Below the pieces are notes generated by a model. The model worked only from the letters and a program-made list of their open reading frames with translations. It had not been told where the DNA came from and did not search any database. From Opitutus terrae PB90-1 (GTDB lineage Bacteria; Verrucomicrobiota; Verrucomicrobiia; Opitutales; Opitutaceae): DNA of 64,000 nucleotides. The stretch covers positions 3,853,001 through 3,917,000 of the forward strand of contig NC_010571.1 of the NCBI RefSeq assembly GCF_000019965.1. Direction: 5' to 3'. A program made the position numbers and the translations under genes. Every line of letters starts with the position of its first letter. The first letter of the stretch is position 1. Below are positions 1 through 64,000 of the stretch, one piece after another.

Positions 1-765
1 CTTTTCGTTCAACCGGCGCGACGGCTGCCGCAGCGGCGGTTCATGATTGGAGGGGCGCAATATCCCGATCATTTCCCGTGGACGGCGAACATGGCGTTCT
101 TCCGCCACCTCGAGCCGGCCCAGCATCCGGTGTTTTTCTCCTCGTCGCGGCTGACCCTCAACGTCACTCGCCGCGCCATGCGCGCGATGGGCTACTGCCC
201 CTCGGGACGGTTGTTCGAGGCGGCGGCTTGTGGCGCGCCGATTCTTACGGACGCTTGGGAAGGGCTGCGGTTGTTCTTCGAGCCCGGCGAGGAGATTCTC
301 GTCGCTGCCAGTACGGAGGATGCGATCGGCGCGATGGATCGGTCGGATGCGGAGCTGGCGCAGATCGCGCGGCGCGCACGGGAGCGAGTCTTCGATGAGC
401 ACACCGCGGCGCATCGCGCGCGTCACCTCGAACTCGTGTTGGAATGCACCGCGCGCGCGCCGGAAGAGGCGCGGCTCGCGGCGGCGCGAGCCGAGGGGCT
501 GCTCGAACCGGTCGGGACGGACGCCCCCGCGGAGTTCGAGCCGGCGGGGCATTTTGCGACGCAGCCGGAAAATCTCGATGTGATGCGCACGCCGGCCGAG
601 CTGACCGACCGGCCTCGGCGCGACCGCAGTGAACCGTCCGGCGCGCCGCGCCGCACGATTACCGCCAGGCATCCCGCCGTTGAACGAGCAGGAGAGGGGC
701 ATGGACAGCTCGCCCCGGGCGACGAAGGACGCTGGACACGATTCCGCGCGACGCGCCGTATTTGA
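1..765 (+). CDS. CgeB-like glycosyltransferase, 5' truncated
   Basis: The frame is open from base 1, so only the C-terminal part of the gene is in the window. The first residues read LFVQPARRLPQRRF followed by GGAQYP, a pattern of the CgeB/COG4641 glycosyltransferase family, and further on SGRLFEAAACGAPILTD matches the donor-sugar binding region of GT-B enzymes (E followed by a glycine and proline rich turn). The last 100 or so residues are rich in Arg, Ala and Glu and look like a poorly conserved tail. The sugar donor and acceptor cannot be told. Family assignment is fairly sure; specific function is not. Confidence 0.7.
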   Translation, partial: LFVQPARRLPQRRFMIGGAQYPDHFPWTANMAFFRHLEPAQHPVFFSSSRLTLNVTRRAMRAMGYCPSGRLFEAAACGAPILTDAWEGLRLFFEPGEEILVAASTEDAIGAMDRSDAELAQIARRARERVFDEHTAAHRARHLELVLECTARAPEEARLAAARAEGLLEPVGTDAPAEFEPAGHFATQPENLDVMRTPAELTDRPRRDRSEPSGAPRRTITARHPAVERAGEGHGQLAPGDEGRWTRFRATRRI

Positions 766-801
766 GCGTTGAGCGAACGCTCGTCGAAGCCAGCCCCACT
801 G

Positions 802-821
802 GCCGGGGGTGGCGCCCCCGG
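802..821. repeat. GC-rich hairpin repeat
   Basis: GCCGGGGG and CCCCCGGC form an 8-bp stem around a 4-base loop, followed by TAC. It sits between two convergent genes. It belongs to the same style of dispersed hairpin (stem, short loop, flanking GTAG or CTAC) seen many times in this window. There is no T-run, so it is not a clear terminator. Confidence 0.5.
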
Positions 822-841
822 CTACAGAACAGCACGGCAAA

Positions 842-1930
842 TCAGCTCGCGAGCTTCGGCGTCTCGGCGAAAGCGGCGTCGAAGGACTTCAGCATCGCGG
901 CGATCGTCTCGTCGGTCTCATCGCCCATGTTGGAGATCCGGAAGGTCTTTCCCTTCAGCTTGCCGTAGCCGCCATCGATCACGAGGTGGTGCTTCGATTT
1001 CAGCGTCTTGTTCAACGCGGCGAGATCGATGTTCAGCGTGTTCGCGAAGCAGTTGAGCGTGACCGAGCCGTAGCCCTCCTTCGGGAACAGCTTGAAGCCT
1101 TTGGCCGCCATGTGGTCGCGGACCATCTTGTTTAGCCGGGCGTGCCGCGCGTAGCGGTTCTCGACCCCCTCGGCCTTGATGTCTTCGAGCTTCGACTTGA
1201 GCGCGTAGATGTGCGCGATCGAGGGCGTGCTCGGCGTCATGCCTTTTTCGTGATTCGTCTGGAACTCGACGAAATCGAAATAGTAGCCGCGGCCGGGCTG
1301 TGACGCGGCGCGGTCGAGCGCGCGTTTCGAGACCGAGAACAGCGCCAGCCCCGGCGGCATCGCGAGCGCCTTCTGCGAGCCGGTGATGAGCACGTCGATG
1401 CCGAGCTCGTCCTTTTTAATCGGCACTCCGCTGAACGAGCTGACGGTGTCGACGATCGAGATCACGTCCGGGAACTGGCGGATCACGGCCATCAGCGCCG
1501 GCAGATCGCTCATGCAGCCGCACGAGGTTTCGTTGTGGATGAGCGTGATCGCGTCGTAGGCGCCGGTCGCGAGTTCGCGCCGCACCGCCTCGGGATCGAC
1601 CGGTTGGCCCCAATCGAACTTCAGCGCGCCGGCGGCGAAGCCGCAGCGCTGCGCGACGTCGTTCCACTTGTCCGAGAACGCGCCGTTCATGCAGTTCAGC
1701 ACCTTCTTGCGCGTGACGTTTCGGACGGCGCCTTCCATGACGCCCCACGCGCTGCTGGTCGAGAGGTAGACCGGATCCTTGGTGTAGAACAGAGCCTGCA
1801 ACTCCGGTTGGATGGACTGATAGAGCGCAACGAAGTCCGTGCTGCGATGCCCGATCATGGGCTGCGACATGGCGCGGAGGGTCTTCTCCGAGACGGCGAT
1901 GGGGCCGGGGATGAAAAGTTTGTAGCTCAT
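842..1930 (-). CDS. class-V aminotransferase (alanine-glyoxylate / serine-pyruvate type)
   Basis: About 362 residues of a fold-type I PLP aminotransferase. N-terminal FIPGPIAVS is the substrate-loop signature of alanine-glyoxylate/serine-pyruvate/phosphoserine aminotransferases of class V. The PLP lysine is in GSQKALAMPPG and the cofactor aspartate in SIVDTVSSFSG. The ATG at 1930 (MSYKLF) is preferred; a TTG 18 bp upstream would add MRDEKS. It stands alone on the minus strand, convergent with the preceding glycosyltransferase and divergent from lpxK. Transamination of a small amino or keto acid is likely; phosphoserine or 2-aminoethylphosphonate specificity cannot be excluded. Confidence 0.8.
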   Translation of the reverse strand: MSYKLFIPGPIAVSEKTLRAMSQPMIGHRSTDFVALYQSIQPELQALFYTKDPVYLSTSSAWGVMEGAVRNVTRKKVLNCMNGAFSDKWNDVAQRCGFAAGALKFDWGQPVDPEAVRRELATGAYDAITLIHNETSCGCMSDLPALMAVIRQFPDVISIVDTVSSFSGVPIKKDELGIDVLITGSQKALAMPPGLALFSVSKRALDRAASQPGRGYYFDFVEFQTNHEKGMTPSTPSIAHIYALKSKLEDIKAEGVENRYARHARLNKMVRDHMAAKGFKLFPKEGYGSVTLNCFANTLNIDLAALNKTLKSKHHLVIDGGYGKLKGKTFRISNMGDETDETIAAMLKSFDAAFAETPKLAS

Positions 1931-2076
1931 AGATTTTTCGTCGCGCAAAAACCTGAAACAGGTCTTGGCAGCAGGAGGAGTTCGGATTTGGCAGGGCCGG
2001 CAATCGATGCAGACCCTCGGAAAACAGTTTACGTGCCCCGGTCCGTCAATCTTAGGTTTTTGCCAAGCAAAAACCT

Positions 2077-3411
2077 GTGTCCTGGTGGAAACGAAAGTTT
2101 AACGCGCTCGAACTCTACACGATCGACGTGATTCTGGGCCGCCGCGCGGACACCGGGGCCGCAGTCTACGGCGCTTTTTTGCAGGCGCTGTCCTGGTTGT
2201 TCAACGGCATCGCGCAGTTGCGGCTGTGGCTTTATCGGCACCGGATTTTGCATGACCAGCCGCTGGGCTGTCTGGTCGTGGTGGTGGGCAATCTCACCGT
2301 CGGCGGGACGGGCAAGACGCCGGTGGTCGAAAAATTCGCGCGCGCGCTCCGCGACCGCGGCCGCAAGGTCGCGATCCTGAGCCGCGGTTACAAAAGCAAG
2401 TCGGCTCCGTTCTGGAAAAAATGGTGGTATGCCCTCAACCACGCCGAGGAGCCACCGCCGCGGATCGTCAGTGACGGCACCCGCGTGCTGCTCGACTCCG
2501 AGCAGGCCGGCGACGAGCCCTACATGCTCGCGCGCAACCTGCCCGGCGTGATCGTGCTGGTGGACAAGAACCGGGTGAAATCGGGCGCGTATGCGATCAA
2601 GAAGTTTGGCTGCGACACGCTCGTGCTCGACGACGGCTTCCAGTATCTGCCGCTCAAGGGACGGCTGAACCTGCTGCTGGTCGACAAGACGAATCCCTTT
2701 GGCAACGGCCACCTGCTGCCGCGCGGCATCCTGCGCGAACCCATCAAGCACCTGCGGCGCGCGAGCTATGTCTTCCTGACGAAATCGAACGGCCACCGCG
2801 ATGAGGAGCTCGAGCGCTTGATCAAGCAGCACAACCCCGACGTCGACATCATCGAGTGCGCACACCGGCCGCAATACCTGCAGCGGTGGCATGGGCGTCT
2901 CGCCCATGATGCGAGGCCTGATCCCGTGGGCGCACCCAACGCGGTCCCGTCGACAATTGCCGCGGCGGCCCCCGTTCACGGGCAGGATGCCCGGGCCACC
3001 GAATTCACGGGCGGGACGCCCGTGCCACCCAAGCCGGGCAGCGGCCGCGAGCCCCTGTCGTTCCTCAAGGGCCGGCGCGTGCTCGCGTTCAGCGGCATCG
3101 CCACGCCGGAGAGTTTCGAAAAATTCCTGCGCGATCTCGGCGCGCTGATTGTCGCCCGCGAGCGGTTCCTGGATCACTACCGCTATACCGACGAGGATTT
3201 CGGCGCGCTTTTCGCGGCGGCGAAGGAAAACAAGGCGGAGTGTCTGGTCACGACCGAGAAGGACGCGGTGCGGATTCCGGAAAACTACGTGTGCCCGCTG
3301 CCGCTGTATTACCTCCGGCTGGAGATCGACATCATCCGTGGCGCGGCCGATTTCGACGAAGCAGTGGGGCGGATTTGTTTTCCGCAGACGGAGGTCAGAC
3401 GGCTGGTGTGA
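2077..3411 (+). CDS. lpxK: tetraacyldisaccharide 4'-kinase with repeat-derived insertion
   Basis: Lipid A 4'-kinase, which phosphorylates the tetraacyl-disaccharide 1-phosphate at the inner membrane. The P-loop [12 protein letters not shown] lies near residues 72-83 after an N-terminal hydrophobic helix, and LVLDDGFQY is the family's DDGFQ motif. At 444 residues it is roughly 100 longer than typical LpxK; much of the excess is residues about 270-317, encoded by three copies of the dispersed GGGCGTCTCGCCC-type hairpin inserted in frame. Downstream sequence returns to the family ([26 protein letters not shown]). The start is a GTG at 2077; no ATG is available upstream in frame. Confidence 0.88.
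2885..3029 (+). repeat. three dispersed hairpin repeats inside lpxK
   Basis: Three units occur at 2885-2909 (GGTGGCATGGGCGTCTCGCC start), 2974-3000 (GTTCACGGGCAGGATGCCCG start) and 3003-3029 (ATTCACGGGCGGGACGCCCG start). The first is inverted relative to the other two. All keep the reading frame. The same repeat occurs in intergenic DNA at 21202, 25687, 42133, 49550, 51987, 52120 and 54368. Confidence 0.85.
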
Positions 3412-3424
3412 GGCCGGAACGATG

Positions 3425-3498
3425 GGTAGGGACGGCTCTCCGAGCCGTCCGGGAAAGTCACGAATCATTCGCGGACGCCACGGAGTGGCGTCCCTACC
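3425..3498. repeat. paired GTAGGGACG hairpins
   Basis: GGTAGGGACGGCTCTCCGAG at the left and GGACGCCACGGAGTGGCGTC at the right are each hairpins and face each other as the ends of a larger inverted unit. They lie in the 270-bp gap between lpxK and the M29 peptidase. No T-run follows, so a terminator role is not supported. They look like a small dispersed palindromic element. Confidence 0.6.
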
Positions 3499-3680
3499 GA
3501 CCCAACGGTGCTGTGTAGGGGGCATCGCTTGCCCGTTCGACAAGCTCAGGGCCCCGAGCCGGTCGAGGCGACGCCCGGGACGCACCAAGGTGCGATCCTA
3601 CGAAACGGGGAACTCAACGGCCGTGCACTCCCACCTTTCCCCTTGCGACCGCGGGGCCGGACTCCGTTAGTTGCGAGATC

Positions 3681-4805
3681 ATGTTGATTGATCCCCGTTT
3701 CACGCAACTGGCCGCCGGGCTCACCGGCTTCTCGACCTCGCTGAAGAAAGGCGAGCGGGTGTTGATTGATGCCTTCGACGTTCCGGATGCGATGGTCGTC
3801 GCGTTGATCCGCGCGGCGCGCGCCCGCGGCGCGCATCCGCTCGTGCAGGTGCATCATGCGCGCGTCACCCGCGAGCTCAACCTGCACGCCGAGGAAGCGC
3901 AGTTCGCCCCGCATGCCGAGGTAGAACTCGCGCGGATGCAGAAGATGGACGCCTACATCGCGCTGCGCGGATCCGACAACATTTTCGAGGCCAGCGACGT
4001 TCCGGCCGATCGCGTGCAGTTGGTCAGCCGGCTGATGAAGCCCGTGCTGGATCACCGCGTGGGCAAGACGAAGTGGGTCGTGCTCCGCTGGCCGTCATCG
4101 GCGATGGCGCAGCAGGCGGGCCTGAGCACCGAGGCGTTCGAGGATTTCTACTTCCGCGTCTGCACGCTCGATTACAGCCGCATGACGCCGGGCATGAACG
4201 CGCTGAAGGCGTTGATGGAAAAAACGGACCGCGTCGAGATCAAGGGGCCGGGCACGGATCTGACGTTCTCGATCAAAGGCATCAAGGCGTGCCCGTGCGG
4301 CGGGCTGCGTAACATTCCGGACGGCGAGGTCTTCTCGTGTCCGGTGCGCGAATCGGTCGACGGCGTCCTGCAGTACAACGCGCCGTCCGTCTATCTTGGC
4401 ACCTCGTTCGACAACATTCGGCTGGTGTTCAAGCGCGGCAAGATCGTCGAGGCGACGTCATCGAACACGAAGCGGCTGAACGAGATTTTGGATAGCGACA
4501 GCGGTGCGCGCTACATCGGCGAGTTCGCGCTCGGGTTCAATCCGCACATCCTGCAGCCGATGCGCGACATTCTGTTCGACGAGAAGATCGCGGGCTCGTT
4601 CCACTTCACGCCGGGGCAGGCGTACGAAGGTTTCGGCAACGGCAACAAATCGCAGGTGCACTGGGACATGGTCTGCATCCAGCGGCCTGACTACGGTGGC
4701 GGCGAGATTCGCTTCGACGGCAAACTGGTGCGGAAGGACGGGCTTTTCGTCCCGAAAGCGCTGCACAAGCTCAACCCAGAGTATCTGCTGAGCACAAAGA
4801 AATAG
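3681..4805 (+). CDS. aminopeptidase, peptidase family M29
   Basis: Cytosolic metallo-aminopeptidase of the thermophilic aminopeptidase family (AmpS/AmpT/PepS), 374 residues, near the usual length. The metal-ligand segments of the family are all visible in order: [12 protein letters not shown] (Glu), [11 protein letters not shown] (Glu), [13 protein letters not shown] (His) and QVHWDMV (His and Asp). No signal peptide. It probably removes N-terminal residues from peptides. The ATG start follows a repeat-rich gap; the next gene in the same direction is adenosine deaminase, 153 bp away behind a MITE-like element, so co-transcription is uncertain. Confidence 0.85.
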
Positions 4806-4810
4806 ACGAA

Positions 4811-4948
4811 CCTCCCGCGAAGCCCGCGAATGGACGCGAATGTGTTCTGCGTCTGGGTCGTCTCTTCCACGGGGGAACCTCGTGGCGTAGCCGCAAACCG
4901 CGGAGGTCGCTTCGGTGATTCGCGTCCCTTCGCGTGATTCGCGGGAAG
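4811..4948. repeat. MITE-like element with terminal inverted repeats
   Basis: The ends 4811-4844 and 4915-4948 are inverted copies (about 27 of 31 positions pair), built from CGCGAAT and ATTCGCG steps. The centre has no ORF. The element fills almost the whole gap between the M29 peptidase and adenosine deaminase genes and leaves only 10 bp before the latter's ATG. It has no transposase, so it would be non-autonomous if mobile. Confidence 0.6.
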
Positions 4949-4958
4949 TATTCTTGCC

Positions 4959-5951
4959 ATGAAATTGTCCGACTTCATCCAGGCTTTGCCGAAAACCGAG
5001 ACGCACCTTCACGTCGAAGGTGCGTTGCCGTACGAACTGCTGCAGGCGTGGAAGCCCGAAGAGTATCCGCCCAACCCGGCGTTCCGGCAGCCCGATTATC
5101 GTTACGCCACGTTCCCCGATTTCGATAGTATCCTGCTCTCGCATGCGCTGCCGTGGTTCACGAATGCCGAGCGTTACTACGAGGCGTCCAAGGCGATCTT
5201 CGCCAAGCACGTCGCGCAGAACGTGCGGTATGTGGAAACGAGTTTCCATCTGGCGGTGACGAAATTCATCCGGCTGCCGGGGCCGGAGATCATCGCGGCG
5301 ATCCGTGCGGCGGTGCCGGCGGGGTTGGAGGTGCGAATCTTCACGGGCATGTTGCGCAGCGACATCGTGGGCGACTTGCGTCCGACGATCGATCAGCTCC
5401 ACACGTGGGACGGGCTCGCGGGCGTCGACCTGCACGGCTTCGAAGCCATGCGCACGGAGCCGGAAACGGCGGCGATCTGGGCGCGGCTGCGCGCGGCGGG
5501 GAAGATCACGAAATGCCACGCCGGCGAGTTCGGCGGCGCGGACCGCGTGCGCGAGGCGATCGAGCAACTCGGGGTCGACCGGATTCAGCACGGCGTGCGC
5601 GCGATCGAGGATCCCGCGGTCGTGCGGCTTGCGGCGGAACGCGGCGTCACCTTTGACATGTGTCCGATCAGCAATCTCCGGCTGCAGGTGGTGCCTTCGT
5701 TGCGCGAGCATCCGATCCGGCGGTTCATGGCGGCCGGTGTGCGCTGCACGGTCAGCACGGACGACCCGCTCAACTTCGCGAACACGGTGAACGACGAGTA
5801 TCACGTGCTGGCGAGCGAACTGGACTTCACGCGCGCCGAGCTCTCCCAGGTCGCCAGGAATGGCTGGGCCGTGGCCGACGTGCCGGTGGCGATGAAGCGC
5901 GCGGTGTCGGGCGAGATCGACCAATTGCTGAACGGCAGCACGCCGGCGTAG
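4959..5951 (+). CDS. add: adenosine deaminase family protein
   Basis: Zinc hydrolase of the amidohydrolase superfamily, 330 residues. THLHVEG (His16 and His18, metal ligands) is near the N-terminus, KCHAGEFGG supplies a ligand His and the catalytic Glu, [10 protein letters not shown] the next His, and VSTDDPLNF the metal-binding and catalytic Asp pair; CPISN is also characteristic. It deaminates adenosine to inosine, or adenine or another nucleoside if it belongs to a related subgroup. The start is an ATG just after the MITE-like element. Purine salvage is the likely pathway. Confidence 0.85.
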
Positions 5952-6140
5952 CTGGTTCTGGCGTTGGAGTGGATGTGGCGGCGCGAGGAACGCCAGCGCA
6001 ACCCGCCGTTCCCCGCGGGTTCGAAGCCTACCAAGCAGATCGACCGGTGGGCGGCAGATTGGGTCTTGTCGCTGGCAGCAGTGATACGTGCGGGGCGCAG
6101 CTTCAGAATGGCCCTGCACGTGAGCGCACGAATTATGAGT

Positions 6141-9100
6141 TCAGACGACTGCCCGTTCGCGAACTTGCTCGAGCAGCGCGAGCAACTCGTCCACCTGACT
6201 CGAATCGAATACCCCGTCCGGTCCCTGCGCGTTTACGTCGGTGAATGGAGATTCATAGAGCAATTTCGGCTCGACCACGCCTCGTTCGGTCAACTGATCC
6301 ACCACCATGTTCACGAACTCGAGTTGGTTGGCCGTGAGGATCTTCCCGGCCGTGAAGGCGTTCAACGCCTGCTTCGCGGCTTCGCGATCCAGCCCGACGA
6401 GCGAGCGCACGAAAAGCCCCAGACCGTCGCTGGCTGCCTTGGCCGTTTCCCACTGTTCGGGAGTGGCGACGCCGCTTTCGGCCAGCACCCGCTCCAGCTC
6501 CGCGAGATCTACGGCGGTCAGTGGTTCATTCATCCGCAGCTTCTGGATCGTGAGGTGGCTCTGATGCGCGCGCAAAAACGCCCGCACCTTCTCGCGGAAC
6601 TTCTCGAAGTTTTCCGCGGTGACGAAATCTGCGAGGACGACCTCCTTGGCCGCCGCCATTGAGTCCTCGAAGTCCGTGTAGATCGGTTTGCGCTGCCGTT
6701 TGTCGATGAGCTTGACCAGCGAGCGCAGGCGTTTGCGCGTCTGCTCGAGCATCGGGAGCGTCACGTCGGTCCACCATCCCTCCGTCTGCACTTCCAGAAT
6801 ACGGGCTAGTTGCGCCTGGATCATCGGGATGGCCGCCTTCTCCTCCAGCAGGCCGGCGATCGCGATCACCTGATTTTTGAGACGTTCGAACTCCCGCGCG
6901 TTCCGCAACACGGCGAGCTGAAGGTTCAGGATCAGCAGATCGAACCGTTTTGCTTCCTCCTCCTCCGGGTCCAGCTCCGTCGGCAAACCGGCCACATGAT
7001 AGGCCAGTTCGCCTCGAGCCGCGGAATCCATTGCGACCCAGGCCTCGGGCTTGGCGAACCGCTCGACGAGCCGTCGCTGCGGACGGACGACGAAATTGTC
7101 GACGTTCATCGCCGCCACTTCGGTCTGCAGAACCGCGCGCAGCTCGTGGCCGAGTTCGGCTTCGCCTTCCGCGGGCTCGTGCGACATTCCGGCGAAGGCT
7201 CGGTCGAGTTCGCCGATGACTTCCAGCCGCGCCGTGAAGATGCGCTTGCTTAGCGACGCGCCCAAAGCACCGGCGGTCGTCTCGGGGTGCTGGCTGAAGA
7301 ACTCGAGGTTCTGACAATAATCGAAGATGTAGAAGAAGGCCTTGTGTTTGCCCGGACCGAATAGATCCGGACACAGCCGGGTGCCGCGACCGATCATCTG
7401 CCAGAACTTCGTTTTCGATCGGACCAGTTTGAAGAAGACGAGATTGACGACCTCCGGCACATCGATGCCGGTGTCCAGCATGTCGACCGAGATCGCGATG
7501 TGCGGCATCTTCGCGGGATTGGAGAAGTCATCGATCAGCGATTGCGCATAGGGCAGCCCGCAGTGAATCACCCGGGCAAACGCGCCCTTGAGGTGCGGGT
7601 AGTTCACGTCAAAGCGCTGAGCGATGAACTCGGCATGATCCTTGTTCTTGGCGAACACGATCGTCTTTCCCAACCGGTCACCGCCGGCGACGGTTTGACC
7701 ATGCGTCATCAGGTGCTCCAGCACCTTGTCGACCGTGTCCTTGTTGAAGAGCCATTTGTTGACCGCCTCCGGTTCGACCCTCTGCGGAGTGGTGCCTTCC
7801 TCGTCCCACTCGACCCCGTCCCACTGTTCCTTCTCCTCCTCGGACAGGTCCTCATATTTGATCCCATCGCGCTGGAACTTCAGCGGGACCGACACGGCTT
7901 TGGCCGGCACGAGGAACTTGTCCGCCACCGCGTTCTTCAGGTCGTAGGCATCCGTTGGCACGCCTTTCTCCAGGTCGAACAGCCCGTAGGTGTCGCGATC
8001 GATTTCCTCCCGCGGTGTGGCCGTCAGGCCGACGAGCAGCGAGTCGAAATAGCGGAAGATCGCACCGTATTTTTGGTAAACCGACCGATGGGCCTCGTCG
8101 ATGATGACCAGATCGAAATGCCCGGTGCCGAAGCGCCGCTGGCCGTCCTTCGTCTCATCGATCAGCCCCATCATCGTCGGGTAGGTGGAGACAAACACGC
8201 GGCCCGCCGCCTCCGGTTCCGTCACCAGATTCACTGGTGACGCTTCCGGCAGGAAACGCTTGAACGCGTTCACCGCCTGGTTCACGAGCGCGGTGCGGTC
8301 GGCGAGAAACAACACCCGTTTCACCCAGTTGCATCGCATCAACAGGTCGCACAGCGCGATCACCGTCCGCGTCTTTCCGGCGCCGGTGGCCATGACGACG
8401 AGCGCCTTTCGTTCGCAGTCGGCCTCGAATGCCTCGCCGATTCGGCGGATCGCGCGGGTCTGATAGTAGCGTTCGACAATCGCCGGATTGATCGCGGCTC
8501 CAGCCAAGGAGGTGCGCGTTTGCCGCCGCAGGATCATCAGCTCCAGTTCGTCCTTCTTGCGAAAACCCTGGACCGGCCGCGGCGGATACAGCGCGTCATC
8601 CCACAGCCAGTGCTCATAGCCGTTCGAGCAGAAGATGACCGGCCGCCGTCCGAACTGCTGCTCCAGACAGTCGGCGTAAAGCTTCGCCTGCTGTTGGCCG
8701 ATCGCGGCACTTTTTCGCGTGCGCTTCGCCTCCACGACCGCGAGCGGTCGGCCGTCGTCGCCCCACAGCACGTAGTCGACATAGCCCTTCTTCTGCTGAT
8801 TCGGCATCCCGCTGACCTCGACCTCCCGGTCGCGGGGCTGATTCAGCGGCCAACCGGCTTCCTTGAGCAGCAGGTCGATGAACGCATCGCGGGTTTGTGC
8901 CTCGGAGTAGTCGTGCTGATCCGGCGTCGCGGCGTTGCGCTTTTTGATGGCGGCGATCTCCTGCCGCGCCTGTGCCAGCTCTTTGCTCAGCGTTTCCTTG
9001 TCCGCAAACAGCGCTGCGAGCCGTTTGTCCTTCTCGGCGAGTTGCGCCGCGAGTTTCTGCAACTGTTCCTGCGTCTGCGTCGGCACCGGCGCCGACTTCG

Positions 9101-9530
9101 GCAAGGTGTCCGGTTCAAACGCGAGGTCGTCCGCGGGCCGGGCGCCGCGGGCGTAGGTTCGGGTCAGCCAGAAACAGATGTGGAACAGCTCGCGCACCGT
9201 GGTCAGCGCGTCGAACGCCTTCACCGCGCGGTGGCTGTGCACCGCCTGGTTCCCGTAGCGCGTGATCAGCACCGCCTTGTTGAAGACCGCCGGGCCGGCT
9301 GCGGTCTTGAACGTGGGCTCGTGAATCAGCGCGCTCAGGTTCTGTTGATACGGCAGTTTCAGCGCGTCGTCGTTCGTGTAGAGCCACGTGACCCCGATCT
9401 CCAGCGCCCGCCGGGCGTAGAAGCACGCGGTCCGCGGATCGACCAGTGCCAGCGCTTCCGCCTTTGCCGCCGCCTCGAAAACCTCTGGCCACTCGGACTG
9501 GAGAAACGAAAACTGCGAACCGGCGCTCAT
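6141..9530 (-). CDS. hsdR: type I restriction enzyme, R (motor/nuclease) subunit
   Basis: Restriction and translocation subunit, about 1129 residues. In order: an N-terminal DUF4145-like region (residues about 1-140), a coiled coil (about 155-205), the HSDR_N nuclease region with DYVLWGDDGRPLAVVEAKRT (PD-(D/E)XK Asp and ExK), a superfamily II helicase core with VVMATGAGKTRT (Walker A) and DEAHRS (motif II), motif VI-like GRGTRLCPD, and an EcoEI-type C-terminal domain. This is the EcoEI/type IB-like architecture. The ATG at 9530 overlaps the stop of a truncated VapC reading frame by 4 nt, so translation is probably coupled. It needs HsdM and HsdS, encoded upstream in the same operon. Confidence 0.92.
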   Translation of the reverse strand: MSAGSQFSFLQSEWPEVFEAAAKAEALALVDPRTACFYARRALEIGVTWLYTNDDALKLPYQQNLSALIHEPTFKTAAGPAVFNKAVLITRYGNQAVHSHRAVKAFDALTTVRELFHICFWLTRTYARGARPADDLAFEPDTLPKSAPVPTQTQEQLQKLAAQLAEKDKRLAALFADKETLSKELAQARQEIAAIKKRNAATPDQHDYSEAQTRDAFIDLLLKEAGWPLNQPRDREVEVSGMPNQQKKGYVDYVLWGDDGRPLAVVEAKRTRKSAAIGQQQAKLYADCLEQQFGRRPVIFCSNGYEHWLWDDALYPPRPVQGFRKKDELELMILRRQTRTSLAGAAINPAIVERYYQTRAIRRIGEAFEADCERKALVVMATGAGKTRTVIALCDLLMRCNWVKRVLFLADRTALVNQAVNAFKRFLPEASPVNLVTEPEAAGRVFVSTYPTMMGLIDETKDGQRRFGTGHFDLVIIDEAHRSVYQKYGAIFRYFDSLLVGLTATPREEIDRDTYGLFDLEKGVPTDAYDLKNAVADKFLVPAKAVSVPLKFQRDGIKYEDLSEEEKEQWDGVEWDEEGTTPQRVEPEAVNKWLFNKDTVDKVLEHLMTHGQTVAGGDRLGKTIVFAKNKDHAEFIAQRFDVNYPHLKGAFARVIHCGLPYAQSLIDDFSNPAKMPHIAISVDMLDTGIDVPEVVNLVFFKLVRSKTKFWQMIGRGTRLCPDLFGPGKHKAFFYIFDYCQNLEFFSQHPETTAGALGASLSKRIFTARLEVIGELDRAFAGMSHEPAEGEAELGHELRAVLQTEVAAMNVDNFVVRPQRRLVERFAKPEAWVAMDSAARGELAYHVAGLPTELDPEEEEAKRFDLLILNLQLAVLRNAREFERLKNQVIAIAGLLEEKAAIPMIQAQLARILEVQTEGWWTDVTLPMLEQTRKRLRSLVKLIDKRQRKPIYTDFEDSMAAAKEVVLADFVTAENFEKFREKVRAFLRAHQSHLTIQKLRMNEPLTAVDLAELERVLAESGVATPEQWETAKAASDGLGLFVRSLVGLDREAAKQALNAFTAGKILTANQLEFVNMVVDQLTERGVVEPKLLYESPFTDVNAQGPDGVFDSSQVDELLALLEQVRERAVV

Positions 9531-9601
9531 GCTGGCGCGCGGGCGAGGAACACCTGCGGTGCCACCTCCATCAAAACGTTGGTGTCGACCAGCACCTTCA
9601 T
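9527..9601 (-). pseudogene. truncated VapC-like PIN-domain toxin
   Basis: A 24-residue frame starting MKVLVDTNVLMEV, the hallmark N-terminus of PIN-domain toxins with its first catalytic Asp, then stopping after LARAPA. A full VapC is about 130 residues, so all later catalytic acids are missing. Its ATG overlaps the stop of the upstream antitoxin-like gene (ATGA), as in vapBC operons, and its own TGA overlaps the hsdR ATG. The last 35 bp are GC-rich and resemble the dispersed hairpin repeat, which may mark the breakpoint. Non-functional as a toxin. Confidence 0.6.
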
Positions 9602-9831
9602 TCGCGGAGACGGCGATACCGCTCCAGGAGATAGACGAGCCGCGGATCGGAGGGATCGTCCTCCGGCAGCGTGAATTTTCCCGCCCAGCGCTGCGCCAGC
9701 GCCGAAGGCTCATGGCCGTCCATCCATGTCCGTGGGCGGCTCCGTAATGCTTTGGCCGCGCGCGCGATGGTGTCGACGATGACGTCGAGCAACCGGCGTG
9801 CTTTCGGGCGGGGAGGCGGGACGCGCGACAT
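9598..9831 (-). CDS. small antitoxin-like protein upstream of truncated VapC
   Basis: A 77-residue basic protein. Its C-terminus WAGKFTLPEDDPSDPRLVYL is the sort of acidic/hydrophobic tail found in antitoxins that pair with PIN toxins, and its stop overlaps the ATG of a truncated VapC by 4 nt. The N-terminal half (Arg/Ala rich) is not recognised and could be read from a different, fused sequence. With the toxin gone, it may be a relic kept as the upstream partner for hsdR translation. Function inferred from context only. Confidence 0.5.
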   Translation of the reverse strand: MSRVPPPRPKARRLLDVIVDTIARAAKALRSRPRTWMDGHEPSALAQRWAGKFTLPEDDPSDPRLVYLLERYRRLRE

Positions 9832-9882
9832 GGCGGGAGGAAACCGCCTGTAAGCTGCGCCCCCGCCGTGCCTCCCGCAAGC

Positions 9883-9987
9883 CTACAGCTTTGAGGTGCC
9901 GACGAACGCCACGTTGGCGATCTTGTTCATCTCACCCAGTGCCAGAACCACGATCCTTGAGCAGCGGTCGCGGGCGGTGCCGTTCAA
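9883..9987 (-). CDS. possible 34-residue ORF after the STAS-like gene
   Basis: A TTG codon overlapping the stop of the STAS-like gene (TTGA) opens a 34-residue frame ending IANVAFVGTSKL. The overlap style matches the rest of the operon, and an internal ATG is available at the MNKIANV segment. It could equally be the remnant of a longer gene that was cut by a deletion before the antitoxin-like gene. Too short to assign; it may not be translated. Confidence 0.25.
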   Translation of the reverse strand: MNGTARDRCSRIVVLALGEMNKIANVAFVGTSKL

Positions 9988-10295
9988 GCGTCGATCCGGC
10001 CCTCAATCTTTTGCAGGCCGAGATCGATGGCCGCCTCGACCAAGACCCGGACCATCGGATTGCAGCCTTTGAAAACGAAGCGAGCCAGGGCGGCCTCGCC
10101 ATGCTGCTCCACCAACCCGGCCACCAAGGCGTTCATGAACGAGCTGTTGGCACTCCGCACGCCCGTGAAGTCCAGGGTGATGCGCGGGGAGATGGCCACG
10201 TAGGGTTCGATTCGCGTGAGCCGGAAACGCGCGGCGGCTTCCCCATCGGCCAGATGGGCGCCGAATTCTTGGGCGAGCCGCAGTTCCACGTTCAC
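9984..10295 (-). CDS. STAS-like domain protein (DUF4325 type)
   Basis: A 103-residue protein. ITLDFTGVRSANSSFMNAL is the central motif of STAS-like DUF4325 proteins (beta strand, then Ser/Asn-rich turn and helix), reminiscent of anti-anti-sigma factors. Its start overlaps the stop of the preceding STAS/ATPase gene by 4 nt. DUF4325 proteins are commonly encoded next to GHKL ATPases, and the pair is thought to work as a partner-switch-like or sensing module. Here the pair sits inside a type I restriction operon between hsdS and hsdR. Confidence 0.75.
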   Translation of the reverse strand: MNVELRLAQEFGAHLADGEAAARFRLTRIEPYVAISPRITLDFTGVRSANSSFMNALVAGLVEQHGEAALARFVFKGCNPMVRVLVEAAIDLGLQKIEGRIDA

Positions 10296-11227
10296 GTGTC
10301 GAACTTCGCCCGACCTTGGCCGGGACGCAAGAGCCCAGATGCTCGTTTGGCCTGATCCAGGAGTTGCGCGAAATCGCGCACGCGGTCCTGTCGGAACGTG
10401 ACGGCAATCAAGGTGCCGGGGTAGCTGCCTCCGTCGCGCAGCGTGCCGGCCTGAGGTCGAGCAGAATCAGGATTCCAACGCACCACGCCCCGACCGCTGG
10501 CGACCAGGAGCCAAGCTGAGGCCAGTTCCGCCATCTTCGCGGTGAGCGTGAGGCCCACGCCTTCATTGGTCGGACTGCCTTTGGAAGAGATCCGGGGTTC
10601 GAGGGCCTTGAGGATGGCGCCGGTGTCATCCAGCGCGGCAGCCCACGGCAAACCGGCATCGCGGAAGCTTTGGCGGATGCCGCGACCGTTGTCCGCGATG
10701 GCGAGGCGCACGAGCCCCTCGGCGGCACCGACTTGGGCACAGGCGAAGCCGGCACCGCCGCTGTGCTGGCGCACGTTGTTGCCCATCTCGGTCAACACAT
10801 ACCAGACGAGATCGTAGAGTCCGGCGAGCGGATGCTCCCAGTCGTCGCCGCCCGGAGCGACACAGAGGGCCATCTCGCTGCCCATTTCCTGGACGCGATG
10901 ATCGATGACGCGCACGGGAACGAAACGACCGCGCGCATCGTGGCGGCTGAACATCTCCGGCAGGTTGAAACCGCAGACTGCGAGCACATCCATGCGCTGC
11001 AGATACCCGAGGATGGAGCAACGCTCGAGCCCTACAGCCTGGATGACAATTCCCCTCAGCCGCCAGGCCGCCACGCGGCTGCTCAGGGCGGCCAGCGCCG
11101 CCGGCGAGACTCTGCGTAGCGCGCTGAAGTCGATCACAACTTCGCGGTCGTCAGCCTCGGCGCCGATGAGAGTTAAGAAGGGCAGGAGACCATCGGCATT
11201 GACGATTTCCGGGAGCGTCAGGTGCAT
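10292..11227 (-). CDS. STAS plus GHKL-type ATPase protein
   Basis: 311 residues. Residues about 1-100 look like a STAS-type alpha/beta domain (VVIDFSALRRVSPAAL). Residues about 140-270 form a histidine-kinase-like ATPase: N-box TEMGNNVRQHS (147-156), G1 box IADNGRGI (177-184) and G2 box NEGVGLTL (221-228). There is no HisKA dimerisation domain or phospho-acceptor His, so it is not a classical kinase; it resembles anti-sigma-factor-type or MutL/Hsp90-like GHKL ATPases. It is followed with a 4-nt overlap by a STAS-like protein, its likely partner. A regulatory or defence-accessory role in the restriction operon is inference. Confidence 0.75.
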   Translation of the reverse strand: MHLTLPEIVNADGLLPFLTLIGAEADDREVVIDFSALRRVSPAALAALSSRVAAWRLRGIVIQAVGLERCSILGYLQRMDVLAVCGFNLPEMFSRHDARGRFVPVRVIDHRVQEMGSEMALCVAPGGDDWEHPLAGLYDLVWYVLTEMGNNVRQHSGGAGFACAQVGAAEGLVRLAIADNGRGIRQSFRDAGLPWAAALDDTGAILKALEPRISSKGSPTNEGVGLTLTAKMAELASAWLLVASGRGVVRWNPDSARPQAGTLRDGGSYPGTLIAVTFRQDRVRDFAQLLDQAKRASGLLRPGQGRAKFDT

Positions 11228-11245
11228 GGTCCAGGACGGTTGGGC

Positions 11246-11437
11246 TCAGAGTTCGCCGCAGAAGGCGCGGCGCTGGAGCAAGGCGAAGAGCGCGTCCAGC
11301 TCCGCCAGCGACGCGCGTAGCGGCGTCTTCAGCGACGCTGCCAGCCCGGCTTTGGCTTTGATGAACTGATTCATGCTCTCGGCCAGCGCGTCGCTGCCGT
11401 TGTCGCCCTCGTGGATGGGGATGTTCTGCTGCTGCAT
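11246..11437 (-). CDS. small ORF ending in a copy of the HsdS C-terminus
   Basis: 63 residues from the ATG at 11437 (MQQQNIP); an upstream in-frame ATG at 11485 would give 79. The last 26 residues (RASLAELDALFALLQRRAF region) repeat the C-terminal tail of HsdS (RASLAELDALFASLQHRAF) with near identity at DNA level. The first part is unlike HsdS and contains an MNQFIKAKAGL helix. It lies 18 bp upstream of the STAS/ATPase gene. It could be a scrap of a second hsdS left by duplication, or a small protein that uses the HsdS dimerisation/HsdM-docking tail. Confidence 0.5.
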   Translation of the reverse strand: MQQQNIPIHEGDNGSDALAESMNQFIKAKAGLAASLKTPLRASLAELDALFALLQRRAFCGEL

Positions 11438-11485
11438 GGGGCTGGGCTGGAAAATTGAGAATGCGCGACAGATCGCGGGCGCCAT

Positions 11486-12316
11486 TCATGGTGCCGGGAC
11501 GAGATCAGGACCGCATCCAGACGAGACGCTTCCTATCGAGACCATCACCGGCTCGCCAAATGTAAATAACGCTCCGGCGCAGAGAGCCCGCTTCACGTGC
11601 GCCGCAGTAGCGGGTGAACGCTTGTCCAATCCGCGGATGGCCTTGAATGCATCGTTGAACGAGAGCGGCATTTCCACCACCCGGAAGGGCAGCGTGGAGG
11701 GCTTTCCCAAGCGTTCATGAAAACGCTCGAGTTCGCGAAGGTAGTGCTCGGTCGAGGCGGAAGCTCGGTCCGGTGACGGCGCAAAGTGCAGGTAAACCAA
11801 CTCCGGGTTGAGCTTCCGTTGGTGGCCCAGATAAGCCGCCGAGGCGGCGCGATGCACCATCTGATAAATGATGTCGGAAAAGTCGTCGACGCAAAGGGAC
11901 CTCCGGCAGTGTGGCTGCAAGTGCGCCAACCAGCCTGCCACCGTCAATCGCGGATCGCCGCCGTCACTCTCCGGCTTGCTGATGCGCTGTGCGACTGTCT
12001 GCCGGTCGACCGGCTCGGTCCACTTCGCCTCCACCGCCCACACGTTGGCAGAGGAGGCGAACACCGCATCCGTTTGTGACGGGTTGCCCTTCGGCTTGGG
12101 CGAGGGCACGCCCAGTTCGAAGGCAACGGCGCAATCCGCGGGCGCGCCCAGCCGACGTAGAAAACGCTCCCAGGCCGACCCGCCACCGTAAACCAGATCG
12201 ATCAGCGGCACGGTGGAGCGAGTGGGCGACTGGAGCTGTTTTGTGCTGAAGCTCCCGCACAGCGCCGTCAGGTCCGGACATTCTCGAACGTCGAAGAAAT
12301 GGGCGACTCTCTTCAT
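11486..12316 (-). CDS. putative PD-(D/E)XK nuclease in restriction operon
   Basis: 276 residues, start ATG overlapping the hsdS stop by 4 nt (ATGA). No family is recognised with certainty, but FELGVP (Glu67), QTDAVF (Asp83) and VWAVEAKW (Glu96, Lys98) have the order and spacing of a PD-(D/E)XK nuclease core: Glu in the first helix, Asp at a strand, then ExK on the next strand. The rest is soluble alpha/beta with several Cys. Translational coupling to hsdS and the neighbouring GHKL/STAS pair suggest a DNA-acting accessory to the type I system. Catalysis is inferred from motifs alone. Confidence 0.6.
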   Translation of the reverse strand: MKRVAHFFDVRECPDLTALCGSFSTKQLQSPTRSTVPLIDLVYGGGSAWERFLRRLGAPADCAVAFELGVPSPKPKGNPSQTDAVFASSANVWAVEAKWTEPVDRQTVAQRISKPESDGGDPRLTVAGWLAHLQPHCRRSLCVDDFSDIIYQMVHRAASAAYLGHQRKLNPELVYLHFAPSPDRASASTEHYLRELERFHERLGKPSTLPFRVVEMPLSFNDAFKAIRGLDKRSPATAAHVKRALCAGALFTFGEPVMVSIGSVSSGCGPDLVPAP

Positions 12317-13479
12317 AGGTCGCCGCGGAAGGCGCGGTGCTGGAGCGAAGCGAAGAGCGCGTCCAGCTCCGCCAGCGACGCGCGCTGCGTCGTCTTCAGC
12401 TTTTCGACCGCCGCGACGCGCCGGGCGAATTCGCGCTGAAGGGACGCAGGTGGCCGAAAAGCCGGATACTTCTCGAGTAGTTCCAAATTCACACCGGTCT
12501 GACCTGCAGTTCGTTCGGATCGCGCTACGACGTAGGAATGGAGACGTTGTTCTTGAAGCAGGTGAAAAACAAAATCCTTTGAGACTTCATCTTTCGGCAG
12601 GGCTTTCATCAGGGCGACGTTGTATGACCCGCACAGGCCGCGAAGAATTTGGAACACTGGCGGACCGTATCGCCCGATCATTACGTCGTCCTCATTAAAG
12701 AATCGGCGGGCAAGTCTGCGAGGGATGTAGGTCTTGAACTCGTCTGACTTGAAGTCGCGGATTTGGACCAACCGGATTGTGTCTGGCGACGGTTCGTAGG
12801 TGAATGTCTCCCGAGGGGGTTGAGAGCCACCAACGAACTCGATAATCTCGCCAAGGACAGTCTTGGGCCAGCCTTTCGGGTTAGTTGCGGGATCGCCGAA
12901 GAGGTCGAGGAAGAGGCATTGGGTGAGGGAGTCGAGTTGGGCGAGGGTGGCGCGGCGCTTCGCCCGCAACGCCTCTGCCCGGTCCAGCACCTCCGCAATC
13001 CGCCGCTGCTCCGCCAGCGGAGGAAGGGGGACTCGAATTCTTGCAACGTGCGCCGGCCGGGCGCGGAGCAGTGAACCTCCTACGCCTGAAACGGTGCTCA
13101 TGAACTTGGCGTGGAAGCGGTCTTCAACCAGCAGATGACGTATGTAGCCGGGGAAGATGCGAGCGTTGCGGAACACAATCCACTCACTCGACGCAATCAT
13201 GCGCCTACCGCGACTTGCGCCCACAACCCAAGCCCGTCGGATATGCGGCACGATTTTCGAGAGCAGCACGTCGCCTGTTTCAACTGCTTGCTTCGTCGAG
13301 CCGATTTGCGCACCAGTCAGAACTTCGGGCTTCTGAGAATCGAAAGCCGGTATGCTGTAGAGGTCGAACGGCTCGTCAGCATGATTTGCCGGGTCGACGG
13401 ACTCCCCGCGACCGGGCATGAGTTCGCCAAGCTCTACTCTCGGCCATTCGCCGTTCGTCGCTCGACTCCCGGCCTTCAC
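12313..13479 (-). CDS. hsdS: type I restriction enzyme, specificity subunit
   Basis: 388 residues from a GTG that overlaps the hsdM stop (GTGA). Two target-recognition halves are visible: TRD1 (about residues 10-170) ending in PLPPLAEQRRIAEVLDRAEA with the first conserved helix, and TRD2 (about 195-345) ending in a second helix with ASLAELDALF. TRD1 opens with WPRVELGEL and TRD2 with WPKTVLGEIIEF, the usual repeated domain start. It sets the bipartite DNA target of both methylation and cleavage and docks HsdM. Its 3' end is duplicated about 1.07 kb downstream. Confidence 0.9.
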   Translation of the reverse strand: MKAGSRATNGEWPRVELGELMPGRGESVDPANHADEPFDLYSIPAFDSQKPEVLTGAQIGSTKQAVETGDVLLSKIVPHIRRAWVVGASRGRRMIASSEWIVFRNARIFPGYIRHLLVEDRFHAKFMSTVSGVGGSLLRARPAHVARIRVPLPPLAEQRRIAEVLDRAEALRAKRRATLAQLDSLTQCLFLDLFGDPATNPKGWPKTVLGEIIEFVGGSQPPRETFTYEPSPDTIRLVQIRDFKSDEFKTYIPRRLARRFFNEDDVMIGRYGPPVFQILRGLCGSYNVALMKALPKDEVSKDFVFHLLQEQRLHSYVVARSERTAGQTGVNLELLEKYPAFRPPASLQREFARRVAAVEKLKTTQRASLAELDALFASLQHRAFRGDL

Positions 13480-15167
13480 TTCAGCATCCCTTCCAGTTCC
13501 TTCATGCCCTGCTGGATCTCTGTCTCCAGTTTTCTGAGCGCTTTCAGGATTTCCTTTGGCGGGCGGTGGGCGACTTCTTCGTGGACGACTTCCCGATAGC
13601 GGTTGAGCGAGAGGTCGTAGCCTTGCGCGGCGATGTCGGCCTTCGGCACGCAGAAGCTCTGGGCGGTGCGCGGGCGGGCGAGTTCCGGAGAGTTGAGAGT
13701 TGAGGGTTGAGAGTTGAGAGGCCGAGCCTTGCCGGTGACGTCGCCGTACGGCGCGGGTGGTTCGGCGGCGATTAGTTCGGGCGATGCCATGGACGTCCCG
13801 GTCATCGGCTCTGAGTTCACGGGCGGGACGCCCGTGCCACGTTGCAGAGAATTCCACCGCGCGAGCAGGTCGGGCAGGTTGTTCTTCGCGTGTTCGTCGG
13901 CGGTGAGCGGGACCTTCGGCACCGGGCCGAGCTTCTCCGACGGCAGCAGTTCTGTGCGCTTGTCGTCGAGCGACATCCCGTCGGCCTCGACCTTGTAGAA
14001 CCAGACATGGTCCGTGCCGCCGGAATTCGTCTTTGTGAACAGCAGGATCGCGGTCGACACGCCGGCGTAGGGCTTGAACACACCGCCGGGCAGCGAAATC
14101 ACCGCGTCGAGTTTCTGGTCCTCGACGAGGAGCTTGCGCAGTGTCCGATGCGCGTTGGACGAACCGAAGAGCACGCCATCGGGCACGATCACGGCGGCGC
14201 GCCCGCCGGGCTTGAGCAGCCGCAGAAAAAGCGCGAGGAAGAGCAGTTCGGTCTTCTTCGTCTTCACGATCTGCTGGAGGTCCTTCGCGCAATTCTCGTA
14301 GTCGAGCGACCCGGCGAACGGCGGGTTGGCGAGCAGCAGCGTGAACTTCTCCTCTTCGCCGGCGTGATCCTGCGCGAGCGAGTCGCGGTAGCGGATGTCG
14401 GGATTCTCCACGCCGTGCAGCAGCATGTTCATGCTGCCGATCCGCAGCATCGTGTTGTCGAAATCGAACCCGTGGAAGAGGTGGTGATGGAAATGCTGCC
14501 GGAGCTTCGTGTCGCGGAGGATTTCCGGATGCCGCGTGCGCAGGTATTCGCCGGCCGCCACGAGGAAGCCGGCAGTGCCGCACGCCGGATCGCAGATGAC
14601 GTCCTTCGCCGTCGGCGCGGTGAGCTCGACCATGAGCTGGATGATGTGTCGCGGCGTGCGGAACTGGCCGTTCTGGCCGGCGGAGGCGATCTTCCCCAGC
14701 ATGTATTCGTAGAGGTCACCCTTGGTGTCGCGATCCTCCATCGGGATCTGGTCGATAAGGTCGACGACCTTGGCCAGCAGCGCCGGCGTGGGGATCGTGA
14801 ACCGCGCATCCTTCATGTGGTGCGCGTAGGTGGAGTCATCGCCGCCGAGCGTGCGCAGGAAAGGGAAGACGTGCTCGCTGACGACGGTGAACATCTCCTT
14901 GGCCTCGAGATGCTGGAAGCGCGACCAGCGGCAGTCCTCGTAGGGGCGCCCCTTCGCATCCTTGGCGGCGGGGAAGATCCGGCGCTCGAGTTTTTTCAGC
15001 TTCAGCCGGGCGGCCTTGTTTTCCTCGTTCTTCTGCAGGTCATCGAGCCGCTTCAGGAAAAGCAGGTAAGTGATCTGTTCGATCACCTCGAGCGGGTTGG
15101 AAATGCCGCCCGTCCAGAAGGCGTTCCAGAGTGCGTCGATTTGGGAGCGGATTTGACCGGTGAGCAT
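13476..15167 (-). CDS. hsdM: type I restriction enzyme, methyltransferase subunit
   Basis: 563 residues. HsdM N-terminal helical domain (LWNAFWTGGISNPLEVIEQI), then the SAM-dependent N6-adenine methylase: motif I DPACGTAGF (near residue 193) and motif IV NPPF (near 282). First gene of the restriction operon. Residues about 442-492 are unlike the family and are encoded by repeat DNA: one copy of the dispersed GGGCGGGACGCCC hairpin (13815-13840) and a run of GTTGAGAGTTGAGGGTTGAG (13691-13720). The frame is kept and the C-terminus (LSLNRYRE) returns to the family pattern, so the subunit may still be active. Confidence 0.9.
   Translation of the reverse strand: MLTGQIRSQIDALWNAFWTGGISNPLEVIEQITYLLFLKRLDDLQKNEENKAARLKLKKLERRIFPAAKDAKGRPYEDCRWSRFQHLEAKEMFTVVSEHVFPFLRTLGGDDSTYAHHMKDARFTIPTPALLAKVVDLIDQIPMEDRDTKGDLYEYMLGKIASAGQNGQFRTPRHIIQLMVELTAPTAKDVICDPACGTAGFLVAAGEYLRTRHPEILRDTKLRQHFHHHLFHGFDFDNTMLRIGSMNMLLHGVENPDIRYRDSLAQDHAGEEEKFTLLLANPPFAGSLDYENCAKDLQQIVKTKKTELLFLALFLRLLKPGGRAAVIVPDGVLFGSSNAHRTLRKLLVEDQKLDAVISLPGGVFKPYAGVSTAILLFTKTNSGGTDHVWFYKVEADGMSLDDKRTELLPSEKLGPVPKVPLTADEHAKNNLPDLLARWNSLQRGTGVPPVNSEPMTGTSMASPELIAAEPPAPYGDVTGKARPLNSQPSTLNSPELARPRTAQSFCVPKADIAAQGYDLSLNRYREVVHEEVAHRPPKEILKALRKLETEIQQGMKELEGMLK
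13691..13840 (-). repeat. dispersed repeats inside hsdM
   Basis: Positions 13691-13720 are a tandem of GTTGAGA/GTTGAGG units and 13815-13840 are a copy of the ACGGGCGGGACGCCCGTGCC hairpin. Both are repeat families seen elsewhere between genes (for example 54625-54643 and 21202-21227). They encode an Asn/Ser/Thr/Pro-rich linker in HsdM and cause no frameshift. Confidence 0.75.
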
Positions 15168-15508
15168 CGTCGGGAGCCGCTAGCAGAAGACGGGGAGCCG
15201 GCCATGAAAAGCTTGGAAACAGCCCGGACCGCACAAACCCGCGGGGAGGGAGGGTTTCATCTGGCGAGGAGATGCGTAGGATTTGATCGGCGATCGGGTA
15301 ACGCGTGCGGTGGAAGCGTTGTCCTGACCCCGCTCACGGAGTAGCGGCAGGCCTCCCTGCCTGCCGGCCTGAGTTCCGCATCGGCAGGTGGGGAAGCTGC
15401 CGCCGCAACGTGCCTTGAATCAAGCGACCCCACCGCAAAGAGGCGCGGGCCCGATCGGGATTGCGGTGCTGGGTTGACTCACGTCAGCGTGAAGCCCGCT
15501 CGACGCAC
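15168..15508. other. intergenic region, divergent promoters and hairpin repeat
   Basis: 340 bp between hsdM (minus) and the RluA-type synthase (plus). No gene is seen. At 15341-15370 there is a GTAGCGGCAGGCCTCCCTGC hairpin, a repeat family also present at 21074 and 21123. Promoters for both flanking genes should lie here, but no convincing -35/-10 pair stands out. Confidence 0.6.
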
Positions 15509-16444
15509 ATGACGCCACAAACCTACACCGTTCCGGACACGATTCGCCACGGCCGGGCCGACAAAGTGCTGGCGGCGGGCGTGACCGAGCACAGCCGAGT
15601 GGCTCTGCAGCGGTCGTTCGACGCGGGACTGGTTACGCGCGGTGGCGTTCCGATCGGGCGCGACACCACCGTGACGGCTGGCGACACGATCGAGTTTTCG
15701 TTTGCGGAGATTAAGCCGACGGAGATCAAGGCCGTGGACATTCCGTTGACCGTGCTGTTCGAGGACAAACACATGCTCGCGGTGAACAAGGCCGCGGGCA
15801 TGGTGGTGCATCCGGGCGTGGCGACGAGCGAGGACACGCTGGTCCACGCGTTGCTGGCGCACTGCGCGGGCAGCCTCAGCGGGATCGGCGGCGTCGAGCG
15901 GCCCGGCATCGTGCACCGGCTCGACAAGGAAACGACGGGCGTGATCGTCGTCGCCAAAACCGACGCCGCGCACCGCGCGCTCGCCGACCAGTTTGCCACG
16001 CGGACGCTGAAGAAGGAATATGTGGCGTTGGTGGCGGGCGTGCCGCGGCTGCTGAGCGGCTCGATCGATCGCGCCATCGCGCGGCATCCGGTGCACCGGC
16101 ATCGGATGACGGTGGGCGAGGGCGGCCGACCGGCGCGGACGGACTGGGAACTGGTCGAGGCTTTCGGCGACATCGGCGCGCTGGTCCGCTGTCGGATTTT
16201 CACGGGCCGGACGCACCAGATTCGCGTGCATCTGAAGTCGCTTGGGCATCCGATTCTCGGTGACGCGCTGTACGGATGGAAACCGGAGCCGCGACTGGCG
16301 ACGCAGCCGGCGCGCGTGATGCTGCACGCGGAACATCTGGTTCTGACGCATCCGATCAGCGGCAAGGAGCTCGATCTGCGCGCGCCGTTGCCCAAGGATT
16401 TCGTGGCCATGATCAAGGAGCTGCGGAGGTCCGCAGGAAGGTAG
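15509..16444 (+). CDS. rluD: RluA/RluD-family 23S rRNA pseudouridine synthase
   Basis: 311 residues from the ATG at 15509. N-terminal S4-like region (RADKVLAAGV, residues about 12-70), then the pseudouridine synthase core with HRLDKETTG carrying the catalytic Asp, ALVAGVP and GRTHQIRVHLKSLGHPILGD. This is the RluA superfamily with an S4 domain as in RluD (large-subunit rRNA helix 69). RluC/RluD assignment rests on overall layout only. It is divergent from the restriction operon. Confidence 0.85.
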   Translation: MTPQTYTVPDTIRHGRADKVLAAGVTEHSRVALQRSFDAGLVTRGGVPIGRDTTVTAGDTIEFSFAEIKPTEIKAVDIPLTVLFEDKHMLAVNKAAGMVVHPGVATSEDTLVHALLAHCAGSLSGIGGVERPGIVHRLDKETTGVIVVAKTDAAHRALADQFATRTLKKEYVALVAGVPRLLSGSIDRAIARHPVHRHRMTVGEGGRPARTDWELVEAFGDIGALVRCRIFTGRTHQIRVHLKSLGHPILGDALYGWKPEPRLATQPARVMLHAEHLVLTHPISGKELDLRAPLPKDFVAMIKELRRSAGR

Positions 16445-16460
16445 CGGCCCGTTGCGGCCG

Positions 16461-16534
16461 GTCGAGGGCGCAGCAAATTGCGCCTCTACAAAGCTGAATC
16501 CGTCCCCCCGTAGGGGCGTCGCTAGCGACGCCCT
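16461..16534. repeat. two hairpin repeats
   Basis: GTCGAGGGCGCAGCAAATTG (16461-16489 with its partner arm) and GTAGGGGCGTCGCTAGCGAC (16510-16534) are two different GC-rich hairpins of the dispersed style, with AAATT- and CTAG-type centres. They fill the gap before the small ORF at 16600. Confidence 0.5.
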
Positions 16535-16599
16535 CCGCCAGAAAAATCTTCTTCGGCTCGCTTGACCCGTCTACAGGTTCACCCCCGACGCTCGGGACG

Positions 16600-16794
16600 A
16601 TGAAAGCAAACTCCACCACCATTACGAAAGAGCAGTTCGTCGCCATCCTCCGGGATAGCGGCATCACCGACGCGCAGATGGGCAAGCTGCACCAGCTGTT
16701 CGAGCAACGTCATCCGGAAGCGCACGAGGCTTTCCTACGTTTCCTCCAGATCGACGAGGCCGAGGCCAAGGCGATCCGCGCGCGGAGCCGGTGA
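16600..16794 (+). CDS. small protein resembling the C-terminal domain of the adjacent MerR regulator
   Basis: 64 residues, ATG start. It aligns along most of its length with the C-terminal effector part of the MerR protein encoded next: FVAILRDSGITDAQMGKLHQ against WVELLHACAFSEADMQAWHA, then HEAFLRFLQI against HARFLRKIGL, then a final SR. It has no DNA-binding domain. It could be a stand-alone sensor domain or a heterodimer partner that modulates the regulator 64 bp downstream. Function unknown; the homology is visible directly. Confidence 0.6.
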   Translation: MKANSTTITKEQFVAILRDSGITDAQMGKLHQLFEQRHPEAHEAFLRFLQIDEAEAKAIRARSR

Positions 16795-16804
16795 CGAAAT
16801 CCGT

Positions 16805-16840
16805 CTGGCGGGCGTGTCACGCGGGTGGCACGCTCGCCGG
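16805..16840. promoter_or_regulatory. inverted repeat upstream of MerR gene
   Basis: CTGGCGGGCGTG and CACGCTCGCCGG pair at 10 of 12 positions around a 12-base centre, ending 17 bp before the MerR-family ATG. It is placed where an autoregulatory operator would sit, but could also be a transcription-ending hairpin for the 64-residue ORF, although no T-run follows. Confidence 0.4.
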
Positions 16841-16857
16841 ATGTTTGTTTCCGCTTC

Positions 16858-17445
16858 ATGAAGACGATCACCGTCATCGCACGGCAGTTCGGACTCTCGC
16901 GTTCGACGCTGCTCTACTATGACCGGATCGGGCTGCTTTCGCCGAGTTATCGTACGCATGCGGAGGCGCGGCTCTACTCGGCGGCAGACGAAGCGCGGCT
17001 GGCGCGAATCGTGACCTTCCGCGAAGCAGGCATTCCGCTCGAGACGATCAAGACGATCCTGGCGGCGCCGTTGCCGGCGAAGGTGAATCGTGCGCTCGAA
17101 TCGCGGCTGCGCGAAATCCAGCAGCAGATCGATGGTTGCCGCGGCCAGCAGCGGTTCATCGTCGAGCTGCTCAAGGAGGCGGTGCTGCGCGGCGAGGGTC
17201 CGGCGCGGACGCGGGACCAGTGGGTCGAGCTGCTGCACGCCTGCGCGTTCAGCGAGGCGGACATGCAGGCGTGGCACGCGGACATGGAGCGCAAAAACCC
17301 GGCGGGGCACGCACGGTTTCTGCGGAAGATCGGGCTCTCGGCCGTGGAGATCGAACGCGTGCAGGTGCTCTCGCGCACCGCGTGGGCTCCAGCCGGTCAG
17401 CTGGCGGCGAGCGCTTCGTCGGCGAGGCCGAAACGAAGATTGTAG
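16858..17445 (+). CDS. MerR-family transcriptional regulator
   Basis: 195 residues. N-terminal winged helix-turn-helix: IARQFGLSRSTLLYYDRIGLL is close to the MerR consensus, followed by RLYSAADEARLARI. A coiled dimerisation helix (about 75-115) precedes a C-terminal domain similar to the 64-residue protein encoded just upstream. No Cys cluster for metals is seen, so the inducer is probably organic or unknown. Its last 49 bp overlap the convergent Ppx/GppA gene. An inverted repeat 17 bp upstream may be its operator. Confidence 0.82.
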   Translation: MKTITVIARQFGLSRSTLLYYDRIGLLSPSYRTHAEARLYSAADEARLARIVTFREAGIPLETIKTILAAPLPAKVNRALESRLREIQQQIDGCRGQQRFIVELLKEAVLRGEGPARTRDQWVELLHACAFSEADMQAWHADMERKNPAGHARFLRKIGLSAVEIERVQVLSRTAWAPAGQLAASASSARPKRRL

Positions 17446-18335
17446 AATGAATGGTGGTAGGAGGCGAGCCGGCCGGCGTCGGCGAGCGCGCCCAGCGTGA
17501 AGAGCGCAACGGGAAAGACGTCCGCGCGCGCGAAGGGCAGACCCGGCACGCGCTGACGATCGCCGAGCGGAAGCGCCGCCAGTTCGAACGCGAGTTCGCG
17601 CATGTGGCCGACCGCGAGGCAAGGATCGCTGGATTCGAGCGCGACTCCAGCGCGCGCCGCGAAGATCGCGCGGCACGTGGTCACTGTCCCGCCCGTGCCG
17701 ACCGCGGTGACGGGCGCGGGGAGGTTGAACCGAAAACGATCACGGAGGTTGGCTTCGACCAGCTGCCGAATGAGATCGGCGGAGTTGGTTGGGAGCGGCT
17801 TGGAGCTATCAGGTACGAGCTGCTCGGTCACGCGCACGCAACCGAGCGGCAAGCTGGCCGCCTGTTCGATTCGGCGCTCGCGGAAGGCCAGGCATTCCAG
17901 GCTGCCGCCGCCGAGATCGAAGACGTAGAAGTCACGCAGCGCCGCGAGTGCGGGATCGCAGGTGAGTCCGCGGCCGATGAGATTCGCCTCTTCGCCGCCG
18001 GAAAGGATCCGGACCGGCTGGCCGGTGGCCGCGCGGACGCGATCGCGAAACACCTGACCGTTCGCGGCGTCGCGGACTGCGCTCGTCGCGACGAGGATCG
18101 TGCGCTTCGGCGCGTGCGGTGCCGCGGCCGCGAGCAGTTCACGGATCGCGAGCAATCCACGTTGCATGCTCTCCTCGGTCAGTTCCGGCGTCGCGTGGCT
18201 GATGCCGGCGCTGATCCGCGCCTCGATCGTCTTCGCGGTGAGCGTGCGCAGCGGTCCCTCGGGAGCGCGCTCGGCGACGAGCAGCTTGATCGAGTTGCTG
18301 CCAATATCGATAACCGCGACAGGGCCGGATGCCAT
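17397..18335 (-). CDS. Ppx/GppA-family phosphatase
   Basis: 312 residues of the ASKHA fold. IDIGSNSIKLLV is the phosphate-1 motif of exopolyphosphatase/pppGpp phosphatases, SAVRDAAN and LSGGEEA follow, FDLGGGSLE is phosphate-2, and VGTGGTVTT is the adenosine-type motif. Length equals the short, catalytic-only Ppx-GppA form lacking the HD-like C-terminal domain. It hydrolyses polyphosphate or (p)ppGpp; which one cannot be decided. Its 3' end overlaps the MerR gene by 49 bp on the opposite strand. Confidence 0.85.
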   Translation of the reverse strand: MASGPVAVIDIGSNSIKLLVAERAPEGPLRTLTAKTIEARISAGISHATPELTEESMQRGLLAIRELLAAAAPHAPKRTILVATSAVRDAANGQVFRDRVRAATGQPVRILSGGEEANLIGRGLTCDPALAALRDFYVFDLGGGSLECLAFRERRIEQAASLPLGCVRVTEQLVPDSSKPLPTNSADLIRQLVEANLRDRFRFNLPAPVTAVGTGGTVTTCRAIFAARAGVALESSDPCLAVGHMRELAFELAALPLGDRQRVPGLPFARADVFPVALFTLGALADAGRLASYHHSFYNLRFGLADEALAAS

Positions 18336-19048
18336 GGTCTAGGGATGAAACACGCGAAGGGGGGAAAGGAAAGCCGCGATGATCCGGGTTCTCGACCAAG
18401 CTCAACCTCCGATCGGCACAGGGCGGACAGCCGCAACCGAACTCAATCGTCGATCCCGTTTACAGAAGGCAACGAAGGACACGAAGAATCGCAGGAAGAC
18501 CAGATGCTTCGTTCCCTTCGTTGCCTTCTGTTCAGACCAGTGGTCCGAAAATGCCTGCAGAAAAACAACACTCTCAGGGTTGGTGGCGCGACCTTTTCCC
18601 GAGACTTGCGCTCGGAAAAAGTGGCGCTGGCGCGGACAGCCGATTTGCCGAGAACCGGGATTTCAACGCGGAGGGCGCGGAGGACGCAGAGGGAAGAATC
18701 TCTCCGCGAACTCCGCGTTTCCAGCTCCTGCTACCAACATGTTGGTTTCGACGTCGCGATAGTCAGACAGAGCGACACAGATCGATTGAGCCATACTGTT
18801 AGAAGTGACGTGACTTCGGGTAGGGTGGGGCCGCTGGGCCCGCCGCTCGCCGTTCGCCGCGCGGCCAGCGGTCGCGCCCTCTCATCCCGGGCTAGCTAGC
18901 TCGTCACTTCTTCTGGCAAGTCTCGATCGATCGAATTCCGATCTGTGTTCATTTGTGGCGATCTGTGGTTAAAAAACTCTGAGGCGTTCCTCGGTTGGCC
19001 ATGCGCAGGTGCGAGGTCCCCGTGCCGCCGCGGCCGCACGCACCACCG
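18336..19048. other. 713-bp intergenic region with repeats, no gene seen
   Basis: No convincing gene on either strand. It contains an inverted-repeat unit at 18462-18531 (17-bp perfect arms), a second inverted unit at about 18665-18720 (AACGCGGAGGGCGCGGAG and CTCCGCGAACTCCGCGTT), and near the rsmI end an AT-richer stretch (TGTGTTCATTTGTGG, TGGTTAAAAAACTC). It looks like an accumulation site for small dispersed elements. Confidence 0.6.
18462..18531. repeat. inverted-repeat unit, 17-bp perfect arms
   Basis: ACAGAAGGCAACGAAGG (18462-18478) and its exact reverse complement (18515-18531) enclose 36 bp that include ACACGAAG. Same general design as the other MITE-like units in the window; no ORF inside. 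Confidence 0.6.
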
Positions 19049-19777
19049 CTACAGCGCGAAATCCGGCGGGGCGATCAGCAGGACGAACTCGCCCTTGAGA
19101 CTCGTCTTCGCGAGCCGGGCCTGCACGTCGGCGGCGCGGCCGACGAGGAACGTCTCGTGGAGTTTGGTGACTTCCTTGGCGACGCAGATCACGCGGTCGG
19201 GACCGAGCGTTGCGACGAGCTCGTCGACGGCCTTGTCGATGCGGTGGCAGCTTTCGTAGAGCGCGAGCGTGTAGTCGAAGCTGCGGTGCTTCTCGAAGAA
19301 GGCGATCCGGGCCGCCGATTTCGGCGGCAGAAATCCGACGAAGAGAAAACCGTTGCTCGGTAGTCCGCTCGCGCTGAGCACCGCGAGGAGCGCGCTGGCG
19401 CCCGGCACCGGCACAACCGGCAGTCCGCGGCGGCGGCACGCGCGCACGATCCGGAATCCCGGATCGCTCAAGGCCGGCGTGCCGGCGTCGCTCACCACGG
19501 CGATGGATTTCCCCGCGGCGAGCTCGTCGGCGAGTTTTTCCGCCATCTCGGTTTCGTTGTGCTCGTGGTAGGGCACCAGCTGGCGGTGCACGCCGAGCCG
19601 CGTGAGCATCGCGCCCGTCGTCCGCGTGTCCTCGCAGGCCACCAGATCAACGCCAGCCAGGATCGCGTGGGCGCGTTGCGTAAGGTCGGCGAGGTTGCCG
19701 ATCGGCGTCGCGACGACGTAGAGGTGGCCGGGCTGCGGCGTGAGCGAAGCGTTGGCGGGCGCTGGGGGCTCGGACAT
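19049..19777 (-). CDS. rsmI: 16S rRNA (cytidine 1402-2'-O)-methyltransferase
   Basis: 242 residues from the ATG at 19777 (an ATG 9 bp further upstream is also possible). Tetrapyrrole-methylase fold: LYVVATPIGNLADLTQRA at the N-terminus, ACEDTRTT, SDAGTPALSDPG (SAM-binding) and PVPGASALLAVLSASGL, all diagnostic of RsmI/YraL. It 2'-O-methylates C1402 of 16S rRNA. Single gene on the minus strand downstream of a repeat-rich gap. Confidence 0.9.
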   Translation of the reverse strand: MSEPPAPANASLTPQPGHLYVVATPIGNLADLTQRAHAILAGVDLVACEDTRTTGAMLTRLGVHRQLVPYHEHNETEMAEKLADELAAGKSIAVVSDAGTPALSDPGFRIVRACRRRGLPVVPVPGASALLAVLSASGLPSNGFLFVGFLPPKSAARIAFFEKHRSFDYTLALYESCHRIDKAVDELVATLGPDRVICVAKEVTKLHETFLVGRAADVQARLAKTSLKGEFVLLIAPPDFAL

Positions 19778-19947
19778 GGCGAGCATGCAAGACTCGGAGC
19801 AGCGACGCCGCAATCACGGAGCAGAGAGCTCCGGGCCTATGATTGAGACCCGCTTTAGAGCGGGGAACAAAGACCGCGCCTGTCAGAGACCGGCACCACC
19901 GTAGAGCGAGTCTGCGACTGGCGCGCGAAGCGAAAACGTCCGTCTCC

Positions 19948-20109
19948 TCAGCGACCCATGCCGCTGCCCATGCCGGGGATCTGGCCTTCCCAATCGGCCG
20001 GACGACTCCACGGAATCGACGTATCACGCGGGGCGGACATACAGCCGGCAGTCATCGCGACCAAGGCGAGAAGGACCAAGCTGAAAACGGCCTTTTTCGG
20101 GGAACTCAT
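19948..20109 (-). CDS. small lipoprotein, 53 residues
   Basis: Short gene starting MSSPKKAVFSLVLLALVAM followed by the lipobox TAGC, so the mature protein would begin at Cys23 and be only 31 residues long, with SIPWSRPADWEGQIPGMGS as its core. The start lies 7 bp after the stop of the coiled-coil membrane protein gene, with a GAAAG ribosome site, so the two form an operon. A tiny mature lipoprotein of this kind may be an envelope structural or assembly factor. Function unknown. Confidence 0.7.
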   Translation of the reverse strand: MSSPKKAVFSLVLLALVAMTAGCMSAPRDTSIPWSRPADWEGQIPGMGSGMGR

Positions 20110-20116
20110 GGATCTT

Positions 20117-20866
20117 TCAGTTCGTTAATACGGCGGAATCGCCCTTGTGCAAGACCCCACGCAAAGAATCGGGTCGCACCTGCGCGATGCACAAAAGGTT
20201 CCGGACGTCGCTGATGAGAACCTCGGCCAGGGTTTCGGTTCCGCTTTTGATCACCAGTCGCTGGCCCACCGCGGCGCCGCGGTCGCCGCCATAGTCGAGC
20301 ACCACGAACGAGTTCGCCGGTCCGACGCTCAGGACGCGGGCTGCGACGGGTGAGGCCGTGGCGAACACCGCGGTCGACGCGCCGGCGGCGCCGGGGATGG
20401 CGGCGCCGGCGTGGGCCGCGGCGAGTTGACGTTCCAGCTCGGCGATGGTGGTGCGGTAGCCCTCGATCGTCTCGGCCGGCACGATCGCCAACCGTGCGGC
20501 GGCGAGGTCACGCTCCAGTCCGGCAATATGCTGCTCCATCGCGCGGCGCATGTCGTTGCCCGCTGTGAGATCGGCCGTCGTCTGCGTGAGCTCGCGCGTG
20601 AGGCGGGCGGTATGGTCGTTGGCGGTGGCGAGCTCGGCGCGTGCCTGAGTGAGCTCGGCCTCGAGGCTGGCGATGCGCTGCGTCAGGATGACTTTCTGTC
20701 GATCAGCGCCCGCCAGGTGCGATTCGAGTTCGATTCCGCGTGCCTGCGCCGAGGCGAGGGTTGCGGAGACGTCGCGGAGCCGCCGGTCAGTGCGAAACCA
20801 CAGCGTGGCCAACACGGCGACGCCGAGCAGCGCGACCAACCAGAACGAAGCGGAGAGGCGGTTCAC
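20117..20866 (-). CDS. membrane-anchored coiled-coil protein
   Basis: 249 residues from a GTG at 20866. One N-terminal transmembrane helix (FWLVALLGVAVLATLWF), a long coiled coil (residues about 25-150, rich in ELESHLA, IASLEAEL, IAGLERDL heptads), an Ala/Gly hinge, and a C-terminal beta-rich domain (VLSVGPANSFVVLDYGGDRG) of about 75 residues resembling the small domains found after coiled coils in envelope proteins. Followed after 7 bp by a small lipoprotein gene. Probably periplasmic. Function unknown. Confidence 0.65.
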   Translation of the reverse strand: MNRLSASFWLVALLGVAVLATLWFRTDRRLRDVSATLASAQARGIELESHLAGADRQKVILTQRIASLEAELTQARAELATANDHTARLTRELTQTTADLTAGNDMRRAMEQHIAGLERDLAAARLAIVPAETIEGYRTTIAELERQLAAAHAGAAIPGAAGASTAVFATASPVAARVLSVGPANSFVVLDYGGDRGAAVGQRLVIKSGTETLAEVLISDVRNLLCIAQVRPDSLRGVLHKGDSAVLTN

Positions 20867-21240
20867 GGGCGGTTCCGCCGCAGTTTTGCGCCTCTCCCGG
20901 TGAATTGGGAAGGCGAATGTGCAGCGACTGAAGAATGGACGCGGCACGCTCGAGCGGTCGACACGGACGGCGCGCCCGTGCCGCGTTCGGCTGCCGGCGA
21001 GCGGCGGTCCCACCAGGATCCAACAAAGCTCGAGCGGCTTGCCGCCAAGCCGCTCGGTCGGCCCATGCAATGAGTAGCGGCAGGCGTCCCTACCTGCCGA
21101 GAGATTGTGCGCCACGCAGAGTCGGCGGGCACGGAGGCCTGCCGCTACGTGCAGGGTCCACGCAGTCGAGCGCGCCGGCGGCAACGCACTCTGCCGATCA
21201 AATCACGGGCGGGACGCCCGTGCCACGGGAGCGCCACGGC
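20867..21240. other. repeat-rich intergenic region
   Basis: 374 bp without a gene. A GTAGCGGCAGGCGTCCCTAC hairpin (21074-21099) and a matching inverted unit (21123-21148) face each other, and a copy of the ACGGGCGGGACGCCCGTGCC repeat lies at 21202-21227, 14 bp from the end of pgi. Confidence 0.65.
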
Positions 21241-22818
21241 TCACAGGCCGTATTTGGACTGATACCAAGGCGTCCGGGCGCGCTTCTTCACGCCGGAGCC
21301 GCGGTTCGCCGCGAGGTGCTCGAGGATTTTGAACACCAGTTCCGCCGACACGTCTGCGCCGAGTTGAGTCGCGAGCTCCTCAACGGTGACGAACGTCCCC
21401 GGCGCAGCCTGCAGCGCCGCGGTGATTTTGCGCTTGAGTGCGATCACGCCGCCGGCGGCCTTCTTGCCGGCTTCGACACCAGGTTGGTGATACGCGTTGA
21501 TCCCGATCAGCGTGGCGTAGAAACCGGTCACGCGTTCATAGAGCGCGATCAGCATGCCGAGCGTGCGCGGCGAAACATCGGGCACGGTCAGCGTGATCGA
21601 CTGCCGGCTCTTCTCGCTGAGCGCGTCGCGCGTGCCGAGATAGAAGCCCTGCAGGTAATCGCCGGCAGTCACGCCGGGTTCGACCTCGAGCGAGGTCTTG
21701 GCCTCGCGGTCCTTCAGTACCTCGATGAACGTCACGAAGAAGTTGTTCACGCCTTCGCGGAGCTGCTGTACGTAGGCGTGCTGGTCGGTCGAACCCTTGT
21801 TGCCGTAGACGGCGATGCCCTGGTTCACCACGCGGCCCTGCAGGTCGAGCTCCTTGCCGAGCGATTCCATCACGAGCTGCTGCAGGTAACGCGAGAACAG
21901 TAGCAGCCGGTCCTTGTAGGGCAGCACCACCATGTCCTTCGCGCCGCGACCATCGGTGGCGAAATACCACATCAGCGCGAGCAACGCGGCGGGGTTCTGT
22001 GCGGTCGTGGGGAAACGCGTGACGACGTCCATCGCCGCGGCGCCGTCGAGCATGCCTTGGATATCGATGCCCTGCAGCGCGGCGGGCAACAGGCCGACGG
22101 CGCTGAGCTCGCTCGTGCGACCGCCGACCCAGTCCCACATCGCGAACCGCGCCAGCCAGCCTTCGCTCTGCGCGGTCTGGTCGAGCTTGGAACCGACGCC
22201 CGTGACCGCGACGAACTGCTTGGGATAGTCGAGCCCCGCGGCCTTGAACGCGGCGATCGCCTCGAGCATGCCGTTGCGCGTCTCGGCCGTGCCGCCCGAT
22301 TTCGAGATCACGACGACGATCGTCTTCGCGAGCTGGTTGCGCAGCTCGTCGAGCACGTAGTCGATGCCATCCGGATCGGTGTTGTCGAAGAAGTGGACGG
22401 CGAGCTTGTCCTTGCGCGGCCGGCCGAGCGCGTGCGCCACGAGTTGTGGTCCAAGCGCGGATCCGCCGATGCCGATAACGAGGAGATTTTTGAATTTGCC
22501 CTTCGGCCCGGCGACTTCGCCGGAATGGACCCTGGCGGCGAACTCCTTGATCGCGGTGAGGGTCGACGAGATTTCGTTGGCGAGTTCCGGCGTCGGCGCG
22601 AGGTGTGGCGCGCGGAGCCAGTAGTGACCGACCATCCGCTTCTCGTCGGGGTTCGCGATGGCGCCGGCCTCGAGCGCGTTCATCGCGGCGAACGCTTCCT
22701 GCATCCGCGGCTCCATCGCCGTGAAGAAATCGTCCGCGAAAGGCATCCGGCTGATGTCGAGCGAGACGCCTAGGTCTGCGTTGTGATAAAAATGGGTTTT
22801 GAAGCGAGTCCAGGTCAT
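21241..22818 (-). CDS. pgi: glucose-6-phosphate isomerase
   Basis: 525 residues from the ATG at 22818. Interconverts glucose-6-phosphate and fructose-6-phosphate in glycolysis. SIS-fold motifs are plain: [13 protein letters not shown] and [13 protein letters not shown] for phosphate binding, and [16 protein letters not shown] near the C-terminus with the catalytic Lys. The C-terminal 60 residues form a winged-helix-like extension ([20 protein letters not shown]). Monocistronic on the minus strand, followed by repeats. Confidence 0.92.
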
Positions 22819-23035
22819 GGCGGTGAAAAGATGGGAGTAGCAGGCGAAGCGCCAAGGACGAAGCCGAAAAAGCCGCCGGGGGGCAAGGTGCCGCGGGGCG
22901 GGGGACGCCTCCCGAGCCGCGCCACCGCCGGCCATGCGGCTGGAGCCAACCTGCGGCCGGCGCATCATCTCTTGCTTTGCATCGGCTGGTCGGCATCCTG
23001 CCCGGCAGTCGTCCGCGCTGCTGCGACGCTGCCCC

Positions 23036-23686
23036 ATGCCTCACGATTTTTCGGGATTCATCCACTCGGTGTTGGAGCAGATCGAGCTCAGCCCGACCGG
23101 TGAGCTGCCGTTGACGCCGGCCTATCAGGATGCGCTGAAACAGCTCTATGCGAGCCGGCAGGTGTTCGCGCATGCCGATCACAAGGGCGGGCACGTGACG
23201 GCGCGGTCGCTGGCGCGCCTGCCGGTGTTTTGTGCCAACAATCTGGCTGCGTTCGTTGCGGGCGAGATCGCGGCGGAGGCCCTGGAATCGAATGCGAGCA
23301 TCTTTGACCGCTATGTGCAGTCGTTGCCGGCCGCGATTCGATCAGTGGCGGAGAGCCGCCGGGTCCTGGCGATTGGCAAACCGATTCACCACCGACCCAA
23401 ACACGACGGGGTGATCGTGCATGATCCGCTGCACACGGTGTTCCTTGTGCCGGGCGCCGGACCGCATCCGGGACTGCCGGGAAATTATCTGTATGGCGCC
23501 GTGTACCATGCCGGGGTGGACGAGTCCACCGGCGCCTGGCGGGTCGAGGTGCGCGATTCTGACCGCGGCCTCGCCGCGGCGAACGTGCCGGCGAAGGCGG
23601 ATGCGATGACGATGCTACAGGACGTCCTGGCGAGCGCGCCGTTTCATCTCGAGGAGCTGGAGGCGTTCGGGCTCACGATAACGTGA
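23036..23686 (+). CDS. hypothetical protein, 216 residues
   Basis: Not recognised. Soluble, no signal peptide or membrane helix. Conserved-looking parts are [14 protein letters not shown] (about 45-58), [20 protein letters not shown] (about 120-139) with a His cluster, and [14 protein letters not shown]. The His-rich middle hints at metal binding but no known site is seen. ATG at 23036. It is divergent from pgi and convergent with ilvD. Confidence 0.6.
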
Positions 23687-23836
23687 AGCGGCGCAGTGCG
23701 TGTGCCAGTCGATGTCGGCGGCCCGTGGGCGTAAGCGTTCTCTCACGGTTGCGCGCTCGAACCGCCCGAGCCGAAGAGATGCTCGAGAACGCAGGAACGA
23801 CGAGCCGATCGGGGCTGACGGGTGCGCTGGCGGCCG

Positions 23837-25561
<1,725 letters not shown>

Positions 25562-25873
25562 GCGGGTGGAAGGGGAAAAGCTCAACAGACCAAACACGCC
25601 GGAGCGGCGCAAGCGGGAATCGGGGAGGCGGCATGCGGGCGGTCGCACGGACGCCTCGCCCGCGGACGGCACAGCGCGCTGCGGCAAACATGGGCGAGAC
25701 GCCCATGCCACGCCGCGGGCAAGAGGCCTGCGCCACGACGAACCGATTGGTCCGACCCGGAGCGCAGCCAGCAGCGGGGGCTGACTGACGAGGGATGCCG
25801 CCAAACGGCCCAGACCGTTTTCGTGGTTGCGTGGGCTGCGAGGCGCCGCATTCACTCGTCGCGATTTTCCTGC
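25562..25873. other. intergenic region with dispersed hairpin repeats
   Basis: 312 bp between divergent ilvD and scpB. Contains the ACATGGGCGAGACGCCCATG repeat (25687-25711) and directly after it a second related hairpin, GCGGGCAAGAGGCCTGCGCC. No gene seen. Confidence 0.6.
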
Positions 25874-26830
25874 ATGGCCTTCAACCTGAAAAAAGTGCTC
25901 AAGGCACTGCTCTTCTCGTCGAGTCACCCGCTCGCGATCAAGGACATCCAAGCCGCCTTCACCCGGTTTCACGACACGGCGGCGCTCGAGCACGCGGCGG
26001 CGAGCGAGGAATCGACCGAGCCGGGCGAGTCGCCATCGCCGGCGGTGGAGGCTGAAACGCCGAAGGCGGAAGCGGAGCCGGCAGCCGGGACCGAGGGCAA
26101 CGGCGAGGCGCCGGCCGCGGGCGAACCGGCCGAAGTGTTTGCGGAGACGCCGGCTGATCCGGAGCTCTACGCCGAAGTGCCCTCGCTGATCACGGCCACG
26201 CAGATTCGCGAGGCGATGGACCAGATCGCGGCCGAGTTGAAGGCGGCGGACGAAGGCTTGTTGCTGATCGAGGGCAGCACCGGTTACCGGCTCGTCACGC
26301 ATCCGCGGTTTGCGCGCTGGGTGCGGATCCTGCGTTCGGAACCGCCGCCGGTGAAATTGAGCCAGTCCTCCATCGAGACGCTGGCGATTGTGGCGTATCG
26401 CCAACCCGTCACGCGCGGCGAGATCGAGACCATTCGCGGCGTGTCGGCGGAGGCCGGCGTCAACAAGCTGCTCGAGCGCGAACTGATCTACATCGTTGGT
26501 CGCGCCGACCTGCCGGGCCGGCCGATCCAATATGGCACCACGGACAAGTTCCTCGAGTTTGTCGGCGTGAAGTCGCTCGACGAACTGCCGGCGTCCGACG
26601 TGCTGTCGTCGCGGCAGATCGACGAGTGGCTCAAGACCGCGATGAATCCTCCCTCGCTGGGCGACACGGACATGGGACTGGCGAATGAGGAACTGCCGCT
26701 CGAAGGGGCAGCCGCCGGCGAACCGGCCGCGGAGAGTGCAGGCGAGACCACGGCGAACGCCGATGAGCCGGCCGCGAGCGCACCGGCTGCGCCGTCGGAA
26801 TCCAGCGAAGAAAAACCGAACCCCGCCTGA
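25874..26830 (+). CDS. scpB: segregation and condensation protein B
   Basis: 318 residues. Regulatory winged-helix subunit of the SMC-ScpA-ScpB condensin. N-terminal LKKVLKALLFSSSHPL and second winged helix SIETLAIVAYRQPVTRGEIE with GRPIQYGTTDKFLEFVGV are typical. Two unusual parts: an acidic Ala/Glu/Pro insertion (about residues 40-105) inside the first winged helix and a similar low-complexity C-terminal tail (about 270-318). The stop is 2 bp before the pheA start, so the two are co-transcribed. Confidence 0.87.
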   Translation: MAFNLKKVLKALLFSSSHPLAIKDIQAAFTRFHDTAALEHAAASEESTEPGESPSPAVEAETPKAEAEPAAGTEGNGEAPAAGEPAEVFAETPADPELYAEVPSLITATQIREAMDQIAAELKAADEGLLLIEGSTGYRLVTHPRFARWVRILRSEPPPVKLSQSSIETLAIVAYRQPVTRGEIETIRGVSAEAGVNKLLERELIYIVGRADLPGRPIQYGTTDKFLEFVGVKSLDELPASDVLSSRQIDEWLKTAMNPPSLGDTDMGLANEELPLEGAAAGEPAAESAGETTANADEPAASAPAAPSESSEEKPNPA

Positions 26831-26832
26831 CC

Positions 26833-27915
26833 ATGGACCTGAACGCCATTCGCGAAAAGATCGACGCGCTCGACCGGGAGATGGTGGCGGTGCTGAACGA
26901 GCGGCTGAAGCTCGCGGCCGAGATCGGGAAGTTGAAGCGCAGCCAGGGCGGACAGATTTACGTGGCCGAGCGCGAGGAGGCGGTGTTGCGCAAGGTGATC
27001 GAGCAGAACCAGGGCCCGATCAAGAACGAGGCGCTGCGCGCGATCTATCGCGAGATCATGTCGGCGGCGATCGCGCTGGAGAAGCCGCTGCTGATTGCTT
27101 ATCTCGGGCCGGAAGCGACGAACACGCATCAGGCGGCGATGAAAAAGTTCGGGGCCAGCGTGGACTACCACGCGATGGCGACGATCAGCGACATCTTCAC
27201 CGCGGTGGAGAAGGGGGAGTCGGACTACGGTGTGATCCCGATCGAGAACTCCACCGAAGGTTCGGTGCGCGACGCGCTCGACCTGTTCGTCGAATCCGAT
27301 CTGAAGATCGTGGCGCAGATCTATCTGGAGATTTCGCACCACCTGATCTCGAACTCGCCGCTGGAAGCGATCGAACGGGTGTATTCGAAGGATCAGGCGC
27401 TCGCGCAGTGCCGGCACTGGCTGCAGCGGCACCTGCCGCACGCGCAGCTGATCGAGGCGAGCAGCACCGCGCGCGCCGTGCAGATCGCGAAGGAGGAGCC
27501 CGGCGCGGCGGCGGTGGCGGGCGAACTCGCTGCGACCGCGCATGGCGTGCCGATCGTCGCCAAGAACATCCAGGACAAGGCCGACAACACGACGCGATTC
27601 TTCGTCGTCGGCCGGAAACCGTCGGGCCGTTCCACGGGCGACGGCAAGGACATGACCAGTTTCGTGATCTCGCTGGGCGATCAGGCGTCGGCGAATCCGG
27701 GCGCGTTGTTGAAGATGCTGATGCCGATGGCTGAGCGGGGGATCAATCTTTCGAAGATCGAATCCCGGCCGAGCAAGAAACGGCCGTGGGATTATTATTT
27801 CTTCGTCGACGTGACGGGGCATTTCGAGGACCCGAAGATGAAGGAAGCCCTGGCCGACCTGCAGCGCTTTTGTCCGCTGGTCAAGTGGCTGGGCAGCTAT
27901 CCGGCGATGAGCTGA
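26833..27915 (+). CDS. pheA: bifunctional chorismate mutase / prephenate dehydratase
   Basis: 360 residues. Chorismate mutase type II helices (IREKIDALDREMVAVLNERL, residues 5-90), then prephenate dehydratase (LGPEATNTHQAA, GVIPIENSTEG, NTTRFFVVG with the conserved TRF) and a C-terminal ACT domain (FVISLGDQ, LSKIESRPSKK with the ESRP phenylalanine-binding motif). It makes phenylpyruvate and should be feedback-inhibited by phenylalanine. Second gene of the scpB-pheA pair. Confidence 0.93.
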   Translation: MDLNAIREKIDALDREMVAVLNERLKLAAEIGKLKRSQGGQIYVAEREEAVLRKVIEQNQGPIKNEALRAIYREIMSAAIALEKPLLIAYLGPEATNTHQAAMKKFGASVDYHAMATISDIFTAVEKGESDYGVIPIENSTEGSVRDALDLFVESDLKIVAQIYLEISHHLISNSPLEAIERVYSKDQALAQCRHWLQRHLPHAQLIEASSTARAVQIAKEEPGAAAVAGELAATAHGVPIVAKNIQDKADNTTRFFVVGRKPSGRSTGDGKDMTSFVISLGDQASANPGALLKMLMPMAERGINLSKIESRPSKKRPWDYYFFVDVTGHFEDPKMKEALADLQRFCPLVKWLGSYPAMS

Positions 27916-28014
27916 GAACTGGGCGGGCGCGGCGTGCTGCGCCCCCGGCGTGCGCCTCGTGAACCGCCGCAGGACCGTGCTCGGCAAGCCGGCAGAGCCG
28001 GTGCGCGGTCGTAC

Positions 28015-28413
28015 TCAACTCGACCGCGGCTTGGGTTGGCCGAACCCGAGATCGTAACCGTCTAGGTCCTGCACGCCGAATTCCCGCACGTCGTAGGGCT
28101 TGTCGTGCAGCTCGTAGTCGATTTTCGCGCCACGCTGCCGGTATTCGGCATAGAGCGCGTCCACATCGTCGACCCAGAAGTAGATGTTCCAGATCTGCGG
28201 ATCGATTTGCCAGTTGGGGACGATGACGTGCCCGCGCGGCGCTTCGTCGAGCATCACGTGCAGGTGATCGCGTTTGAGGATCACAAAATGCGGTGGCTCA
28301 CCCCAGAATCGTTCATAGACGAAGCCGAGCGCGCCGCGATAGTAGTTTGCCGCGGCGACGACGTCACGGACGAGCAGAACGGGAGCGGACGAGGTCAGAC
28401 GAGCTTGTTTCAT
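28015..28413 (-). CDS. VOC-family (glyoxalase/bleomycin-resistance) protein
   Basis: 132 residues, one vicinal-oxygen-chelate unit made of two beta-alpha-beta-beta-beta repeats. VLLVRDVVAAANYYRGALGF opens the first; FWVDDVDALYAEYRQRGA the second; VREFGVQDLDGYDLGFGQ closes it. Putative ligands are His and Glu/Asp in DHLHVML and the C-terminal D. Likely a dioxygenase, lyase or drug-binding protein; substrate unknown. Confidence 0.8.
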   Translation of the reverse strand: MKQARLTSSAPVLLVRDVVAAANYYRGALGFVYERFWGEPPHFVILKRDHLHVMLDEAPRGHVIVPNWQIDPQIWNIYFWVDDVDALYAEYRQRGAKIDYELHDKPYDVREFGVQDLDGYDLGFGQPKPRSS

Positions 28414-28531
28414 GAATCAACCTTCGGTCGAAGGTTGGGAACCAGAAACGCAGAACCTGCGTGGCGCACGCGGAAGACACGAAAACCGGCCGCACGCGAG
28501 GGGCCCGCGCGCCCATTCCGGGTGGTGCGGC

Positions 28532-29428
28532 TCAGCCGGTGATCGTCAGCACGATCCCGATCAGCACGCCGACGACGGCGGGCAGCTTCTGCCGCCAGTT
28601 CGGTTCGCCGAACAGAAGCACGCCGCCGGCGAACGCGACCAGCGTGCTGCCGCGGCGGAAACTGGAGACCAGCGAGACCAGCGCCTCGGGATCGCGCAGC
28701 GCGTTGAAGTAAACGAAGTCGGCGACCAGCAGCGCGAGCGACATATAAAGGATGCTCGGGCGCCAGTGGAATTCGTGGCGCGGCCACCAGCGGCGCTTCC
28801 AACCGATGGCCAGCGGCAGGAAGAGCAGCACGAGATAGATCGAGAACCACGCCTGCACGGTCGATGCCGCGAAACCGTGGCGGCCGAGCAGAAACTTGTC
28901 ATAGAGCGCACTGGCGGCGTTGATGAGGGTGCCAACGATCAGCAGCCAGATCCAGCGGTTGCGATGAAAGTGAATCCCCTCCTTGGCGCCGGCGGCGGAG
29001 AGACCGAAGAACGATCCGAGTGTGATGACGATGCCGAGCGTCTCGAGCCATGATGGACGTTCACCCAGGACGATCAGCGCACCGATCAACGTCCACACGG
29101 GGCCCGTGGCGCGGATCGGCGAGGCGAGGGTGACGGGCAGGTGTTTCAGCGCGAAGTAGGAAAAGGTCCACGCGCCGGTGACGATTGCGGACTTGGCCAG
29201 CAGGAGCAGGTGTTGGTGAAACGTCAGCGGCTCCACGACGAGTGCAGCGGGGAGCGCGCCGGGAGCGAGCGATTGCACCGCGAGCAGAACGGACCAGATC
29301 GACGCGCTGCAGACGTTGGCGAACAGCAGCACGATCAGCACGGCGTTGTCGCGCACCGCGTGCTTGGTGCTCAGTTCATACCATCCAAGGAAGAAGGCGG
29401 AGATCAGGCTGGCGGCGATCCAGTGCAT
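28532..29428 (-). CDS. EamA/DMT-family transporter
   Basis: 298 residues with ten hydrophobic helices in two EamA repeats (PVTLASPIRATGPVWTLIGALIVLGERPS near the end of repeat one is characteristic). Inner-membrane drug/metabolite exporter family. Start ATG at 29428 (MHWIAAS). Substrate unknown. Transcribed divergently from the RraA-like gene. Confidence 0.8.
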   Translation of the reverse strand: MHWIAASLISAFFLGWYELSTKHAVRDNAVLIVLLFANVCSASIWSVLLAVQSLAPGALPAALVVEPLTFHQHLLLLAKSAIVTGAWTFSYFALKHLPVTLASPIRATGPVWTLIGALIVLGERPSWLETLGIVITLGSFFGLSAAGAKEGIHFHRNRWIWLLIVGTLINAASALYDKFLLGRHGFAASTVQAWFSIYLVLLFLPLAIGWKRRWWPRHEFHWRPSILYMSLALLVADFVYFNALRDPEALVSLVSSFRRGSTLVAFAGGVLLFGEPNWRQKLPAVVGVLIGIVLTITG

Positions 29429-29600
29429 CAAAAGCGACCAGCATGCGGGCGGGCGGTCGGTCGCGGCAATCGGGAAAGGGGCAGCAGCGGCCGCGGCCGA
29501 GAGCTGAGCGTCCAGAGCTAAAGGAGGACGGAGGTGTTGAGAGTTCGGGAAAGATTCTGCTGGCGCGCGGCGGCGGGCCGCGGAAGGTTTTCGGCGCCCT

Positions 29601-30455
29601 ATGATCACCTCAAAAATCATTCCCCATCTCATCGGTTGCAGCGCGGGCCTGGTGTTGGCCACCAGCGCACTCGGCGCCGCGGAGGCGGCGACGCCAGAGA
29701 CGTTGCGCGCCGGCAAGAACTTCATCGCCACCCAGGTTTACCCGGCGACGGAAGACGCGAAGATTCTGCAGGCGTTCGAGGGCCTGCGCGTCGCCGATGT
29801 CACGGACGGTCTCGACGCTGTCGGGCTTTTTGGTCGCGGCATGATGGATCACGAGATCCGGCCGGTCTATCGCGATACGGTCGACTACTCGCACCGGTTC
29901 ATCGGAATCGCGGTGACGGCGCGCTACGTGCCCACGCAGCAGCCTGCGCCGGGACTCATGCCGGAGGCCGACTACGATGCGTGGGCGGGCAAATGGTATA
30001 ATGAGCGGTCGAGCGAGCCGTTCATGGAACTGATTCGGCCGGGCACGGCGCTGATTTTGGAGGACGCGCCGAACGCGGACGTCGGTTCGATCGGCTCGGC
30101 GAACATCATGGCGTGGAAATCGAAAGGCTGTGTCGGCGTCGTGACGAACGCGACGGCGCGCGACACCGACGAAGTCATCACCGAAAAAATCCCGCTGTAT
30201 GTCCGAGCCATGGGCCGCGGGATTCGACCCGGCCGGAACGAGATCGAATCGGTCAATCGTCCCGTCGTCGTCGGCGGCGTGCTCGTGATGCCGGGCGACG
30301 TGGTGGTGGGCGATGGCGACGGCGTGGTCGTGGTGCCGCGCGCGCAGGCGCTGAAGGTTGCCGCCTACGCGCACAAGATTCTCGCCGGCGACAAGGACGC
30401 CCGGCGCGGGCTCTACAAGCAGCTCGGGCTCCCCGAAGACAAATCGGTCAAATGA
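29601..30455 (+). CDS. secreted RraA-like protein
   Basis: 284 residues with a signal peptide (LVLATSALGAAEA, cleavage near residue 28). The rest follows the RraA / HMG aldolase fold: VADVTDGLDAVG, GSIGSANIMAWKSKGCVGVV, then GGVLVMPGDVVVGDGDGVVV (metal and substrate motif). Bacterial RraA regulates RNase E in the cytoplasm, which an exported protein could not do, so an aldolase or decarboxylase role on a 4-hydroxy-4-methyl-2-oxoglutarate-like substrate is more likely. Export is the odd feature. Confidence 0.75.
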   Translation: MITSKIIPHLIGCSAGLVLATSALGAAEAATPETLRAGKNFIATQVYPATEDAKILQAFEGLRVADVTDGLDAVGLFGRGMMDHEIRPVYRDTVDYSHRFIGIAVTARYVPTQQPAPGLMPEADYDAWAGKWYNERSSEPFMELIRPGTALILEDAPNADVGSIGSANIMAWKSKGCVGVVTNATARDTDEVITEKIPLYVRAMGRGIRPGRNEIESVNRPVVVGGVLVMPGDVVVGDGDGVVVVPRAQALKVAAYAHKILAGDKDARRGLYKQLGLPEDKSVK

Positions 30456-30577
30456 GCTAGGCGTCGCGTCAGGGCGGCAGCCACCCGCACTTGCGGCCGC
30501 AGCGAGAACGTGCCGCTACGACGTCGCACTGCTTTTCCGCTTGTGCCGGCGAGCGCGGACGCGGTTCGCTGTCCGAA

Positions 30578-31888
30578 ATGGAAAAAATCAGCGACGACTC
30601 TGCCTTGGGTGCGACCGAGGTGCGGCGCCGTCACATCGTGTTGAAGGCGATCCTGGTCGGCGTGCTGGCGGGCGCGCTCGGCGCGGCGTTTCGACTGGCG
30701 TTGCAGATCGCCGAGAGCGCGCGGGCGCAGGCGATCGCGGCCGCCGCGGGGCCGTGGGCACTCGTGGCGGGGATCGCGATCGGAGTCGTGGGCGGCGCGC
30801 TGGGAGTATGGCTCGTCTGGCGGTTCGCGCCGCATGCGGCGGGCAGCGGCATTCCGCACCTGAAGGGCGTGCTGGAGCGGCAGGCCGAACCGGAGTGGAA
30901 ACGACTGCTGCCGGTGAAGTTCATCGGTGGCGTGCTGGGCATCGGCGGCGGACTCGCGCTGGGGCGCGAAGGGCCGACCATCCAGATGGGCGGAGCGACC
31001 GGAGCGATGGTCGCCTCGTGGCTGCGCGTGAGAGCGGGTGAGGGCGAACGCCGCGCATTGATGAGCGCCGGTGCAGGCGCCGGTCTGGCCGCGGCGTTCA
31101 ACGCTCCGTTGTCGGGACTCGTGTTCGTCATGGAGGAACTGCACGGCAACTTCACGCCGGTGCTTTTTGTGGCGGCGTTTCTCGCGTCGGTGTCGGGGGA
31201 CGTCGTGGGCCGGCTGATGATCAACGAACTGCCGGTGTTTCATTTGAGCGGCATCGCCGCGCCGGGCTTGAGCTCGTTGCCCTGGGCGGCGCTGCTCGGC
31301 GGCGCGCTGGGATTGTTCGGGGTGGCATTCAATCGCGTGTTGCTCGGGAGCATGAACCTGCACGACCGGCTGCGGCACTGGCCGGGCTGGGTGCTCGGTG
31401 CGATCGCCGGCGGAACGATTGGCCTCGCCGCGTGGTTTTTGCCGGGCCTGGCCGGTTCGGGGGGACACCTGGTGCAGGCCGCGCTGGCGGGGGAGCTGGC
31501 GTTGTATCTCGTGCCGGTGTTCGTGCTCGCGCGGTTTGGTGCGACGATGTTGAGCTACGCGTCGGGAGCGGCCGGCGGAATTTTCGCGCCCCTGCTGGTG
31601 CTCGGCGCACTCGCGGGACTGTGGTTTGGCAGCGGAGTCCACGCGCTCGTTTCAAATCCCGGACTGACGCCGGCGGTTTTTTGTGTGCTGGGGATGGGTG
31701 CGATGTTCACGGCGGTCGTGCGCGCACCGCTGACCGGCATCGTGCTGATGGTGGAACTCACCGGGACCTATGGATTCATGCTGCCGCTGCTCGTGAGCTG
31801 CATGGCGGCGTATGGGGTCGCGGAGCTGCTCGGCAACATGCCGATCTACGAGGCACTGCGCGAACGCTCGCTACGTCCCTCGCGCTGA
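30578..31888 (+). CDS. ClC-family chloride channel/transporter
   Basis: 436 residues, multispanning. Ion-pathway motifs GSGIPHLKGVL (GSGIP), GGLALGREGPTIQMG (GxEGP) and AAFNAPLSGLVFVMEEL are the ClC signature. The Glu in REGP is the gating glutamate and supports H+/Cl- exchange or gating. No C-terminal CBS domains. Start ATG at 30578. Acid tolerance or anion homeostasis is the usual role. Confidence 0.9.
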   Translation: MEKISDDSALGATEVRRRHIVLKAILVGVLAGALGAAFRLALQIAESARAQAIAAAAGPWALVAGIAIGVVGGALGVWLVWRFAPHAAGSGIPHLKGVLERQAEPEWKRLLPVKFIGGVLGIGGGLALGREGPTIQMGGATGAMVASWLRVRAGEGERRALMSAGAGAGLAAAFNAPLSGLVFVMEELHGNFTPVLFVAAFLASVSGDVVGRLMINELPVFHLSGIAAPGLSSLPWAALLGGALGLFGVAFNRVLLGSMNLHDRLRHWPGWVLGAIAGGTIGLAAWFLPGLAGSGGHLVQAALAGELALYLVPVFVLARFGATMLSYASGAAGGIFAPLLVLGALAGLWFGSGVHALVSNPGLTPAVFCVLGMGAMFTAVVRAPLTGIVLMVELTGTYGFMLPLLVSCMAAYGVAELLGNMPIYEALRERSLRPSR

Positions 31889-31926
31889 GCGCCCGAAATG
31901 GGCTGTCGCGCTTGGCCGTCGCGACA

Positions 31927-32682
31927 CTAGGCAAGCACCTTGCTGAGCGCGAACGAGACCAGAAAACCGGCTACCGTGATCAGACCGGCGAAATCGCGCG
32001 CGGACTCGAACGCTTCGGGGATCATCGTATCAACCAACATCGCGAGGATGGCGCCGGCCGCGACGGTGGTGGTCCCGGCAATCAGAGCCGGCGACGCGCC
32101 GTCGAGGAGAAGATTGCCGGCGATGGCGGCGAGTCCGGACAGCACGGCGATCCCGCCCCACACCCCGAAAATGTAGCCGGCGGAACGGCCGGCCCGCTTC
32201 ATCCCCGCGGAACTTGAGAGACCCTCCGGCAAATTGGAAATAAAGATGGCCACGACTGCGGCCAAGCTGACGTTGCCGCCTTCGAGCAGGCTGACGCCGA
32301 TCACCATCGATTCGGGAATGCCGTCGAGCAGCGCGCCGACGGCGATGGCGAGTCCGCTGCCGGAGTGCTCGGGCTCGGACGGCTGGCCCCGCGAACGTTT
32401 GCGATGGCGCGCGCCCGTCCGATTCAACCACAGCGTGCACAAGGTGAACACGAGCGCGCCGCCCATGAATCCGCCGGCGGCCGAAAGAAAACCGCCCCGC
32501 CGAAAAGCCTCGTCCATCAATTCGAACGCCACGGCGGAAATCAGGACGCCGCTGCCGAAGGCCATGATGCCGGCGATCGCACGCGTTGGCACGCGGATCG
32601 TGTAGGCCGCGGCGGCGCCAATCAGGAGGGCTGCACCGGCGAGCAGTCCCCAGCCTCCAGCTTGCAGCCACAAGGGCACCAT
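31927..32682 (-). CDS. ZIP-family metal transporter
   Basis: 251 residues, about eight transmembrane helices. The metal-site helices are clear: VGALLDGIPESMVIGVSL and IFISNLPEGLSSSAG, with a hydrophilic loop containing HSGSG before them. Imports or moves divalent metals such as zinc or iron. Convergent with the ClC gene. Confidence 0.82.
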   Translation of the reverse strand: MVPLWLQAGGWGLLAGAALLIGAAAAYTIRVPTRAIAGIMAFGSGVLISAVAFELMDEAFRRGGFLSAAGGFMGGALVFTLCTLWLNRTGARHRKRSRGQPSEPEHSGSGLAIAVGALLDGIPESMVIGVSLLEGGNVSLAAVVAIFISNLPEGLSSSAGMKRAGRSAGYIFGVWGGIAVLSGLAAIAGNLLLDGASPALIAGTTTVAAGAILAMLVDTMIPEAFESARDFAGLITVAGFLVSFALSKVLA

Positions 32683-32825
32683 TGGCTTCGTTGACCCCGG
32701 GCGAAGCCGGCAGTTCGCGACGCGTCGCCGGATCTACGACACGGCGGCTGCTTGCGCCGGAGAACATCGCCGCCATGATGTGGGGCAAAGCCGCAGCGAG
32801 TTCCGCGGCGTTTCCCATCCACCCC

Positions 32826-34097
32826 ATGCGCGCGTCGACCCTGCTGTTGTCGGGCTTGTCGTTGTTCTGCGCGGTCGGCACGGCGCGAGGCGCGTCTCCG
32901 GCCGAGTCGGTCGCGGTCGAATCGCACGCCACGGGCCGGCAACTGAAGATCGAAGGACTCAACGCACCGCTGACGGAGTTGAAACTGTCAGACTTCGACG
33001 GGCGGGATCTCAGCGGCGTCCTGCGGCCGCGGACGGAGAACGGTGAAGTGCAGGTCGCGCTCGCGCGGCCGATGCAGTTCGTGGTGAAGCCGCGCGAAAT
33101 CGGTCGCATCGCTTTGCGTGGGCAGGAGAAGGTCATCCTGCCGGGCGGCGTGGTCGTGCCGCTGATTGCCCAGCCCGATGGCTCGACCGATGCGAAGTCG
33201 GCGTGGTTCCGGCTCACGCTCATCGCCAGTCCAATGCCCGCGCCGTGGAGTCCCGACTCGGCCGATTACGTGACGCGGCTGACGTTCGGATTGCGCCGTC
33301 CGCCACAGCTGTCGGAGGATGTGGCGCTGGAGCGGCCGGTGATTGTGAAGCTGGGTTTCAACGGCCTCACGGCGGCGGACGTGCCGGCGATCGCGCTGGA
33401 AGCCGCCGGGCTCGAGCACGAGAAAACCGTGGAGCTGCGCTTTCAGCCGCGCACCGCGGCGCCGACGTTGCTGGTGCGCTCGACGATTTCCGACGTGGAT
33501 CTCGAGCTCAGCGCGCTGGCGCGGCTCGAAGTCCGGCCGCTGCAACAGTCGATGCTCGGGTTCGGACTCGAAACGGTGCCGGTGGTAATCGAAAGCGTGC
33601 TGGCACATGGGGCGCCGCTGGCGATGGATCGAGCGACGCCGGTGTTGGTGCAGGTCTCTCGTGGCGCGCGGCTCGAAGGCGAGCAGGTGGAACTGCCGGC
33701 CGGCGGGAGCAGCGCGACGGTGCGTGTGCGATCCACGGGGCTCGTGCCAGTGACGTTGACCGCGAGTGCCGCGGGATTGACCGGCCGGGCGGTGATCGAG
33801 CAGCAGTTTCCCGCCGGGCCGCTGATCGCGGCGCTGCTGGGCGGCGCGCTGGGCGGGTTCGCCCGCCGCTTCCTCAAAGGCGCGCGCCGCAGCCGCGGCA
33901 AACGCCACCTGATCGAGGGCTTGGTGGTCGGGCTGCTGGCGTTTGTGGCGGGCGTGTTGGGCGTCGGCTACCTCGAACTGCCGGCGGCAATCGTGGCCAC
34001 GGAGGCCGGCGCCTTTCTCACCGGCGCGTTGGCCGGATTTGCCGGCGTGACGGTCTTGGAACTGCTGGCGAAAAAACCTGCGAACGCGGACGGGTGA
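32826..34097 (+). CDS. secreted/membrane hypothetical protein, 423 residues
   Basis: Not recognised. Signal peptide from the ATG at 32826 (TLLLSGLSLFCAVGTARG); an upstream ATG at 32775 would add 17 residues. The body is beta-rich, probably immunoglobulin-like domains (LPAGGSSATVRVRSTGLVPV near 295-315), and the C-terminus has two hydrophobic helices (LIAALLGGALGGF and VVGLLAFVAGVLGVGYL) separated by a basic loop. A periplasmic domain anchored at its C-terminus is likely. Confidence 0.6.
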   Translation: MRASTLLLSGLSLFCAVGTARGASPAESVAVESHATGRQLKIEGLNAPLTELKLSDFDGRDLSGVLRPRTENGEVQVALARPMQFVVKPREIGRIALRGQEKVILPGGVVVPLIAQPDGSTDAKSAWFRLTLIASPMPAPWSPDSADYVTRLTFGLRRPPQLSEDVALERPVIVKLGFNGLTAADVPAIALEAAGLEHEKTVELRFQPRTAAPTLLVRSTISDVDLELSALARLEVRPLQQSMLGFGLETVPVVIESVLAHGAPLAMDRATPVLVQVSRGARLEGEQVELPAGGSSATVRVRSTGLVPVTLTASAAGLTGRAVIEQQFPAGPLIAALLGGALGGFARRFLKGARRSRGKRHLIEGLVVGLLAFVAGVLGVGYLELPAAIVATEAGAFLTGALAGFAGVTVLELLAKKPANADG

Positions 34098-34263
34098 AGG
34101 CGGCGGTCACGATCCAGCGCGAGGAGACGGAGGAGCGACCTCGACCCGAGGAGAAAGCGCGTTGAGGACAGGGCGTTCGACTGCGTGTTGCCGGGCGCGT
34201 TGCCGCGGCCGCGCCGAGATCTGGAGTGGACAAGCGCCGGGTGGCTGCGCAGGTTGCGCGAGC

Positions 34264-34881
34264 GTGACTCGCTGCGCGTTTTATTTCGTCGTCGTAACGC
34301 TCGGGATCCTGAGCATGGGATTTCAGTTGCTCGCGTCGCGGCTGCTGAATCCGCATTTTGGTTCCTCGATCATCGTCTGGGCCTGGTTGATCTCTACGTT
34401 TCTCGCGGCCTTCAGCGTCGGCTCGATGCTCGGCGGCTGGATCAGCAATCTGCCGCCGGCCCCGCGGCGCACGGCCCAGATGGTCGGCGCCATCGTGGCC
34501 ATCTGCACGCTGGCACTCGTCGCACTCGCGGGGCGCACACTGCTCGGCCGGATCGAACTCGCGCTGCCGGACTTGAGCACGGCGCTCTTCGCGGCGTGCG
34601 CCACGCTGTTCTTCCTGCCGGTGACGGCGCTGTCATCCTTCGGACCGCAATGCGTGCAGTATCTCGCGGTCCGCGGCATGCCGGCGGGACACGCGTCGGG
34701 GCTGGTTTACGGCGTGAGCACGCTGGGCAACATTGCCGGCGTGATGTTGACGGCGTTTGCGCTGATCCCGCATTTCCGCGTCTCCCATTTGCTCTATCTC
34801 TGGCTGGGCGTAGCCCTCGTGAGTCTTGCGGCGCTGCTGCGGTTGCTGCGGGGAACGACGACGACATCATCATCATCATGA
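34264..34881 (+). CDS. membrane half of a spermidine-synthase-like protein
   Basis: 205 residues from a GTG at 34264; the frame extends upstream without a better start. About six transmembrane helices with GFQLLASRLLNPHFGSSIIV and VYGVSTLGNIAGVMLTAF, the N-terminal membrane part usually fused to a spermidine synthase-like domain in fused-MFS proteins. The stop overlaps the next ATG by 4 nt (ATGA), and the next gene encodes the matching soluble domain. The two probably act as one membrane-bound unit. Confidence 0.65.
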   Translation: MTRCAFYFVVVTLGILSMGFQLLASRLLNPHFGSSIIVWAWLISTFLAAFSVGSMLGGWISNLPPAPRRTAQMVGAIVAICTLALVALAGRTLLGRIELALPDLSTALFAACATLFFLPVTALSSFGPQCVQYLAVRGMPAGHASGLVYGVSTLGNIAGVMLTAFALIPHFRVSHLLYLWLGVALVSLAALLRLLRGTTTTSSSS

Positions 34882-35846
34882 GGAGCGAGTCTCCGTTTAC
34901 GACCAGTCCAGGGGCGGGACGCCGGTGCCGCCGGGCGTGGCTGGCGGCCCTGCTGTTGCCGACGCTGCTGGCGGCGGCGCCGGCGCCCGAGGGCGATTAC
35001 GTCGAGAGCATCGACACGCTGTACAACAACCTGACCGTCCAGCGGCGCGGCACGATCGTCGAGCTGCGCGCGCGCGCGCGGCAGACCGAGGCGCTCGAAT
35101 CCGCCGTCGATCTCAGCGATCCACTGAAGCTCGTCGTGGCCTACACGCGGACACTGTACGCCGGGCTGTTCGCGCAACCGGATCCGCGGCGCGTGTTGAT
35201 GATCGGGCTCGGCGGCGCGGGCTTTCATCGGTTGTTCGCGGCGGCGTATCCCGACTCGCTGCTGCAGACGGTCGAGCTGGATCCGAAGGTGCTCGAGCTG
35301 TGCGTGGAACGGATGGGATTCGAACCGACCGCGCAAACCCCGGTCGCGGTGATGGACGGCCGGATGTTCGTGAAGCGCGATCGGCGCCAGTGGGACTGGC
35401 TGATTCTGGATGCGTTTCGCGGCGGGTTTGTGCCGCCGCATTTGAAGACGGTGGAGTTTTACCGCGAGTGCGCGGCCCGGCTCGACGACCGCGGTGTGTT
35501 CATCAGCAACCTGCACTCAAACACGGAACTCTATTATTCGGACATCAAAACCATTCGGGAGGTGTTCCCGCAGGTGCTGCTGTTCAAGACCCGCGGGTGG
35601 GGCAACGTGATCGCCGTCGCCGTGAAGTATCGCACGCCGGACATCACCAAGCCGGCGAGTTGGCCACCACCGGCGGTGCTGGCGCGGCCGGAATTCGCGG
35701 GCCGACTCGATCTGGCGGCGATCCGGCGCGAGCTCATTCCGATTCCGGAGGAGAAGGTGCGCGCCGCGCGGCTGCTGAGCGACGATTTCGCGCCGGTGGA
35801 ATTTTTGGATTCGATCGAGGCGAACAATCGCAAGAACGACGACTGA
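34878..35846 (+). CDS. spermidine synthase-like methyltransferase-fold protein
   Basis: 322 residues. After an N-terminal hydrophobic segment (AWLAALLLPTLLAAAPA) comes a Rossmann domain of the spermidine synthase family: VLMIGLGGAGFHRLF (motif I), TVELDPKVLELC, and WDWLILDAFRGG. The acidic residues for propylamine transfer are only partly recognisable, so polyamine synthesis is doubtful. Codons about 12-20 lie in a copy of the dispersed hairpin repeat (34910-34934). Start overlaps the membrane-half gene. Confidence 0.7.
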   Translation: MRSESPFTTSPGAGRRCRRAWLAALLLPTLLAAAPAPEGDYVESIDTLYNNLTVQRRGTIVELRARARQTEALESAVDLSDPLKLVVAYTRTLYAGLFAQPDPRRVLMIGLGGAGFHRLFAAAYPDSLLQTVELDPKVLELCVERMGFEPTAQTPVAVMDGRMFVKRDRRQWDWLILDAFRGGFVPPHLKTVEFYRECAARLDDRGVFISNLHSNTELYYSDIKTIREVFPQVLLFKTRGWGNVIAVAVKYRTPDITKPASWPPPAVLARPEFAGRLDLAAIRRELIPIPEEKVRAARLLSDDFAPVEFLDSIEANNRKNDD

Positions 35847-35869
35847 GCGACGATCCCACCTTACTTCCC

Positions 35870-36751
35870 ATGCTGAAGCTACGTCTTGGTTTGGTTTTGC
35901 TGGCGCTCGGAGCGCCGGCGCTCGCGCAACAACCGCCCGAGGTCATCCCGCTGTGGCCGAACGGTGCGCCCGGGTTTGAGGGTCGCAAGAACGAGCCGGA
36001 GCGCGCGAAGGACTGGTGGGTGAAGAACGTCCACTTCCCCACGCTCACGGTGTTTCGGCCGGCGCCGGACAAAGCGAATGGCTGTGCGGTGGTGATCGCG
36101 CCCGGCGGCGGGTTTCGCGAGCTGGTGTTCAACGCCGAAGGCCGGCAGCCGGGTGAATTGCTCGCGTCGCTCGGGGTGACGGCATTTGCGCTGAAATACC
36201 GGCTGCCCAACGAGGAAGGCTCGGACTACACGTTCGACCACGTGCAGCAGGACGCCTATCGAGCGATGCGGATCGTGCGGAGCCGTGCGCGCGAGTTTCA
36301 GATCGATCCGAATCGGATCGGCGCGCTTGGCTTTTCGGCGGGCGGCGCGGTGGTGATGATGATCGCGTTCACCCCCGGCGAGGGCGACCCGCAGGCGGCG
36401 GACCCGATCGATCGCGCGAACGGCCGGCCGAATTTCCAGATGCTGATCTATCCCGGCGGGAAGGCGCCGGCGAAAATCGGCCCGGATGCGCCGCCGGCGT
36501 TCCTGCTCTGCGCCAACGACGACGAGTATGGCTGTGACGAAGTCACGATGCAGGTGGTGGAGAAACTCCGCGCCGCGAAGGTGCCCGTCGAGCTGCACCT
36601 GCTCCGGCAGGGGCGGCACGGCTTCAACATGGGTGATCGCTCGCACCTTGCCTCCGTCAACACCTGGCCGCGGCGACTGGCGGACTGGCTGAACGACAGC
36701 GGATACCTTCAGCCCGCGAGCGGCACACCGGCGGCAACCGCGCCGCGCTAG
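35870..36751 (+). CDS. secreted alpha/beta hydrolase (acetyl-esterase type)
   Basis: 293 residues with a signal peptide (LVLLALGAPALAQ). VIAPGGGFRELVF is the oxyanion-hole HGG-like strand (here PGGG), LGFSAGGAVVM the nucleophile elbow (GxSxGG), DDE and GRHGFNM the acid and His. Close to the BD-FAE / esterase_lipase group found beside polysaccharide-degradation genes; it may deacetylate glycans. 23 bp after the preceding gene. Confidence 0.8.
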   Translation: MLKLRLGLVLLALGAPALAQQPPEVIPLWPNGAPGFEGRKNEPERAKDWWVKNVHFPTLTVFRPAPDKANGCAVVIAPGGGFRELVFNAEGRQPGELLASLGVTAFALKYRLPNEEGSDYTFDHVQQDAYRAMRIVRSRAREFQIDPNRIGALGFSAGGAVVMMIAFTPGEGDPQAADPIDRANGRPNFQMLIYPGGKAPAKIGPDAPPAFLLCANDDEYGCDEVTMQVVEKLRAAKVPVELHLLRQGRHGFNMGDRSHLASVNTWPRRLADWLNDSGYLQPASGTPAATAPR

Positions 36752-36765
36752 AACGCGGCTCCTTC

Positions 36766-37155
36766 ATGCGCCTCGAGAACGCACTGCTGATCGCCGCGGG
36801 CGGGCACAGCCTCGCGTTTGGCGTGTTCCACCTCGGGTTCTGGCGGCTGTTTGGCTGGCGCACCGAGCTGGCCAACGTGTCGCGGGTGAACCGCGGGATC
36901 ATGCAGGTGCTGAATCTCTGCCTGACGTTTCTCTTCTTTGCGATCGGCGTACTGATCCTGGTGCATCGCGCGGAAATGACGACGACGGCAATCGGCCGGT
37001 CGCTCCTCGCGGTCATGGCGTTGTTCTGGATCGTCCGACTCGTGCAACAGGCGATTTTTTTCAATCTCCGACACCACGCCTCGTTCGTGCTGAGCGGACT
37101 GTTCCTGCTGGGGGCGGCACTGCACGCGTTGCCGCTCTGGTTGCGGGCGGGATGA
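36766..37155 (+). CDS. small integral membrane protein
   Basis: 129 residues, four hydrophobic helices (LIAAGGHSLAFGVFHLGFW, VLNLCLTFLFFAIGVLIL, LLAVMALFWIVRLVQQAIFF, FVLSGLFLLGAALHALPL). No known family recognised. 14 bp after the esterase, likely co-transcribed. Confidence 0.6.
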   Translation: MRLENALLIAAGGHSLAFGVFHLGFWRLFGWRTELANVSRVNRGIMQVLNLCLTFLFFAIGVLILVHRAEMTTTAIGRSLLAVMALFWIVRLVQQAIFFNLRHHASFVLSGLFLLGAALHALPLWLRAG

Positions 37156-37280
37156 CGCGAAAAGACGCCCGCCGAGCCGCACACCAGCAAGCGCGACGGG
37201 TCTTTCGCGGTTCCCGAGCGATCGTGCTACTTCCAGCAGCGCGTTCTCTCATCTCGGAACCCGGAAAACCTTCATCAGCC

Positions 37281-37640
37281 ATGACGACACAGGAAATTGC
37301 GCAGCGGCTCGTGGCGCTCTGCCGCGAAGCCAAATGGGAGACGGCACAGCGGGAACTCTTCGCCGACGACGCGGTGAGCCTCGAGCCTTACGCCACGCCC
37401 GCCTTCGAGAAGGAGACCCGCGGACTGCCCGCGATCATCGAGAAAGGGCACAAGTTCGACGCGATGATCGAGAAGATGCATCGGCTCGAGGTCTCGGACC
37501 CGCTCGTCGCGACGAACGCCTTTGCCTGCACGATGCGGATGGACGTGACCATGAAAGGGCAGGGACGGATGGATATGGCCGAGCTCTGTGTCTACAACGT
37601 GAAGGACGGCAAAATCGTCTCCGAACAGTTCCACGTCTGA
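37281..37640 (+). CDS. SnoaL/NTF2-like protein
   Basis: 119 residues from the ATG at 37281. Cone-shaped alpha+beta barrel: N-terminal helices TTQEIAQRLVALCREA, then ELFADDAVSLEP and the strands ACTMRMDVTMKG and VYNVKDGKIVSEQF. No catalytic residues identified; proteins of this kind are often annotated SnoaL-like or DUF. Role unknown. Confidence 0.72.
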   Translation: MTTQEIAQRLVALCREAKWETAQRELFADDAVSLEPYATPAFEKETRGLPAIIEKGHKFDAMIEKMHRLEVSDPLVATNAFACTMRMDVTMKGQGRMDMAELCVYNVKDGKIVSEQFHV

Positions 37641-37690
37641 AAGAGATCGCGCTGGCGCCGCCCAGGCGACACCGGCGCGAAAGGAACGCA

Positions 37691-37721
37691 CCGCCCGAAC
37701 GCAGCCGGAACGTCCGGGCGG
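37691..37721 (-). terminator. hairpin after the TIGR03118 gene
   Basis: CCGCCCGAACG and CGTCCGGGCGG pair at 10 of 11 positions around a 9-base loop, 19 bp beyond the stop of the minus-strand gene and also past the plus-strand gene. No T-run, so a weak or bidirectional terminator. Confidence 0.4.
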
Positions 37722-37739
37722 GTACGATCGAAGCAGGCG

Positions 37740-38894
37740 TCAGACGTCCGCGGCGGAATCGGCGGCCGCGTGAGCTTGCCGGCGGCGGCGCCAGGCCACG
37801 CAGGCGACCAGCCCCAGCGCGGCGAACGCCGCATACGTCGAAGGCTCGGGCACCGGCGTGATACTGCCGAACAGGCCGTGCGTCTCGTCGTCGATCCCGG
37901 CGGCGAAGTAGAGCGTGTTGGTCTTGCCGCCAAGCCCACCGTTGCCGAATTGCAGGCCCCAGAGTCCCTCGATCACCAACGGATTGCCGTCGGAGTCCTT
38001 CAGCGTGCCCAAGAGGTCACCTGTCACCGGATCGAAGGCATTGATCGTGCCGTCGCCGAAATTGCCGACGAGGATGTCTCCGCCGAATGGGCCAAAGCTC
38101 TCGGGGGCCATCGTCACGGCCCACGGCGCGTTGAGCACGCCGTTGGACGCGAAGCGTCCGACCAGATTGCCGTTCAGGTCGAATCTGTTGACGAAGCCCA
38201 GGCCGGCGCCGGCCTCCTCCTCGTCGCCTTCTTCATTCACTTTCGCGTAGGAGACGAAGAGACTGCCGCCGACGTTCTGGATGTTGAAGGGCGCGTAGCC
38301 GGCGGGCAGCGTCGGATCGGTGAACGTGCCGGGCAGGGCGGGCGCGCCGGTGGCGGGGACGACGTCGATGCGGCCCTGGGTGAAGTTCGCTGCGTAGAGA
38401 TAATCATTGCCGCCGGTTGCGCCGATCGCGAGGCCCTTGTAGCTGGCGCCATCGCCCGTGTGATCGACGAGCGTCTCGGCGGTCGTGCCGAGCGCGCCAC
38501 GCCAGCCGGCGATGGTGCCGTCCTCCGTGGCGAAGAGGAAGCGGTTGCCGTTGAACGCGGTGGAACTGTTGAAGACCTGGCCGGTGGGCGCCGCGGAGCC
38601 GCCGCCGGGTTTGGGGATCGAGACGACGAGTGGGATGCGCTGACCCTCCGTGTTGTAGAGTGTGGATACGCCGGCATCCGCATCGGACACCCAGAACGGC
38701 GTAGTGGGGCCGGAGGAGATGCCCCAGGGGTTGACCAGGTTCGCGTCGGTGTGCCGGGCGAGACCTGGAATGTCGGATACGAGGTTGGCCTGACGATAGT
38801 CGACCTGCGCGGAGAGCGTGGCGGAGCCGAGTCCTCCGAGAGCGAGGGCCAGCACCGACGCGAGTCGAGGCGGCCGGGAACGTGACGGTTTCAC
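37740..38894 (-). CDS. TIGR03118-family PEP-CTERM protein
   Basis: 384 residues: signal peptide (VLALALGGLGSATLSAQ), a beta-propeller-like TIGR03118 body (DIPGLARHTDANLVNPWGIS, VFNSSTAFNG, TFTDPTLPAGYAPFNIQ) and a PEP-CTERM signal: VPEPSTYA, hydrophobic stretch, then RRRRQ. PEP-CTERM proteins are processed by exosortase and associated with exopolysaccharide. Divergent from the histidine kinase gene, with a perfect palindrome in between. Confidence 0.88.
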   Translation of the reverse strand: MKPSRSRPPRLASVLALALGGLGSATLSAQVDYRQANLVSDIPGLARHTDANLVNPWGISSGPTTPFWVSDADAGVSTLYNTEGQRIPLVVSIPKPGGGSAAPTGQVFNSSTAFNGNRFLFATEDGTIAGWRGALGTTAETLVDHTGDGASYKGLAIGATGGNDYLYAANFTQGRIDVVPATGAPALPGTFTDPTLPAGYAPFNIQNVGGSLFVSYAKVNEEGDEEEAGAGLGFVNRFDLNGNLVGRFASNGVLNAPWAVTMAPESFGPFGGDILVGNFGDGTINAFDPVTGDLLGTLKDSDGNPLVIEGLWGLQFGNGGLGGKTNTLYFAAGIDDETHGLFGSITPVPEPSTYAAFAALGLVACVAWRRRRQAHAAADSAADV

Positions 38895-39008
38895 GTGGGA
38901 ATCCTTCGTTGGTTGTTGGATGGATGGGCGGGCACGCTGGGCCCGGCACTTTACGAGCCGGGGGCCCGCGCGGCCATCGGGCCAATACCCGCAGCATCAG
39001 TGAAAAGC

Positions 39009-39024
39009 GTAACAGGACTGTTAC
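39009..39024. promoter_or_regulatory. perfect palindrome in a divergent intergenic region
   Basis: GTAACAGGACTGTTAC: two 7-bp arms around GA, perfect symmetry, in the 231-bp gap between the TIGR03118 gene (minus) and the histidine kinase (plus). It is AT-richer than its surroundings and unlike the GC-rich dispersed hairpins, so an operator for a dimeric regulator is likely. Confidence 0.45.
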
Positions 39025-39125
39025 CTCCCGGTTCACGGATGACGCACATCTCGCTGTGGTCTAACGGAGTTTTGACGAACGAGGACTCACCGCTCCGGTC
39101 TTGAGCGCCGTCTACCGTGGCACTA

Positions 39126-41447
39126 ATGCTCCAGCTCCGCCCGTCCATGCCCTCGTCCGCTTCCCTGCCGAGCGCCCGCTTTTTCGCGAGCTTACTGGCG
39201 CATGTCACGGACGCGGTGATCGCGACCGACCATCAGCTGCGGGTGCTCTATCTCAATCCCGCCGCCGAGCGGGAGTATGGGGTCAGCGCGCCCGAGGCCG
39301 TCGGGCAGCCGGTCGAAGTCGTGTACCGTAACCTCTGGATCCATCCCGCGGACGAGCGCCAGGCCAGGGCGGACCTGCAGGCGGTGGGTTTCTGGCGGGG
39401 CGAGAACATTCACGTGCGCCAGGACGGCAGCCAGATCCGCGTGGAATCGACGATCAGCCGCCTGCGCAACGCCGAGGGCGAGGAAATCGGGCAGCTCGCC
39501 GTGATCCGCGACATTTCGGAAAAACAGCGGGAGATCGACGAACTGTCCCGGCAGCGTGGCGCGTTTATGCGCCTGGCCGAAAATTCACCGGATCTGATCG
39601 TGCGCTTCGATGCCACGGGGCGGATGTGGTATCTCAACACGGCGACGGAGCGCGTATTCGGAATTCCCCGGCTGCACATGATCGGGAAAACGATGGCGGA
39701 GGTCGGCGCGCCGTCCGAGCTCTGTGCGCTTTGGCAGCAAACGCTCGCCGGCGTGGTGTCGACCGGGCGCCAGGCCGAATTGGAGCTCACGATTCCCCGC
39801 TCGAATGAGCAGTCGGATTTTTCCGTCATCTGCGTGCCCGAGTTCGCCTCCGACGGGCGCGTCGAAACCGTGCTCAGCATCGCGCACGACGTAACGGACC
39901 TGAAGCGCGCGATCGAGCACGCCGAAAACCGCCAGAGCCGATTGAACCTGGCCGTCGTGGCGGCCAACCTCGGGGTGTTCGAGTGGTCGTTCAAGACCGG
40001 CGGAATCCGGCTGGAAAATACGGTGGCCCGGGAAATCCTCGCGCAATTGGCGGACACGACCGAACTCCCCGCCGCGCAATTTCTGGACGAACTGGTGCAC
40101 CCGGACGACGCGGTCGCCTTCCGCGAGCATCTCGCCCAGGTCATGGTGGGGCTGGGGACGTTCAATCACCTGTGCCGGCTGCAGACGAAGAGCGCGGGGG
40201 GCGAGCGCTGGGTCGAATTCGCGGCGCGCTGCGAACGCGCCGAGGGGACGACGGACGTGCAGCTCGTCGGATTCGTGTCGGACATCACCGAGCGCATCGA
40301 AGCGGCAGCCGCGCTGGCGCGTGCGCGCGACACGGCGGAGGCGGCGAGCCGGGCCAAGGATCGCTTTCTCGCGACGCTGAGCCACGAGCTGCGGACACCG
40401 CTGACGCCGGCCTTGATGGTGGCAGCGGACCTCGAACATTCGCCGTTGATCCCGCTGGAACTCCGCCAGGACTGTGCGACGATTCGGACCAACATCGAAC
40501 TGGAAGCGCGGTTGATCGACGATTTGCTCGATGTGGCGCGAATTGCGCAGGGCAAGCTCCACATGGCGTTCGAGCCCTGCGACGCGCACCAGGTGTTGCG
40601 ACGAGCGGTGGCGACGACCAGGGCGGATTTCGAGGCGAAGCAGCTCACCGTCGACTGGCAGCTGCACGCCGAGCAGGGCCACGTGCAGGGCGATTCGATC
40701 CGGCTGCAGCAGGTGTTCTGGAACATCCTGCGCAACGCGGCCAAGTTCAGCCCGAAGGGTGGGGCCGTCGCCCTGCGTAGCGCGAGCAATGGTGCGGTGT
40801 GGCGGCTGGAGATCGTTGATCGCGGGATTGGGATCGACGCCGCGGATCTGGCGAAAATCTTCGAGGCGTTCGTGCAGGCGAGCGACGGCGCGCAGCGGCG
40901 CCACGACGGCCTGGGCCTGGGGCTGGCGATTTCGGCGTTCATCGTGCGCGAGCACGGCGGCCGGATTTGGGCCGAGAGCGGTGGCCGAGGGCAGGGCGCG
41001 ACGTTCGTGGTGGAATTGCCGCTCTCGGAACGCGCCGCCCCGGCGCGGGTGCAGGAAGAGGCCGCGCTGACGTTCGTGCCGCGGCGGCTGCAGATTCTCG
41101 TCGTCGAAGATCACGGCCCCAGCCGGCTGGCCTTCGTGGCGTTGTTGCGGCGCCGCGGACATCACACCGTCGGCGCGGACTCCGTGCAACAAGCGCGGGC
41201 GGCGGCGGCGGCGCGAAAGTTTGATTTGGTGATTTCGGACCTGGGCCTGCCCGACGGCAGCGGACTCGAGCTGATGCAGGCCTTGCGCCGCGAGCACGGG
41301 CTCAAGGGAATCGCGCTGAGTGGCTACGGCATGGAGGCGGACATCAAGGCGGCGCTCGACGCCGGTTTTCTGCTGCATCTCACCAAGCCGGTGACGTTGC
41401 ACAAGCTCGAGGATGCCGTGGCGCGGATCGCAGAATTGCTGCCGTAG
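39126..41447 (+). CDS. PAS-domain hybrid sensor histidine kinase
   Basis: About 773 residues from the ATG at 39126 (a GTG 9 bp upstream is possible). Three PAS domains (about 20-135, 145-255, 270-385), HisKA with LATLSHELRTPLTPA (phospho-acceptor His), HATPase_c with NAAKFSPKGG (N), VDRGIGI (G1) and GLGLGLAIS (G2), and a C-terminal receiver (IVVEDH-type start, phospho-acceptor Asp in VISDLGLPDGSG, Lys in LTKPVTL). No transmembrane helix, so a cytoplasmic sensor. No response regulator gene is adjacent. Confidence 0.9.
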   Translation: MLQLRPSMPSSASLPSARFFASLLAHVTDAVIATDHQLRVLYLNPAAEREYGVSAPEAVGQPVEVVYRNLWIHPADERQARADLQAVGFWRGENIHVRQDGSQIRVESTISRLRNAEGEEIGQLAVIRDISEKQREIDELSRQRGAFMRLAENSPDLIVRFDATGRMWYLNTATERVFGIPRLHMIGKTMAEVGAPSELCALWQQTLAGVVSTGRQAELELTIPRSNEQSDFSVICVPEFASDGRVETVLSIAHDVTDLKRAIEHAENRQSRLNLAVVAANLGVFEWSFKTGGIRLENTVAREILAQLADTTELPAAQFLDELVHPDDAVAFREHLAQVMVGLGTFNHLCRLQTKSAGGERWVEFAARCERAEGTTDVQLVGFVSDITERIEAAAALARARDTAEAASRAKDRFLATLSHELRTPLTPALMVAADLEHSPLIPLELRQDCATIRTNIELEARLIDDLLDVARIAQGKLHMAFEPCDAHQVLRRAVATTRADFEAKQLTVDWQLHAEQGHVQGDSIRLQQVFWNILRNAAKFSPKGGAVALRSASNGAVWRLEIVDRGIGIDAADLAKIFEAFVQASDGAQRRHDGLGLGLAISAFIVREHGGRIWAESGGRGQGATFVVELPLSERAAPARVQEEAALTFVPRRLQILVVEDHGPSRLAFVALLRRRGHHTVGADSVQQARAAAAARKFDLVISDLGLPDGSGLELMQALRREHGLKGIALSGYGMEADIKAALDAGFLLHLTKPVTLHKLEDAVARIAELLP

Positions 41448-41552
41448 ACCCCCGGCGCGGCCGCGCAGGAAAATCCGGAGGGCAGGGCGCACCGCCGGGG
41501 TTACGCCGCAGCACGCCGTGGCGACGACCGCGCGGCGTCAACCCTCAGCCCC

Positions 41553-42122
41553 ATGAGCACCCTTGTTGACCGGAAGACGTTTCTGCGCACCACGCTCGGC
41601 TGCGCGGCCCAATGCCTGGCGCTGGCCAGCTGCCCGACGGCGCTGAAAGCCGCCGCGCCCGCGACACCCGACGATCCGGAACTCGCGAAAGCGCGCGCGG
41701 CGATCGACTGGCTCGCGCCGTTCATCAATCGCGAGGAAAAGAATCTCGATCGTGCGGCGCTCGTGAAACTGCTCGAGGAACGCGGCCGGCTGTGCTGCCG
41801 CACGCTGGATTTCCGGCAGAAGCTGATCCACGACAGCGCGGGCGACGTCGACAAGCTCGTGGAGCTGATGGGCAAGATCGTCGGTCCGGAAAACTGCGTG
41901 CGCGAAGCCGACACGATCCGGCTGACCTATCCGATGGCCACCTGCGGCTGCGGACGCAGTCCGGTGCGCGCCCCGACGCCGGACGATCCTTTTTGCGAGT
42001 GCTCGAAGAGCAACAATCGGACGTTGTTTGAGATCGTGTCAGGCCGGCCGGTGCAGGCGCAAGTGATCGAGTCGCCGCGACGCGGCGGTCAGCATTGCCG
42101 GTTCGTCATCCAGCTTGGCTAG
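41553..42122 (+). CDS. Cys-rich hypothetical protein
   Basis: 189 residues. N-terminus RKTFLRTTLGCAAQCLALAS is hydrophobic with a single Arg-Lys start, possibly a signal (not a clear twin-Arg). The C-terminal half has many Cys (GRLCCRTLD, ATCGCGRSP, PFCECSK, HCRF), suggesting a metal or Fe-S site or disulfides. No family assigned. Confidence 0.55.
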   Translation: MSTLVDRKTFLRTTLGCAAQCLALASCPTALKAAAPATPDDPELAKARAAIDWLAPFINREEKNLDRAALVKLLEERGRLCCRTLDFRQKLIHDSAGDVDKLVELMGKIVGPENCVREADTIRLTYPMATCGCGRSPVRAPTPDDPFCECSKSNNRTLFEIVSGRPVQAQVIESPRRGGQHCRFVIQLG

Positions 42123-42132
42123 CGCTGGTGTC

Positions 42133-42180
42133 GTGGCATGGGCGTCCCGCCCATGAACACGGGCGAGACGCCCGTGCCAC
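42133..42180. repeat. back-to-back dispersed hairpin repeats
   Basis: GTGGCATGGGCGTCCCGCCC and ACGGGCGAGACGCCCGTGCC, two copies of the same dispersed repeat in opposite orientation, form an inverted pair with no spacer, just after the Cys-rich protein gene. Confidence 0.75.
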
Positions 42181-42289
42181 CTGCCTCTGCCCAATCAAGG
42201 CTCGCGCGAGCCACGGCGGAGCGAAACGCGCCGCACGTTGCTCGTGCCAGGCGCGTCTCGCCCGCCGATCCATCGGCCGGGGGAAAAAG

Positions 42290-42802
42290 TCAGGCGGCGG
42301 CGAGCGGGGCGGCCGGTGAGCGGCGTTGCAGTCGCCGGCGGACGATCACCGCCAAACCGAGCAAAGCCGCGCCGCCCAAGGCGTAGGTCGACGGCTCCGG
42401 GACCGGCACAAACTGTCCCCGGATCTCACCGGCGCGGTAGAGTTCACTGTGCACATTCACATACCAGTTGCCCGCGAGCAGGTTCGCCACGTCGGTCTCC
42501 GAGAGTACGAGGGACAGTCCGGACGGCGAGCCGAGTGGCAACGGATGCACGACGGGGCCGGCGACGCCCGGCGGCGCGACGTGGATGTGCGCGGCGGTCT
42601 GCGGTGCGAGCAAATCGCCGAACATGTAGTTGAAGTCGAACTGACGCGTATCGAGGTTGAGCGTGGCGAAGCCGTTGCCCCAGGCGGGGCTGTCGTTCGG
42701 CGGCACTTCCTGCGAACCGGTCAACGTGGTGCGGAATTCGAGCTGCGCCCAGACGAAGTGGGGCAGCGCCAGGGCGAGCAGAAGCAAAGCGAGTTTCTTC
42801 AT
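42290..42802 (-). CDS. CHRD-domain PEP-CTERM protein
   Basis: 170 residues from the ATG at 42802: signal peptide (LLLLALALPHFVWAQ), one CHRD domain (LTGSQEVPPNDSPAWGNG, AHIHVAPPG, YVNVHSELYRAGEIRGQ) and PEP-CTERM signal VPEPSTYA followed by a hydrophobic segment and RRRLQRR. Secreted, likely processed by exosortase; CHRD function is unknown, possibly matrix binding. Confidence 0.88.
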   Translation of the reverse strand: MKKLALLLLALALPHFVWAQLEFRTTLTGSQEVPPNDSPAWGNGFATLNLDTRQFDFNYMFGDLLAPQTAAHIHVAPPGVAGPVVHPLPLGSPSGLSLVLSETDVANLLAGNWYVNVHSELYRAGEIRGQFVPVPEPSTYALGGAALLGLAVIVRRRLQRRSPAAPLAAA

Positions 42803-43026
42803 GGCGTGCAGACGATAGCAGCGGGCAAGCGGCCCGGGCATACGGGCTCGCTCCGTTTTCGCCCCCGGTGAGCCGGGCTGGCGCCCGTCGCCAAAACCTG
42901 CACGGAATGCGACCAAACCGTTACGATTCTCCGCCGGGGATCTTTGTCATCGCCGTGGCGCTGGCACGACGCGTGAACGCCACCGGAGCCAAGCGCGTGG
43001 CTCCGGTGGCGGAAAGCGCTCCCTGC

Positions 43027-44166
43027 TTAGTGGGCGAGCGCGGACGAGCGCGGCGCGGAAGCCGACGCGAGCGACTGGACCGGCGATTGGAGCGCGGCGC
43101 GCAGATGGGGCACGAGGCGGCTCGTGAACTCGACCGACTGTTCAGCCGAGAGGTGCGACCACTCCGGGCACTGGAACGCGCTCAGCTCGGGATGCTCGGC
43201 GAAATGAATCGCCGGCACACCATTATCGCGCACGAGCCGGTCCCACGTGGTCAGCCGCGGCGCGAGCGATTCCTCGAGGTCCACGAGCGGACCGGAGACG
43301 GGCAGCCGGAGAAAGACGACCTTGCCCCCGCGCGCCTGAATCCGCGCGATGTGCTTGGCCGTTTCCTGCATCCGCTGCTCGATGAGCGGCGCGACCATTT
43401 GCTGGAAGGCCTTGCCTTCCGGCGTGTCCGGCCGCGGCACCATGCCGAACAGCGCGAGCCAGCCGTTGGCCACACGCTGTTGCAGAGGCGATCCCGCGAC
43501 GGCGGCCTCCGCGAACATCCGCGCCCGGCGGTCGCGATCGAGCTGGTAGAAGTAGGGCGGCAGCGGCGGCATGAGCCGCGCGTTGGCGCGGTTCGGGATC
43601 GGCAGGCGTTCGAGCAGTTTTTGCAGCGTGAGGTCCTCCTGCTTGAGGAAGGCGATCTGGTGCTCGAGCGCCACGCCGAGCTGGTGGCCCCACCGCTGCG
43701 AATAGTTCCAGTGATGGTAGCGATGCAGCGCCTTTTCCGAGGCTTCGATCGCCATGCCGCCGGGCGCGAGATACATCAGCGGAACGATGTCGAGCAGCAC
43801 GGTGCCGTGGAACGACTCGTCGTTCGCCAGATCCACGAGAACGGGAAACGGCGAGCTGCCGACGATCGCGAGCTGGACGGGCCGCTGACCGAGCCCCTTC
43901 TCGAGCACGTCGAGATCGGTGTCGAAGAGCATCCGCGACGTGCCGATGAGCACGAGCGAGTCGGGCTTCACCGACGCGCGCGCCTCGGCCCAGAGATCGG
44001 GCGTGTCGTTGAGTGTAGGTGCGTAGCCGAGCGAGCGCGCGTGCAGCTCCCAGGCGACCGTGGCCGCCGTGGTGATCAGCGTGACCGCCAGCAGCAGCGA
44101 ACGCCACGGAACCTGCGGGATCGTCCGGACGAAATCGAAATCAGAATTGGAAGTAGATGAATGCAT
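43027..44166 (-). CDS. AlgJ/AlgX-like acyltransferase partner
   Basis: 379 residues. N-terminal transmembrane helix (SLLLAVTLITTAATVAWELH), then an SGNH-like domain: LIGTSRMLFDTDLDVL resembles block I (GDS/GTS), with IVGSSPFP and a His near PEWSHLSAEQS. Such proteins partner MBOAT acyltransferases in polysaccharide O-acetylation. The gene starts 26 bp inside the end of the MBOAT gene, so the two are translationally linked. Confidence 0.72.
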   Translation of the reverse strand: MHSSTSNSDFDFVRTIPQVPWRSLLLAVTLITTAATVAWELHARSLGYAPTLNDTPDLWAEARASVKPDSLVLIGTSRMLFDTDLDVLEKGLGQRPVQLAIVGSSPFPVLVDLANDESFHGTVLLDIVPLMYLAPGGMAIEASEKALHRYHHWNYSQRWGHQLGVALEHQIAFLKQEDLTLQKLLERLPIPNRANARLMPPLPPYFYQLDRDRRARMFAEAAVAGSPLQQRVANGWLALFGMVPRPDTPEGKAFQQMVAPLIEQRMQETAKHIARIQARGGKVVFLRLPVSGPLVDLEESLAPRLTTWDRLVRDNGVPAIHFAEHPELSAFQCPEWSHLSAEQSVEFTSRLVPHLRAALQSPVQSLASASAPRSSALAH

Positions 44167-45562
44167 TGCCGTTTCCTTGAGTGAGAATGATGCCGAAAAC
44201 CATGACCGACCACGTGCCGGCGAGCAGCCAGCGCGGAGTGCGCGTGACGACCGCTTCGAGCGTGGTGTTGCGAAGCAGCCAGTGGGCGCCGAGCAGCCCG
44301 GCAGTGACCACCGCGACCTGGAGAATTTCGCGCGTGGCGAGGATCGCATCGCCTTGCGGCAGCGCACCCGTCATCGCGAGCACGAGGCGCGAGGCCGTCG
44401 AGAAATCGCCGGCCCGAAAAAACACCCACGAGAAGCAGACGGCCGCATAGGTGGCGAGACCGAGCAGCACCTGCACGCCGAGGTTGCGGGTCCACGTCGC
44501 GTCCTTGAACACGGCGCGGAGCACGCGCTCGAGCACGAGGCACAAGCCGTGAATCACGCCCCAAACCACGAACGTCCACGCGGCGCCGTGCCACAGGCCG
44601 CCGATGAACATCACGATCATCAGATTGATCGCGGCGCGCACGACGCCGGCGCGATTGCCACCGAGCGGAATGTAGAGGTAGTCGCGCAGGAACGTGGAGA
44701 GCGAGATGTGCCAGCGGCGCCAGAAGTCGGAGAAGCCAATCGCGGCATAAGGGAAGCGGAAGTTGTCCCGGAGATGGAAGCCGAGGCAGAGCGCCGCGCC
44801 GATCGCGCAGGTCGAGTAGCCGGCGAAGTCAAAGAAGATTTGGCCGGAAAACGCCAGCACGCCCGTCCACGCATCGAGCCCCGCGAGCGGACCGCCGTAA
44901 CCGAAGACGGCTTCGGCCGCGCGGGAGAGCATCGTATCGGCGAGGACGGTCTTCTCGAACAGGCCGAGCGTCATCAGCAGCAAACCCCAGATGAATCGAC
45001 CGGGCTCCGGCTTCGGCGGCTGCACCGCTTGCGGCAGGAAATCAGCCGCGCGGACGATCGGCCCGGCGACGAGCTGCGGGAAGAACGACACGGCGAGCAC
45101 GAAATCACGCAGCGAACGCGTGGGCTGCGTCGTACCGCGATACACGTCCAGCGTGTAGGAGAGCGAGTGGAACGTGTAGAACGAGATCCCGATGGGCAGG
45201 AAAAGATCCAGATGCGGCGGCTGGTAGTTCAGGCCGATCTGCGCGGCGAGCCACTTGACGTTCTCAAGGAGAAAATTGCCGTACTTGAAGAACCCGAGCA
45301 TGCTCAGGTTCGAGGCGAGACTCGCGACCAGCCAGCCCCGGCGCGTGCGGGGCGTGACGGCGCGAGCAATCCGGGCGCCGAGATAGAAATCCAGCGCGGT
45401 GGTGGCGAACAGGAGCACCGCGAACGGCGGGTTCCAGGTCCCGTAGAAGAGGTAGCTGGCGACCAGCAGGAGGTTCTTGCGAGCCTCCCACGAGCGCAGC
45501 GTCCAATAGCCGCTCAGCACGAGGGCGAAGAAGACGACGAAGGTGAGGGAATTGAATAGCAT
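44141..45562 (-). CDS. MBOAT-family O-acyltransferase (AlgI-like)
   Basis: 473 residues, about eleven transmembrane helices. FWRRWHISLSTFLRDYLYIPLGG is the AlgI/DltB signature, and LWHGAAWTFVVWG holds the active-site His. ATG at 45562. Transfers acetyl across the inner membrane to an acceptor handled by the next gene product. Probably modifies an exopolysaccharide, which fits the two PEP-CTERM proteins nearby. Confidence 0.9.
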   Translation of the reverse strand: MLFNSLTFVVFFALVLSGYWTLRSWEARKNLLLVASYLFYGTWNPPFAVLLFATTALDFYLGARIARAVTPRTRRGWLVASLASNLSMLGFFKYGNFLLENVKWLAAQIGLNYQPPHLDLFLPIGISFYTFHSLSYTLDVYRGTTQPTRSLRDFVLAVSFFPQLVAGPIVRAADFLPQAVQPPKPEPGRFIWGLLLMTLGLFEKTVLADTMLSRAAEAVFGYGGPLAGLDAWTGVLAFSGQIFFDFAGYSTCAIGAALCLGFHLRDNFRFPYAAIGFSDFWRRWHISLSTFLRDYLYIPLGGNRAGVVRAAINLMIVMFIGGLWHGAAWTFVVWGVIHGLCLVLERVLRAVFKDATWTRNLGVQVLLGLATYAAVCFSWVFFRAGDFSTASRLVLAMTGALPQGDAILATREILQVAVVTAGLLGAHWLLRNTTLEAVVTRTPRWLLAGTWSVMVFGIILTQGNGNAFIYFQF

Positions 45563-45798
45563 GGGGAGGGAATGGAGGTGTGTGCGCCGCGCATCATGGC
45601 GGAACGGCGGCGTGAGCGCACTGGGCCGGTTGGCCGGCGGGGTTAGCCGATCGACCCGGGCCGGATGGCGGACCCGGCGACCGGCGGAGATTTGCCGCCG
45701 GCCTCGATCCCCGGCGGGGCCGGGATACGGACATTCCAACGTGTGACAGAAATAGGAAGGGCTATCGGCGCTCCGGGGTTTACGCTCCCATTCCCCCT

Positions 45799-46674
45799 AT
45801 GAAATCACTCGCTGCTTTCCTGTTCCTTGCTCCGCTCCTGTTGCTCCCGGTGACTCGCGCCGCCGAAGCGCCGGCGGCGTATTCGATCCCCGGATCTCAG
45901 GTGCGCAACCTGCCGGTGAATTCGGTCTCCGGCCGCGCCTATCAGCTGCTGATCGGCCTGCCGGGAAACTATGACAAGGACACGACCAAACGCTATCCGG
46001 TGGTCTTTGTGACGGATGGCTACTGGGATTTTGCGAAGCTCACGTCGATTCACGGCGGGCTGGTGTACGATCACGCGGCGCCGGAATTCATCACCGTTGG
46101 TCTGAGCTATGTGGGCGAGAAGCTGAACTACGGCGATCTGCGCTGGTGGGAGCTGTCGCCCGTGGTTGGGGGAGGCAAAGGACCGGAGGAATCGGGGCAC
46201 GCGGCGGATTTCCTGAAAATTCTGGAGAACGAGATCGTGCCGTTCGTGGAGCGCGAGTATCGCGTCGACTCCGCGCATCGCGCGCTGGCGGGCGCGTCGC
46301 TGGGCGGGCTGTTCACGCTCTACGCGATGTACACCACGCCGGACTTTTTCTCCGGCTACATCGCGGCGACGCCGGCGATCGCCTACACGAACGACTGGCT
46401 GCTCGGTTACGAGGAAGAATTCGCGAAGGCGGGCAAGAAGCTCAACACGCGGCTCTTCGTGAGCGTGGGCGAAAAGGAATGGTCCGGCCACATCGCAGGC
46501 ATTCTCCGGCACAACGAGCGGCTCGCGAGTCGCAAGCATGCCGGACTGGCGTATCAATTCCGGATCATCGACGGCGAGGGGCATGCCGGCATGCAGTTCG
46601 AATCCTACACACGCGGGCTGCGGTTCATCCTCGGACCGTTGGCCACGCCGCCGACGATGAACGCCGCGCACTGA
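45799..46674 (+). CDS. secreted esterase D/IroE-type hydrolase
   Basis: 291 residues with signal peptide (LAPLLLLPVTRAAE). Alpha/beta hydrolase of the putative-esterase family: VVFVTDGYWD, GLSYVGE, ALAGASLGGLFTLYAMY (nucleophile Ser in GxSxGG) and GEGHAGMQ with the His. Similar enzymes hydrolyse enterobactin or formyl-glutathione; substrate unknown. Confidence 0.8.
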   Translation: MKSLAAFLFLAPLLLLPVTRAAEAPAAYSIPGSQVRNLPVNSVSGRAYQLLIGLPGNYDKDTTKRYPVVFVTDGYWDFAKLTSIHGGLVYDHAAPEFITVGLSYVGEKLNYGDLRWWELSPVVGGGKGPEESGHAADFLKILENEIVPFVEREYRVDSAHRALAGASLGGLFTLYAMYTTPDFFSGYIAATPAIAYTNDWLLGYEEEFAKAGKKLNTRLFVSVGEKEWSGHIAGILRHNERLASRKHAGLAYQFRIIDGEGHAGMQFESYTRGLRFILGPLATPPTMNAAH

Positions 46675-46742
46675 TCACGGCGGATCGCGAATTTGGCCGG
46701 CCTCGGCCAGGCTGGCGGACCGGCGACTAAACGCGCAAAAAG

Positions 46743-46776
46743 CACCACGCCGCGCGACACCGAGCGCGGCGTGGTG
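46743..46776 (-). terminator. strong intrinsic terminator hairpin
   Basis: A perfect 13-bp stem (CACCACGCCGCGC with GCGCGGCGTGGTG) and an 8-base loop. On the minus strand it is followed by CTTTTTGC, so it ends the small membrane-protein transcript; it also sits downstream of the plus-strand esterase gene and may serve both. Confidence 0.72.
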
Positions 46777-46816
46777 GGGTTAGGAGCAGACGTGACAGAG
46801 CAAGGGGGTCCTTGGG

Positions 46817-47170
46817 CTACGCGGCGCGCTCGTGGCGCGACGACACGCGGCGCGGGAACACGACGACGCGGGATGGCGCGGGCGCGAGCCGCGCGGCTTC
46901 AACGCCGCGGCGAATCGCGTAGACATGCCGCTGCGCCACGGCGACCGAGTGCCAGCGCGGCAGCTTGGCGCGCACGGGCAACGGAATCGGACGAACTTTG
47001 CGACCATAGTCGGCGTGCAGCAGCAGCGCGAAGCCGAGTGTGGCGAACAGGACGAAGGCATTGCCCGCGTTGAGGACGGAGGGCAGGGCGGCGCCAGAGA
47101 ACTTGGCGAGATCCACGACGGCGTAACCGGCGAGAACGAAAAGGGCGGAGAGGGAGAGGAGCTTTTTCAT
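46817..47170 (-). CDS. small membrane protein with basic tail
   Basis: 117 residues from the ATG at 47170. Two hydrophobic helices (SLSALFVLAGYAVVDLA, AFVLFATLGFALLLHA) and a strongly basic cytoplasmic C-terminal half (VRAKLPRWHSV, RRGVEAARL, FPRRVSSRHE). No family recognised. A clear terminator follows. Confidence 0.55.
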   Translation of the reverse strand: MKKLLSLSALFVLAGYAVVDLAKFSGAALPSVLNAGNAFVLFATLGFALLLHADYGRKVRPIPLPVRAKLPRWHSVAVAQRHVYAIRRGVEAARLAPAPSRVVVFPRRVSSRHERAA

Positions 47171-47543
47171 GGCGGGAGGTATGTGCACGCGGAGTATTGC
47201 AGCGGGCGTGCCAGCATCGCCGCGCGCGCACAAACGACGGAAATGCAGCGGGTAAAAAATCACGCGGGATTTTCGCGCGCTGCCGGGCAATCGAAAGTGT
47301 GCGGAGATTGGGAGACGCGAATCCCGAAACTGGGACCGTTCACGCGGCCGCGCCGCGTGGAAATCTCGATGGCGGAGTTTCTCGACGCGTCGCGACGGAC
47401 CGCGTTGTCGTCAACGCCGGCCCATCGCCGCACAGCTTCGCCGGGCGGATCGCGTCGTCAGCGACGCAGCGGCGACCAGCCCGCGGCGGCGCCCCAAGCA
47501 CCGGCCGCACTCTTGGCCCACGGAAGCGCCGGGCCGTGCACCG
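47171..47543. other. intergenic region, no gene seen
   Basis: 373 bp upstream of the small membrane protein gene and downstream of the gamma-glutamyltransferase gene (both minus). No frame on either strand looks coding and no repeat of the main families is seen; it may hold a promoter near 47200 (AT-richer GGTAAAAAATCACG at 47252). Confidence 0.5.
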
Positions 47544-49436
47544 TTACCACGCGATGCCGTAATCCTCGCCCGTGTCCGAGGCCGCGCCTTGCAGCGTGCC
47601 GTGCTCCTGATCGACGAAGATCGCGGTGGTCGGGGCGTAAACGCGCGGCAACATCTCGACGCGATAGCCCATGCGCGTGAGTTCCTGCCGCACCCAGGCC
47701 GGCACGTCGTCGCGCACCTCGAGTCGCCCCGGCTCCGAGCGGTGATCGCCGAACGAGGACTGCATCTGGTAACTGAGAAAATTCGCCGCCTCGGCGGCCT
47801 GCTGCACGTTCATGCCGAACTCCACGACATTCAGGAAAAACTGCAGGAGATTCTGATCCTGCGAATCGCCGCCCTGCACGGAGAAGGCGAGAAACGGCTT
47901 GCCTGCCTTCAACGCGAGCGTCGGCGTGAGGGTCACGCGCGGCCGCTGGCCCGGGGCGAGGACGTTGAAGGGGTTCATCGCGGGATCGAGTACGAAGCTC
48001 TGCATCCGCTGTGAAAGTCCGACGCCGGTGTGACCGGCGATGAAGGCCGGGATCCAGCCGCCGCTTGGCGTGACGGAAATCACCCAGCCGTTCTCGTCCG
48101 CCGCCTGGATCGAGGTCGTGCCCGCGAGGAAGGCGTCGTCGTGCGTCATCTGCGAGACCTGGAATCCGGCGGGCTTGGTCGCGGAGGCTGGCGGCTGCGG
48201 CGTCCACTTCTCCAGCAAGTCGCCGAACGGATTGGCGCCACCTTGAAACGGATACGGATCACCGGGCCGCACGCCGGGGTCGTTGTGTTCCCAATTGATC
48301 AGCTGGAATCGTTGCTGCGCATAGGCTTTCGAGAGCAGGCCGCGCACCGGCTCGTCCGGCGGAAAATCGGGGTCGCCGTAGTAGAAATCGCGGTCGGCGA
48401 ACGCGAGGTTCATCGCCTGGTAAACCGTGTGAATGTAGCGTGCGCTGTTGTAGCCCATCGCGCGAAGATCAACCTGCTCGAGAAGATTCAGCGCCTGGAG
48501 CATGGCCGGCCCCTGCGTCCAGGTGGTGAGTTTGTGGACCTCGATGCCGCGATAGGTGGTGGTGACAGACGGCTCGAGCTTCGCACGCCAGCGGTCGAGA
48601 TCCGCGAGCGTGATCAGCCCGCCCTGTTCCTGCGTACCGCGAACGAGCTCCGCGGCGATGTCACCGCGGTAGAACCGATCGTAGGCCGCCATGATCGCGG
48701 CCTTGCGATCCTTGCCCGCCGCGAGCGCGGTGCGCTCGGCGTCGACCAACTTGCGCAGGGTGACGGCGAGTTCGGGCTGGCGGAAAATCTCGCCGGCCTT
48801 CGGTGCGCGACGCTTTGGCGGGTCCTGCGGATCGGCGTGTGGCAGGAAGACGCGTTGCGAGGCAGGCCATTGCTCGATCTCGCCCCGGAACCGCTCGATC
48901 GCACCCACCGCCTGCGCCTCGATCGGATAACCGTCGGCCATCTCGATTGCCGGCGCGAGGACGTCGGCGAGCGACAAGGTGCCGAACTCCGCCAGCATCA
49001 GCATGAGCCCGCCGGGCGTGCCAGGTGTCACCGCGGCGAGCGGGCCGTACTCGGGCGGGAAGGCCAGGCCGCGGCTGCGGAAGAACTCTGGTGTCGCGCC
49101 GGTGGGGGCTACGCCGAGCGCGTTCACGCCAATCACCTGGCGCGTGTGCGGATTATAGATCAGCGCCTGGGTTTCGCCGCCCCAGCCGAGCGTGTCCCAC
49201 ATCGTGCAGGTCGCCGCGAGCATCGCGCAGGCGGCGTCGATGGCGTTGCCGCCGCGCGCGAACGTCGTGGCGCCCGCGGTGGCGCCGAGCGGCTTGCCGG
49301 TGACCGCCACCCAGTGTTTGCCGTGCAGCAGCGGCTTGTTCGTGCGCTGAGCGTTGAGCGGTGCGGCGAGTAGGCAGCAGGCGAGGAGCGGGAGCAAAAC
49401 TGAGCGGGGAGGAAGCGGGCGAAGCGCGAAACACAT
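47544..49436 (-). CDS. ggt: gamma-glutamyltransferase
   Basis: 630 residues with an N-terminal signal (LLPLLACCLLAAPLNAQ). Ntn-hydrolase precursor: GGNAIDAACAMLAATC near the N-terminus, the autocleavage Thr at the GTTSI site (AGTTSIQAADENG), and SVQGGDSQDQNLLQFFLN with the conserved Gly-Gly. Cleaves glutathione or other gamma-glutamyl compounds in the periplasm. Monocistronic. Confidence 0.87.
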   Translation of the reverse strand: MCFALRPLPPRSVLLPLLACCLLAAPLNAQRTNKPLLHGKHWVAVTGKPLGATAGATTFARGGNAIDAACAMLAATCTMWDTLGWGGETQALIYNPHTRQVIGVNALGVAPTGATPEFFRSRGLAFPPEYGPLAAVTPGTPGGLMLMLAEFGTLSLADVLAPAIEMADGYPIEAQAVGAIERFRGEIEQWPASQRVFLPHADPQDPPKRRAPKAGEIFRQPELAVTLRKLVDAERTALAAGKDRKAAIMAAYDRFYRGDIAAELVRGTQEQGGLITLADLDRWRAKLEPSVTTTYRGIEVHKLTTWTQGPAMLQALNLLEQVDLRAMGYNSARYIHTVYQAMNLAFADRDFYYGDPDFPPDEPVRGLLSKAYAQQRFQLINWEHNDPGVRPGDPYPFQGGANPFGDLLEKWTPQPPASATKPAGFQVSQMTHDDAFLAGTTSIQAADENGWVISVTPSGGWIPAFIAGHTGVGLSQRMQSFVLDPAMNPFNVLAPGQRPRVTLTPTLALKAGKPFLAFSVQGGDSQDQNLLQFFLNVVEFGMNVQQAAEAANFLSYQMQSSFGDHRSEPGRLEVRDDVPAWVRQELTRMGYRVEMLPRVYAPTTAIFVDQEHGTLQGAASDTGEDYGIAW

Positions 49437-49630
49437 AAGCGAGAACTATGGGGTGGGCTGACGCCAAACGGTTATGCGCAAGCGCCCGCGCGTCAAAGTC
49501 GGAACCCGGCCGCCTTGCCCGCCGCAGGCGCATTTTACTTCCAGGAAAACCCACGGGCGAGACGCCCGTGCCTCAGGGTGCGATGAGGGCGTCGCTCTCC
49601 CGCCGCACAACGAAAGGCGAAAAAGAAAAC

Positions 49631-49660
49631 GGCCCGTCGCGTGCATGGACGCGGCGGACC
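49631..49660 (-). terminator. intrinsic terminator after the coiled-coil gene
   Basis: GGCCCGTCGCGT and ACGCGGCGGACC form a stem with two mismatches and a 6-base loop. On the minus strand it is followed by a T-rich run (GTTTTCTTTTTCG), 36 bp after the stop of the coiled-coil protein gene. Confidence 0.65.
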
Positions 49661-49695
49661 GGTGAGATTCCCGAAGAGCGCAGAGATTCGCGCGC

Positions 49696-50274
49696 TCAGC
49701 GCTTCCTGCTCGTAGCGGCTTCGAGCTGCGTTCGCAGCTCGGCCAGCTTGCTCTGTGCCTCGGCGAGCTTCGCGGCGGATTCTTCCGCCCGGTGATTCGC
49801 CACATTCGCCTCCACCTTGGCGTCGCCGAGCTGCTTCATCGCCTTTGCGCACCGGGTCTCCGCCTCGTTGAGTCGCGTCTGATTCTCCGATGCCCGGGCG
49901 TTCGCCGTGCGGGCTTCTTCGGCCAATTCGGCGAGGCGGACCTTGGCGTCGTCCCACTCCCGCTGCACGCGGGCCGATTCGGCGCGTGCGGCCGCGATGT
50001 CGGCCTGCGCTTTCGTGTGGGCGAGCGTCTCGGCGTTCAGCTGCTTCTGGAGGTTCTCCGCGGCGGCGCGGGTTTCCTCGACCCGGGTTTGGAGTGCGGT
50101 GATCTCGCTCCTGGCTTGGAGCGTCTGCTCATCGGCGGCGGTGGCACGGGTGCGCGTCGCCTCGAGCCGGTTCATGAACACAAACACGACGGCCACCAAC
50201 GCCGCGGCGAGCACGCCGATGATGACGGTCGGAATGACGGGGAACTTCTGGGGTTGTGAGTAGGGGTCGCTCAT
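49696..50274 (-). CDS. membrane-anchored coiled-coil protein
   Basis: 192 residues from the ATG at 50274. Cytoplasmic N-terminus, one transmembrane helix (VIIGVLAAALVAVVFVFM) and then a nearly continuous coiled coil (residues about 35-190, QLNAETLAHTKAQADIAAAR type, Ala/Glu rich). No enzymatic domain. Similar design to the protein at 20117 but without its C-terminal domain. Structural or scaffold role likely. Confidence 0.65.
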   Translation of the reverse strand: MSDPYSQPQKFPVIPTVIIGVLAAALVAVVFVFMNRLEATRTRATAADEQTLQARSEITALQTRVEETRAAAENLQKQLNAETLAHTKAQADIAAARAESARVQREWDDAKVRLAELAEEARTANARASENQTRLNEAETRCAKAMKQLGDAKVEANVANHRAEESAAKLAEAQSKLAELRTQLEAATSRKR

Positions 50275-50411
50275 GGTGCCCGGAGTGTACAACGATTCCG
50301 CGCGCACCGGAACCCTGCAGCGCCGCAGCGGGGGATCCAGCAGCGGCCCTTATGCCGTGAATTGAAATCTCTCCGACGGCGCGCGAGGTGCGAGCAAGGC
50401 GTACCCCGACG

Positions 50412-50582
50412 CTACTCGTCCGGGCGGAACGGCGCGGCGGGCCAGCCCGCTCCATTCACGAGCGTGGTGCGGGGATGGGACTGCCAGGCGTAACGCACGA
50501 CGCTCGGCGCCGGCACCTGCGGCGTGGATACGACCACGACATCCGGCGCCTCGATCCGCGCCTCGACCCAACGCAAGGCACG
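50412..50582 (-). pseudogene. remnant of a sialate O-acetylesterase C-terminus
   Basis: An open stretch reading LRWVEARIEAPDVVVVSTPQ, then VRYAWQSHPR, NGAGWPAAPFRPDE and a stop. This is the last domain of sialate O-acetylesterase-type glycan esterases (typical ending VRYAW, LYNxxGLPASPFRTD). The rest of the gene (about 450 residues) is absent upstream, where no related frame is found. A decayed gene end between two intact genes. Confidence 0.55.
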
Positions 50583-50793
50583 TAACACCGAGGGCACAGA
50601 ACTCCGAACCGGAAGCCCGCGGGAGGCCACCAGGTGTTGGGGGGAGGCGGTGCGAAAACAGAACCGACGAGAGGAAAGATTCTAGACGGGATCGACCGGT
50701 ATTCCTCTGTGAACTCTGGGGCGGAGCGCGGTGTGCTCTGTGACCCAAAGTTGTCTGCCGTTATCTGCCCCTAAAGATTGTGCACGCTCCTGA

Positions 50794-51852
50794 TCAGCGC
50801 GACACGCGTTCGAGTGTCATCGGGTGCGGCGAATCCTCGCCGACGGTCACCGCGAGTTTTCGCGCGTCGCCCTCGCCGAGGAACTCGCACTGCACGTCCG
50901 TGGTGAGCGCGTAGAACCGGGTGGGCGACTCCGCGTGCATCACAAGGTCGACGCCGGCGAGGCGAAGCGAGAGCAGGCCATCCGGCAGCCGGCGGACCTG
51001 CACGACATTCGACGGCGGGCGACCATACACGCCGGTGTAGGACTCGAGCGTGGTTTCCGGGAGCATGAGTTCCTTTTTGCGTGGGTTGCCGAGCTCACGC
51101 ACCCAGACGTTGCGATAGCGAACCGGATTGCCGTGATCCTGAAACGCGATGGGCAATCGCTCCGGATGCGCCTGATACGGCACGCGGCCAATCCAGCCGG
51201 TCGGGCCGGTGAGTTCGGCGTTGTTCTGCACCAGCACGCCGTTGTGGAGGACCGTGACGCGCGCTTTGGCGAGAAGCTTGCCCTCGGCATCGAAGCGCGG
51301 CGCCGTCCAGATCACGTCGTAGGTCTGCCACTGGCCGGGCGGCAGCGAGGCGTTCACCAGCGGAGGATACTGGCCATAGAGTGAGGCGGCGGAGCCATCG
51401 GCATAGGTTTTGTTCTGATAGGAATCCAGCACCTGCACCTCGTAGCGGCCGGCGCCGAAGAACAGCCCGCTGTTGCCGCGGCCCTGGCTGTCGCCCTTGG
51501 TCGGCGTCGGCGCGGCCCATTCGACGTGGAGCTGGCAATCGCCGAACGACTGGAGCGAGCGGATGTAGCCGCTGCCGGGCACGCATTCGAGCGCACCATC
51601 GCGCGTGACCCATTTGGTCGGACTGCCATCGATCGCGACCCAGGCGGAAAGGTCCTTGCCGTCGAAGAGCACGACGGCGTCGGACGGGGCGCGGCCGGGC
51701 TGTTCGGCCGTGCTGGGCGTGGCCGGCGTGACCACCGGCGGCAACGGGCGTTCGCGATCATGGCCGAGCCAGTTGGGATCCGGCTGGGCCAGAAGTGACG
51801 TGGTCACGGCGGCGCCAAGCGCCAGCGAAGACAGGAGACGGAGTTGAGTCAT
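50794..51852 (-). CDS. DUF1080 (3-keto-disaccharide hydrolase type) protein
   Basis: 352 residues from the ATG at 51852 with a signal peptide (LSSLALGAAVTTSLLAQ). DUF1080 jelly-roll: VVLFDGKDLSAWVAIDG, WVTRDGALECVPGSGYI, GRGNSGLFFGAGRYEVQVLD, FQDHGNPVRYRNVWVREL. This family is abundant in Verrucomicrobiota and Planctomycetota and acts on 3-keto-glycosides or other glycans. Secreted. Confidence 0.87.
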   Translation of the reverse strand: MTQLRLLSSLALGAAVTTSLLAQPDPNWLGHDRERPLPPVVTPATPSTAEQPGRAPSDAVVLFDGKDLSAWVAIDGSPTKWVTRDGALECVPGSGYIRSLQSFGDCQLHVEWAAPTPTKGDSQGRGNSGLFFGAGRYEVQVLDSYQNKTYADGSAASLYGQYPPLVNASLPPGQWQTYDVIWTAPRFDAEGKLLAKARVTVLHNGVLVQNNAELTGPTGWIGRVPYQAHPERLPIAFQDHGNPVRYRNVWVRELGNPRKKELMLPETTLESYTGVYGRPPSNVVQVRRLPDGLLSLRLAGVDLVMHAESPTRFYALTTDVQCEFLGEGDARKLAVTVGEDSPHPMTLERVSR

Positions 51853-52204
51853 AGGGGAAGGCGCGAGCGCGCGAGGGAAGTGACGGATCTGGGCAAAGCA
51901 GGACGAGCAGATTGGAGCCTGGATGCGGAAAAACCAGATCGTTCTCGTGGGCACCGCAAGTCGGGGCGCCTCTCGGCTTGGCTCCGCGGTGGCACGGGCG
52001 TCCCGCCCGTGGGCGACACTTCCGCTTTCGCGAACGTTCCATAAGACGGGCCGCACCGCCCACCTACCTGGCTGTTCGGCTCGCGGAAAGCGCGAGGCCG
52101 GCGCGGGAAACACTTCTCGGATCACGGGCAAGATGCCCGTGCCACCCGAGCGTTTCGACACGATTTCCTCTGGCCAGATGCGCACGGTTCGGAAGGATCG
52201 CGCC
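51853..52204. other. divergent intergenic region with hairpin repeats
   Basis: 352 bp between the DUF1080 gene (minus) and DPP III (plus). Two copies of the dispersed repeat in opposite orientation, GTGGCACGGGCGTCCCGCCC (51989-52011) and ATCACGGGCAAGATGCCCGT (52120-52146). Promoters for both genes must lie here; none is clear. Confidence 0.6.
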
Positions 52205-54253
52205 ATGCGTTACCTTGCATTCTTCTTCCTGCTCGTCGCCGGTGTGGCTCGGACCGCCGCCGCGACTGCCACCGCCGAGACCCCGCGCGCGGATGATTTC
52301 AAACCTGAGGCGGACCGCTTTGCAGACATCCAAGTGCTCCGTTACCAAGTCCCCGGTTTCGAGCACCTGTCGCTGCGGCAGAAACAGCTCGCGTACTATC
52401 TCACGCAGGCCGGGCTCGCGGGCCGCGATATTTTTTGGGACCAGAAGTATCCGCACAATCTTGCCGTGCGGAAAACACTCGAAGCCGTGCTGCGCAGCTA
52501 CCGCGGGCCGCGTGAAGGTGCGGAGTGGACGGCGTTCCTCACCTATGCGAAGCAAGTCTTCTTCGCGAACGGCATTCACCATCACTACGCGAGCACGAAG
52601 ATCCTGCCGGCCTTTCCGCCGGCCTACCTGCAAACGCTGCTCGCGCAGACCGACCCCGCGCAGCTCCCGCTCGAGGGACGCGAGGTTCGTGCGTTTGGCG
52701 AGTGGCTGACGCCGATCCTTTTCGACCCGCAGCTCGATGCGAAGACCACGAACCTCGACGCGGGCGTCGATCACGTCGCGGGTTCGGCCAACGCTTTCTA
52801 TCGCGGCGTCACGGGAGCCGAGGTCGAGGCGTTCTATGCGGAGATGGCGCGCAAGGCGCAAAACCCGCGGCTGTCGTTCGGGCTGAATTCGCAGCTGGCC
52901 AGGGTCGACGGGAAGCTGGTGGAGCGGATCTGGAAAGTCGGCGGAATGTATGGACCCGCGATCGAGCAGATCGTCGGCTGGCTGGAGAAGGCGCGGACGG
53001 TGGCGGAAACGCCCACGCAGCAGAAGAGCCTCGAGCACCTGATCCGGTTCTACCGCACGGGCGACATTGCCGAATTCGACCAGCACTGCATCGCGTGGGT
53101 GAGCGACACCACGCCGACGATCGATTTCGTCAACGGTTTCATCGAGACCTACGTGGACGCGGCGGGCAAACGCGGCGCGTTCGAATCGGTGGTCTCGATG
53201 CGCGACGAGGAGGCGACGAAGCGCATCGCGGCAATCTCCGCGCAAGCGCAGTGGTTCGAGGACCATTCGTCGATCGCGCCCGCGCACAAGAAGCCGAACG
53301 TCACCGGCATTTCGGCCAAGGTGATCACCGTGATCGGCGAGGTTGGCGACGCCGCGCCCGCGACGCCGATCGGCATCAATCTGCCGAATGCCGAATGGAT
53401 CCGCGAGCAGCACGGCTCGAAGTCCGTCTCCCTCGGCAACATCGTGCACGCCTACAACGCCGTCCTGGCAAAGAGTCCGGTGAACGACGAGTTCGGCGCC
53501 AGCCCGGAGGTGATCGCGCGACTCAAGCAGTGGGCGCCGCTGGCGAGCGATCTACACACCGACATGCACGAAGTGATCGGTCACGCGTCGGGGCAGATTA
53601 ATCCGGGCGTGGGCACACCGGACCAGACGCTGAAAAACTATTCGGCCACGCTGGAGGAGGCGCGCGCCGACCTGGTGGGGCTCTATTTCATTCTCGATCC
53701 CAAGCTCGTCGAGATTGGCGTGATGCCCACGCTCGAAGTCGGCAAGGCCGGTTACGACAAATACGTCATGAACGGGCTGATGACGCAGCTGTATCGCGTG
53801 CAGCCGGGCCATCAGCTCGAGGAGGCGCACATGCGGAATCGGCAGCTGGTCGCAGCCTGGGCTTTCGAACACGGCAAGGCCGACCGGGTGATCGAACGCG
53901 CGACGCGCGACGGGAAAACCTTCTTTCGGATCAATGACTACGAAAAACTCCGCGGCTTGTTGGGGCAGCTGTTGCGCGAAATTCAGCGGATCAAATCCGA
54001 AGGCGACTACGCGGCCGGCCAAGCGTTGGTTGAAACGTACGGCGTGAAGGTGGACGAGGCGCTGCTCGCGGAAGTGCACCGCCGCTATGCGCCGCTCAAT
54101 GTGGCGCCATTTATGGGCTTCATCCAGCCGCGACTCGTGCCAGTGATCGTCGGCGACACGATCACCGACGTGAAGGTAGAATACCCGTCCGACTTCCTGG
54201 GCCAGATGCTCGACTACGGCCGCGACTACGCGTTTCTGCCGGTGAAGAACTGA
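52205..54253 (+). CDS. secreted dipeptidyl peptidase III (family M49)
   Basis: 682 residues from the ATG at 52205 with a signal peptide (FFFLLVAGVARTAAA). The M49 hallmark HEVIGH (HExxGH, residues about 454-459) and EEARAD (about 484-489) supply the zinc ligands and catalytic Glu. IFWDQKYPHN and GINLPN are family segments too. Removes dipeptides from oligopeptide N-termini; here in the periplasm or outside. Eukaryotic homologues are cytosolic, so the signal peptide is noteworthy. No operon partner. Confidence 0.88.
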   Translation: MRYLAFFFLLVAGVARTAAATATAETPRADDFKPEADRFADIQVLRYQVPGFEHLSLRQKQLAYYLTQAGLAGRDIFWDQKYPHNLAVRKTLEAVLRSYRGPREGAEWTAFLTYAKQVFFANGIHHHYASTKILPAFPPAYLQTLLAQTDPAQLPLEGREVRAFGEWLTPILFDPQLDAKTTNLDAGVDHVAGSANAFYRGVTGAEVEAFYAEMARKAQNPRLSFGLNSQLARVDGKLVERIWKVGGMYGPAIEQIVGWLEKARTVAETPTQQKSLEHLIRFYRTGDIAEFDQHCIAWVSDTTPTIDFVNGFIETYVDAAGKRGAFESVVSMRDEEATKRIAAISAQAQWFEDHSSIAPAHKKPNVTGISAKVITVIGEVGDAAPATPIGINLPNAEWIREQHGSKSVSLGNIVHAYNAVLAKSPVNDEFGASPEVIARLKQWAPLASDLHTDMHEVIGHASGQINPGVGTPDQTLKNYSATLEEARADLVGLYFILDPKLVEIGVMPTLEVGKAGYDKYVMNGLMTQLYRVQPGHQLEEAHMRNRQLVAAWAFEHGKADRVIERATRDGKTFFRINDYEKLRGLLGQLLREIQRIKSEGDYAAGQALVETYGVKVDEALLAEVHRRYAPLNVAPFMGFIQPRLVPVIVGDTITDVKVEYPSDFLGQMLDYGRDYAFLPVKN

Positions 54254-54856
54254 TACGGCGCGCGGTACCCCTGCTCGCCGACGAAGGTCTTGCCCGCGCA
54301 TCCCGCGATTGAACTGGGAGCGCGGCCTGTTTACCCCGACTAGGTCGGGGCCCTCGGCCGCTTTCCCGTGGCACGGGCGTCCCGCCCCTGATCCATTGGC
54401 GCTTCCGATCCCGCCCCCCCGATCCGCTGAAGCGGCGCAGCGCCGCCGAAGTGGCCTTGCTGGGAGAACTACGAAACACGCCAAAGACACGAAACCGTGG
54501 CTGGCCGCAAAGAAGCGCAGAAGGCGCAAAACTCAGAACTCAAAGCGAGCCGTCCACCGTTTCGTGGCCCACCGGCCGTTCGGCTCTTCGCGTGGACTGT
54601 CAGCTCTCCGCTCTTCGCCCTCAACTCTCAATCTTGGCAGGGGACTGCGGCCAGACGACTGCACGACTACAGTAGGGCTTTTGTCGGTGAGCATATCAAG
54701 GGGGCGAATGCGTTACCCGATGAAGAGTTCGCCGGAGGCCGATCGGCCAGAGCTTGAGCTTCAACGGGTAAATGAGCGTTGCCGCCAAGCGGCATCGCCC
54801 CATCCTAGGGGCCGTGAACCTCTGTATCCTGTTACTGAGTTGGTTCCAATAACACT
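54254..54856. other. intergenic region left of the cassette array
   Basis: About 600 bp with no recognised gene. Contains TTACCCCGACTAGGTCGGGG (hairpin, about 54341-54352 core), a GTGGCACGGGCGTCCCGCCC repeat copy (54368-54390), a GCCAAAGACACGAAA stretch (54479-54495) and a GCCCTCAACTCTCAATCTTG stretch related to the hsdM repeat (about 54618-54640). Too short to hold an integron integrase gene (about 1 kb), and no part of one is visible. The last 150 bp should hold the attI region if there is one. Confidence 0.6.
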
Positions 54857-54863
54857 GTTAGGC
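54857..54863 (+). promoter_or_regulatory. att core before cassette 1 (attI-like or degenerate attC)
   Basis: GTTAGGC followed by AAAG, 8 bp before the first cassette ATG. No matching R'' arm (GCCNAAC) is visible in the previous 150 bp, so it lacks attC symmetry, as expected of an attI site. It could also be the right half of a decayed attC. A cassette promoter would be expected upstream on the integrase side. Confidence 0.5.
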
Positions 54864-54870
54864 AAAGAAG

Positions 54871-55236
54871 ATGAATCGAGCGTCCAGTTTCGAGCTTTTC
54901 GTCCAGGCGATAGCCAAGGTCGCTCGGGAATTGGTATTCGACGTCACTCCATGGATCTTCGTGTGGCTTCTGGTTGCCGCTCCGTTTGCCTGGCTGCTTG
55001 TCAGATTTGGAAGGGCGAAGATGGGCCGCGCCGGAATTCTCGTGTGGACTGGGATCTTTACCGGAATTGTCGCCGGCATTTGCGCAGGGATTCACGGTGT
55101 CCTCGCTTTCGGCGAAGCGTTTGGAAGTGCCATCGATCAGCACCGCGTCGGAGCGTTTGTTTTTCTCACCGCCTGTTTCCCTTTTGCCGCATCGTGGCTG
55201 GCACTCCGCAAATCCAAGGATGAAAAAAACGCCTAA
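54871..55236 (+). CDS. cassette 1: membrane protein, 121 residues
   Basis: Three hydrophobic helices (WIFVWLLVAAPFAWLLV, ILVWTGIFTGIVAGICAGI, VGAFVFLTACFPFAASWLAL). No family recognised. An AAGAAG ribosome site sits just before the ATG. The stop lies inside the first attC core, so gene and recombination site overlap by 6 bp. Confidence 0.75.
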   Translation: MNRASSFELFVQAIAKVARELVFDVTPWIFVWLLVAAPFAWLLVRFGRAKMGRAGILVWTGIFTGIVAGICAGIHGVLAFGEAFGSAIDQHRVGAFVFLTACFPFAASWLALRKSKDEKNA

Positions 55237-55296
55237 CCAGATGCCAGAGCCAATGTCGGTGCTGCGCACCGCCATGGCTCATCGCTGACGTTGGGC
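55231..55296 (+). repeat. attC site 1, short form (66 bp)
   Basis: R'' GCCTAAC (55231-55237), R' GTTGGGC (55290-55296). Inner arms AGAGCCAATG and CATGGCTCAT pair around a CGGTGCTGCGCACCG hairpin. A compact site like that at 60252. Confidence 0.85.
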
Positions 55297-55298
55297 AA

Positions 55299-55967
55299 AT
55301 GAAAGCGGCGTATCTTCGGTATGCGACATACGTGCTCCTTCTTGGCGCGGTGTACGTAGCGACGCACCCGAATACAGCGGTGCTTCCGATTTCGTTGTCG
55401 CCGCCCCCATATGCAGTCCAAGCAGAACGGCTCTTGTCGTCCGATCGGATCGCAGCCCTTTCGGGACCATCGCTATTCCAGGTCTCAGGTGGACTACCAT
55501 CCGGCTCTGGTTGGCAATATCGCGAAGGGCCGGACTTCGATGTGTGGGGTTCCACCATCGGCGAAGGAAGCGCACGCGTTAGCGTAGGCATCTACGCAGG
55601 GTTTAATCCCAATGTTAGGCCGCCGGCCGAAAGACTTGCACCAGGGATTGTAGGCGGATTTCCTGTGCTTTGGTGGCAGCATGAAGATGCGGATTATCGG
55701 ACCCGGTGGGATGCCGTCATTCCCTGCGGACGCGAAGCGAGCAGCGGTTATCTTCACGTCTGGCTGCTGTCGTTCTACCCCGACAAAGTCCGCGATGCAG
55801 CAGAGACGCTGAAGGAGCTTACGATTGCGAGACGTGCTACGAGCCTGCCCAACCAGGTGCCAGAGCCAACCTCCGGCAGCGTCACGCCTCGTGCTGCCTC
55901 CTCCGCCGAGCCTACGGAGGCCAGGGACGCACGAGTCGCGCCGCCGCCTGCGGTGGCTCATCGTTAA
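55299..55967 (+). CDS. cassette 2: hypothetical protein read into attC, 222 residues
   Basis: One N-terminal hydrophobic helix (YATYVLLLGAVYVATH), then a soluble part with SGSGWQYREGPDFDVWGS and GFPVLWWQHEDADYRTRW. No known family. The frame runs through nearly all of attC 2, so the last 40 or so residues (PNQVPEPTSGSVTPRA onward) are attC-encoded. ATG is only 2 bp after the R' core. Confidence 0.7.
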   Translation: MKAAYLRYATYVLLLGAVYVATHPNTAVLPISLSPPPYAVQAERLLSSDRIAALSGPSLFQVSGGLPSGSGWQYREGPDFDVWGSTIGEGSARVSVGIYAGFNPNVRPPAERLAPGIVGGFPVLWWQHEDADYRTRWDAVIPCGREASSGYLHVWLLSFYPDKVRDAAETLKELTIARRATSLPNQVPEPTSGSVTPRAASSAEPTEARDARVAPPPAVAHR

Positions 55968-55975
55968 CGTTAGGC
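55847..55975 (+). repeat. attC site 2, long form (129 bp)
   Basis: R'' GCCCAAC (55847-55853), R' GTTAGGC (55969-55975). Inner AGAGCCAAC and GTGGCTCAT arms match those of the short sites; the central part is longer and forms several stems. Confidence 0.85.
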
Positions 55976-55987
55976 CGAACGAGCGAT

Positions 55988-56482
55988 ATGATCCGCACCA
56001 ACCCGATTGAAGAGGTCGAAAAGCGCGGCGAGATGATACAGCTCGGGATGGCCGCTGCTTCGGCTGCTGGCTTGCTCACCATTTTGTCGGTGGGCGCCTC
56101 GGACCGGCCGCTGTGGTGGGCCGGTTTGCTGTTTGCGGTGGCCATTCCGATGGCGATCGGACGTGCGCTCATGACGTTCACCGCTCTGCTTACTGGCGTC
56201 TACATCAGTCCGGTGTCTTGGTTGATGTACCCGCTCGGAATGGGTTCCTGTACCGCGACCGCGACTGGTTATGTCCTGATCACGTTCCATCTATCGCCCG
56301 CTCACGGCTACACCTTCTGTAGCTTCACCATTTTAGCCGTGCTTCTGATGTATGTGCATTTCCGGAAGACCGTCGCGGTTTTCCGTAGTAGGCCGAACCA
56401 GGCGTCAGAGCCAACGGCCAGCGGCGTCACGCCTCCTGCTGGCGCAGGAGATCGCGCCGCCGGCAGCCGTGGCTCACCTTGA
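55988..56482 (+). CDS. cassette 3: membrane protein read into attC, 164 residues
   Basis: Four hydrophobic helices (IQLGMAAASAAGLLTILSVG, PLWWAGLLFAVAIPMAIG, a third around SWLMYPLGMGSCTATATGYV, FCSFTILAVLLMYVHF). No family recognised. The C-terminal 30 residues (RPNQASEPTASGVTPPAG) are encoded by attC 3. Confidence 0.7.
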   Translation: MIRTNPIEEVEKRGEMIQLGMAAASAAGLLTILSVGASDRPLWWAGLLFAVAIPMAIGRALMTFTALLTGVYISPVSWLMYPLGMGSCTATATGYVLITFHLSPAHGYTFCSFTILAVLLMYVHFRKTVAVFRSRPNQASEPTASGVTPPAGAGDRAAGSRGSP

Positions 56483-56491
56483 ACGTTCGGC
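56392..56491 (+). repeat. attC site 3 (100 bp)
   Basis: R'' GCCGAAC (56392-56398), R' GTTCGGC (56485-56491), an exact complementary pair. Inner AGAGCCAACG and CGTGGCTCAC arms as in sites 1, 2 and 11. Confidence 0.85.
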
Positions 56492-56496
56492 AAAAT

Positions 56497-57021
56497 ATGA
56501 GAATCGCCTGCCCAGTCTGCCGTAAACCTTATCGGTTGTTCGATCGGCTGACACAGGCAGAGGTGTGCGGCGAGTGCTTCCGTGCAGGCGCTTCGCTTCC
56601 CGCCGTAGTCCCAAATTCGCAGTACGTGACGGTGGACGTTGAATCGCCTGCTGGGAATTTCGTCGCGCGGGCAGTCATGCGAATCGGCCTTCAGTTTGGC
56701 TTTGCGCTGCTTTGTTCACCGGTCCTGTTTGCTTGCTGGGCTCTCAAGGATAGGTCTCCGGGATGGAGCGGAGTGATTCTTGCAGTGCTCGTTGTCGCGA
56801 TCGTCGTTTTTAAGTTTAGGGTCGGCCGCATCGCTGCGTTGCTCGTCGACGAAGAGAGAGGCCTAGTGGACTCCATACGGATTGCCTTCCACTTGAGGAA
56901 GCAAGGGGTCCGTAGTGACACACAGCCGAACCAGCCGCCACAGCGCAACGCGGGCAGCCGTCCGTCTTCCGACGATTCACCGGCATCCGAAGCTCCGCCC
57001 TCGCTCGGCCCGCGTGGCTGA
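56497..57021 (+). CDS. cassette 4: zinc-ribbon membrane protein with attC tail, 174 residues
   Basis: An N-terminal zinc-ribbon pattern (CPVC near 5-8 and CGEC near 25-28), then two hydrophobic helices (FALLCSPVLFACWAL, VILAVLVVAIVVF). The C-terminal tail from PNQPPQRNAGSRPSS to GPRG is encoded by attC 4 and is shared with cassettes 8 and 10. Function unknown. Confidence 0.72.
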   Translation: MRIACPVCRKPYRLFDRLTQAEVCGECFRAGASLPAVVPNSQYVTVDVESPAGNFVARAVMRIGLQFGFALLCSPVLFACWALKDRSPGWSGVILAVLVVAIVVFKFRVGRIAALLVDEERGLVDSIRIAFHLRKQGVRSDTQPNQPPQRNAGSRPSSDDSPASEAPPSLGPRG

Positions 57022-57036
57022 TCTGAAACGTTGGGC
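56925..57036 (+). repeat. attC site 4 (112 bp)
   Basis: R'' GCCGAAC (56925-56931), R' GTTGGGC (57030-57036). One of six nearly identical sites (4, 5, 6, 8, 9, 10) sharing CAGCGCAACGCGGGCAGCCG near the left and CTCGGCCCGCGTGGCTGATC near the right. Confidence 0.88.
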
Positions 57037-57044
57037 GAAGCAGA

Positions 57045-57320
57045 ATGATTCTCGAAGCCATAGCTCGAGCGGCAGTCGAATTCGTGGCTTACCCGCTTTT
57101 CTACGCGATTGGTTTCGCGGCCGTGAAGATCGTGACGCTTGGGCGTGCGAAGATTCTTCCGCTGACGGAGGACGGCTACGAAAAGGAGATGCGCTGGTAT
57201 CAATTCTTCGTCTATCGATTCGGCGTGCGCTTCTGGACACCCGAAAGTGTGATGCTGGCCGGTATCGTAGCGTGTGGGCTGCTCGGCTACTCGGCTTGGT
57301 TTGTATGGAAGCACGTATGA
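57045..57320 (+). CDS. cassette 5: membrane-associated protein, 91 residues
   Basis: N-terminal amphipathic/hydrophobic helix (VEFVAYPLFYAIGFAAV) and a C-terminal helix (VMLAGIVACGLLGYSAWFVW) around a short polar segment with EDGYEKEMRWYQF. Small bitopic or hairpin membrane protein; no family recognised. Stops 7 bp before attC 5. Confidence 0.72.
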   Translation: MILEAIARAAVEFVAYPLFYAIGFAAVKIVTLGRAKILPLTEDGYEKEMRWYQFFVYRFGVRFWTPESVMLAGIVACGLLGYSAWFVWKHV

Positions 57321-57327
57321 CCAGAGA

Positions 57328-57439
57328 GCCGAACCAGTCGCCACAGCGCAACGCGGGCAGCCGTCCGTCTTCGGGCGATTCACCCGCATCCGAAACTCCG
57401 TCCTCGCTCGGCCCGCGTGGCTGATCTGAAACGTTCGGC
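57328..57439 (+). repeat. attC site 5 (112 bp)
   Basis: R'' GCCGAAC (57328-57334), R' GTTCGGC (57433-57439), exact complements. Nearly identical to site 4. Confidence 0.88.
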
Positions 57440-57450
57440 AAAGAAAAGAC

Positions 57451-57720
57451 ATGATCGACGGCACCGCAGCGCTGCTTGCCCTTGCCCTCGCTTACGGTGT
57501 GGCCGCGATCGTCTCGCGTGTGTTCTTTGGCGACGCCCACGAAGGCTTCAGGATTCTCTATCACCGAATCGCATCGGCAGAGTATGTCCCGTCGGACGTC
57601 GAGCCCGACAAGCCGAGTAAGGGTCTCGGTTCTCAGATCGCGTTTGTGGCGATAATCAGTCTGATCCTGCTCGTGAGTTTTCCCTGCGCTCGCTACTGGC
57701 TGGGGAAGTTTATGCCATGA
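57451..57720 (+). CDS. cassette 6: membrane protein, 89 residues
   Basis: Two hydrophobic helices (ALLALALAYGVAAIVSRVFF and IAFVAIISLILLVSFPCARYW) with a soluble loop (EYVPSDVEPDKPSK). No family recognised. Stop 4 bp before attC 6. Confidence 0.72.
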   Translation: MIDGTAALLALALAYGVAAIVSRVFFGDAHEGFRILYHRIASAEYVPSDVEPDKPSKGLGSQIAFVAIISLILLVSFPCARYWLGKFMP

Positions 57721-57724
57721 CAAC

Positions 57725-57836
57725 GCCGAACCAGCCGCTACAGCGCAACGCGGGCAGCCGTCCGCCTTCGGGCGATTCACCCGCATTGGTAACTCTGGCC
57801 TCGCTCGGCCCGCGTGGCTGATCTGAATCGTTCGGC
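57725..57836 (+). repeat. attC site 6 (112 bp)
   Basis: R'' GCCGAAC (57725-57731), R' GTTCGGC (57830-57836). Same type as sites 4 and 5, with small differences in the middle (CATTGGTAACTCTGG). Confidence 0.86.
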
Positions 57837-57844
57837 AAAGAAGC

Positions 57845-58161
57845 ATGCAGACGTGGCTAGCAATCTTTATCGGGCGTCTTCTCCGCGGCGAGCGTTTGGA
57901 AAAGCCGACGCCGTATGATTATCGCCTGTGGTTTGGCGTCTTGTTCCTCACGCCAGTTTTGATCGTGGCGTTCACAAAGTTGGGCCGACCAATCTTCGAT
58001 GCGTCGACGTTTGTGCTCTGGCCGGCGTTACTGGTTTTGGCCTTGTGACGGTTGTTGCAGTTCTCCTCGTCGCTCGATTCCTGTCGGCGCGATTTTCTTT
58101 AGTGCTTTCGGTTATTTCGTGGATTTCGCTCTTTGTATGGTTCTACCCCTTCGCGGCGTGA
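57845..58161 (+). pseudogene. cassette 7: membrane protein, frame broken
   Basis: The first frame (57845-58048, 67 residues) stops after FVLWPALLVLAL, while a second overlapping frame continues to 58161 with VTVVAVLLVARFLSARFSLVLSV and a further helix. Joined at the overlap (LVLAL/VTVVAV) the two give a plausible membrane protein of about 105 residues with four helices. Either a frameshift mutation, a sequencing error or recoding near GGTTTTGGCC. Confidence 0.6.
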
Positions 58162-58165
58162 ACAG

Positions 58166-58264
58166 GCCGAACCAGGCGCTACAGCCAACACGTATGCTTG
58201 TCACGTTCCGTGCTTACGCACGGCCCGCGCCAAGCACACGTGTGGCTGATCTTTAACGTTCGCC
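58166..58264 (+). repeat. attC site 7 (99 bp)
   Basis: R'' GCCGAAC (58166-58172), R' GTTCGCC (58258-58264), which departs from the GTTRRRY consensus at one base. Central part CACGTATGCTTG and CAAGCACACGTG pair as a stem unlike the other sites. Confidence 0.78.
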
Positions 58265-58269
58265 GAAAG

Positions 58270-58710
58270 ATGCGCCAGGTCACGATAGACTTCGTCACTG
58301 TTCGACCGGACGGGTCCTATTGCATGCGCGTGCTTGAGGAAGGGCCTTGGGAAGGCGAGCCGCTCGGTGAACTCCGGAGGATTCAGGAACGTTTATACGA
58401 TGTGATCGAAGTCGTCACCACTGGGAAGTTCGTGGAGCGCTATCCCGAAAGCAAAGGGAGGCAGGTCTACATCAAGCTAGATTGCTACCGGGTTCCCAAA
58501 GACCACATCTGTCCTTTCTTCGACCGATTCGTCGCGGCAATACAAGGTTCGCCTGAGTGGGCTCCTGCTTGTGAGACGATCGTTTTTGAGATCCATCATC
58601 TCGGAGAAGAAGAGGCGAACCAGCCGCCACAGCGCAACGCGGGCAGCCGTCCGTCGTCGGACGATTCACCGGCATCCGAAACTCCAGCCTCGCTCGGCCC
58701 GCGTGGCTGA
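58270..58710 (+). CDS. cassette 8: soluble protein with attC tail, 146 residues
   Basis: Starts MRQVTIDFVTVRPDG; alpha/beta, no membrane segment, many aromatics and acidic residues (VYIKLDCYRVPKDHICPFFD). Unknown family. Residues from about 115 (ANQPPQRNAGSRPSSDDSPA) are attC-encoded and shared with cassettes 4 and 10. Confidence 0.72.
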   Translation: MRQVTIDFVTVRPDGSYCMRVLEEGPWEGEPLGELRRIQERLYDVIEVVTTGKFVERYPESKGRQVYIKLDCYRVPKDHICPFFDRFVAAIQGSPEWAPACETIVFEIHHLGEEEANQPPQRNAGSRPSSDDSPASETPASLGPRG

Positions 58711-58726
58711 TCTTGGGTCGTTGGGC
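58614..58726 (+). repeat. attC site 8 (113 bp)
   Basis: R'' GGCGAAC (58614-58620, variant of GCCGAAC), R' GTTGGGC (58720-58726). Otherwise matches sites 4, 5, 9 and 10. Confidence 0.82.
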
Positions 58727-58735
58727 AAAGAATTT

Positions 58736-59113
58736 ATGAAGCGTGATATGGATCTGGTCCGGAAGCTCCTTTTCTTCTTCGAAGAGAAGGAGTCACCACG
58801 TCACGTCGCGATTCCGCCTATTGAGGGATACGACGATCGCACGATTAAAACTCACCTCGTCTTATTACACGACGCAGGACTCCTCAGATGTGAGCCAGTG
58901 CGGTCTCGCTCAAGCGAGCGTGTGATTTATGTCCTACCTTTTGAGCTCACTTGGGCCGGACATGATTTTGTTCAGACTATGCGGAGCGACACGCTCTGGA
59001 AGAAAGCGAAGACGCATGTGCTGAAACCAGGAGCGTCGTGGTCGTTCGAAATTCTGAAAGAATGGGCGAAGCAGGAGATTAAGGAGAAGCTCGGGATGTC
59101 CGGCTCATCATGA
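58736..59113 (+). CDS. cassette 9: DUF2513-family protein, 125 residues
   Basis: Starts MKRDMDLVRKLLFFFEEKE and continues IPPIEGYDDRTIKTHLVLLHDAGLL, then FELTWAGHDFVQTMRSD, which is the layout of DUF2513 proteins (winged-helix-like; common on phages and accessory elements). Probably DNA-binding. No attC-encoded tail; stop 10 bp before the site. Confidence 0.8.
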   Translation: MKRDMDLVRKLLFFFEEKESPRHVAIPPIEGYDDRTIKTHLVLLHDAGLLRCEPVRSRSSERVIYVLPFELTWAGHDFVQTMRSDTLWKKAKTHVLKPGASWSFEILKEWAKQEIKEKLGMSGSS

Positions 59114-59123
59114 CTGAGAAGAA

Positions 59124-59236
59124 GCCCAACCAGCCGCCACAGCGCAACGCGGGCAGCCGTCCGTCTTCGGACGATTCATCCGCATCCGAAACTCCGTCCT
59201 CGCTCGGCCCGCGTGGCTGATCTTTGGTCGTTGGGC
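59124..59236 (+). repeat. attC site 9 (113 bp)
   Basis: R'' GCCCAAC (59124-59130), R' GTTGGGC (59230-59236), exact complements. Member of the main 112-bp type. Confidence 0.88.
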
Positions 59237-59241
59237 CAATC

Positions 59242-59793
59242 ATGAAAGCAGCTCTCATCGCTCTCCTCATGCTTGTCGTATGCGCCTCTGGCTTCGCACA
59301 GACAAAGGTCGGCGCGAAGCTTCCCGATCGAGTCGCCGGTGTACTCGGCGTCAAGTCGGGTGCGGCGCTTGGATCGCGAGAATATGACGCAGCGCTTCTT
59401 CAGCATTTGCGGTCGTTGGGCGGATTGAAGGAAGTGTTCGGCTACGTCTGTGCGCGTGCGGAAGCGGACGACCTCATCGTCCGCGCTGAGTGGTGCGCAC
59501 GGTCATTGCACGTTTGGTTTGGGGCATACGAGGACGGCGATCGCGTCGAGTGCGACGTTGATGTCTGCTTTTTTGCCGGAGAAAAGGCATCGCAAGTGAT
59601 GACGTGGGTCGGGCGGGAAGCCGCGGCACCACAGCATGAGAGCGTTCGCGCCTTCGTTTCGCGTATTGATCCTCCCCCAGCTTCGGAAGAGAAGCGGCCC
59701 AACCAGCCGCCACAGCGCAACGCGGGCAGCCGTCCGCCTGCGGGCGGTTCAGCCGCACCCGAAACTCCATCCTCGCCCGGCCCGCGTGGCTGA
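59242..59793 (+). CDS. cassette 10: secreted protein with attC tail, 183 residues
   Basis: Signal peptide (MKAALIALLMLVVCASGFAQ) then a soluble domain with VGAKLPDRVAGVLGVKSG and VCFFAGEKASQVMTW. Unknown family. The C-terminal 30 residues (PNQPPQRNAGSRPPAGGSA onward) are the attC-encoded tail shared with cassettes 4 and 8. Confidence 0.72.
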   Translation: MKAALIALLMLVVCASGFAQTKVGAKLPDRVAGVLGVKSGAALGSREYDAALLQHLRSLGGLKEVFGYVCARAEADDLIVRAEWCARSLHVWFGAYEDGDRVECDVDVCFFAGEKASQVMTWVGREAAAPQHESVRAFVSRIDPPPASEEKRPNQPPQRNAGSRPPAGGSAAPETPSSPGPRG

Positions 59794-59808
59794 TCTGAAA
59801 CGTTGGGC
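59697..59808 (+). repeat. attC site 10 (112 bp)
   Basis: R'' GCCCAAC (59697-59703), R' GTTGGGC (59802-59808). Main type, slightly diverged in the middle (GCCTGCGGGCGGTTCAGCCG). Confidence 0.87.
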
Positions 59809-59815
59809 AAAGACC

Positions 59816-60244
59816 ATGAGCGATACTCCTCCTGACGAACTAAAATTGAACGACCTCATGTTTAAGGCGCTCGATCACGCGGTGTTTTCGATCGAAGACA
59901 ACGGCGAGACCTTGATTCCGTTTTCGCTTACCGAAGATGCCACCGGTCAGCGCACGCTCACGCGCTACGTCGCAGACCGAGTGGAAATCGGAGTCGAAGA
60001 AGGAAAGAAGAAGATTGAGGCCGCGAAGAGCGACATCCTCCGATATGCGTTAGCCTACGATGGCTATTTGACGCTCGAAGGGACCCGGTGGGAGGGACTG
60101 TTTGTCGAAGCCGGCGATAGGGTTGCCGAAAGTGGCGTACTTCTGTGCCAGCGATATCAGAGAAAGAAGGGATGGTTCAAGAAGGGCATCGAGCCAGTCG
60201 GAAACCCCGCGCTGGTCGGAAAGCCACCATCGCGTATTAAATGA
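59816..60244 (+). CDS. cassette 11: soluble hypothetical protein, 142 residues
   Basis: Alpha/beta protein with ELKLNDLMFKALDHAVFSIE, LIPFSLTEDATGQRTLTRYV and YLTLEGTRWEGLFVEAGDR. No membrane segment or known motif. Resembles small conserved hypothetical proteins with repeated VEAGDR-like strands; family not identified. Confidence 0.72.
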   Translation: MSDTPPDELKLNDLMFKALDHAVFSIEDNGETLIPFSLTEDATGQRTLTRYVADRVEIGVEEGKKKIEAAKSDILRYALAYDGYLTLEGTRWEGLFVEAGDRVAESGVLLCQRYQRKKGWFKKGIEPVGNPALVGKPPSRIK

Positions 60245-60251
60245 AAACAGA

Positions 60252-60317
60252 GCCCGACCAGCCATCAGAGCCAATGGCCGGACTGCGTCCGGCCATGGCT
60301 CACTTGTAACGTTAGGC
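60252..60317 (+). repeat. attC site 11, short form (66 bp)
   Basis: R'' GCCCGAC (60252-60258, one base off), R' GTTAGGC (60311-60317). AGAGCCAATGGCCGG and CCGGCCATGGCTCA pair around ACTGCGT as a near-perfect stem. Confidence 0.83.
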
Positions 60318-60325
60318 GGAAATTT

Positions 60326-61063
60326 ATGAAAATCCCCGATGCTCCGTTTAGCTGGAAACTGCTCGTGGGCCTGTCGGTCGGCGCGCTTGCTATTTGGGCG
60401 CTTTACCTGGTTATCGCCAAGGCGGCTTTCTGCACTTGGCAGGAAGCAGGGGTATTCGGCGACACGTTTGGTGCATTGTCTTCTTTGTTCTCGATTTTGG
60501 CATTTGCCGGAGTCCTTTTCAGTTTATTCCAAGACAGAAAGGAGCGGAGCAAGAGCGCGAGAATCGAGGCTTACGACGCATTACTTCGATCAATCGAGAC
60601 TCAGTTGAGTGCCGCCGAGCGTTCTGGTGCTGATGCGCTGGCTGTCGGTGATTTGCTTGCGAAGCAAAGATTGTATTCCGAGGAGTTGGAGACGCTGCTC
60701 ACCGGCAAGAGAGCTGAACCGCTACTTAGCGACGACGCGTTGGCAGACGCATTTGCCCGCGTGCCTTGGTTTTCCCGAGACGACGTTTTCAGCAATGCGC
60801 GCGGCATACGCGAGCGTCTTCAACGATGGACCATTGTAAGCCCCGAGGATGTCGATGCGTTGGTCGATCGTACTGACATTAGGGATGCGATAGCGGAACT
60901 CTACGTGAAGGAGCTTAAGCGTGACCCGAAGAAGCCATTTGATCCTGACGCATTTGCCGTATGGGGAGGGATGTTCTTCCGTCAGGGGCTTACCCCTTCT
61001 GTGAGAGAGCATGTAAGGATGGCGTTGAGAAAATCCAGCGAATGGAGGACCAGGAATCTCTAG
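60326..61063 (+). CDS. cassette 12: membrane protein resembling putative Abi (putAbiC) proteins, 245 residues
   Basis: Two N-terminal hydrophobic helices (LLVGLSVGALAIWALYLVIA and ALSSLFSILAFAGVLFSL) with GVFGDTFGALSSLFSILAF between, the pattern FGD.FG..n.LFS.LAF.G seen in many putative abortive-infection proteins, then a cytoplasmic helical domain (SKSARIEAYDALLRSIETQL onward). Stop lies 1 bp before the terminal R'' core. Anti-phage role is inferred from similarity only. Confidence 0.7.
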   Translation: MKIPDAPFSWKLLVGLSVGALAIWALYLVIAKAAFCTWQEAGVFGDTFGALSSLFSILAFAGVLFSLFQDRKERSKSARIEAYDALLRSIETQLSAAERSGADALAVGDLLAKQRLYSEELETLLTGKRAEPLLSDDALADAFARVPWFSRDDVFSNARGIRERLQRWTIVSPEDVDALVDRTDIRDAIAELYVKELKRDPKKPFDPDAFAVWGGMFFRQGLTPSVREHVRMALRKSSEWRTRNL

Positions 61064-61064
61064 G

Positions 61065-61071
61065 GCCTAAC
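61065..61071 (+). repeat. terminal half attC (R'' only)
   Basis: GCCTAAC, as in site 1, directly after cassette 12. In the next 170 bp no GTTRRRY partner with matching arms is seen, so the site looks truncated and marks the right end of the array. Confidence 0.6.
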
Positions 61072-61235
61072 CACCACCTGAGGTGAACCGCGCAAGAGTT
61101 TTAGGTTTTTTCAAGCGCGAGGGTGAGCGGTGAATGCCGGCGGCGGAGGGTTTCCGTGTCGCCAGAGCCCGTGTCGGTTGCGCACCGACACCGACGTGGC
61201 ATGTCGCTAAAGTCGGCCAAGAAGGCCAGAATCCC

Positions 61236-61895
61236 ATGAACAAAAAAATGCTCGGTTTGTTGGTTATCCTTTGCGGCAGCCTTTTGGTGAGGCCGCTCTG
61301 CGCGCAGTCGACCGGAGGCAATCGTGAGGAAGTGATCCGCCATCTCGAGGAGGATGAGCGGAAGGCGGTGCTTGCCTCAGATACCGCGAAACTCGAGGAG
61401 CTGTGGTCCCCCATGATGATCGTGAATAATCCACAGAGCACCATCACTCCGGACCGGCAGGCCATCCTGAATCTCGTGCGGGGCGGCTTCATCAAGTACT
61501 CCAGGTTCGAGCGCACCATCGAGGCGATCAGGTTTCACGGTGATCTCGCGATTGTGATGGGTGCAGAAACCGTCGAACCGATCGGAAACAACCCGAAGGC
61601 CGGTCAGAGCGTGAAGCGCCGCTTTACCAATGTCTGGCTCCAAGCCGGCGGCCGCTGGCAGGTCATTGCGGCACGCCAACGTCATTCCGGAGTAGAGCCG
61701 CGGCAATCGAGAGAACAGAACCTGTTCCGATCTGAGTGCGGACGAAGGCGTCCGCGCTCCCAGGGGAATGCCCGTGACATCATGGCGGTGCCGCGCCAGA
61801 AAGCGGTTCGGGCTCAGCCGTGTGCTGTGCCGGCCTTGTCATCCCCGATATTCTCCCACCCACACGCCCAACGTTCGTCGCCACTCGCGCGATGA
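61236..61895 (+). CDS. secreted DUF4440 (NTF2-like) protein, likely frameshifted
   Basis: Signal peptide (MLGLLVILCGSLLVRPLCAQ) then an NTF2-like DUF4440 domain: VIRHLEEDERKAVLASDTAKLEELW, FERTIEAIRFHGDLAIVMGAE, RFTNVWLQAGGRWQVIA. The family normally ends a few residues on with ARHANVIP-like sequence. Here the family ending (RHANVIPE, stop at 61695) is in another frame, and the annotated frame carries about 70 unrelated Arg-rich residues to 61895. A 2-nt deletion near 61670 is the likely cause. Confidence 0.6.
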   Translation: MNKKMLGLLVILCGSLLVRPLCAQSTGGNREEVIRHLEEDERKAVLASDTAKLEELWSPMMIVNNPQSTITPDRQAILNLVRGGFIKYSRFERTIEAIRFHGDLAIVMGAETVEPIGNNPKAGQSVKRRFTNVWLQAGGRWQVIAARQRHSGVEPRQSREQNLFRSECGRRRPRSQGNARDIMAVPRQKAVRAQPCAVPALSSPIFSHPHAQRSSPLAR

Positions 61896-61919
61896 TGCCG
61901 CCGCAGAAGAAGGTCCCTC

Positions 61920-62171
61920 ATGCCGCTCTCATTCTGGATCAGACGTTTCCTGACCGTTTTCACGGCCGGCTTTGTGCTCCTGTTCGTCGTCGGTCTCATG
62001 AAAGGGCGCTCGCTGCGCCAAGTGACCCTCGAAAGCGCGCTCTGGTCGGCGATCGCAACGTCGCTGTTTATCGCGACGCGGCTTTATCATTTGAGCAAAG
62101 GTCGACGGTGCGAGTTGTGTCAGGATACGCCGCCGGAGTCCGGCGATTCCTCGGCCACGACGCGACGATGA
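61920..62171 (+). CDS. small membrane protein, 83 residues
   Basis: One clear transmembrane helix (FLTVFTAGFVLLFVVGLM) and a second hydrophobic stretch (ALWSAIATSLFIATRLY), with a polar C-terminus containing CELC. A GAAGAAGG ribosome site lies just before the ATG. No family assigned; plausible real gene. Confidence 0.55.
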   Translation: MPLSFWIRRFLTVFTAGFVLLFVVGLMKGRSLRQVTLESALWSAIATSLFIATRLYHLSKGRRCELCQDTPPESGDSSATTRR

Positions 62172-62385
62172 AAAGCCCGCACCTGCTATTTGCGATCTCG
62201 AGGCGAGCGAAAGAGCGAAGCCCGTCAGGAGGCTTGGTGCCGGGCAGGCGGCGGCTGGGCGCGAGCTGGCAGAAGGCGGGCGTTGCCCGCGGTCGTGATC
62301 GTCGCGCGCTCCGATCGCGGGTGAGGGGCGTTGCGCGCCTCCGGACCGCGGCGGCTCGGCGAAGTGCGGCGAATCGAAACGCACC

Positions 62386-62937
62386 ATGAAGGTCTTAACT
62401 CTGTGCGGCAGTCTGCGCGCCCGGTCGTCGAATCGCGCTATTCTTCGAGCCTACGAGCGGTTGGCGCCGTCGACGCTCACGTTTGAGCACTATGAGAGGA
62501 TCGCCGCACTGCCTCATTTCAACCCGGACCTCGATGGCGAGCGACCACCCGACGAGGTCGCGAAGTTTCGCCGCCTCGTGACGGAGGCGGGAGTGTTGGT
62601 GATATCGACGCCGGAGTACGTGCACGCGCTGCCGGGCGCGTTCAAAAATGCGCTCGACTGGCTGGTGAGCGATCCTGCGTTCGCCGGAAAGAAGGTCGTG
62701 ATCCTGCACGTTCTACGCGGTTCGGCGTGGGCGCTGGAATCGTTGCGCGAGGTGCTCACCACCATGTCGGCGCGCATCGTCGAAGCGGCTTCGGTGTCGT
62801 TGCCGCTCGGATCGAACCAGCTGGACGAGGAGGCAATTCTGGGCCGCGAAAACTTGCGAGCGCTGCTGCTGCAGAGCATGGCGGCGCTGTTGAGCGCCAC
62901 CACCGAGCCTGGCAAAAAGCGCGTTGGCGGAGCGTAG
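62386..62937 (+). CDS. NADPH-dependent FMN reductase family protein
   Basis: 183 residues of the flavodoxin-like fold: GSLRARSSNRAI binds FMN phosphate, and ISTPEYVHALPGAFKNALDWL is the family's characteristic TPEYN...KNALDW segment. Likely a quinone, chromate or azo reductase; substrate unknown. Start ATG at 62386. Confidence 0.87.
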   Translation: MKVLTLCGSLRARSSNRAILRAYERLAPSTLTFEHYERIAALPHFNPDLDGERPPDEVAKFRRLVTEAGVLVISTPEYVHALPGAFKNALDWLVSDPAFAGKKVVILHVLRGSAWALESLREVLTTMSARIVEAASVSLPLGSNQLDEEAILGRENLRALLLQSMAALLSATTEPGKKRVGGA

Positions 62938-63013
62938 ACCGCGCCGCATCCGCGGGCGGCCGGACGGATCGGAATGTGGCTGACGGGCTTCGGGCTCGCG
63001 GGCAGGGCCGCGA

Positions 63014-63154
63014 CCGCTAACCCGGATATTTCATGAAATACCCGCCCTCCAGGCCGACTCTGTCGGGGCCAGCCGCGACCAGGTCGCTCCGCCGCAGGCG
63101 GACGGAAATTTCGGATTGAGCTTCACTCCTGTTCGTGAAATTTCCGGGCTAACG
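63014..63154. repeat. MITE-like element with inverted ends and three inner hairpins
   Basis: The ends (63014-63038, with TTTCATGAAATA nested; 63131-63154, GTTCGTGAAATTTCCGGGCT) are inverted copies with about 19 of 23 positions pairing. The interior has three small hairpins: CCGACTCTGTCGG, GCGACCAGGTCGC and CCGCCGCAGGCGG. It lies 9 bp before the cupin gene and may supply its leader. Confidence 0.6.
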
Positions 63155-63163
63155 TGCCCACGC

Positions 63164-63613
63164 ATGAAAGCGATCGAAGGCTACCGACTGATCACGCCGA
63201 GCGACCTGAGCTGGCGGCCGTCGAATCTGATGTGTATCCCGAATGCGGATTACCTCGAGCGCACAGGCAGCGAACTGTTGGGCGCGCGGCTGTGGCGACT
63301 GCCGCCGAAGAGTGCGAACACGCTGCATCGGCACGTGATCGCGGAGGAGTTTTATTTCGTGCTGGAGGGAACGGGCCGGATCCGGGTGGGTGAGGAGACA
63401 CTGACCGTGCCGCGTTATGGCGGCGTGTTGGTGGGGCCGGCGATGCTGCGGCAGATCTTCAACGATTCAGATACGGAAGTGCTCTGGTTGATCGTCGGCG
63501 CGCCGGACAAGGAGTTCGAATCCGGCAAGTTTGACCTGAAGCAGTTCTATCCGGTCGAGCCGACGCAGCTTCCGTCCGAGTTGAAGGGAGTCGCCTGGCC
63601 GCCGAAGGGCTGA
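63164..63613 (+). CDS. cupin-domain protein
   Basis: 149 residues. Single cupin barrel with the metal motif LHRHVIAEEFYFVLEGTGRI (two His and a Glu, motif 1) and AMLRQIFNDSDTEVLWLIV (motif 2). ATG at 63164. Small-molecule binding or isomerase-type enzyme; substrate unknown. Not in an operon with the FMN reductase because of the intervening element. Confidence 0.83.
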   Translation: MKAIEGYRLITPSDLSWRPSNLMCIPNADYLERTGSELLGARLWRLPPKSANTLHRHVIAEEFYFVLEGTGRIRVGEETLTVPRYGGVLVGPAMLRQIFNDSDTEVLWLIVGAPDKEFESGKFDLKQFYPVEPTQLPSELKGVAWPPKG

Positions 63614-63825
63614 GCGCGGGAGACGGCTCCGGCGCGAATCGTGCGGCACGATCGTCGCCACTGCCGAACCGCGCAGGGCGCGGCTGCGCACGCCCATGCC
63701 ACGAGGCGCAGGCGCGTTCAGCAATGTGAATGCGCAGAGGGTTGTGACCGATCGCCGCCTGCTGACGCTGCTACAACCTGATAATTCCGGTCGACTGACC
63801 GGGTCATCTGTGGAGAACTCAATCT

Positions 63826-64000
63826 ATGAAGCGTTTCCTACTCCTCGTTGTGCTACATGGCTTCTTCGCGGTGGGCCTGGTTGCGTCCGCGAGCGCGACG
63901 GCGCAGGCCAACCGCTGGGTCGCGACCTGGGTGTCGGCGCAACAGCTGACCGAGCCACACAACATGCCGCCGGCGCCCGGACTCGACGGGCAAACGCTGA
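63826..64000 (+). CDS. SGNH/GDSL hydrolase, 3' truncated by window end
   Basis: Signal peptide (LLLVVLHGFFAVGLVASASA, end near residue 27) followed by NRWVATWVSAQQLTEPHNMP, the start typical of secreted SGNH hydrolases (WVATW then LTEP.N.PP). Only 58 residues are visible and the GDS motif lies beyond the window. Likely a glycan or lipid esterase. Confidence 0.7.
   Translation, partial: MKRFLLLVVLHGFFAVGLVASASATAQANRWVATWVSAQQLTEPHNMPPAPGLDGQTL

What the first reader, a model, noticed from the sequence alone, without database searches (positions are those of the whole stretch)
9984..12316. Accessory module inside a type I restriction operon: nuclease-like, STAS/GHKL ATPase and STAS-like proteins
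Between hsdS and hsdR lie a putative PD-(D/E)XK protein (Glu67, Asp83, ExK at 96-98), a small ORF, a STAS-GHKL ATPase and a DUF4325 STAS-like protein. Most are joined by 4-nt overlaps. GHKL plus STAS-like pairs resemble partner-switch regulators; placed here they may sense infection and control HsdR, or form an independent defence system with the nuclease. I know of no described system with this exact content.
Basis: partly seen in the sequence, partly recalled or inferred. Interest (0 to 1): 0.75.

Follow-up and report, generated by a model that had tools for sequence, protein, structure and literature searches.

The report
Kinase switch inside a restriction operon
A bacterium's DNA-cutting defence operon carries two unrelated add-ons, a probable DNA-cutting enzyme and a kinase-plus-latch pair like one recently shown to sense DNA damage, which may switch the defence enzyme on or off after it is made.

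Summary
Between hsdS and hsdR of a type I restriction operon lie a DUF6946-like PD-(D/E)XK nuclease, a small ORF, a STAS-GHKL protein and a DUF4325 STAS-like protein. It is not one four-gene module: among the genomes sampled, only the window's has both nuclease and pair. The small ORF is a relic: its last 88 nt repeat the hsdS 3' end at 90%, so the nuclease lies between two hsdS tails; a second genome has a homologous nuclease between hsdS-tail copies.

The pair matches a recently described switch: the only PDB sequence hit of the DUF4325 profile is VapS, and the STAS-GHKL model fits SpoIIAB best (Z 13.7). It has neither the VapC toxin of VapKSC nor the helix-turn-helix domains of CapKS. In 9 of 22 class-wide DUF4325 places the gene sits at type I hsdR; in 4 of those 9 no kinase was found.

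Best reading (0.4): DUF4325 is a protein latch on the restriction subunit, released by kinase phosphorylation; the nuclease is an independent, perhaps PrrC-like, add-on. Partner, direction and signal are inferred. New variant of a known kind.

The parts
13476..15167 (-). hsdM, type I methylase subunit (563 aa)
   Evidence: Pfam N6_Mtase 201 bits, HsdM_N; PADLOC MTase_I E=2e-188
12313..13479 (-). hsdS, specificity subunit; GTG start overlaps the hsdM stop by 4 nt
   Evidence: PADLOC Specificity_I E=3e-79 (scanned as 12313-13500); start read
12313..12400 (-). hsdS 3' tail, first copy of the 88-nt direct repeat
11486..12316 (-). DUF6946-like PD-(D/E)XK nuclease (276 aa; E67, D83, E96xK98); ATGA overlap with hsdS
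11246..11485 (-). small ORF (79 aa) whose C-terminal ~28 aa copy the HsdS C-terminus; an internal ATG at 11374 would give a 42-aa ORF
11246..11333 (-). hsdS 3' tail, second copy (90% identical over 88 nt)
   Evidence: E=5e-30
10292..11227 (-). STAS-GHKL protein (311 aa), SpoIIAB-like kinase domain with N-terminal STAS domain
9984..10295 (-). DUF4325 STAS-like protein (103 aa), VapS homologue; Ser51-Ser52 at the presumed phospho-acceptor position
9714..9983 (-). gap of 270 nt between DUF4325 and the hsdR ORF
6141..9713 (-). hsdR, restriction subunit with N-terminal DUF4145; probable true start Met62 at 9530, because homologues that reach the N-terminus mostly align from residues 44-67

Best explanation
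Two independent add-ons share the hsdS-hsdR gap. (1) The STAS-GHKL/DUF4325 pair is a VapK/VapS-type kinase switch. DUF4325 binds a protein of the type I system, most likely HsdR, as a latch. The STAS-GHKL kinase, activated by single-stranded DNA from phage or DNA damage, phosphorylates DUF4325 on Ser51 or Ser52 and the latch lets go, switching restriction after translation. (2) The DUF6946-like nuclease came as a separate cassette between two hsdS tails and is probably held silent by the type I complex, as PrrC is. Shown here: gene content, homology to VapS, SpoIIAB-like fold, conserved ATP-site and serine positions, recurrence at hsdR, independence of the nuclease, the hsdS-tail relic. Inferred: kinase activity, ssDNA as signal, HsdR as partner, the direction of the switch, latency of the nuclease.
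For: DUF4325 profile against the PDB: one hit, Escherichia VapS 9z7o, E=6e-4. STAS-GHKL model (pLDDT 84): SpoIIAB ranks first with Z 13.7, rmsd 2.4, 132 residues; the best rows outside the anti-sigma kinases are at 9.9; residues 1-89 match a chain of the sulfate-transporter family, Z 8.8, whose C-terminal domain is STAS by recall. E147, N151, D179, G181, G223 and G225 are kept in 18 of 18 aligned rows; Ser52 in 19 of 20 DUF4325 rows. DUF4325 has no room for a DNA-binding domain, so it probably acts through a protein. DUF4325 places in 315 class genomes: 22; 9 lie at type I hsdR, next to it or one gene away, against 0.11 expected at a generous hand-set 0.5% per place (binomial 9e-16). In 4 of those 9 no kinase was found: a DUF3800 gene (L069), a macro-domain gene (L128), an ImmA/IrrE peptidase gene (L133) or a PIN-like gene (L134; by eye, Pfam shows only a weak DUF3368) lies upstream, and DUF4325 is still near hsdR. 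In the kinase tree the type I label needs 6 changes, at least 3 forced. VapS inhibits VapC until phosphorylated (PMC13373217).
Against: 12 of the 22 DUF4325 places show no hsd gene in the stretch fetched (phmmer with Hsd queries only; several contigs are short), so HsdR next door cannot be the only partner; of 12 genomes with such a pair or ATPase away from hsd genes, 9 have an HSDR_N domain elsewhere, one of them weak. In L023 and L134 (Fic) and L027 (DUF3037) another gene separates DUF4325 from hsdR; L134 and L026 have truncated hsdR; in L002 only a C-terminal hsdR piece was found; L134 shows no hsdM or hsdS. L059 has another gene order and its DUF4325 scores just below the Pfam cut-off. The aromatic ssDNA contact is not universal: Trp at window position 55 in 7 of 18 rows, and I had no VapK or CapK sequence to align. 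In the HMMER alignment the VapS serine falls on Ser51, which varies in the family, not on the nearly invariant Ser52. The tree has 9 of 15 weak inner branches and several long ones, and the type I label is no more clustered than in shuffles (364 of 500 as low), so it speaks for frequent shuffling of the pair as much as for repeated recruitment. No interaction was computed.
Confidence: 0.4

Rival explanations
1. Same parts, opposite direction: the switch is a built-in restriction-alleviation device. DNA damage activates the kinase, and the changed DUF4325 turns HsdR off so that the host's own unmodified DNA is spared during repair.
For: Type I systems are suppressed after DNA damage (PMC3874165, passages). 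EcoKI uses ClpXP for this, while EcoR124I does it without ClpXP or proteolysis (PMC4231737, passages). CapK answers to ssDNA (PMC13373217).
Against: In VapKSC and CapKS phosphorylation releases, rather than starts, inhibition. For EcoR124I the paper offers dilution of free HsdR as the cause, so no extra protein is needed in general. No data on direction here.
Confidence: 0.17
2. Passengers: hsdS-hsdR gaps are landing sites for defence genes; the pair and the nuclease work on their own and have nothing to do with HsdR.
For: The gap holds many unrelated genes: Dsr1-like, PD-Lambda-3_B and RmrA-like, AbiEi/AbiEii and GmrSD, Fic. The pair also occurs away from hsd genes and in a Bacteroides phage. 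hsdS-tail repeats bracket the nuclease.
Against: DUF4325 stays close to hsdR in several kinase lineages and also where no kinase was found; the nuclease follows hsdS or an hsdS tail directly in 3 of 4 loci, with three different kinds of HsdR.
Confidence: 0.22
3. The nuclease is the effector of the pair, as VapC is in VapKSC: DUF4325 holds the DUF6946-like nuclease inactive until phosphorylated.
For: Same operon; a nuclease is the known partner of VapS.
Against: No sampled genome other than the window's has both. An hsdS-tail relic lies between them, which suggests separate arrivals.
Confidence: 0.1
4. Transcriptional controller like CapK/CapS that raises expression of hsdR or neighbours after DNA damage.
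For: 88 of 443 capKS pairs lie just downstream of restriction systems (PMC13373217); the pair precedes hsdR with a 270-nt gap.
Against: DUF4325 here is 103 aa with nothing beyond the STAS-like domain and the kinase starts directly with STAS; both helix-turn-helix parts of CapKS are missing.
Confidence: 0.08

Closest known systems
VapKSC (EMBO J 2026, PMC13373217)
   Same: STAS-GHKL kinase without HTH followed by a small STAS-like protein; the DUF4325 profile hits VapS; Ser at the acceptor position.
   Different: No VapC/PIN toxin; 103 aa, so a shorter C-terminal region than that of VapS (residues 94-116 in the paper); located in a type I restriction operon next to hsdR.
CapK + CapS (same paper)
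   Same: GHKL kinase plus STAS protein beside defence genes, often near restriction systems.
   Different: No HTH on the kinase, no wHTH on the STAS protein; sits inside the hsd operon, not between a restriction operon and another system.
EcoprrI with PrrC (type IC operon with an embedded anticodon nuclease; PMC3874165 and PMC2610378, passages)
   Same: A nuclease gene embedded in a type I operon.
   Different: The nuclease is a DUF6946-like PD-(D/E)XK protein, not an ABC-ATPase anticodon nuclease.
DUF6946 / PF22187 putative restriction endonucleases (PMC10584680, passages)
   Same: Active-site pattern; EndoMS ranks third among the structural matches (Z 7.4).
   Different: The window protein scores below the Pfam cut-off (21.2 of 27 bits) while three homologues pass; in the three testable loci of four it lies right after hsdS or an hsdS tail.
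SpoIIAB-SpoIIAA / RsbW-RsbV partner switches
   Same: Kinase fold and STAS-type substrate.
   Different: No sigma factor or phosphatase gene between hsdM and hsdR.

Membership tests
VapKSC | STAS-GHKL kinase without HTH | tested here: met
   Model: STAS-like 1-89 and SpoIIAB-like 100-282; kinase activity itself not tested
VapKSC | VapS-like STAS partner encoded next to the kinase | tested here: met
   4-nt overlap; profile hits VapS 9z7o, E=6e-4
VapKSC | conserved Ser/Thr in the STAS domain | tested here: met
   Ser51 and Ser52; Ser52 in 19 of 20 rows; the HMMER alignment puts VapS S48 on Ser51, so which residue is the acceptor is open
VapKSC | VapC (PIN) toxin in the operon | tested here: not met
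   No PIN domain among the operon proteins scanned
VapKSC | aromatic ssDNA-contact residue (VapK F54, CapK W68) | tested here: inconclusive
   Trp55 in the window, Trp in 7 of 18 rows; no VapK/CapK sequence was available to align
VapKSC | activation by ssDNA | not testable with these tools
   needs protein
CapKS | HTH on the kinase and wHTH on the STAS protein | tested here: not met
   311-aa kinase starts with STAS; 103-aa partner is STAS-like only
Type I restriction-modification | HsdM, HsdS and HsdR in one locus | tested here: met
PrrC-type embedded anticodon nuclease | located in the hsd operon | tested here: met
   between hsdS and hsdR
PrrC-type embedded anticodon nuclease | ABC ATPase and anticodon-nuclease domains | tested here: not met
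   only DUF6946 found, 276 aa
DUF6946 (PF22187) | score over Pfam's cut-off | tested here: inconclusive
   window 21.2 of 27 bits; homologues 29.1, 35.5 and 38.1
DUF6946 (PF22187) | (E/D)-Xn-(E/D)XK active site on a nuclease fold | tested here: met
   E67, D83, E96xK98 invariant in 4 of 4; nuclease folds lead the list but all Z are below 8

The most novel reading that the evidence does not exclude
DUF4325 is a dedicated latch protein of type I restriction enzymes with exchangeable input genes: a GHKL kinase in most operons, but an ImmA/IrrE peptidase (L133) or a macro-domain protein (L128) upstream in others. Restriction would then be licensed or alleviated after translation by whichever sensor is plugged in, and add-on genes would enter these operons as cassettes bounded by hsdS 3' tails.
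Probability: 0.2. Interest if true: 0.85.

Novelty: new variant of a known kind. Interest (0 to 1): 0.6.

Why it matters
Type I enzymes must be kept from cutting their own chromosome after DNA damage; the passages I read name ClpXP proteolysis for EcoKI and a ClpXP-independent way for EcoR124I (PMC4231737). A kinase-controlled latch beside hsdR would be another, post-translational control of restriction and is testable with plating assays. It would also place VapS-like proteins beside an effector other than VapC, and the hsdS-tail repeats give a physical clue to how add-on genes enter restriction operons.

Tried and rejected
Rejected: one four-gene system (no second sampled genome with both parts). 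Rejected as a gene of its own: the small ORF (hsdS-tail copy). Not pursued: the 77-aa ORF before hsdR (no significant match outside this genome in the loci held; best other E 0.04).

Led nowhere: viral contig scans with the ATPase and nuclease profiles (no relative confirmed); plasmid search with the DUF4325 and with the nuclease (none); PDB search with the single DUF4325 sequence (none) and with the nuclease profile (one hit of E 0.86); ResIII search in 13 genomes (found in 13 of 13 and in all 14 controls, so uninformative); literature phrase search for genes embedded in type I systems (25 of 148 listed, nearly all on collagen or tumour cells). The Foldseek list of the nuclease model had no match below E 0.06. 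The GTDB pattern scan with the ATPase found one locus. Two plasmid records matched the window ATPase and three a divergent one; three phage records matched another. Of these eight, six were opened; none showed annotated hsd genes in the stretch, though DNA methylase genes lie on the other strand in two.

Caveats on counts: the 22 DUF4325 places come from 315 genomes at E<=1e-5. The 18-row kinase and 20-row DUF4325 alignments leave out fragmentary or weak ATPase matches (L028, L031, L032, L054, L055, L057, L058) and the later loci L128-L137; 11 DUF4325 proteins printed (L069 among them) show the same SF motif by eye. In the HsdR survey 40 of 47 places were fetched anew, four were already held (G000, G176, G273, G147) and three were left out (G226, G056, G234). 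Gene maps used a longest-ORF caller that missed some genes. 'No hsd gene' rests on phmmer with Hsd queries; other restriction types were sought only in chosen neighbours. The chance rate for the binomial figure was set by hand. The hsdS-tail count has 42 entries but one gene was entered twice, so 41; two further loci (L073, L074) gave short matches to a second hsdS-like gene and were not counted as tails.
Full report
What is there. The stretch 9984-12316 lies inside a type I restriction operon on the minus strand: hsdM, hsdS, a nuclease-like gene, a small ORF, a STAS-GHKL gene, a DUF4325 gene, then hsdR. Junctions are -4, -4, 0, +18, -4 and +270 nt. The genome is one 5.96-Mb contig; the nearest named relative of the ATPase is in an Opitutaceae MAG, 58% identical. 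The hsdR frame is 1190 aa, but homologues that reach the N-terminus mostly align from residues 44-67 on, so the true start is probably Met62 at 9530.

Two modules, not one. The ATPase was found in 13 of 286 class genomes and, with a profile, in 10 of 387 phylum genomes. The nuclease was found in 4 of 286 and, with a profile, in 4 of 384. Each count includes the window's own genome, the only one with both.

The nuclease. E67, D83 and E96xK98 are invariant in 4 of 4 sequences. The model (pLDDT 83.5, four-row alignment) matches SfsA, NucS/EndoMS, Can2, PaqCI, BglII and McrC among the better rows, all with Z under 8, so the fold is likely but not proven by that alone. The family DUF6946 was described as putative restriction endonucleases most like EndoMS (PMC10584680, passages). 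The window protein scores below Pfam's cut-off; three homologues score above it. In three of four loci the gene lies in a type I operon right after hsdS or an hsdS tail: window (4-nt overlap), L035 (hsdS-like ORF 6730-8268, E 9e-10 to the window HsdS, nuclease 8265-9038; two opposite-strand ORFs then precede hsdR) and L034; in L036 the contig ends at the gene and no hsd gene was found. The HsdR proteins of the three loci differ in kind. An embedded nuclease held silent by a type I complex has a precedent in PrrC (PMC3874165, passages).

The hsdS-tail relic. The last 88 nt of hsdS (12313-12400) recur at 90% identity at 11246-11333, the end of the small ORF, so the nuclease lies between two hsdS 3' ends. 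In L034 the hsdS tail occurs four times: real hsdS end, the end of an 85-aa ORF, a mini ORF overlapping the nuclease stop, and the end of a 213-aa ORF; the nuclease lies exactly between copies two and three. Of 41 distinct hsdS genes examined (42 entries) only window, L034 and, with a short weak copy, L075 show such extra tails. This fits cassettes entering by recombination at hsdS 3' ends; the mechanism is inferred. A comparable hsdR relic beside rloC is on record (PMC2610378, passages).

The pair. The N-terminal STAS and C-terminal GHKL parts are supported by weak Pfam hits, by ATP-site residues (E147, N151, D179, G181, G223, G225 in 18 of 18 rows) and by the model, whose best match is SpoIIAB at Z 13.7 against 9.9 for the best rows outside the anti-sigma kinases. 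The DUF4325 profile has a single PDB sequence hit, Escherichia VapS. Ser52 is kept in 19 of 20 rows; the exception L059 has Ser at 51, as VapS has in the HMMER alignment. VapS and CapS are switched by kinases of this kind; CapK needs ssDNA, and vapKSC protects E. coli against at least one phage (PMC13373217, parts 1-5 of 12). The window pair lacks VapC, and it lacks the helix-turn-helix domains of CapKS.

Where the pair sits. ATPase hits in the 20 genomes plus the MAG: type I genes adjoin in 7 of these 21 (G000, G218, G273, G034, G176, G147 and the MAG L002). A type III system adjoins in G020, a IIG enzyme and SNF2 helicase on the other strand in G011, and PDC-M27 genes in G373. DUF4325 hits in 315 class genomes: 22 places in 21 genomes, of which 9 lie at type I hsdR: G000, G029, G034, G165, G176, G194, G218, G238 and G273. 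Five of the nine have the kinase. In G238 a DUF3800 gene, in G029 a macro-domain gene, in G165 an ImmA/IrrE peptidase gene and in G194 a PIN-like gene (by eye) lies upstream instead, and tblastn with 18 kinases found nothing there; G194's locus is decayed, with only a C-terminal hsdR piece and no hsdM or hsdS found. The remaining 13 places: one type III, twelve without an hsd gene in the stretch fetched (phmmer with Hsd queries). At a hand-set, generous 0.5% chance per place, 9 or more of 22 has probability 9e-16. In the tree of 18 kinases the type I label changes six times, at least three forced by well supported branches, and is not clustered (364 of 500 shuffles as low): the pair moves in and out of type I loci often.

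The gap as a hotspot. Among 40 further HsdR loci none had the nuclease and one (L069) had DUF4325. The hsdS-hsdR gap elsewhere holds Dsr1-like, PD-Lambda-3_B and RmrA-like genes, AbiEi/AbiEii, GmrSD and Fic genes. So 'passenger' is the main rival. Against it stands the repeated placement of DUF4325 near hsdR, also where no kinase was found.

Mechanism. I think it most likely that DUF4325 is a latch on HsdR or the type I complex that the kinase opens. Homology, fold, residues and placement are shown; partner, signal and direction are inferred. The opposite direction would make it a restriction-alleviation device; known cases are ClpXP-dependent (EcoKI) or ClpXP-independent (EcoR124I, where dilution of free HsdR is proposed; PMC4231737, passages).

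Prior art searched. DUF4325: two papers, neither opened. GHKL with STAS, restriction-modification and defense system: two papers, one of them PMC13373217. Two of STAS-like, GHKL and type I restriction: one, the same paper. Nested or embedded genes with hsd terms: one, not opened. DUF6946 and hsdS-tail words: seven, two opened for passages. PrrC/RloC and rlo terms. The titles and abstract starts listed name no hsdR-linked DUF4325; most of the listed papers were not read, and subscription journals are mostly not held.

Noticed in passing
L034:6317-11120: Four copies of the hsdS 3' tail (107 nt, 73-97% identical to the reference copy) bracket accessory genes; in the three extra copies an ATG stands directly before the tail. 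Looks like a cassette array.
   Followed up: partly
L069:11632-11961; L128:397-702; L133:9066-9407; L134:9409-9726: DUF4325 near hsdR with no kinase found; the upstream genes are DUF3800, macro domain, ImmA/IrrE peptidase and a PIN-like protein (by eye) respectively (L134 is a decayed locus).
   Followed up: partly
L023:3731-6637 and L034:2135-5218: HsdR proteins with a GIY-YIG nuclease domain inserted inside the helicase part, each preceded by a Fic gene.
   Followed up: no
L030:8805-15540: STAS-GHKL/DUF4325 pair just upstream of a type III-like methylase and restriction gene.
   Followed up: partly
L024:10187-11503 and L027:10693-12018: A 438-aa protein without Pfam match next to the kinase in L024 is homologous to two consecutive ORFs (204 and 216 aa) in the same place in L027.
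   Followed up: no
L026:6464-7184 and L128:2435-3146: A piece of hsdS is a separate ORF; in L026 an IS200-like Y1 transposase gene lies before it, and L128 has an ORF of equal size (150 aa) in that place.
   Followed up: no
window 9598-9831 (-): 77-aa ORF between DUF4325 and the probable hsdR start, without a significant homologue in the loci held.
   Followed up: partly
L064:4572-5815: Bacteroides phage BF1-TP2 carries an adjacent ATP-binding/DUF4325 gene pair (4-nt overlap).
   Followed up: no
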